From a virus, in the IMG/VR virus record IMGVR_UViG_3300008267_001031, positions 1 to 28,042 of that record: DNA of 28,042 bases; one strand, 5' to 3'. Positions 1 through 28,042 of this stretch are shown piece by piece. The stretch's first letter is position 1. Each line of letters starts with the position of its first letter. Position numbers and translations under genes: made by a program. The notes under the pieces were generated by a model. That model made no database searches and had not been told where the DNA came from. It worked only from the letters and a program-made list of their open reading frames with translations.

Positions 1-2
1 AT

Positions 3-80
3 TTTAAGTGCGCTGGCAATCGCAGCTGCGCTGCTTGGGTAACCGGTGGAGCGTTGGATGATAAAGATCGTACACAGTAA
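3..80 (+). CDS. C-terminal end of an upstream gene (partial)
   Basis: Frame 3 is open from the window edge to a TAA at 78-80 and reads as about 25 residues containing two cysteines and ending DDKDRTQ. The stop lies directly against the promoter-like TATTTATA element at 81-88, which is the layout seen at other gene junctions here. Frame 1 is also open for 13 hydrophobic residues up to a TAA at 40-42, so the frame choice is uncertain. The stretch is richer in GC than the genes that follow. Too little is visible to suggest a function. Confidence 0.3.
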   Translation, partial: FKCAGNRSCAAWVTGGALDDKDRTQ

Positions 81-95
81 TATTTATACTAAAAA
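81..95 (+). promoter_or_regulatory. T4-late-promoter-like element upstream of the fibre-like gene
   Basis: The sequence TATTTATACTAAAAA starts 18 bases before the ATG at 99. It matches the T4 late promoter core TATAAATACTA at 9 of 11 positions. Near-identical copies sit 18-22 bases before the starts at 5548, 14165 and 23965. If it works like a T4 late promoter, the transcript would begin only a few bases before the start codon. Promoter function is inferred. Confidence 0.5.
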
Positions 96-98
96 CGC

Positions 99-938
99 AT
101 GGCAGTCATAAATAAAACCGGCATCACAAATGGTGGTACCATACAAGCAGAACATATTACAAGAGCAATCGATGCTCTAAGTGGTGTCGGTACTGATACC
201 CTTATAGCAACTGGATCGTTTTCTGGTTCGTTTACTGGAACAGTTACTTCTGCTTCATTTGCAACATCATCGTCGCTTTCTGTTTCTGCTTCCCTTTCGC
301 AAACAGCCTCTGTAATATCTGTTACCGATACAACTTCTGGAACAGGACCTTATTATGTTACCTTTACAGACGGAACTACTGGTACAAGAGTTCTACGAGT
401 CGATTCTAATACTAATGCACTTGCATTTAATGCAACAGCAAACACATTATCAACAACAGCTTCTAGAGCTAACAGTGCTCTAAGCTCTTCGTATGCCGTA
501 ACAGCATCATATGCTCTTAATGGTGGAGGTGGTACCCAAAAAGACACAACAACTCTTACATTCTTTCACGCGGAGGTTACTAATACTACTTCCGGAAGTA
601 TATTGTATATAGGTGGATTTCCTGCAGCGCCAATAACTAACGTAGCTAGGATAGGTTTAGTTGTGCCGTTTACTGGTACAGTAACTAATACACAGGTAAC
701 ATCCTACGCATCTGATCCCGAAACTGCAACAATCGATCTAGATTTAATGAAAAATAGTACTCTTGTAGACAAAATCGCTACTGCACTTGATTTAAGTGCA
801 TTTATAAGCTCCGAGTATACTAACGATGTCGCGTATGATGTAAATGCTGGTGATGTTCTTAATATTCGAATAATACAGAATACCACAAGTAATGCTGTAT
901 GGAATGTCAATGTTGGTATCGTAATTAAACGTGATTAA
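99..938 (+). CDS. Ser/Thr/Ala-rich tail-fibre-like structural protein
   Basis: This 279-aa protein is probably a virion surface or fibre-like component. Residues about 38-75 and 115-145 are Ser/Thr/Ala-rich with short repeats such as SFSGSFTG and SSYAVTASYALNGGGG, a low-complexity style common in fibres and adhesins of marine and Bacteroidetes phages. The C-terminal half (about 150-279) is less repetitive and looks like a compact beta-rich domain that could form a head or receptor-binding unit. There is no signal peptide. The ATG follows a promoter-like TATTTATACTAAAAA element by a few bases and has no Shine-Dalgarno sequence. About 40 bases separate its stop from the next small ORF. The structural role is inferred from composition and context; the specific part of the virion is unknown. 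Confidence 0.55.
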   Translation: MAVINKTGITNGGTIQAEHITRAIDALSGVGTDTLIATGSFSGSFTGTVTSASFATSSSLSVSASLSQTASVISVTDTTSGTGPYYVTFTDGTTGTRVLRVDSNTNALAFNATANTLSTTASRANSALSSSYAVTASYALNGGGGTQKDTTTLTFFHAEVTNTTSGSILYIGGFPAAPITNVARIGLVVPFTGTVTNTQVTSYASDPETATIDLDLMKNSTLVDKIATALDLSAFISSEYTNDVAYDVNAGDVLNIRIIQNTTSNAVWNVNVGIVIKRD

Positions 939-979
939 CGATCGTAGGTTATTGTTGTAATAAATTGTATATTAAAACC

Positions 980-1129
980 ATGTGCTATAGCAGTGATCGT
1001 TTAGATGAAATTATGTACAAAGCCTACAACCTAGGAGTGCAGGATTTAGTATTCGATAAGGTTACAGAACTTAGTACAAATGGAGACACAAAGCAAAGTG
1101 GAGATACTTCTCCAACCCGACCAGCTTGA
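980..1129 (+). CDS. Small hypothetical protein (49 aa)
   Basis: A short ORF starts at ATG 980 and ends at TGA 1127-1129. The central part, LDEIMYKAYNLGVQDLVF, reads like a genuine amphipathic helix rather than random translation. The ATG is preceded by TATATTAAAACC, a weaker version of the promoter-like element seen elsewhere here, at similar spacing. The ORF overlaps the phosphoribosyltransferase start by 50 bases in another frame, so its C-terminus is read through the next gene. It fills an otherwise unexplained gap between 939 and 1079. No family is recognised. Confidence 0.45.
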   Translation: MCYSSDRLDEIMYKAYNLGVQDLVFDKVTELSTNGDTKQSGDTSPTRPA

Positions 1130-1619
1130 CGATATCGCATACGGTGTCGCAAACGCAATCAACGATCTTTACGAAGAACAAACAATTGAAGTAGAGCATG
1201 AAATAGTATTCTGTCCTATCCTTCAAGGTGCAGTTCCCTTCTTTGTAGATGTATGTAAGTACACTCTCATTGAACCGTTTGTTGATTACATTGGTATTTC
1301 ATCTTATGAAGGACAAGAGCAAAAAGAGTTTAATGTATACAAAATGCCCGACGCTAATCTGGTAAAAGGAAAGACTGTATGGCTGTTTGATGACATTGCT
1401 GATAGTGGTAAAACTTTGGAGTTTCTAAAAACAACCTTAATGTCTTTTGGTGCTAGAGAAGTAAAAACTTGCGTACTACTTAAAAAGCAATCTTGTCCTT
1501 TCCCAGTAGATGTATACGGCTATGAGCTGGAAGATGATTACTGGGTGTGGGGTTATGGTATGGATGCACCAAACGGTCGCAGTCGCACATCTAGCATACT
1601 GTTAGGTGAAAGAAAATAA
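1080..1619 (+). CDS. Hypoxanthine/guanine phosphoribosyltransferase-like protein
   Basis: This 179-aa protein is a type I phosphoribosyltransferase that would transfer phosphoribose from PRPP to a purine base, a nucleotide salvage step in the cytoplasm. The PRPP-binding loop is clear at residues 101-113 (WLFDDIADSGKTL, with the DD pair and SGKT). The segment ILQGAVPF at 47-54 fits the pyrophosphate loop. The segment DYIGISSYEG at 69-78 and the late YWVWGYGMDAP at about 144-154 resemble the catalytic-loop and base-binding segments of HPRT rather than orotate or adenine enzymes. Length is normal for HPRT. The ATG at 1080 has no Shine-Dalgarno sequence and overlaps the preceding small ORF; translation may be coupled. 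The next gene begins 14 bases before this stop. It probably supplements host purine salvage during infection. The enzyme class is well supported; the exact base is not. Confidence 0.85.
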   Translation: METQSKVEILLQPDQLDDIAYGVANAINDLYEEQTIEVEHEIVFCPILQGAVPFFVDVCKYTLIEPFVDYIGISSYEGQEQKEFNVYKMPDANLVKGKTVWLFDDIADSGKTLEFLKTTLMSFGAREVKTCVLLKKQSCPFPVDVYGYELEDDYWVWGYGMDAPNGRSRTSSILLGERK

Positions 1620-1962
1620 AACACGTTCAATGTTAATTCTACTCGGACTAAGCTTATTTGTTGTAGGACAATCCTTAGCCTGGTTCCAAGTAAATGGTCA
1701 ATTTATATCTGAGTGGTGCAAGAATCATCCTATGCTAGTTTCACTTCTTGGTGTTCCAATCGGCTTAGCTTTTATGTATGGTACTGGATACCTCTATCAA
1801 GGATTTGATGGCCAAACATGGCCGGCTAGACTACTAACCTTTGCAGTTGGCATAGTAGTCTTTATTCTATGCACCAATTGGTTCTTAGGAGAACCGGTAA
1901 CCTGGAAGACAGCTGTAAGCTTAGTTCTAACCTTTATAATAATTCTAATACAAATACTATGA
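1606..1962 (+). CDS. Small multi-pass membrane protein
   Basis: This 118-aa hydrophobic protein has about four predicted transmembrane segments, near residues 8-27, 43-64, 75-93 and 98-118, with short polar loops. It would sit in the host inner membrane. No holin, antiholin or superinfection-exclusion family is recognisable, though any of these roles is possible for a small phage membrane protein. It overlaps the phosphoribosyltransferase gene by 14 bases; an alternative ATG at 1630 would remove the overlap and begin right at the first membrane segment. Its TGA overlaps the ATG of the next gene (ATGA at 1959-1962), suggesting translational coupling. Confidence 0.65.
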   Translation: MKENKTRSMLILLGLSLFVVGQSLAWFQVNGQFISEWCKNHPMLVSLLGVPIGLAFMYGTGYLYQGFDGQTWPARLLTFAVGIVVFILCTNWFLGEPVTWKTAVSLVLTFIIILIQIL

Positions 1963-2153
1963 CAGTTTCTTTTTATGTTGAAGTTGATGATCTATATGTG
2001 ATTGAAAAGTACATTGAAGATTATAACGAAGATGAGGATACGACTCCTATCTATTATTCCAATACTCCATCCAGCCCTACTCAGGTAATGGCTACTTTGG
2101 ATTTCTACGCATTCAATGAACTTATAGATTTAGAGTTGCTCCAAGCGCTTTGA
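1959..2153 (+). CDS. Small acidic hypothetical protein (64 aa)
   Basis: The open frame extends upstream to an ATG at 1869, but that part runs inside the preceding gene. The ATG at 1959 forms an ATGA overlap with the previous stop and starts a sensible protein, MTVSFYVEVDDLYVIEKY. The product is acidic, with EDYNEDEDTTP near residues 20-30, and has no membrane segment or recognisable motif. It is the last gene before an apparent terminator at 2219-2252. Function unknown. Confidence 0.6.
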   Translation: MTVSFYVEVDDLYVIEKYIEDYNEDEDTTPIYYSNTPSSPTQVMATLDFYAFNELIDLELLQAL

Positions 2154-2218
2154 TTTCTGAAATTAATTTACTATAGTGCTTTATCTCTCGATGTCTAACT
2201 GACGTCAACTTGTGTGTT

Positions 2219-2252
2219 AAGGATGGCTGAGGAAACTTGGCCATTCCTTTTT
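2219..2252 (+). terminator. Probable rho-independent terminator
   Basis: An imperfect hairpin is visible: AAGGATGGC at 2219-2227 pairs with GCCATTCCTT at 2240-2249, with one bulged T and a 12-base loop. The T-run of the descending arm continues to TTTTT at 2248-2252. It lies in the only sizeable gap of the small-gene region (2154-2358), about 65 bases after the stop at 2153. The gap therefore looks like a boundary between transcription units. Confidence 0.5.
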
Positions 2253-2259
2253 GCTGAGA

Positions 2260-2274
2260 TATTTATATATAAGA
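2260..2274 (+). promoter_or_regulatory. Possible late-promoter-like element
   Basis: TATTTATATATAAG matches the recurring TATTTATA element and lies just after the probable terminator. It is about 99 bases before the ATG at 2359, farther than the other copies, although an in-frame TTG at 2275 is nearby. A second weak candidate, TATAAACTTAATT at 2338-2350, lies 21 bases before the ATG and resembles the T4 late core. A TTGACT (2302-2307) plus TATTAT (2327-2332) pair has a 19-base spacer, which is poor. Only a start of transcription somewhere in 2253-2358 is inferred. Confidence 0.3.
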
Positions 2275-2358
2275 TTGCTGAAAAAAAATAATATCAAACT
2301 GTTGACTTTCTGGATTATTTTCCTGATATTATTAAAATATAAACTTAATTTATTTTTT

Positions 2359-2685
2359 ATGGTTGCACCAATTTTACTAAGTGTCAGTTTTATTTCAACT
2401 GCAGTATTCGCCTTTCTGTATTACAGAAGTGAAGGAGAAAGGAAGGATTTAGTTGCTAAATTCAAAACTACACGAGACTATGCGGAGAAGCTTACAAAAG
2501 CAATATCCAAACTCGAAGCGCAAAACAAAGGACACCAATTACGTATTGACTTTTTAGCTACGCAACTTTCGGCGAGTGCTAAGCCATCCGTTAATGGTAC
2601 TGAGAAAGCAGTAAGTGCTAGCGAAGATAAGAAGCCGCGTAGAAGAGGTCCTCGTCGCAAAAACAATAATAACGACAATAAATGA
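2359..2685 (+). CDS. Membrane-anchored coiled-coil protein with basic tail
   Basis: This 108-aa protein starts with a hydrophobic segment (residues about 2-21, APILLSVSFISTAVFAFLYY) that would anchor it in the inner membrane. A charged helical stretch follows (about 22-67, probably coiled coil). The tail is strongly basic (KKPRRRGPRRKNNNNDNK) and could bind nucleic acid or phospholipid. The frame stays open upstream to a TTG at 2251, but that part overlaps the terminator and is AT-rich, so the ATG at 2359 is preferred; a TTG at 2275 remains possible. Its TGA overlaps the next ATG (ATGA at 2682-2685). Function unknown. Confidence 0.6.
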   Translation: MVAPILLSVSFISTAVFAFLYYRSEGERKDLVAKFKTTRDYAEKLTKAISKLEAQNKGHQLRIDFLATQLSASAKPSVNGTEKAVSASEDKKPRRRGPRRKNNNNDNK

Positions 2686-3113
2686 GATGTTTCGAGCAAC
2701 TAGTTAATTCTAAGTTTCTCGGACAAGCATCGGAGGAACTACGTCGCGCACAGAGGTTATTACAACGTGGTGACGTAGTTTCTCTTTTTGATCCTCCAAC
2801 AATATATGCAAGCAAGGCTGATAGAAGATATATCTATGATTGTTATTTGGAGGACTTCGGATTGATGGAAGAATTGCAGGATAAAGATGATCCGGAATAT
2901 GATAGTAAGGATACGATCTTCTATATTCACGATGAACCTATTCTATTCATATACAGCCGATCAAAGAGACTGATTACAGAAGCTATTAAGTACTCTTACT
3001 ACGTTAACGGCGACATTCCCCTACACACAACAAAGCATACTGTGAACGGTAAAGTATGGTTTACTACAATGATCGACACAAGAATCCCGTTTCCAGCCAG
3101 CTCTCCTAACTAG
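2682..3113 (+). CDS. Hypothetical protein (143 aa)
   Basis: No family is recognised. The protein is soluble, with a helical N-terminal part (about 1-35, QASEELRRAQRLLQRGD), an acidic middle (about 60-77, EELQDKDDPEYDSKD) and a beta-rich, aromatic C-terminal part. The start is set by an ATGA overlap with the upstream gene, implying coupled translation. The stop is followed by a 38-base gap containing a run of eight T but no clear hairpin. Codon use and AT content match the neighbours. Confidence 0.6.
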   Translation: MRCFEQLVNSKFLGQASEELRRAQRLLQRGDVVSLFDPPTIYASKADRRYIYDCYLEDFGLMEELQDKDDPEYDSKDTIFYIHDEPILFIYSRSKRLITEAIKYSYYVNGDIPLHTTKHTVNGKVWFTTMIDTRIPFPASSPN

Positions 3114-3151
3114 TTTGCAGTTTTGATTTTTTTTGGCTATAGTTACGATAT

Positions 3152-3604
3152 ATGAGTACTAAAGCAAAGACAATCAAAAGATCACAAGAGACGCACACTA
3201 TAGAGTGTAAATTTTGTGGTGTAGAAAAACAAGCTTCAGTAGATACTACTGGATACACTTGTTGGCAATGTGTGATAGAGCAGTATTGGTCCCCTATGGA
3301 TGGTCCAAAGAAAAAGACCATAGGATATCCAAAGGGATGGAGATTTATGAAGGAGTTTGTGCATGAGAATGGTACAGTATACCGCAAAGGTGAAGAACAA
3401 CCAGACTTGAAAGGTACATTACCGCCAACTCCAATTCAACAAAAAGAACCTAAGGTTAAGCAGAGTAAAGCTCAGAAAGCTCAGCAGAAGCAAGAAGCAT
3501 TAGCTAAACTAGGAAAGTTAAAAAAAGAGTTACAGAAAGAGGCTCGAGTTACTTATCGTAAGAAGCTTGAAACTCAAATTAAGAAGTTACAAAAACAGAT
3601 TTAA
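3152..3604 (+). CDS. Zinc-ribbon protein with lysine-rich coiled-coil tail
   Basis: Four cysteines in two CxxC pairs (C19/C22 in CKFC and C37/C40 in CWQC) form a probable treble-clef or zinc-ribbon site at the N-terminus. The middle of the 150-aa protein (about 50-90) is a compact basic region. The C-terminal 55 residues are Lys/Gln-rich and strongly helical (KQSKAQKAQQKQEALAKLG), probably a coiled coil. Such a layout fits a small nucleic-acid- or protein-binding factor made during infection, but no specific family is recognised. There is no Shine-Dalgarno sequence. The next gene starts 1 base after the stop. Confidence 0.6.
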   Translation: MSTKAKTIKRSQETHTIECKFCGVEKQASVDTTGYTCWQCVIEQYWSPMDGPKKKTIGYPKGWRFMKEFVHENGTVYRKGEEQPDLKGTLPPTPIQQKEPKVKQSKAQKAQQKQEALAKLGKLKKELQKEARVTYRKKLETQIKKLQKQI

Positions 3605-3605
3605 T

Positions 3606-4370
3606 ATGAACTTATCAGCAGAACAATTGTCGGATAACTTCGAAGCGTTAATTGGACTAATCGAAACACATATCACGACATCTAGAAAAGATACACTCGT
3701 TAAGATGTATCGAGACCATCAAGAGCGGCTAATGCTTATGCCGGCTAGTGGCAACATTAACTACCACAACTGCTTTCCAGGAGGATATGTAGATCACGTC
3801 ATTCGAGTAGTTAATTGTGCTTTAGAATTAAAACGCGTTTGGACAAGCTTAGGTGCAGAGATCGACTTTACAGAAGAAGAGCTAGTATTTGCAGCTATCA
3901 ATCACGACTTAGGAAAGATGGGTACAGAGGAGGCAGAGCAATACATTCCTAACCCTTCAGATTGGCACAGAAAGAATCAAGGAAAGATTTACACCAATAA
4001 TCCTGCAAATGCCTTTATGACTGTTCCAGATAGAAGCTTAAAGCTTTTGGCGGATAGAGGTATTTCAGTAACCGATAATGAATGGTTTGGTATTAAGTTG
4101 CATGACGGAATGTATGAGGAGGCTAACAAGGCTTACTTTATAAACTATAATCCGGATAGCGCTTTACGTACAAACTTACCATACCTACTGCATCATGCGG
4201 ATATGTTAGCATCTCGCATTGAAAAGACTCTAACAGTTGCTCCAGTAGAGTCAGCACCAAGAACAACTATTATTAAACCAACAAAGCGAGCAGCATCAAT
4301 TCCAACAGATATGTCACAAGATCAGAAAGATGAGTTGATGAAGGCCTTTGGCAATCTATTTGGAGAATGA
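3606..4370 (+). CDS. HD-domain phosphohydrolase
   Basis: This 254-aa protein shows the metal-binding pattern of the HD superfamily: H64 in GGYVDHVIRV, the H100-D101 pair in INHDLGKMG, a further histidine at H166 in KLHDGMYEE, and HHAD at 196-199 as the likely final Asp. HD enzymes hydrolyse phosphate esters of nucleotides or signalling nucleotides; the substrate cannot be read from sequence. The frame is open upstream to 3567, but that part lies inside the previous gene. The ATG at 3606, just after the stop at 3602-3604, is preferred. The last 40 residues after the HD core are Pro/Lys-rich and probably flexible. With the phosphoribosyltransferase it suggests manipulation of the nucleotide pool. 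Its TGA overlaps the next ATG. Confidence 0.8.
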   Translation: MNLSAEQLSDNFEALIGLIETHITTSRKDTLVKMYRDHQERLMLMPASGNINYHNCFPGGYVDHVIRVVNCALELKRVWTSLGAEIDFTEEELVFAAINHDLGKMGTEEAEQYIPNPSDWHRKNQGKIYTNNPANAFMTVPDRSLKLLADRGISVTDNEWFGIKLHDGMYEEANKAYFINYNPDSALRTNLPYLLHHADMLASRIEKTLTVAPVESAPRTTIIKPTKRAASIPTDMSQDQKDELMKAFGNLFGE

Positions 4371-4681
4371 TATATGCAGTTATTATACTAACCATAATGG
4401 TAGCCATATTAGGCTACCTAGTCTATGCTAACTACAAGAAAGCACAACGAGCTGCAGATTACTGTGAAGCTTATGTTAGATTTATCTCTGCACTATTTTT
4501 CAAATTCAACGATACAAGAGATCGTATGAAGGAAGTGGATCGCTTAGGAGCGTTTCAAGCAGACGATGAGGTGGGTTTTATTTTTAGAGAGCTAGACGAA
4601 TCAATTGAAGATTTATATGAATTTATTACAAAGTATGTCAACACAACAGAAACCGAAGAAGACAAGAAAGCCAAAGACTAA
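4367..4681 (+). CDS. Single-pass membrane-anchored protein (104 aa)
   Basis: The N-terminus (about 2-22, IYAVIILTIMVAILGYLVYA) is one transmembrane helix. The rest is a soluble helical domain with the segment GAFQADDEVGFIFRELDESI. I recall similar short membrane-anchored proteins near late genes of T4-like marine phages, but no function is known to me. The start is set by an ATGA overlap with the HD gene. The 3' end overlaps the late sigma factor gene by 47 bases if the latter begins at 4635. Confidence 0.6.
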   Translation: MIYAVIILTIMVAILGYLVYANYKKAQRAADYCEAYVRFISALFFKFNDTRDRMKEVDRLGAFQADDEVGFIFRELDESIEDLYEFITKYVNTTETEEDKKAKD

Positions 4682-5027
4682 AAGAATGTACTTCGGTCCG
4701 GAAGTTGATTTAGCGATCGTAGAGTATAATCAAACTATGGACTCACTTGAGCGAAGTAAGATTTATCAATATCAAATTAGACCCGCCTTTGAGAAGCTAG
4801 TAGAGAACATTATTCACACGTTTAAGTTTTACTACACTGCCGATCAATCCATGCAACAAATGCAGCATGAAGTGGTAAGCTTTCTAGTTGAGAAGCTTCC
4901 AAGATTTCAACAAAGCAATGGGAAAGCTTTCAGCTACTTTAGTATTGTAGCCAAAAACTATTGCATTCTAAAAAACAAAAACAACTACAAAAAGCTAACT
5001 AGTCATGACCGACTTGAGATTATTTAG
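4635..5027 (+). CDS. T4 gp55-like late-transcription sigma factor, N-terminal part (frame interrupted)
   Basis: The product resembles the sigma-70-related late-transcription factors of T4-like phages (T4 gp55), which direct host RNA polymerase to late promoters. After a Lys-rich leader it reads MYFGPEVDLAIVEYN, then a region-2-like core containing HEVVSFLVEKLPRF and GKAFSYFSIVAKNY (roughly residues 75-115). I chose ATG 4635; ATG 4686 (MYFGPEV) is an alternative that would avoid the overlap with the upstream gene. The frame stops at TAG 5025-5027, just where such proteins normally continue. The continuation is present in the -1 frame from 5018 to 5278, so the gene appears split by a missing base. 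Joined, the protein would be about 214 aa, near the 185 aa of T4 gp55. The interruption could be a sequencing error, a real mutation or, less likely, programmed frameshifting. Confidence 0.75.
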   Translation: MSTQQKPKKTRKPKTKRMYFGPEVDLAIVEYNQTMDSLERSKIYQYQIRPAFEKLVENIIHTFKFYYTADQSMQQMQHEVVSFLVEKLPRFQQSNGKAFSYFSIVAKNYCILKNKNNYKKLTSHDRLEII

Positions 5028-5278
5028 ATACACGAATCGATGACATATTCACAAAGCAGAGTGATCGAGTTTTAGCTTATGCAGTATTGCATTTATTCAA
5101 GACACGCGAGTCTATCGAACTATTCAATAAGAAGGCTTTATACATCTATGTGCGTGAAATGTCCAATGCAAATACTCAGCAGATAACAAAGATGGTTAAG
5201 TTTATGAAGGATAAATATAGGCTAATGTATAACGATTATTTGCACCTAGGTTATTTACCAAAAGACAAAGAGTATTAA
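5018..5278 (+). CDS. Late sigma factor, C-terminal part in the -1 frame
   Basis: From 5018 this frame reads DYLDTRIDDIFTKQSDRVLA and continues through SIELFNKKALYIYVREMSN to the stop at 5276-5278. The NKKALYIxxRE and NxxTQQITKMV segments are what I expect in the C-terminal half of gp55-like marine phage sigma factors, probably the DNA-binding part. No ATG opens it; the first usable start is TTG 5087, which would cut the conserved part. It directly continues the upstream frame if one base is restored between 5018 and 5024, for example TTT to TTTT in the ATTATTTAGATA stretch. The next gene starts on the last base of its stop (TAATG). Best read as the second half of the same gene. Confidence 0.65.
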   Translation, partial: DYLDTRIDDIFTKQSDRVLAYAVLHLFKTRESIELFNKKALYIYVREMSNANTQQITKMVKFMKDKYRLMYNDYLHLGYLPKDKEY

Positions 5279-5523
5279 TGTTAATTGCAATAAACAAAGA
5301 GCAACTTGTAGCACAACTGGAGCATCAAATAAAAATGTGGGAGGAGATAGGAGGAGGAGCTAACTATGATGCCTTTGAGTTTAATCCTAAGAAAATCGAT
5401 CAGCAACAACTGGTCGATTTAGGTTTTTATGAGAATCGTGATTCATGGATTGCAGGAGTGCAGATTAAAAAGTTAACTGAATACCTTAATGAGATTAAGG
5501 ATACTTCAAATATTCGTATTTGA
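5278..5523 (+). CDS. Hypothetical protein (81 aa)
   Basis: A small soluble, mostly helical protein with no recognised motif. Its ATG shares one base with the preceding stop (TAATG), so translation is probably coupled to the sigma factor gene. Its TGA lies only 4 bases before the next promoter-like element, making it the likely last gene of its unit. Function unknown. Confidence 0.55.
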   Translation: MLIAINKEQLVAQLEHQIKMWEEIGGGANYDAFEFNPKKIDQQQLVDLGFYENRDSWIAGVQIKKLTEYLNEIKDTSNIRI

Positions 5524-5526
5524 GTC

Positions 5527-5540
5527 TATTTATAAGAAAC
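5527..5540 (+). promoter_or_regulatory. Late-promoter-like element
   Basis: TATTTATAAGAAAC begins 21 bases before the ATG at 5548 and follows the upstream stop by four bases. It keeps the TATTTATA core of the recurring element but not the YTAAAAA extension, so the match is weaker than at 81, 14143 and 23947. It would drive the gene at 5548 and the hub module that follows. Confidence 0.4.
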
Positions 5541-5547
5541 ACAGTTT

Positions 5548-5892
5548 ATGGATAAGGATAGTTTATTGTTTGACGATAAGTCTTTTAGTGATCTGCTTCG
5601 GGACGTATATACTAATACGAAGAAGAAGGAAACACAAATTAACGGACTTATTGATCAGTTAAAGCCAATGATCAAGAGTATGACAGATGCTTCTGTAATG
5701 GTGCCTCTTGTGAAGGAATACCTCGAGGTATCTGTAAAGAATGATGACAACCTAGTTAGGCTGACTGCAATAATTCAACGACTACTGGTTACAGGAAGTA
5801 AGACAACTGCAGAAGGCGAGTTGGGATTAACAGAGGCTGAAAGGACGCAACTGCTATCTGAAGCGCAGGAACTAATGGATAAAACTAAGTAA
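5548..5892 (+). CDS. Helical hypothetical protein preceding the baseplate hub genes (114 aa)
   Basis: A soluble helical protein starting MDKDSLLFDDKSFSDLLRD. Residues about 25-90 form regular amphipathic helices with repeated Leu/Val spacing. I recall comparable short proteins just before hub genes of related marine phages, without an assigned function; a chaperone or minor virion role is possible. The start is supported by the promoter-like element 21 bases upstream. There is no Shine-Dalgarno sequence. The last base of the stop (TAATG) is the first base of the next gene. Confidence 0.55.
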   Translation: MDKDSLLFDDKSFSDLLRDVYTNTKKKETQINGLIDQLKPMIKSMTDASVMVPLVKEYLEVSVKNDDNLVRLTAIIQRLLVTGSKTTAEGELGLTEAERTQLLSEAQELMDKTK

Positions 5893-7010
5893 TGGGTTTT
5901 TTTGATTTTATACAAGGACCAAATGCATCGATGCCAGTTGAACCTGGCAAAGAAAAGTCACGCATTGTACCGGCGCATGTACTAGAGGTATGTATGTCTC
6001 CGGACTCATCCTTGTATGAAAATCCAATGGATATTGGAAAGATCCGGTATCGAGATGTTGGTAACATAACTATCTTTAGACCAAGCGTAGAACAAGAGCT
6101 CAGCACTGTTGCATGGCCAATGGATAGATCCCTATTAAGGTATCCATTGCCAGGAGAGCAAGTTATTGTGTTCGAAGCTTTTGGAGATGTTAAGTTACCA
6201 TTTGCAGACGCACTACAGCGAATAGCTTTCTATACGTTTAACGTAAACACAACACATAACGTATCCTATAACTCAATACCTTTCTTGATGTCTAATCAGG
6301 ATATGATTGAGAAGAACAGAAGGGTGGCAATGGGAGTTGCTAAAAAGCGTTTTGAGAAAAAACTAATTGACGATGATAAGTTTTTGGAAGGAGACACTCC
6401 AAAAATATATCCACAGCTCCGACCATTAGAAGGTGACTTTATAATGCAGGGAAGGTTTGGTAATAGTATTCGACTAGGATCGACTTCAAAAAAAGAATAC
6501 GATAAGCAGGATAAGGGAGAAGATGAAACACCAGCAGCAGACTGGAATAAGGTTGGAATAGCAGGTGATCCAATTATAGTAATGCGAGTCAACAAGGATA
6601 CAGTTGATAACCCAGATTCAGAGGAAGCCTATGTAATGGAGGATCCAACTGTTGATCAGTCAAGCCTATATTTGTGTTCTAGTCAAAACGTACCGGTACT
6701 ACTATCATGTACCTTGCAAATGAAATCGTGGAAGGCTACGTACGATATTGGACCAGATACCAAGCTAGACAAAGTAGAAACGGACAGCAAGCTATATGAG
6801 CAGTTGTATTCTAAGGTTGTTGAGATGGATAAAGATGTCCACGATCAGATTAACGATCCGCCAAAAGGAGAACCAACACAAAACGCAGCTGATGAGGCAA
6901 ATGCACCATTTGCACCGGATGCAGAAGGAAACGTAGAAAGTAACCCAACAGCAGATGAAGCATTCCCAGCAGAAGACGCCTTCCTGGATGCAGAAATAAC
7001 AGAAGAATAA
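5892..7010 (+). CDS. Baseplate hub protein with gp5-like OB-fold region
   Basis: This 372-aa protein probably forms the hub end of the tail spike. The segment FIMQGRFGNSIRLGST at about 183-198, preceded by PLEGD, is characteristic of the OB-fold region of gp5-like tail hub proteins in T4-like phages. Residues about 20-125 look like a beta-rich hub domain. The C-terminal 60 residues are acidic and rich in Pro/Ala/Asn, probably a disordered linker. No lysozyme domain follows; that activity is encoded by the next gene. The start shares a base with the preceding stop. The next gene begins three bases after its stop. The hub assignment is inferred from the motif and gene order. Confidence 0.65.
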   Translation: MGFFDFIQGPNASMPVEPGKEKSRIVPAHVLEVCMSPDSSLYENPMDIGKIRYRDVGNITIFRPSVEQELSTVAWPMDRSLLRYPLPGEQVIVFEAFGDVKLPFADALQRIAFYTFNVNTTHNVSYNSIPFLMSNQDMIEKNRRVAMGVAKKRFEKKLIDDDKFLEGDTPKIYPQLRPLEGDFIMQGRFGNSIRLGSTSKKEYDKQDKGEDETPAADWNKVGIAGDPIIVMRVNKDTVDNPDSEEAYVMEDPTVDQSSLYLCSSQNVPVLLSCTLQMKSWKATYDIGPDTKLDKVETDSKLYEQLYSKVVEMDKDVHDQINDPPKGEPTQNAADEANAPFAPDAEGNVESNPTADEAFPAEDAFLDAEITEE

Positions 7011-7013
7011 GAT

Positions 7014-7979
7014 ATGTCAGGACCACCACCAATAGTACAAGCTGGCTTTGCAGCAGAATGCAAAGAGGTAGCAGATATGGTTGATAAGAACTACGAAAAG
7101 CTAGTACAAACCCTAGTATCAAGTGCTTTAACCTCTGCCGGAATCGAACCACGCATCCGTGTGACTACTTTAATGAAAATGTGTCAAAGCTTTGTAATCC
7201 CGCAAGTTCAAAAGTTTGAAGGAGGATGGGGAGATCACCCTAACGACTCCGGAGGACCAACAATGCGGGGTGTAATCTCATCTACGTTTCAAGGTAACTA
7301 CAATAGGTTATTTATTGAAATACCAAAAAAGGCAGGCCTAAATGCAATTGCAGTAAAAGCTGAAGCACTTGCTAAAAAGTATCCAAATGTACGAGGTGGC
7401 GATAGGCGAGGCGAGCACGTCAAGGGTGCGCTATATACGTTTAACACTAGTCATAAAGTAGCATCTCTATTTATTTGGAATGGCCTATCTAAGGCTGAAA
7501 CCGGATACCCTATTGCCGTAATGGCCGAGGATGCTTGGCTTGGTTACATACAATTTGAAATGTGCTGGGGTGGTGGAGCAGGATCGGTATTTGGTACCGG
7601 TAAGGCATCATACGATGGTGTTGCTAAGAAAAAGTATGGACGAGTTGCGATGGGTGCTAAGGGATGGGTAAAGTGGATATCGCAAACACTAGGACCATCC
7701 AAGACGCCAGCATTTGCTGTTGACTGCTTTGCATCTCAAGTCGATTTCTATGATAGGATTAGTCGTCCTGGAAGTAAGAATAACACATTTCGTAAGGGAT
7801 GGTTTAATCGCTTAATAAACTGGCCAACATCCGATTTGAAAATGTGTATTATTTTGAATGAAGTATTTAACAAAAACGTCAAAGGTATGTTTGAGTTTAA
7901 TGAGAAGGAGACTGAGTTTCTAACTCAAAAAGCTAAGATATATGAGTCAATGACTATAAATTACCCTACCGGAGGATAG
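7014..7979 (+). CDS. GH108-type muramidase (tail lysozyme/endolysin)
   Basis: The 321-aa protein has the signature of glycoside hydrolase family 108: FEGGWGDHPNDSGGPTMRGV at 68-87, with E69 the predicted catalytic acid and the NDSGG turn after it. This family cleaves peptidoglycan glycan strands. The C-terminal segment FYDRISRPGS...FRKGWFNRL (about 244-266) matches the peptidoglycan-binding domain that usually accompanies GH108. An unusually long insert lies between them (about 100-235), with NWPTSDLK and beta-rich parts after. There is no signal peptide or membrane segment. Its position between an OB-fold hub gene and a beta-helix-like gene suggests it acts as the tail lysozyme that opens the wall during injection, although a lysis role cannot be excluded. 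Confidence 0.8.
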   Translation: MSGPPPIVQAGFAAECKEVADMVDKNYEKLVQTLVSSALTSAGIEPRIRVTTLMKMCQSFVIPQVQKFEGGWGDHPNDSGGPTMRGVISSTFQGNYNRLFIEIPKKAGLNAIAVKAEALAKKYPNVRGGDRRGEHVKGALYTFNTSHKVASLFIWNGLSKAETGYPIAVMAEDAWLGYIQFEMCWGGGAGSVFGTGKASYDGVAKKKYGRVAMGAKGWVKWISQTLGPSKTPAFAVDCFASQVDFYDRISRPGSKNNTFRKGWFNRLINWPTSDLKMCIILNEVFNKNVKGMFEFNEKETEFLTQKAKIYESMTINYPTGG

Positions 7980-7980
7980 T

Positions 7981-8952
7981 ATGCCACAGTTATCGTATAG
8001 TGAAGTATTAGAGCGTGTTAAGTCAGAAGGAGGCTTTGAAAAGGCACTCAAAGGATCGTCTAGTGGCGGCGGAGGAGAAGGTTTTGGAGGAGATGCCGGT
8101 GGTGCTGGTGGATTTAGTGCACAAGATTTAGTAGGTAAGAGTATTGAGATAGAGGTACAACAGTTACCTACTATCGACTTCCCTATGGAAGACCTTACAT
8201 ACAAGCAAAACATTTCTCCAAAAGCTAACGACATACCAGTACTACTGCATCTAGCTAGGAGTGGAGACGATGCATCACCATGGGTTAACGATTATACAGA
8301 AGGAAAGGGTCAAGTCATACTTAATAGTGGTCGATTGGTGTTTAATGCCGATAAGGACTTCTTAATGTTATTTGGTAAGAACGTAGCAATAGCATCTCCA
8401 GGACCAGTTAACGTTGATAGTGAAAACACCGTTACCATCTTTGGCGAAAAAGGTTTATTCTTAGGAGTGCCAAATAAAGGAGGGGAGTGGAAACCAGATG
8501 ATATTCCACCACCAAAGGAGAAGGGAGATAAGACACCAAATCAAGCATATGAGCCTTTGGTTTTAGGAATAAAGCTAGCAAACCTGCTTGAAGACTTGTT
8601 GGTGGTATTGAAGAATGCAAATATTATCACACCCATAGGAAAGGCTTATTTTCTAGAAGATACGCAATGGGAGTTGGCTAGTTTAGCATCACGCTTACCT
8701 GAGATGCTAAGTACATATGCCTATATTGATGGTGTGAGTCACGAGGAGCCACCACCACCGCCAAAACCACCAGAAAAGGTTACACCATATCCTACAAAAC
8801 TCATAGGTACAATCGTTGCAATTGGTGATAGTACATTAAACAGTAGTGTAGCAAATAATCCAGCACCAACGGCAGCAATCTCATCACCACTAAAAGACGT
8901 GCCAGGTTTCTACGAAAGTGTTGACGATCTATATATAATACCAGGCGTTTAA
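7981..8952 (+). CDS. gp5 C-terminal-like beta-helix spike protein
   Basis: This 323-aa protein has a glycine-rich linker at about 26-45 and then, at about 108-165, a run of short beta strands in the style of gp5/gpV-type needle domains: GQVILNSGRLVFNADKDFLM, then IASPGPVNVDSENTVTIFG and KGLFLGVP. The following YEPLVLGIKLANLLEDLLVV is the typical segment after such needles. A Pro-rich stretch (EEPPPPPKPPEKV) lies near residue 260. It would form part of the membrane-piercing spike. GGAGG 7 bases upstream of the ATG looks like a Shine-Dalgarno sequence, but it also encodes the end of the preceding protein. One base separates the two genes. Confidence 0.6.
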   Translation: MPQLSYSEVLERVKSEGGFEKALKGSSSGGGGEGFGGDAGGAGGFSAQDLVGKSIEIEVQQLPTIDFPMEDLTYKQNISPKANDIPVLLHLARSGDDASPWVNDYTEGKGQVILNSGRLVFNADKDFLMLFGKNVAIASPGPVNVDSENTVTIFGEKGLFLGVPNKGGEWKPDDIPPPKEKGDKTPNQAYEPLVLGIKLANLLEDLLVVLKNANIITPIGKAYFLEDTQWELASLASRLPEMLSTYAYIDGVSHEEPPPPPKPPEKVTPYPTKLIGTIVAIGDSTLNSSVANNPAPTAAISSPLKDVPGFYESVDDLYIIPGV

Positions 8953-8965
8953 GTAAACAGAACTT

Positions 8966-10429
8966 ATGGCAAACTTAAAAGACAAATTAGGACAAGTACC
9001 AGGCGGATCGGCAGTCGTATTGATAGAGGGCTTCACGCTATTTTCTCGTATGATTGAGGCTTTGAAAAGGGATAAGGGAGTTGAGTTAAAGGTAGAACAA
9101 AGCTACTTATCCAAGTTTGAAGTAGTTGACGAGCTAAGAAAAATTGCTAAGAATAAAGAAAAGGAAGGTTATGCAAACCTACTAGATCCTAAAGCAAAGA
9201 TTGAGGATATACTAGGAGTAAAACCACCAGCAACAGCACCATCCGGATCTGCAACTCCAACAACGGGTTCAGCAGCTTCGGGTTCAGCTGCGACAGGGTC
9301 TGCAGCACCAGTACCAACTGCTCCTGCATTTCCAGAAGGGTCTTATGAAAAGCTTGAGACTTACATTAAAGGATTGGGAGCGGATGAGTTTGAGCCACCA
9401 CTAAAATCATCATTTCAGAGCTCACAAGAAAACTTTCCAATTGTACAATATCCAAATAAACCAGGATTAGATCCAAGACAGACTGCAAATTTATTTATAT
9501 TAGGTCCTGCAGAAAATATTAAACCAGACGTACTAAACTGGATATATAACAACAGTGTTCTTTATGGCTTCTTACCATATGGTAACCCTCAAACGTCAGC
9601 AGTTTACTACATTGGCGTTGAGAAGCTGAAAGCCAAAGTAAAAGCCGAGGAGAGTGTGATTAAGGTTGTATCAATCTTCCTACAACAACAGCTATCACCA
9701 GACATTGTAACTCAAACGGTAGACAAAGTATTAACACACAACCTAAATGGAGGAGCGGAGTTTTTGGATCCAGGAAACCTAGATGAAGTAGTAACTGAAC
9801 TACAGGACAACGACAAGCAGGTAATACCATGTGTAGTTATTCCGGGAGAGAGTGATAAGGTTGTAAGATATGATGTTGCAGTGGCCTATGTAGCAATGAA
9901 GGCAGCAGCAGCTAAAGATGGTGTTACGCTGGCAATAGGATCAGCATTCCGTCCAGCCTTTGGAGATATTGCTACAGCAACAACAAAGAGCGGAAAAAAG
10001 GTAGGACTAACATCTCAATATTCTATCCGAAAGAGTAGAGCTCCAGGTAAGGGAGAAAACCACTGGCTTAATGCAGCATCAAGTGCATACAACGCCGCAG
10101 TAGCTCCTCCAGGTAAGTCACAACACGGAAATGGAAGAGCATTAGACTTAAACACAGGGGGTTATTCTAGCTATCCAGCAGCACCCTTTACGCAGGGAGG
10201 GAAGATTATGCAATGGTTGGCTGAGAATGCTCATAGATTTGGATTTCTAAGAGCGGTAGCATCTGAAGCGTGGCACTGGGAATACTATCCACCAAACAAA
10301 CCAACCAAAAGCGGAAAAAGTAGTACAACTGGACCATACACAATTGTAGCAAAGTCAAACTCACAATGGGGTCCATATGGTAATGTGGATTGGCAATCTA
10401 AAGGAGGATTCGCAGGGTCCGCATCATAA
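8966..10429 (+). CDS. M15-family zinc peptidase (VanY-like) with degenerate extra half-domain
   Basis: The C-terminal region (about 300-445) is an LAS/M15 peptidoglycan peptidase. SQHGNGRALDLN supplies zinc ligands H387 and D394, EAWHWEYYP supplies catalytic E434 and ligand H437, and IGSAFRP at about 328-334 is the usual upstream motif. It would cleave D-Ala or other peptide cross-links of the wall. Residues about 93-115 are a GSAA/GSAT repeat linker. Residues about 170-210 (WIYNNSVLYGFLPYG...AVYYIG) resemble the end of an M15 domain (WLAENAHRFGFLRAV...WHWEYY) but lack the His and Glu, suggesting a dead duplicate. It follows the spike gene by 13 bases and is probably virion-associated with the GH108 enzyme. 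Confidence 0.75.
   Translation: MANLKDKLGQVPGGSAVVLIEGFTLFSRMIEALKRDKGVELKVEQSYLSKFEVVDELRKIAKNKEKEGYANLLDPKAKIEDILGVKPPATAPSGSATPTTGSAASGSAATGSAAPVPTAPAFPEGSYEKLETYIKGLGADEFEPPLKSSFQSSQENFPIVQYPNKPGLDPRQTANLFILGPAENIKPDVLNWIYNNSVLYGFLPYGNPQTSAVYYIGVEKLKAKVKAEESVIKVVSIFLQQQLSPDIVTQTVDKVLTHNLNGGAEFLDPGNLDEVVTELQDNDKQVIPCVVIPGESDKVVRYDVAVAYVAMKAAAAKDGVTLAIGSAFRPAFGDIATATTKSGKKVGLTSQYSIRKSRAPGKGENHWLNAASSAYNAAVAPPGKSQHGNGRALDLNTGGYSSYPAAPFTQGGKIMQWLAENAHRFGFLRAVASEAWHWEYYPPNKPTKSGKSSTTGPYTIVAKSNSQWGPYGNVDWQSKGGFAGSAS
9241..9312 (+). repeat. Short Gly-Ser-Ala coding repeats (linker)
   Basis: Within the M15 peptidase gene, near-repeats of 12-18 bases encode the SGSAT, TGSAA, SGSAA and TGSAA units. 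Codons vary between units, so the protein pattern rather than the DNA is conserved. It forms a flexible linker between the N-terminal region and the rest of the protein. Confidence 0.6.
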
Positions 10430-10431
10430 AC

Positions 10432-13400
10432 ATGGCATACGATTTTCAACGAGATTTTATAGAACCCCTTACTAAAGACCTTACTGAAGGAAACTTAGGA
10501 GGGGCGGAAGACTTTGCAAACGCAGTTACAAAGTACTACATGAATACAGTGCAAAAGGGACTACCACAGGGTGTTCCTATAACATTACCAGCTCCAGGTC
10601 TTAATCCAACAGCACCACCTCCATTTGTAATTGGCGCTAAAGGAGTTGTTCCAAATGAAGCCAAAAGAAAAATCTTTTATGAAACCGTAAAGGCTTACTT
10701 TTTAGCAAAAGAGCTTTCTCTAGATAAAGGATCAATAAAAGGCTTAAAGGATTCGGTAATCCAAACAACCAATAAGCTAAAAGCAAAAAAACAAGAGATC
10801 ACAGATCTAATCAAGCAAACAAAAGAGCTCACAAAAGAAGTTGCAAATATTCCAATATACATTCTAGAGGTAGTTGAGGGCGCAAAAGAGGTCATTCAAG
10901 AGGAAAAGGATAAGATTAAGGAAATTGGTAATTTGTTTTCCAACCTTAAAGAAGAGCTTAAAGAGCAGGGCATTGATGAGTCTAGATTTAAGGAAATATT
11001 TTCTCAAGAGTTGAGTTTAGTAGATCAGGTTACCAACTTTAAGTTAACCTCCTTTCAAGACTTTACAACAATACCAGATAAGATTAACGCAATTAGAGGA
11101 ACAGTTGATTCAATAAAAAGTAGCGCAGGGGTTGTATCTCCAGAAATAAACAGCCCAGCTGATTTAGAGCGAGCAAGAGCAGCAAAGCAAAACTATTCAG
11201 CATTCGACCAAGCTCCCCAATCAACAAAATTACCAACCAACACTACAGCTAATCTTACTACAGGTGTACGATCAATAACCCCTTCAGAAATACTGCAAGG
11301 AGATACTCGCATTGCATCTATACTACAATCAATAATAGATAAAGCAGCATCTGTAGAAACATACATAGAGACGGATGGTGAGGGAAATCAAAAGTATATA
11401 ATTCGATCATATAGTGCAGATGGTAAGCTGAGTGTTCGATCTGAAGCAATACCAGTTCCAGAAACAGACATACCAGAACGCCCGGTAGGATCCTTTACCG
11501 GAGATGCGTTAACAGATCAAATAAGAAGAGCAGAATCTTTCCAACAAGATAAGATTAACGCTCTAAAATTTTACGCTGCAAATAGGATTAGTGAAGCTGC
11601 CACATCCATAGAGCAGCTGTCAGTAATAATAATTGAACCACCTAGATTCATAAACTACATTGAGAGAGTTGCTCGTAAAAATCCAAAAGCGGATAGGTTG
11701 TACCGAGCTATAACAAAGTTAGATGCAGTTGAGCGGCTAATTAAGCCACAAATAAAAAAGCTAGAAATCCAGATCGATATTAAGAAAAAGGAAATTAAAA
11801 ACTACATCGAACCCCGTATTGATGCTTTGAAAAAGAAACTCGAAGACCGAGTAACAGAGTATGTTCAAAAAAAGAAGGCTGGAGCAAAGCTGCGATTGTA
11901 CAGTAAAGCTCAGCAGCGCGTAAAGGATTTTAGAAAGCAGCACGAAGAGCAGATGAAGATACGTAAGGAGGAGGTTCAAATGACCTTAAAAGCAATTCGA
12001 AAAGCTAACTCCTTATTCAATAAAGCAAAACAATTGCAACAAAGTGTTGTTTTGGAATTTGAAAATATTAAGAGTGAGTTAATTCTTCTCAAAGAAAAAG
12101 CTGTGTCTGGAGAATTGCTAGCCAACTACGCTGAGATGGGTAAGGATTTGAAAACAGGATTGGCTAACATGAAGTTAGAACAATTAGCTAATAGCGGATC
12201 GTTAGCTAGCATCACACCAACTAACCCAACACAACAGCCTACACTGCGAACACAAAATCCCAACTCTTTTGTGCAAGGATATGATAGGCAAATTAATAGT
12301 GTTGCCGATTTGGAGAGAACGAGAGAGTTACGTAGAAACTCAATTAACAATCAACAATCCGATGTAGCGACACCAGAACAAGTATACACATACATGAATC
12401 AGCTAGGTTTAGGAGACTTTGCAACACCAGTAGTAGGATTGTTGGCAGAAGCTAAGACAGATATAGATAGCTTTAAGCGTCTTTTTGAGAGGCGGGTAGA
12501 TTACTACAAAACTTTCATGGCAACAATCCAAGATCTGGTCGCCGAGACTAAAGATCTACTCTCACTATTACAAGAGATTTCAGAATCTAAAGGTCCAATT
12601 GGAAAAAAAGTAGCTTGGGCAAAGAGTGGTGTAGCTGGTATAGCTGATAAGGCATCAAATGTGGGAGAAAAGATTAAGTACAGCAAACTAGGTAGGTATG
12701 CTGTTAAGGTAAAGGTGTCTATGCAGGACTTGTTGAATGAACTTATAAAAAAAGTTGATCCACTTATAAAAAAGGCAATTGTGTGGGCATCGCGTTTGTA
12801 TAAAAAGGCAAAGACCTACATTGAAGAGAAGGTTCAAAAGTTCCAAAAAGACATTGAAACTTACTTAATAAACCTTATACCACTCAAGGGTTATCAAAAG
12901 AAAAAGCTAGAAGATGCTGAGAATCGAAAAATGATTATCGAAGCAAAAAAACAACGCATAGAGGAGTTTAAGAAGACAATACAATACTATCAGAAACTAG
13001 GTCAATTTATAGGTAAAGCAGCTCGAGGATCGCAAGGATTATTTGGGAATATATTTCAAAAGAAAGTTTTCGCGTTTCCACAAAATCGACCACACATTAA
13101 AAATATAGCCGATGGAATCTACGGATACTTAATGCTGGAAGCAGGAGATGATCAAGCAAAGATTGCCGGACTAAAACAGGAAAAGGATGAGTTTGAGTCA
13201 CAAATGAAAACCATTGGAGTAGTTGATGCACTAATTAACGGACTTATAATACTATTCAAAGAAATAACCAAGACTCCTGCAGGACAGGTATTTCTTACCG
13301 AGGTAAAGGGCTTTACACAAGCGCTTACTAATTCGGGTAGTCAATATGCAACACTGTGGAGTCAGTTTGTAAAAGTATTTGATTCACCACCAACCACTGT

Positions 13401-14133
13401 AGAAGCTATAAAGGCATTTGTCGATGACACACTTTCCTCAGATGGTATAATTAAAATGCTAGAATCAACGGAGGTTGTGACATTTCTATACAAGACAGAA
13501 AAAAAATACCTAGGTGGAGTTCGTGAATTACTGAAGAGTCTCACTGATGCATCAGTAAAAGAAGCCGCAACGCAAATAGAGACAGCCATACAAAATCAAA
13601 GAGATACCTTCTCAACAAAGTATGTTACAAAAAAGGGATTTGAGGTATTAACGGAATGGAATCAAGTGCTAAGTAAAAAGGAATCTTTTATCAAATTCAT
13701 GTTAACCGAACTCAAAAAAGCACTAGACAAATTTATACAATTTGTACAATCTAAGGTGGAGATTTTTATTGAAAAGCAAAAAGCAAAACTCCAACAAAAG
13801 TTTGAAAAGAAAAAAGCCACTTACGAGTTGGAGTTAGAAAAAATAAAAGAGCGAGCAGTAAATGTGGATGCTAAGGTGATGTCGATAGCAATGGGATTAG
13901 CAGCCCGACTATTCTGGACTGGAGCAACATGGCAAGGTAATACTGGCACCAATCACTTAACACTAACCATAGGTCCTTTCAAACCTATGAACGCGTTGCC
14001 GGAGGATGGTGTAACAGGTTTGGTTAATGAGTTAGGAAAGAGCTTTGAAAACCAAGTAGCCGCTATGTCTGGTCTAATTATTCCACCAGCTAATACGGGA
14101 ATAGTACCAATCCCATTCCAAGGGTACAAATAA
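10432..14133 (+). CDS. Giant coiled-coil structural protein (1233 aa)
   Basis: The protein is Lys/Glu-rich with long helical stretches, around residues 105-200, 435-575, 775-900 and 1090-1150, consistent with extended coiled coils. A near-repeated segment occurs twice: EINSPADLERARAAK at 238-252 and QINSVADLERTRELR at 620-634, implying internal duplication. The N-terminus (about 45-70) is Pro-rich. The C-terminal 100 residues are a globular part with LFWTGATW and IGPFKP, ending IPFQGYK. There is no signal peptide or enzyme motif. It sits between the hub/peptidase genes and the gp25/gp6 wedge genes, so it is probably a baseplate or tail component. A tape-measure-like role is possible, but it is shorter on hydrophobic segments than many. 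Start follows the upstream stop by two bases with no Shine-Dalgarno sequence. Confidence 0.6.
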   Translation: MAYDFQRDFIEPLTKDLTEGNLGGAEDFANAVTKYYMNTVQKGLPQGVPITLPAPGLNPTAPPPFVIGAKGVVPNEAKRKIFYETVKAYFLAKELSLDKGSIKGLKDSVIQTTNKLKAKKQEITDLIKQTKELTKEVANIPIYILEVVEGAKEVIQEEKDKIKEIGNLFSNLKEELKEQGIDESRFKEIFSQELSLVDQVTNFKLTSFQDFTTIPDKINAIRGTVDSIKSSAGVVSPEINSPADLERARAAKQNYSAFDQAPQSTKLPTNTTANLTTGVRSITPSEILQGDTRIASILQSIIDKAASVETYIETDGEGNQKYIIRSYSADGKLSVRSEAIPVPETDIPERPVGSFTGDALTDQIRRAESFQQDKINALKFYAANRISEAATSIEQLSVIIIEPPRFINYIERVARKNPKADRLYRAITKLDAVERLIKPQIKKLEIQIDIKKKEIKNYIEPRIDALKKKLEDRVTEYVQKKKAGAKLRLYSKAQQRVKDFRKQHEEQMKIRKEEVQMTLKAIRKANSLFNKAKQLQQSVVLEFENIKSELILLKEKAVSGELLANYAEMGKDLKTGLANMKLEQLANSGSLASITPTNPTQQPTLRTQNPNSFVQGYDRQINSVADLERTRELRRNSINNQQSDVATPEQVYTYMNQLGLGDFATPVVGLLAEAKTDIDSFKRLFERRVDYYKTFMATIQDLVAETKDLLSLLQEISESKGPIGKKVAWAKSGVAGIADKASNVGEKIKYSKLGRYAVKVKVSMQDLLNELIKKVDPLIKKAIVWASRLYKKAKTYIEEKVQKFQKDIETYLINLIPLKGYQKKKLEDAENRKMIIEAKKQRIEEFKKTIQYYQKLGQFIGKAARGSQGLFGNIFQKKVFAFPQNRPHIKNIADGIYGYLMLEAGDDQAKIAGLKQEKDEFESQMKTIGVVDALINGLIILFKEITKTPAGQVFLTEVKGFTQALTNSGSQYATLWSQFVKVFDSPPTTVEAIKAFVDDTLSSDGIIKMLESTEVVTFLYKTEKKYLGGVRELLKSLTDASVKEAATQIETAIQNQRDTFSTKYVTKKGFEVLTEWNQVLSKKESFIKFMLTELKKALDKFIQFVQSKVEIFIEKQKAKLQQKFEKKKATYELELEKIKERAVNVDAKVMSIAMGLAARLFWTGATWQGNTGTNHLTLTIGPFKPMNALPEDGVTGLVNELGKSFENQVAAMSGLIIPPANTGIVPIPFQGYK

Positions 14134-14142
14134 AAACACAAC

Positions 14143-14157
14143 TATTTATATTAAAAA
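14143..14157 (+). promoter_or_regulatory. Late-promoter-like element upstream of the wedge genes
   Basis: TATTTATATTAAAAA starts 22 bases before the ATG at 14165, in the gap after the giant coiled-coil gene. It is identical in all 15 bases to the copy at 23947 and differs by one base from the copy at 81. Its position argues that the true start of the following gene is 14165, not 14304. It would drive the gp25-gp6 wedge operon. Confidence 0.5.
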
Positions 14158-14164
14158 CATCACT

Positions 14165-14303
14165 ATGAAAGCAACAGCGTTAGTACAACTTATCGACAAC
14201 ACCAAAATCAATAAAATCAGCACCTGCACCAAAGCCACCAAAGCGTACAACACCAATTGTATCCTTCGACGGTCCGTTAGGTGATTTACTTAATGAGACA
14301 GCA
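14165..14303 (+). other. Frameshifted 5' part of the gene continuing at 14304
   Basis: From ATG 14165 the frame reads MKATALVQLIDNTK and would end at TGA 14282-14284. The +1 frame, open from 14184, reads a Pro/Lys-rich linker and then TPIVSFDGPLGDLLNETA, joining the ORF at 14304 without a stop. One extra base between 14181 and 14284 explains both, most simply an additional A in one of the AAAA runs at 14204-14207 or 14213-14216. Repaired, the product would be about 123 aa. Confidence 0.55.
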
Positions 14304-14537
14304 ATGGGCATGGCAGGAAATCAGTATGATGCAGAGGAAGAGTGGCCAGATATGAATGGAGGACCAATGACATCAGCACACGTTCCTCAAGCAGATCCAA
14401 GTAGCTTAATGAGCATGATGGACGATGAGTCACCATTACCAGCTTCTACTGGATATGGTGATCCAACTATGAACTTCGTAAAAGATTATTCAGCAGTAAT
14501 GAAAGCGGCCGATGCGCACGCTGGTGGAGGTAGATAA
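14304..14537 (+). CDS. Small acidic protein before gp25 (probably 5'-truncated by a frameshift)
   Basis: The visible frame gives 77 residues from ATG 14304, rich in Met, Asp, Glu and Pro, with no known motif. Coding character continues upstream in the same frame to about 14184, so the real protein very likely begins at ATG 14165 and is about 123 aa after correcting a single base. It lies where several T4-like phages have small baseplate genes, but nothing identifies it as gp53 or a PAAR tip protein. GGAGG lies before the next gene's ATG but also encodes the Gly-rich end of this protein. The last base of its TAA starts gp25. Confidence 0.5.
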   Translation: MGMAGNQYDAEEEWPDMNGGPMTSAHVPQADPSSLMSMMDDESPLPASTGYGDPTMNFVKDYSAVMKAADAHAGGGR

Positions 14538-14968
14538 TGGCAATTGAAGTACAAATAAACCCCTTAGATTTCGAACCCGATGTAGCCATTGGGCTTGACT
14601 TACCATTAGTAGGTTCTAATGGGGCTACCTTTAAGCTAAATTATCTATCGATAGATCAAGCCATTGCAAATGCTAAAAATCTATTACTAACAAACAAAGG
14701 TGAACGCGTGATGCAACCGGAGTTTGGATGCGATTTAAGAAAAGTTGTATTTGATAATATAACTGAGGAGATGGTTAATAAGATCGACCTAACTATCCGT
14801 CAAGCGTTTAGCTTTTGGTTACCGTACGTATTTATTAATGAGCTTATGGTAGAACCAAGTGAGGACAATAACCGAGTAAACATAACACTCTCTATAAGTT
14901 TAGTTGGCAATGAGGTGGATACAAGATCTATCCAGCTTGAGATCATAAACCAAGAACAGAATGGCTAA
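14537..14968 (+). CDS. 25: Baseplate wedge protein, gp25-like
   Basis: This 143-aa protein belongs to the GPW/gp25 family (T4 gp25, P2 gpW), which joins the inner baseplate wedge and starts sheath assembly. Family features are the ILSID-style AIANAKNLLLTNKGER segment at about 44-59, MQPEFGCDLRKVVFDN at about 61-76, and the following helix and strand ending in NITLSISLVG. Length is typical. The start shares one base with the preceding stop, and the 3' end overlaps the gp6 gene by eight bases. It would act together with gp6 in the wedge. Confidence 0.9.
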   Translation: MAIEVQINPLDFEPDVAIGLDLPLVGSNGATFKLNYLSIDQAIANAKNLLLTNKGERVMQPEFGCDLRKVVFDNITEEMVNKIDLTIRQAFSFWLPYVFINELMVEPSEDNNRVNITLSISLVGNEVDTRSIQLEIINQEQNG

Positions 14969-16853
14969 TATATCAAAAACAACATCAAAGGATATTAAGT
15001 ACTTAGGTAGAGATTTTGATTCACTTAAAAGTGGATTGATTGAGTTTGCAAAAGTATACTATCCTAACACATACAACGACTTCAATGAAGCATCACCAGG
15101 AATGATGTTTGTTGAGATGGCTGCATATGTTGGAGATGTATTAAACTACTACATAGACTCTCAGCTTAAAGAGAGTATGCTCTTACACGCTACAGAGAGA
15201 AGGAATGTGCTCGCAATTGCAGGAGCAATGGGTTACAAACCAAAGATCAGTGTTCCAGCTCAGGTTAACTTAGATGTGTACCAACTATTCCCTGCTTCAG
15301 GAAGTTTGGACGCAGTAGCTCCAGATCCTAGATACGCACTAAAGATTCCATCCGGAATGAGAGGACGCAGTAGTGCTGGTGGTGTAGAGTTCATTGTACA
15401 AGAAGCTATTGACTTTTCTATCGACAACCTTTACTCTCCAACAGAGTACTCTGTATATACGGTAGACGCAAACAATCTTCCCAACTACTACCTAGCAAAG
15501 AAGAACGTCAAGGCAATCTCAGCACAACCACAAACTACAGACATAGTCGTTACTGGTACTAAGAAGTTCTTTAAGTTTCAAATTGAAAATCCAAACCTCA
15601 TCGCAATCGATAGTATTGTAGATTCGGATGGACACACTTGGTATGAGGTTCCATATCTAGCACAGGATACTATTTTTGAAAAGGTAACAAACACCTCATA
15701 CAACGATCCAGACGCTGCAGTGTACAGTGAAGAAACACCATACTTATTAAAGCTTAAAAAAGTACCACGTCGATTCATTTCAAGAGTCACTGAGACTGGA
15801 TTAGAGGTTCAGTTTGGATCCGGTGTGAGTTCGTCACCTGACGAAGAATTACTAGCGACTCCAGAAAATATAGGCCTAACCTTGCCAACTGGAAAGGATG
15901 ATATAGATGCATCAATAGATCCACAATCACCGATATTTACACAAGCGTATGGTATAGCTCCATCAAACACAACACTTACAGTAACCTATCTAGTTGGTGG
16001 AGGAGTTGCATCTAACGTACCTAGCAACACTATAACCGAGGTTGTAGCTATAAATGCAAATACAAGCAACTTCCCTCAAACAACTGGAGCACTTAACGCA
16101 AACATACTAAACTCAGTAGCAATAAATAATCCAATTGCAGCAGCTGGTGGTCGTAGTCAAGAAACTTTAGATGAGATTCGTGAAAACACTTTAGCCCAGT
16201 TTGCATCGCAGAATCGAGCAATCACTCGGGAAGATTATATTGTCAGATCCTATGCAATGCCAAACATATATGGTAGCGTTGCTAAGGTGTTTATTACACC
16301 AGATGAGCAATCAAACGTAGGCTCCTCAGAAGTGAACGATACAGTTGCAAATCCACTTGCAATGAATATGTATGTGCTGGGTTATAACAACAACAAACAA
16401 TGCGCAGTAGCAAATCGAGCAATAAAGGAAAACCTTAAAACGTACCTATCTCAATATAAAATGTTGACAGATAGTATCAATATTAGAGATGCATATATTG
16501 TTAATATAGGTGTTGATTTTGATATTATTCCAATCCCTAACTATAATGCAAACGAAGTATTACTAGGTTGTATAACTGCTTTGAAAGAGTTTTTCGCAAT
16601 AGATAATTGGCAAATAAACCAACCAATAATTTACGGAGACATATATAACCTATTGCTTAGAGTTAATGGAGTGCAAACTGTAACTGCAGTTCGTATCAAA
16701 AATCTCAACGATGAACTACTCAACTATAGTAATGTAGTATACAACATAAATGAGGCAACACGAAACGGAATTATATATCCAAGCCTTGACCCAGCCGTAT
16801 TTGAGGTAAAGTTTCCAGATAACGATATTAAAGGACGCATAGCAACATTCTAA
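14961..16853 (+). CDS. 6: Baseplate wedge protein, gp6/gpJ-like
   Basis: This 630-aa protein resembles T4 gp6 and the baseplate J family, the ring-forming wedge subunit that triggers sheath contraction. The N-terminus has the typical YLGRDFDSLKSGLIEFAKVY, then DFNEASPGMMFVEMAAYVGD and DSQLKESMLLHATERRNVL (about 45-80). The central part contains AAAGGRSQETLDEIRENTLA and QNRAITREDYIVRSY (about 393-434), the conserved J-domain region. Length is close to T4 gp6 (660 aa). It follows gp25 with an eight-base overlap, the same order seen across contractile-tail systems. The next gene starts after one base. Confidence 0.9.
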   Translation: MANISKTTSKDIKYLGRDFDSLKSGLIEFAKVYYPNTYNDFNEASPGMMFVEMAAYVGDVLNYYIDSQLKESMLLHATERRNVLAIAGAMGYKPKISVPAQVNLDVYQLFPASGSLDAVAPDPRYALKIPSGMRGRSSAGGVEFIVQEAIDFSIDNLYSPTEYSVYTVDANNLPNYYLAKKNVKAISAQPQTTDIVVTGTKKFFKFQIENPNLIAIDSIVDSDGHTWYEVPYLAQDTIFEKVTNTSYNDPDAAVYSEETPYLLKLKKVPRRFISRVTETGLEVQFGSGVSSSPDEELLATPENIGLTLPTGKDDIDASIDPQSPIFTQAYGIAPSNTTLTVTYLVGGGVASNVPSNTITEVVAINANTSNFPQTTGALNANILNSVAINNPIAAAGGRSQETLDEIRENTLAQFASQNRAITREDYIVRSYAMPNIYGSVAKVFITPDEQSNVGSSEVNDTVANPLAMNMYVLGYNNNKQCAVANRAIKENLKTYLSQYKMLTDSINIRDAYIVNIGVDFDIIPIPNYNANEVLLGCITALKEFFAIDNWQINQPIIYGDIYNLLLRVNGVQTVTAVRIKNLNDELLNYSNVVYNINEATRNGIIYPSLDPAVFEVKFPDNDIKGRIATF

Positions 16854-16854
16854 G

Positions 16855-17949
16855 ATGATACTAAGATTCTACCCAAAAAAGGACGCAACCATGTACGAAA
16901 AGTATCCCGAAAGGAATACAGGACTAGATGCTGTTCTAGATATTGCTAAAGTAATTGAAGGCACTGGAAGCTTCAACTCCCGCGTGTTAATTGACTTTGA
17001 CTACACAGCAATATCCGCTAGCATTGTGGATATGGGACTTAATCCAAATACATTTAAGTGGAATCTTAAATTGTATGGAACCGAAGAGCAAGAAGTACCT
17101 TTAGAGTACATACTATACTGCTTTCCCGTAGCTCAGAGTTGGAGTATGGGAATTGGTCGATACGGTAATCTTCCACAAACAACAGAAGGAGTAAGTTGGT
17201 ACTATCGAGACGGAAAGATATCTCCAGTAACAGCGTGGACAACATCATCCTTTGCAGCACTAACCACCGCATCCTATCAAGTAACACCTGGAGGAGGTAC
17301 TTGGTACACATCATCCTTTGCTACCCAATCTTTTAGCTACAAAGCAGCGGACATAGACATGGACGTTACTTCGATAATGAATCAGGTACAATCTGGATCA
17401 ATTTCTTTTAATGGTTTCCTATTAAAGAAAGCACAAGCAGACGAAACCTCATTACTAACCTTTAAGAGTATAAAATTCTTTAGTAAGGATACAAACACAA
17501 TATACTCACCAGTACTAGAAGCTAAGTACGATGAGAGCGTATACAATACGACCTTATCACCTATAAACCAGGAAGCTGAATATAACATTGTAGCGATAGA
17601 CTTGCAACCAGAATACAAAGAGTCATCAACTCCTAGAATAAGATTTTCTGCAAGACCACGATATGTTGTTCCAACATTCTCAACATCATCTGCCTACTTA
17701 GATAGATACAGACTACCATCTGGATCCCAGTATGCAATATATAGTGCGCACACAGATGATGCTGTTATTGGATTTAGCAATTACACCAAACTTAGTGCAG
17801 ACGCTACTAGCAACTACTTCAACATACCACTAGAAAGTTTTCAACCAGAGCGATTCTATAAAGTGGTATTGAAAATACCAAACTCAGGATCCTATGGATC
17901 TACTATATATGATAACAATTGGGTATTTAAGGTTTCAAGAAATCAATGA
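16855..17949 (+). CDS. Baseplate-associated structural protein (364 aa)
   Basis: A soluble beta-rich protein beginning MILRFYPKKDATMYEKYPE with NTGLDAVLDI next, a pattern reminiscent of DNRLRE-type carbohydrate-binding repeats and of virion proteins following gp6 in related phages. The middle (about 118-165) is Ser/Thr/Tyr-rich. The C-terminus ends with YDNNWVFKVSRNQ. No enzyme motif is seen. Its position after gp6 suggests a wedge-associated or decorating role. Start is one base after the gp6 stop. Its TGA overlaps the next ATG. Confidence 0.55.
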   Translation: MILRFYPKKDATMYEKYPERNTGLDAVLDIAKVIEGTGSFNSRVLIDFDYTAISASIVDMGLNPNTFKWNLKLYGTEEQEVPLEYILYCFPVAQSWSMGIGRYGNLPQTTEGVSWYYRDGKISPVTAWTTSSFAALTTASYQVTPGGGTWYTSSFATQSFSYKAADIDMDVTSIMNQVQSGSISFNGFLLKKAQADETSLLTFKSIKFFSKDTNTIYSPVLEAKYDESVYNTTLSPINQEAEYNIVAIDLQPEYKESSTPRIRFSARPRYVVPTFSTSSAYLDRYRLPSGSQYAIYSAHTDDAVIGFSNYTKLSADATSNYFNIPLESFQPERFYKVVLKIPNSGSYGSTIYDNNWVFKVSRNQ

Positions 17950-20900
17950 GAAATATAGATGGTACATTAAATGGCGACTTGAATGATAATATTTCTGCAA
18001 CTAGAACAGGGAGTATTACCATCGTGCCAACTAGTAGTATAGACGAAAATCTTACTACATACGATCTGTTGCCAGTTATTATAAACGAGCCACCTATCAT
18101 TACTAAACCCATTGCCGAAGCATCTCGTCCTAAGATTAGATCATCAGCAACTGCAGATGCAACTGGTAAGTTTTTGTATCACTTTCCAGACGGAACAATT
18201 AAAGTAGCCAAAGGTACGACCTTTGAGTTGAGAATAGAAGCGGTACAGCCAAACACCTTTAACATAGAAAATGGTGTTCCAGTAATAAAGGAAGCAAGTC
18301 AGGACTTATACTATCAGTGGAGGCAGGACGAAGCAATTGTAAGGACCTACTCCCAGGTGCCAGGACATCAAACAATAATGTCCGGTAGTGTTATTAGGTT
18401 TGAACGAATCCATCCAAATGATGCAGGAACCTATACAATTGAAATATCAAACGACATAGGTTCGGTAATATCAGAGCCAGTAACAATCGAAGTATACAAT
18501 CTCGATCTTGATTCTTACTTTTACAGAAACCTTGTTACTAATGGAAGTGCTACTGACGGAACCGATGGTTGGGAGGGAGATACCTCAGAATTTGTTGCAA
18601 GGAGCTTTTCAAAAAAGCCAACAGTAGACTTGCGAACACCATATAGAGTTGATTTATTTGGATACAACATCGACACAATGCACCCACGACCTTACCAGTT
18701 AGAGCAAAGCGTTGTAAAGGGTATTAATTACGAAAGACAATTTCTTGGAACAGGAAGAGGTGGTTATTTTTCGAGAGACGTCTACAAATTTGAAAAAGCT
18801 GGTGGGAAGTTTTATGTAAAGACTTATCAAGATATTGACGTATCTGAGATTCAAGATTTTATAAAAGGAAGTGTATACGGTATTGATGGTGTTCGAGCTG
18901 TTTTTGGATGCTATATCGGTAACGCTGTAAGTTCCTATGTGCCTACAAAGGAGGCATTGCTTCTTGAAACTAAAACAAACCCAATAAATTATTTTTTAGG
19001 AGCACCACGTATTAGTTTAGAAAACTTCCTTATGGCAGGCCCAGGTTTTGTTGTGGATAGAGTGTATGTAACTCTTGAAGAATACGACAACGAGACTCGA
19101 TTGGTGAGTAGAATTCTAAACGACAAAGGTCAAACACAAAGACAAGCAAACACAATAACATTACAAGATCCATGGACTAAAAGGCTATCCAATAATTACG
19201 GAAAGCAGTATTACCCTGTGGACATATATAGATTAGGAAGTGGCGACCTACCAATTATACCAGGACCTTTATCTGCACCAGATTTACCCTTATCACCATT
19301 TCAACCGCAAATAGGTCCAAATGGATTATTACAACAAGTACCCGACATTCCCCCACCTTCACCAACCTTTGTGCAATTAACATCACAAGGAAACGGGTAT
19401 GATGCTGTATTATTTACAGCGGATGAGTTATATCCAGATCCCAACAAACGCCCAACACATGGTCAATACTTGGAATTTAATCGAGTAGTATTGGAACGAT
19501 TGAATCCAAAAACTACTAAAATAAGAATTGGAATACACTTTTATACGGACGATCTTCGTCTATTTGATATTCAAGATTACGAAAACACAGGCTCAGATCG
19601 AATTTGGGAAACAGTAAGTTGGGAAAAGAATTACAAAAAAGGAACATTCAAGCAAGAAGGATCTAACAGTGAAGTTGGGTTTATTAGATCGACAATAGCA
19701 AGTGTAGAAAAGTATAAAGATCGACCACTCGTAGAGCAAGTACCACTAGCGCCACCACCACGTGTAGCTGTGACAGGACTGGCATTAGCCCTTCTTCCGA
19801 TAGAGAGACAGAACGCTGCAGACACCAAATACTACACCTCAGCAATCTTCAACAAAAACAATCGTCCAGAAGTTAAGCTGCCAAGTGCATTAGATCCAGA
19901 CGCAGTATTTGATCCAAAGGGATTACTAAAGCGCACACTAATGGTGTATTTTGAGCATAACTCAAACCCCAATGTACTTGTGCAGGCAGATGGAAGATTG
20001 ATCACAACAAACAAGACTTCCATGAGATTCAAGGTTGAGTTATCTGGACTACCTCCAGACCAACCAACACCATCTCCGACAACCCTCTTTGCAACACCAA
20101 ACTCAATATTCCCTTTTAGTGAAGGAGCAAAAGTGTCCGCATATGGAGTGGGATTAGTAGACTATCCTGCAACAACAACTATTATAAACAACTCATTAGA
20201 CAATTATACAGATCTTGTTTATAAGCTTCCTAGTGGAAGTCAAGTAACACCAGCACAATCGGCATCACTACAGACAGCAGCTGAAAGGATATCAGGACCG
20301 GTTATAACTCAGGTAACAGAGTTTGTACCACCAATAAGTAAGTCACGTACTAAAGTTGGTTTATGGAAGAATAGGTTTAGCTACACGCTACACTATCTAA
20401 CTCGACCAGCCGGAAATCCACCAATTCCTCCTTTTATAGGAAACGTATTATTTGAACAGTATACTAATAGGTTCAATCTTGTTGTTGACTATTCTCAAGA
20501 TAAACCAGTAAAATTATTTGCTGATCAATCAAAAGGTTTTGAGGAGGTATTTGAAGTAACTGATTACGGAATTGACGAGTATGGTAGCTTCTATTTTAGC
20601 ATTCCAAGTAGGATGGCAACAACATCAGCATTTAGAGGAGGACTTGGAATACCAGAGGTTGAATACTCCGGACCATTTGTTGGAGAGCAGGCCCTACTGG
20701 CAATTAGTAGTAGCTTGCCGAGCAGTAGTGTGCTAGCATCAGCAAGCTTTGATGTACGCTTGCAACGCAACCTGAGCAGCATGTTTGAAGGATATGTCTC
20801 TGCTAGTGGAATAGTACCACCAGCAGCAGGAGAAATATCGACAGATTACTCAGCAGTATTGGCAAAACGACCTATGTTTGAAAAAGACATAACTGAATAT

Positions 20901-21152
20901 GTATTTGCAGCTAGTGGAAGCTTAAGCCTTCTGCAACTAAAAGCAAAGTGGAGTGTTGACGTTATTACAGCAAACATACAGACAAGCAAGAAGATTCCTA
21001 ATCCCGATTGGACAGTAAGCTTATACGCAGTAAGTGTAGCGCCACAAATAGGAACTAACTTTAATGGAACACCAGTTGCAGGTAGAGGGCTTGATGGTGC
21101 TAGCTATACAGTAACGTATGCGCGAATAAGTGATGAACAAACTCAGATATGA
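17946..21152 (+). CDS. Large tail/baseplate protein with N-terminal Ig-like domain, copy 1
   Basis: At 1068 aa this is one of two adjacent proteins with the same N-terminal plan. After a Pro/Ile-rich leader, residues about 85-180 form an Ig-like domain: YYQWRQDEA gives the core Trp near 124, and NDAGTYTIEISNDIGSV near 158-172 gives the DxGxYxxxxxN motif. Then SYFYRNLVTNGSATDGTDGW (about 190-209) starts a segment that resembles carbohydrate-binding domains and recurs in the next protein. Pro-rich stretches lie near 440-475 and 725-740. The C-terminus is beta-rich. There is no signal peptide. Such Ig domains on phage virions often bind cell-surface glycans weakly. The start is an ATGA overlap with the upstream gene. 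The precise virion location is unknown. Confidence 0.6.
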   Translation: MRNIDGTLNGDLNDNISATRTGSITIVPTSSIDENLTTYDLLPVIINEPPIITKPIAEASRPKIRSSATADATGKFLYHFPDGTIKVAKGTTFELRIEAVQPNTFNIENGVPVIKEASQDLYYQWRQDEAIVRTYSQVPGHQTIMSGSVIRFERIHPNDAGTYTIEISNDIGSVISEPVTIEVYNLDLDSYFYRNLVTNGSATDGTDGWEGDTSEFVARSFSKKPTVDLRTPYRVDLFGYNIDTMHPRPYQLEQSVVKGINYERQFLGTGRGGYFSRDVYKFEKAGGKFYVKTYQDIDVSEIQDFIKGSVYGIDGVRAVFGCYIGNAVSSYVPTKEALLLETKTNPINYFLGAPRISLENFLMAGPGFVVDRVYVTLEEYDNETRLVSRILNDKGQTQRQANTITLQDPWTKRLSNNYGKQYYPVDIYRLGSGDLPIIPGPLSAPDLPLSPFQPQIGPNGLLQQVPDIPPPSPTFVQLTSQGNGYDAVLFTADELYPDPNKRPTHGQYLEFNRVVLERLNPKTTKIRIGIHFYTDDLRLFDIQDYENTGSDRIWETVSWEKNYKKGTFKQEGSNSEVGFIRSTIASVEKYKDRPLVEQVPLAPPPRVAVTGLALALLPIERQNAADTKYYTSAIFNKNNRPEVKLPSALDPDAVFDPKGLLKRTLMVYFEHNSNPNVLVQADGRLITTNKTSMRFKVELSGLPPDQPTPSPTTLFATPNSIFPFSEGAKVSAYGVGLVDYPATTTIINNSLDNYTDLVYKLPSGSQVTPAQSASLQTAAERISGPVITQVTEFVPPISKSRTKVGLWKNRFSYTLHYLTRPAGNPPIPPFIGNVLFEQYTNRFNLVVDYSQDKPVKLFADQSKGFEEVFEVTDYGIDEYGSFYFSIPSRMATTSAFRGGLGIPEVEYSGPFVGEQALLAISSSLPSSSVLASASFDVRLQRNLSSMFEGYVSASGIVPPAAGEISTDYSAVLAKRPMFEKDITEYVFAASGSLSLLQLKAKWSVDVITANIQTSKKIPNPDWTVSLYAVSVAPQIGTNFNGTPVAGRGLDGASYTVTYARISDEQTQI

Positions 21153-23932
21153 AAAAGATAACAGCAAAACTGTCACCACCACTCGAAGATCAAGCTTTAA
21201 GAGCAGGGGACTTTTTCTTAATGCCGGAGGCACCCGTACCACCAGCAATTGTATCTGACTTAGATAAAAACGTAAGACAAAAAACCTGGATTGGTGAGTA
21301 CATTAACGGAGAACCTAGCTACTCAGAAATCGAACCTATATTCGGTAGATTTACAGTACTAGCAGGAACAGCTATTGAATTATTTGTAATAGCTGAAGAT
21401 CCATCGCTAGTTGATCCTGATTTACGAGGAGATGATAGTAGACTTCGCTACGCTTGGAAACGTAATGGAGCTTCAATTGTAGAAGTTAACTCACTTAACA
21501 ACGGAAAGGGTATTTCTGGGATGGCCCTATTCCCTGAGGAGGTTAATGAGAATGTTAGTGGAATATACACTTGTGAAGTGTCTAATGCATACGGAACAAC
21601 AACATCTACAGAAATTGAATTAGTAGTTGTTGATCCAAAAAACCATCCAAAATTATTTAAGAATCTCCTTAAAAACGGATCATCAACGGTTGAGTGGAAT
21701 GTCAGCGAAGATATTATTACTAGAAATTTTATTGACAGTATTCCGGTAACTTATAACTTTGGAAGTCTTCCAAACTCATGTTATTGGGATTTTGGCTTTT
21801 CTAAAGTACAACCAGGAACTCCAGAAGACTTTCGCTTTTCTCAAGCGGGACATAGTGGCTTATTATTCAACATTATAAACACATGGAAAGGTAAAGATCC
21901 AAACTGGTATGATTTGAACAAAAACACAACTCATAATGAAGTGTTGCCTGATTGGATGTCGTGGATGAGTAGATCGCTACCAGCTCAAATTGTACCAAAC
22001 GAAGATATCGAGACTGGAAAGTTTGCTGCTTTCTTTCCTGGATTAAAGTGGTTAGATTTATATAATAGAAATCTTAATCCAAACTTGATCGGAATTACAA
22101 ATGAGGTAGAAAGTCAGATGCTGACTTACATTACTCGGGATAAGTTAAAATTCAAAAAGGATGGAGGAAACGAAACCTCAGTAGCATCTCAAACTATCGA
22201 CTTATCGGATGTTGATGCAGTAGTTGATGGAAAGGTTTTAGGACTCAGCAAATTGCAAGCACAGTTTTTTGCATACGTAGGAGCTGGCATAACTGGATAT
22301 CAAATTAAAGCTACTACGGAGAATGGAAAGGAGCTGTTTAACTGGTTTGTTAACACTAGTTATGAAGTTTCTAGCAGACTGCAGAATAGTAAGGATAATC
22401 GTATTGAATTACTAAAAGATACGGTTATCGAGATAATACCACTAGTGCAGGATATTACAACTGTATCTCTCATAATGAAAAACGCAAATAACAACGAAAT
22501 AGAAAGACACGATCTTTCTGGACCAGATGCTATTGATGTGTTTGCTGTTAAAGAGAAGTCGTTTTTACCAATTACGTGGTATCCTATTTTTGATATGTTT
22601 ATCACCAACAACAACACTATTAAGATATACGGACAAAAGTACTCTGATACAAATGCACTACTAAACCTAATGTCACCAAACCCAGCCATTCCTAGTGAAC
22701 GGCTAGTAGGTTACAACTACACACTCAAACTCAACAATTTTACCGGTGGTGCCAATAAGCGTAGAATATTCAAAAACGTATTTAATGACTACGGGTATTC
22801 CGACGACTTTGCTGAGCAGATTATAGGGGGTAATGGATCGTGGACGATTGATAATTGGTTTAATGGATTAACTGATGCTGCACGAAGGCTCACTATACCA
22901 CTAACAACTGCCGATTTGGGTGGTGAGCCTTTTGAAAACATAGATGTTGAGGAGTTCAAACAGTATCAGCGAAGAAAAGCATATCGCAATATGAAAATTG
23001 CACTTGAAAGCGTTGACGGCGAAATTAAAGTAACACTTGCAAGCACACCAATATACGAAACAATTCGCGTAGACAACGATAAAGCCCGAATATTTGCAGT
23101 TGATGTAGAGGGTATGGATAGAAACGCAGCTTTCTTCATAAAGAAGGTTCCATTCAAAGAAGGAGGAAGGTATTTTCCAAAACCTGCACCACAAAGCTAT
23201 GGATCGCCAACAAATTCTGAAATAGATAATAAGAGAACTTACAAGGCACTAGAAGACTTTGGAGCCGCAGCAATGTTTGGAGTTGGCGCAACTGTAGAGG
23301 TACCTAAGAATACAAGATCAGTAGAGGTATTGGTAACCTTTACCCACACATCAGATGCAATAGAAGACTCTCAACCAGAGTCTAAGGGATGGACTAAGTC
23401 CGAGATATATCGTAATGATTTTTCAACAGCAGCTGCCGACTCAAACAATAGACCAGCTTTGGAGTATGGTTATCCTAGGTGTGGAATGACCCTAGCAAAG
23501 TTTCAACTAATGCCTCTTGGAGCGGGAGCTAGTGACCAATACGTTAGCTATTATCTACCACCAGCAGATTTTACAGTACTGGGTTTAAGAAAAAGACGAC
23601 TATTTGAGAACGTCAACGATACATCTCAACCAGGCACATTTGTGTACGATTATCAAATGCCTAAGTCAATACCACAAATGCCAGGAATCGACATATACAC
23701 TCTTAATAGGGTTACTGAAGATTACTCTCGTGGAGTGCGTCAGGCATCAAGAGATCTTCCACAACCACCACCTCAAGAAGAAATCAACCAATTTGAAAAA
23801 GGTGTTGTCGGTACTGAAGATGCCAGTGGAGACCGTATTGAGAACATTGAAGGAGTCATTCCAGTGGATGATCAAATAGATGACGTACAAATTCCAGAAG
23901 ATACACAAGGCGCAACAGAAACACAGCCATAA
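21149..23932 (+). CDS. Large tail/baseplate protein with N-terminal Ig-like domain, copy 2
   Basis: This 927-aa protein shares its neighbour's layout. Residues about 35-160 hold an Ig-like domain (LRYAWKRNGASI near 96-107, SGIYTCEVSNAYGTT at about 137-151). Next comes KLFKNLLKNGSSTVEWN at about 168-184, matching YFYRNLVTNGSATDGTDGW in the previous protein. The remaining sequence diverges strongly, with long beta-rich segments and an acidic Pro/Gln-rich tail (PQPPPQEEINQFEKG and after). Adjacent position and shared plan suggest tandem duplication followed by divergence. The start forms an ATGA overlap with copy 1, and its stop is followed by a 32-base gap with a promoter-like element. Probably a baseplate-periphery or fibre-anchoring protein; this is inference. 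Confidence 0.6.
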   Translation: MKKITAKLSPPLEDQALRAGDFFLMPEAPVPPAIVSDLDKNVRQKTWIGEYINGEPSYSEIEPIFGRFTVLAGTAIELFVIAEDPSLVDPDLRGDDSRLRYAWKRNGASIVEVNSLNNGKGISGMALFPEEVNENVSGIYTCEVSNAYGTTTSTEIELVVVDPKNHPKLFKNLLKNGSSTVEWNVSEDIITRNFIDSIPVTYNFGSLPNSCYWDFGFSKVQPGTPEDFRFSQAGHSGLLFNIINTWKGKDPNWYDLNKNTTHNEVLPDWMSWMSRSLPAQIVPNEDIETGKFAAFFPGLKWLDLYNRNLNPNLIGITNEVESQMLTYITRDKLKFKKDGGNETSVASQTIDLSDVDAVVDGKVLGLSKLQAQFFAYVGAGITGYQIKATTENGKELFNWFVNTSYEVSSRLQNSKDNRIELLKDTVIEIIPLVQDITTVSLIMKNANNNEIERHDLSGPDAIDVFAVKEKSFLPITWYPIFDMFITNNNTIKIYGQKYSDTNALLNLMSPNPAIPSERLVGYNYTLKLNNFTGGANKRRIFKNVFNDYGYSDDFAEQIIGGNGSWTIDNWFNGLTDAARRLTIPLTTADLGGEPFENIDVEEFKQYQRRKAYRNMKIALESVDGEIKVTLASTPIYETIRVDNDKARIFAVDVEGMDRNAAFFIKKVPFKEGGRYFPKPAPQSYGSPTNSEIDNKRTYKALEDFGAAAMFGVGATVEVPKNTRSVEVLVTFTHTSDAIEDSQPESKGWTKSEIYRNDFSTAAADSNNRPALEYGYPRCGMTLAKFQLMPLGAGASDQYVSYYLPPADFTVLGLRKRRLFENVNDTSQPGTFVYDYQMPKSIPQMPGIDIYTLNRVTEDYSRGVRQASRDLPQPPPQEEINQFEKGVVGTEDASGDRIENIEGVIPVDDQIDDVQIPEDTQGATETQP

Positions 23933-23946
23933 CTTGTGTAGGAACA

Positions 23947-23961
23947 TATTTATATTAAAAA
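23947..23961 (+). promoter_or_regulatory. Late-promoter-like element before the GTG-started gene
   Basis: TATTTATATTAAAAA begins 18 bases before the GTG at 23965, exactly the spacing seen for the copy at 81 and the ATG at 99. It is identical over 15 bases to the copy at 14143. The match in spacing supports GTG 23965 as the start codon. Confidence 0.5.
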
Positions 23962-23964
23962 TAC

Positions 23965-26900
23965 GTGGCTAAGAAAAATATACAGAACGTATCGACGATA
24001 CCTCCAGGCTCTTTACAACCAAAGCCTGGAAGACTGGATTTACCAGCAGCACCAATGCCGCTTGGACAAACGCCAACGACACGACCACCCGCTCCACAAT
24101 CACCACAAGCAAATAATGTAAAGCCCTTTGGGTTGGAACCAGGTGATGTTGATAGGTATCCTAATGATGTAGTAGTTTTAGATGTTTCTAACGCAGTTGG
24201 TGTTTATTTAGAAAGTAGCTTCAGAGTTTCTACGTATACAAAAACGGGTAATGATATAACGCTAGACGTTGAAGCAGATATTAAGAATCTTGGATACGTT
24301 TCTGGAAAGTATAATGTACAGTACAAGTTTCACAGAAATATACTAGGATCTGGAGATGGGCATAAGGTAGAGATACAGGAGATTAGCTCAGATGGTTTGG
24401 AAGCTCGAATTGTAGCCGTACCAAGCGCAAACCTAAACAATGCAAATTACCTTGAGTTCTTTAGTACTAAACTATTTCAACTACCTAAAGCTCAAGTTCT
24501 TCCTAACCTATTCTTATTAAGACAAACATCTACTGGAACGCAAGCGTATCGTATATTTGACTATGTTCAAGATAAATTCACAATCACACTTGACCCGTAT
24601 TCAATAGTATTAAAGTTTGCATCTCCACTACCAGCAAATGTAACTTTAGGAGAAAATGTATGGATCGCTCAACAAGTAAGTGAGCCAATTATAGACACAA
24701 TAACCGTTGTTCCACCAAAACCAAAAAGAAGGCAAACAATAATTGCTGGAGCTAACTGGGATGTGTTAAATAAAACACAGACAACTGTTACAACGCCTTA
24801 TAAGGATTGGGACGACATACTATCAACAAACACTCCAACAACGGAGGCTATTATAAACAGCCTTTTGAGTGGGTCTTTGATTGAAGGAGTTAACCTTAAC
24901 ACCGATTATCGTAGGTTTGAAAATTATACCACACTAGGATCCGCAGCAGAGCGTTTAGAGAATTTCAAGTACAAAATGAGCTTACTTGAAAACTATGACG
25001 CACGAATTGCAGAACTTACAACTAACCTGATAGGCTCACCTAACAGTAGTGTAACGGGTAGTGCTACCTATCAAACAAATGTAATCAACGCTCAAACAAA
25101 GCGTGCAGCTTTAATTGGTAGCTTTGATTCATATGAAAAGTATCTTTACAATCAATCAAGCAGCTACGAAAGTAGTAGTTATGGTGAGTTTTATCCAACA
25201 ACTTGGCCAAAAACTACTATAACTAAACCTTATGTAAATTATTCGGTAACGTCCTCACAGGTTGAAGAGTGGTGGGATGGAATATACTCATCAGCTAGTT
25301 TATACGACCAAAATAACGAACAAGCCTTATACAGACTAATACCGGCTCACGTCCTAGAGGATAGTGCAAACGATGAGTATACGCTGTTAGTCAACATGAT
25401 GGGTCATTATTTTGATACAATGATGCTTTACATAAAGCACATTACTCAAACATATGATCGTAATCAATCAACGTATGAAGGATTTAGTAGAGATTTAATT
25501 TATCACGTTGCCAAAAATTTAGGGATTGATTTTGAAAATGGTAACGTATTAGATGAGCTGTGGGCATACACCTTAGGCACAGGAGTTAGTGGATCACTTA
25601 CTTCAACCTACGGCTCACAGTATGACGCAACTAGTGATGATAAGACTAAAGAAACTTGGAAAAGGATCATTAACAACCTACCACACCTCTTAAAAACAAA
25701 GGGTACGGAAAGAGGTGTAAGAGCCTTAATAAACTGTTTTGGTATTCCACAAACAATTCTTCGTATTCGAGAGTATGGAGGACCTGAGCCGGAATTTGAT
25801 TCTAAAACAGACCTTCAATATGAGCGATTTAACTACGCGCTAAAAGTTGGTTGGAATGGCTTGCCCAGTGGTTCAACAGAGCCAGCGGAGCTAATAAGAG
25901 CGCCATGGCGACTAATCCAGTCGGGAGGTACATATCCAATGGCAATTCAGCTTCGCGTTAAGATGGCTGAAAATCAAACTAGTGATCAAACAATATTTGA
26001 ATCACCTGGTAGATGGAAGGTACAGGCATTTCAGAGCGCTAGCAACAGCTATGTTGGTTTTTTCTTAAAACACAACACACTAAGTACCTGGGCTACTGCA
26101 AGCGTAAGCTCGTCAATATATGATGGAACTTTTCACAGCATCACATTACAGCGTAGTGTATCAAGCGATCTTGCCAGCACAAACCAAACATACAACCTCA
26201 TTGTAAAGAAAACAAATTACAATAAGGTTGTATCGACTCAAACAGCTAGTTTATATGTTAATGGTGCTACGAGCAGTTCATATAACACGTCGTTTGTAGC
26301 AGTAGGACACGTATGGATTCCTGGCTCTGGATCGTTTACATATGCGCAGTCGCAATCTATGGGAATCCTATCTGGTAGCATTCAAGAGTTCCGATACTGG
26401 TCAAAAGCCCTTAGTGACGATATTCTTAACAACCATGCACTAGCACCTACGAGTTATCAAGGAAACACGGACGATGTGTATACTGGCAGTACTTCAAGCT
26501 ATTACGATCTTGCCTATAGGTTATGCCTAGGTTCAGACAACAAAAAAATAGACTTTAGCAGTACTGCAAGTCTTATGTCACAGCACCCAAATCAGTGGAG
26601 TCAGTCGTTTGTTAGTAGTGTTCCTAGATCTGCTTCGTTTTTTAACTTTGTATCACCATCTTCGGGCTCACTATACGAACCAATCGTAGAAATTCACTCG
26701 CTTGAGTGGCCAGACTTAGGTGGTAATAGAAGTGTTAGCAATAAGATTAGAATTGAAGATACGTTTACAGCGGGTGGTGGAGTTGGTACGGAGGGTAATA
26801 TTCTTTACCGGAACAACAGCGTACAGCGTAGTTTAGCAGATAATCAGCCACCAGACAGCCCTCGCTTAGGAATATACCTATCACCACAGAACGAAATCAA

Positions 26901-28042
26901 TCAAGATATTGCAGAGCAGTTTGGTGGAATTAGTATTGACGATTACATTGGAGATCCTAGCTACCTATCCCTAGACACGTATCCAGGTTTGGATGAGCTA
27001 AAGAGAGAGTATAGTAAAAAGTTTACATCAGGACGAAATAAGCCTCAAAACTACATAAGATTATTACAGTACTACGATGCATCATTATTCCAGTTAATTA
27101 AGAAATTTGTTCCACATAGAGCAAATACACAAGTTGGATTAGTAGTAGAGCCTACAATAATTGAAAGAGCAAAGGTTAGACTGGCACCACCATCATATGA
27201 AGAGTTACACTATTCGACATCACTAGACGTAGGTCCAGATGCAATTTGGACACCTGGAGGTGCAGTTCAAGATGGAGATGGAGAACCAGAAAGAGATCAA
27301 CCATACTGGGCAAATAACGGATATGTTGCTGAAGGAAAAATAGGAGGTGATGAAGGTGATTACATAGTTCTGAGCGGCGATCAACAAAAAGCTGCAGAAT
27401 ACAATGACACAGTTGTTTATCCAGGACGAGAGTATGAAGCCCCACGTGCTGGTATTGACATGATCATTCCAGAACCTGATCAAGAAGATTATGACTACGT
27501 TGTAGTAGATGGAATCAATCCATCGCTAGTACCAACCTTTGATGATAGCTATGCTAATGAGTTTACTCGCCAAGGTATAGATGACAACCCGTCAACTAGC
27601 GGAAGCATGGCTGGAGCTGTTGACTTAGGAGTATCAAGCTATGGTCGAGACACTAGAGTAGAGGGAACTCAGTATAGATTCTTAACTTGGGCAAGAAGTG
27701 GTAGTGGTAACGCAATATCAAATCCATATCTAATAGATAGCATTCCATATGACTATTATCAAGCAATAATACCAGTAATAATAACGTCAAGGTATAGCGA
27801 AAGATCTAATAACGAAGATGGTGTTTATGGTAAAGATGTACTAGGAGGAAAGGCATTTTCTGGAAGTAGAGCACTTGAGACTGGATCTACAATATTCACA
27901 GCATCATACGCATTCCAATCTAATTTATGGACAAGCCAGTATGGACTCCACATATCAAACTCCTTTACTGGCAGTACTAGTGTTTACGGATCCTCAATAT
28001 ATGGTACAGCTGTATATGGTGGTGGAGCTATTGCATTACCAG
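23965..28042 (+). CDS. Very large baseplate protein with gpI/gp7-like and laminin-G-like regions (3' end outside window)
   Basis: The frame is open for 1359 codons from GTG 23965 to the window edge. The N-terminal 50 residues are Pro-rich. Residues about 431-602 contain EEWWDGIYSSASLYDQNNEQ, a long helical stretch with MMGHYFDTMMLYI, and PHLLKTKGTERGVRALINCF with GIP after it, the kind of motif found in P2 gpI-like wedge proteins and their T4 gp7 counterparts. Residues about 657-830 look like a laminin-G/concanavalin-type fold (ASLYVNG, SGSIQEFRYWSKALS). A further conserved-looking block is at about 1008-1072 (RLLQYYDASLFQLIKKFVPH). The visible end is Ser/Gly/Tyr-rich (VYGSSIYGTAVYGGG). It would link wedge and surface-binding functions. 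GTG is chosen because of the promoter-like element 18 bases upstream; no ATG is well placed. Confidence 0.7.
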   Translation, partial: MAKKNIQNVSTIPPGSLQPKPGRLDLPAAPMPLGQTPTTRPPAPQSPQANNVKPFGLEPGDVDRYPNDVVVLDVSNAVGVYLESSFRVSTYTKTGNDITLDVEADIKNLGYVSGKYNVQYKFHRNILGSGDGHKVEIQEISSDGLEARIVAVPSANLNNANYLEFFSTKLFQLPKAQVLPNLFLLRQTSTGTQAYRIFDYVQDKFTITLDPYSIVLKFASPLPANVTLGENVWIAQQVSEPIIDTITVVPPKPKRRQTIIAGANWDVLNKTQTTVTTPYKDWDDILSTNTPTTEAIINSLLSGSLIEGVNLNTDYRRFENYTTLGSAAERLENFKYKMSLLENYDARIAELTTNLIGSPNSSVTGSATYQTNVINAQTKRAALIGSFDSYEKYLYNQSSSYESSSYGEFYPTTWPKTTITKPYVNYSVTSSQVEEWWDGIYSSASLYDQNNEQALYRLIPAHVLEDSANDEYTLLVNMMGHYFDTMMLYIKHITQTYDRNQSTYEGFSRDLIYHVAKNLGIDFENGNVLDELWAYTLGTGVSGSLTSTYGSQYDATSDDKTKETWKRIINNLPHLLKTKGTERGVRALINCFGIPQTILRIREYGGPEPEFDSKTDLQYERFNYALKVGWNGLPSGSTEPAELIRAPWRLIQSGGTYPMAIQLRVKMAENQTSDQTIFESPGRWKVQAFQSASNSYVGFFLKHNTLSTWATASVSSSIYDGTFHSITLQRSVSSDLASTNQTYNLIVKKTNYNKVVSTQTASLYVNGATSSSYNTSFVAVGHVWIPGSGSFTYAQSQSMGILSGSIQEFRYWSKALSDDILNNHALAPTSYQGNTDDVYTGSTSSYYDLAYRLCLGSDNKKIDFSSTASLMSQHPNQWSQSFVSSVPRSASFFNFVSPSSGSLYEPIVEIHSLEWPDLGGNRSVSNKIRIEDTFTAGGGVGTEGNILYRNNSVQRSLADNQPPDSPRLGIYLSPQNEINQDIAEQFGGISIDDYIGDPSYLSLDTYPGLDELKREYSKKFTSGRNKPQNYIRLLQYYDASLFQLIKKFVPHRANTQVGLVVEPTIIERAKVRLAPPSYEELHYSTSLDVGPDAIWTPGGAVQDGDGEPERDQPYWANNGYVAEGKIGGDEGDYIVLSGDQQKAAEYNDTVVYPGREYEAPRAGIDMIIPEPDQEDYDYVVVDGINPSLVPTFDDSYANEFTRQGIDDNPSTSGSMAGAVDLGVSSYGRDTRVEGTQYRFLTWARSGSGNAISNPYLIDSIPYDYYQAIIPVIITSRYSERSNNEDGVYGKDVLGGKAFSGSRALETGSTIFTASYAFQSNLWTSQYGLHISNSFTGSTSVYGSSIYGTAVYGGGAIALP

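Follow-up and report, generated by a model that had tools for sequence, protein, structure and literature searches.

An 88-base gap divides a sigma factor-like phage gene between two reading frames in an IMG/VR virus record

Sigma-70 and ECF factors combine a region-2-like N-terminal half with a variable linker and a C-terminal half resembling a helix-turn-helix (HTH) domain. The same arrangement is seen in a family of phage proteins whose sequences have diverged strongly from these factors and two of whose members are encoded by isolated phages. In Microcystis phage Mel-JY01 (WWT39502.1, 256 aa, positions 4947-5717 of locus L166) and Flavobacterium phage vB_FspM_immuto_2-6A (QQO91832.1, 232 aa, positions 4971-5669 of locus L167), the gene is a single intact open reading frame annotated as hypothetical, and a literature search on these two homologs returned nothing useful. 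A possibly related group is the T4 gp55 family, whose aligned proteins comprise 154-185 aa and have no detectable match to the C-terminal half of the phage family considered here, unlike the intact 243-aa protein described below. In addition, the gp55 genes of cyanophages and Moby adjoin gp47, not baseplate genes. The stretch of DNA analyzed in this work, referred to as the window (28,042 nucleotides, positions 1 to 28,042 of IMG/VR record IMGVR_UViG_3300008267_001031), contains a gene of this phage family. Its N-terminal half is homologous to WWT39502.1 and QQO91832.1, with an identity of about 45-50%, and its C-terminal half is still recognizable in both proteins (FRKKALYIYIREMT, YNKKAMYILIRE). 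As in the two isolated phages, the start of the gene overlaps the end of the upstream open reading frame. In the window, however, the gene is divided between two frames, very probably as the result of an 88-base deletion that has broken this copy, whether the deletion is an artefact or a real variant.

The upstream frame starts with the ATG at position 4635 on the plus strand and terminates at a TAG codon (5025-5027), giving a product of 130 aa. Positions 4635-5017 encode residues 1-127 of the intact protein, including the region-2-like domain, as judged by the identity to a sibling contig up to position 5017 and by the family alignment; positions 5018-5027 add a short out-of-register tail comprising the final three residues and the premature stop codon. 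The continuation lies in the -1 frame of the same strand, which is open from position 5018 to a stop codon ending at position 5278 and specifies the last 86 residues (about 158-243) with the HTH-like domain. This frame lacks a start codon of its own: the only common start codons before position 5170 are TTG (5087), GTG (5150) and ATG (5159), all of which are located within the conserved C-terminal domain. Our translations thus agree with the two-frame split described in an earlier note on this sequence. Inspection of the premature stop region by eye (CTT GAG ATT ATT TAG) likewise revealed no slippery heptamer of the type X-XXY-YYZ, as stated there. When used separately as queries against IMG/VR, the two pieces hit a single shared protein in the relatives, so that the split is not due to chance.

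The nature of the break becomes apparent from a comparison with the sibling contig IMGVR_UViG_3300008450_000606, which is 98% identical to the first piece (residues 1-129) and 100% identical to the 86-aa piece. In this contig, the two matched pieces are 84 bases apart and belong to one intact gene of 243 codons that starts at the same ATG. Blastn comparisons with loci L159, L081 and L001 showed near-identity on either side and a single gap in the sigma-like gene, with 88 bases of the sibling (positions 4546-4633 of its locus, L159) missing exactly between window positions 5017 and 5018. Since 88 bases correspond to 29 codons plus one base, the loss has the appearance of a one-base shift; it changes the frame, and translation ends three codons later. 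The earlier note was therefore right to posit one sigma-like gene split by a loss of sequence and to treat an error in the record as a leading reading, but the loss amounts to 88 bases rather than one. Similarly, its arithmetic for a fused product of about 214 aa is correct, although such a fusion would still be 29 residues shorter than the intact protein. The sibling carries the sequence TTGA at both ends of the gap, 90 bases apart, but a precise TTGA-to-TTGA join would have left two bases fewer than the window junction contains, making the join effectively blunt.

Apart from these differences, the two contigs are nearly indistinguishable over about 13 kb. Positions 1-1079 of the window show no mismatches to the sibling, and the aligned coding stretches between about 1085 and 12990 contain five base differences, all of them synonymous, which suggests that both lineages are otherwise equally functional. 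A second gap is found near position 1075 (1067-1085, corresponding to L159 529-615), where 66 bases are missing in frame; the 88-base deletion is thus not the sole difference between the record and its sibling. This gap spans a 5-base TACAA repeat and lies in a small open reading frame (71 aa in the sibling) without any relative in IMG/VR other than the sibling. Folding around both deletions predicted some pairing but nothing that would account for the break points. The junction pattern between positions 5017 and 5018 occurs once in the window's own record and is absent from all other viral contigs and genome contigs searched; among these contigs, the intact form of the locus was present in the sibling only, and a DNA search of phage records yielded no match.

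The missing segment can be placed within the protein by an alignment of 38 family members. In this alignment, the mean majority fraction is 0.70 for the N-terminal half and 0.63 for the C-terminal half, but only 0.29 for the deleted stretch (residues 128-156), and all 38 members possess a homologous segment of 24-34 residues at this position. The protein predicted by AlphaFold from the same alignment is helical, with a mean pLDDT of 77; confidence is low for residues 125-140, and residues 139-167 form a helix. In this model, the missing 29 residues comprise a variable linker together with the beginning of the helix that follows it, situated between the N-terminal and C-terminal domains.

Several lines of evidence suggest that the intact protein is probably a sigma factor whose N-terminal half is remotely similar to gp55. 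Matches to the ECF profile TIGR02937 (sigma70-ECF) were obtained for 15 of the 38 members (best E-value 1.3e-4) and matches to Sigma70_r2 (PF04542) for six (best 0.008), a signal of Sigma-70 family membership that is weak but repeated across members; the sibling protein alone falls below every family cut-off. One family member matches the PHROG late sigma family phrog_234. The top five Foldseek hits in the PDB are all sigma factors (WhiG, sigma32, sigmaS, SigK and domain 2 of SigA), with E-values of 0.4 or worse. When the family profile was compared with that of a gp55 alignment constructed in this work, the N-terminal half aligned in register over 112 columns (E-value 0.0046, probability 7.6%), as illustrated by the pair GKAFSYFSIVAKNY and KNPFAYFTQI, whereas T4 gp55 alone as a query gave no significant match. 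The C-terminal half weakly resembles TrpR-type helix-turn-helix proteins, the only matches returned by a sequence profile search of the PDB (best E-value 0.078). The gene is located upstream of a lysin gene (Glyco_hydro_108, 7014-7979) and a baseplate gene (gp25, 14537-14968). Given this position and the resemblance to gp55, a role in late transcription may be inferred, and the description of the gene as late and essential in the earlier note is plausible. The intact protein would probably bind host RNA polymerase and open the promoter through its region-2-like domain, with the HTH-like domain contacting DNA at the promoter or RNA polymerase. From the window copy, only the 130-aa N-terminal fragment would be made, and it would presumably be inactive.

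The conservation of the gene as a single frame is evident from its relatives. In the fetched IMG/VR loci, 166 reading frames match the intact protein, and a motif test found both halves in one frame in about 99 distinct sequences; the frames that escaped this test belong to full-length proteins in which the motifs vary, to fragments at contig ends or to the window. Among the fetched relatives, no record other than the window is split between the halves. According to the earlier note, close relatives with the same two separate frames would have spoken against its reading, but not one of them shows such a split. A relative in IMGVR_UViG_3300020042_008834 (L032, 3001-3585) is cut short by a nonsense codon, leaving 195 aa compared to 240 in its near relatives; this change is separate from the break in the window and lies farther downstream.

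A single-base sequencing error, as favored by the earlier note, would account for two overlapping frames that are one base out of register, but the sibling shows that 88 bases are missing, and the restored protein would still lack the segment found in all aligned relatives; we give this reading practically no credence. The idea that the gene undergoes a programmed -1 frameshift, or that the sigma factor is made of two polypeptides by design, gains some appeal from the location of the break in the linker between two domains. However, there is neither a slippery heptamer nor a conserved two-frame arrangement, the second half has no start codon ahead of its conserved domain, as would be needed for two genes with starts of their own, and in the sibling the gene is an ordinary uninterrupted frame. 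Such a mechanism is highly improbable, in line with the preference of the earlier note for an error in the sequence. It appears just as far-fetched that a real deletion has become fixed and that the phage makes its sigma factor in two pieces, separated exactly at the linker between the domains.

The origin of the deletion is a more balanced question. We slightly favor an assembly or chimeric-read artefact over a real variant, given that nearly all relatives have kept the regulator intact, the exception among those fetched being the nonsense allele in L032. Alternatively, the phage may have lost the 88 bases and thereby inactivated its sigma-like gene, surviving with the help of an intact phage in the same cell or of another sigma factor encoded elsewhere in its genome, a less probable but still serious scenario. 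The genome would then be a recent variant that is either non-viable or helper-dependent, and it should be kept in mind that the window covers only part of the phage genome, which bears on the existence of a second sigma gene elsewhere. This scenario is supported by the blunt join, which offers no long repeat for an assembler to collapse. With no microhomology and two bases in excess of the TTGA repeat, the junction is somewhat more in keeping with a molecule that really existed, or with a chimeric read, as a de Bruijn assembler is unlikely to invent it without a spanning read. Moreover, the in-frame gap near position 1075, with its 5-bp microhomology, resembles an ordinary deletion by illegitimate recombination, so that the lineage may truly differ by deletions. 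On the other hand, with only five synonymous differences separating the two contigs, the break must be very recent if it is not an artefact. The absence of the junction from the other contigs searched fits both origins alike.

Collectively, our findings reveal no new mechanism but an ordinary gene in a damaged or mis-assembled copy. In practical terms, they draw attention to a record whose copy of an otherwise conserved regulator is interrupted by an 88-base gap. They also identify a sigma-like family whose members in the isolated phages Mel-JY01 and immuto are listed as hypothetical; these two homologs might be annotated as candidate phage sigma factors that carry an additional HTH-like domain at the C terminus. 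Should the deletion prove real and stable, the phage would be living without a transcription switch, or with a split one.
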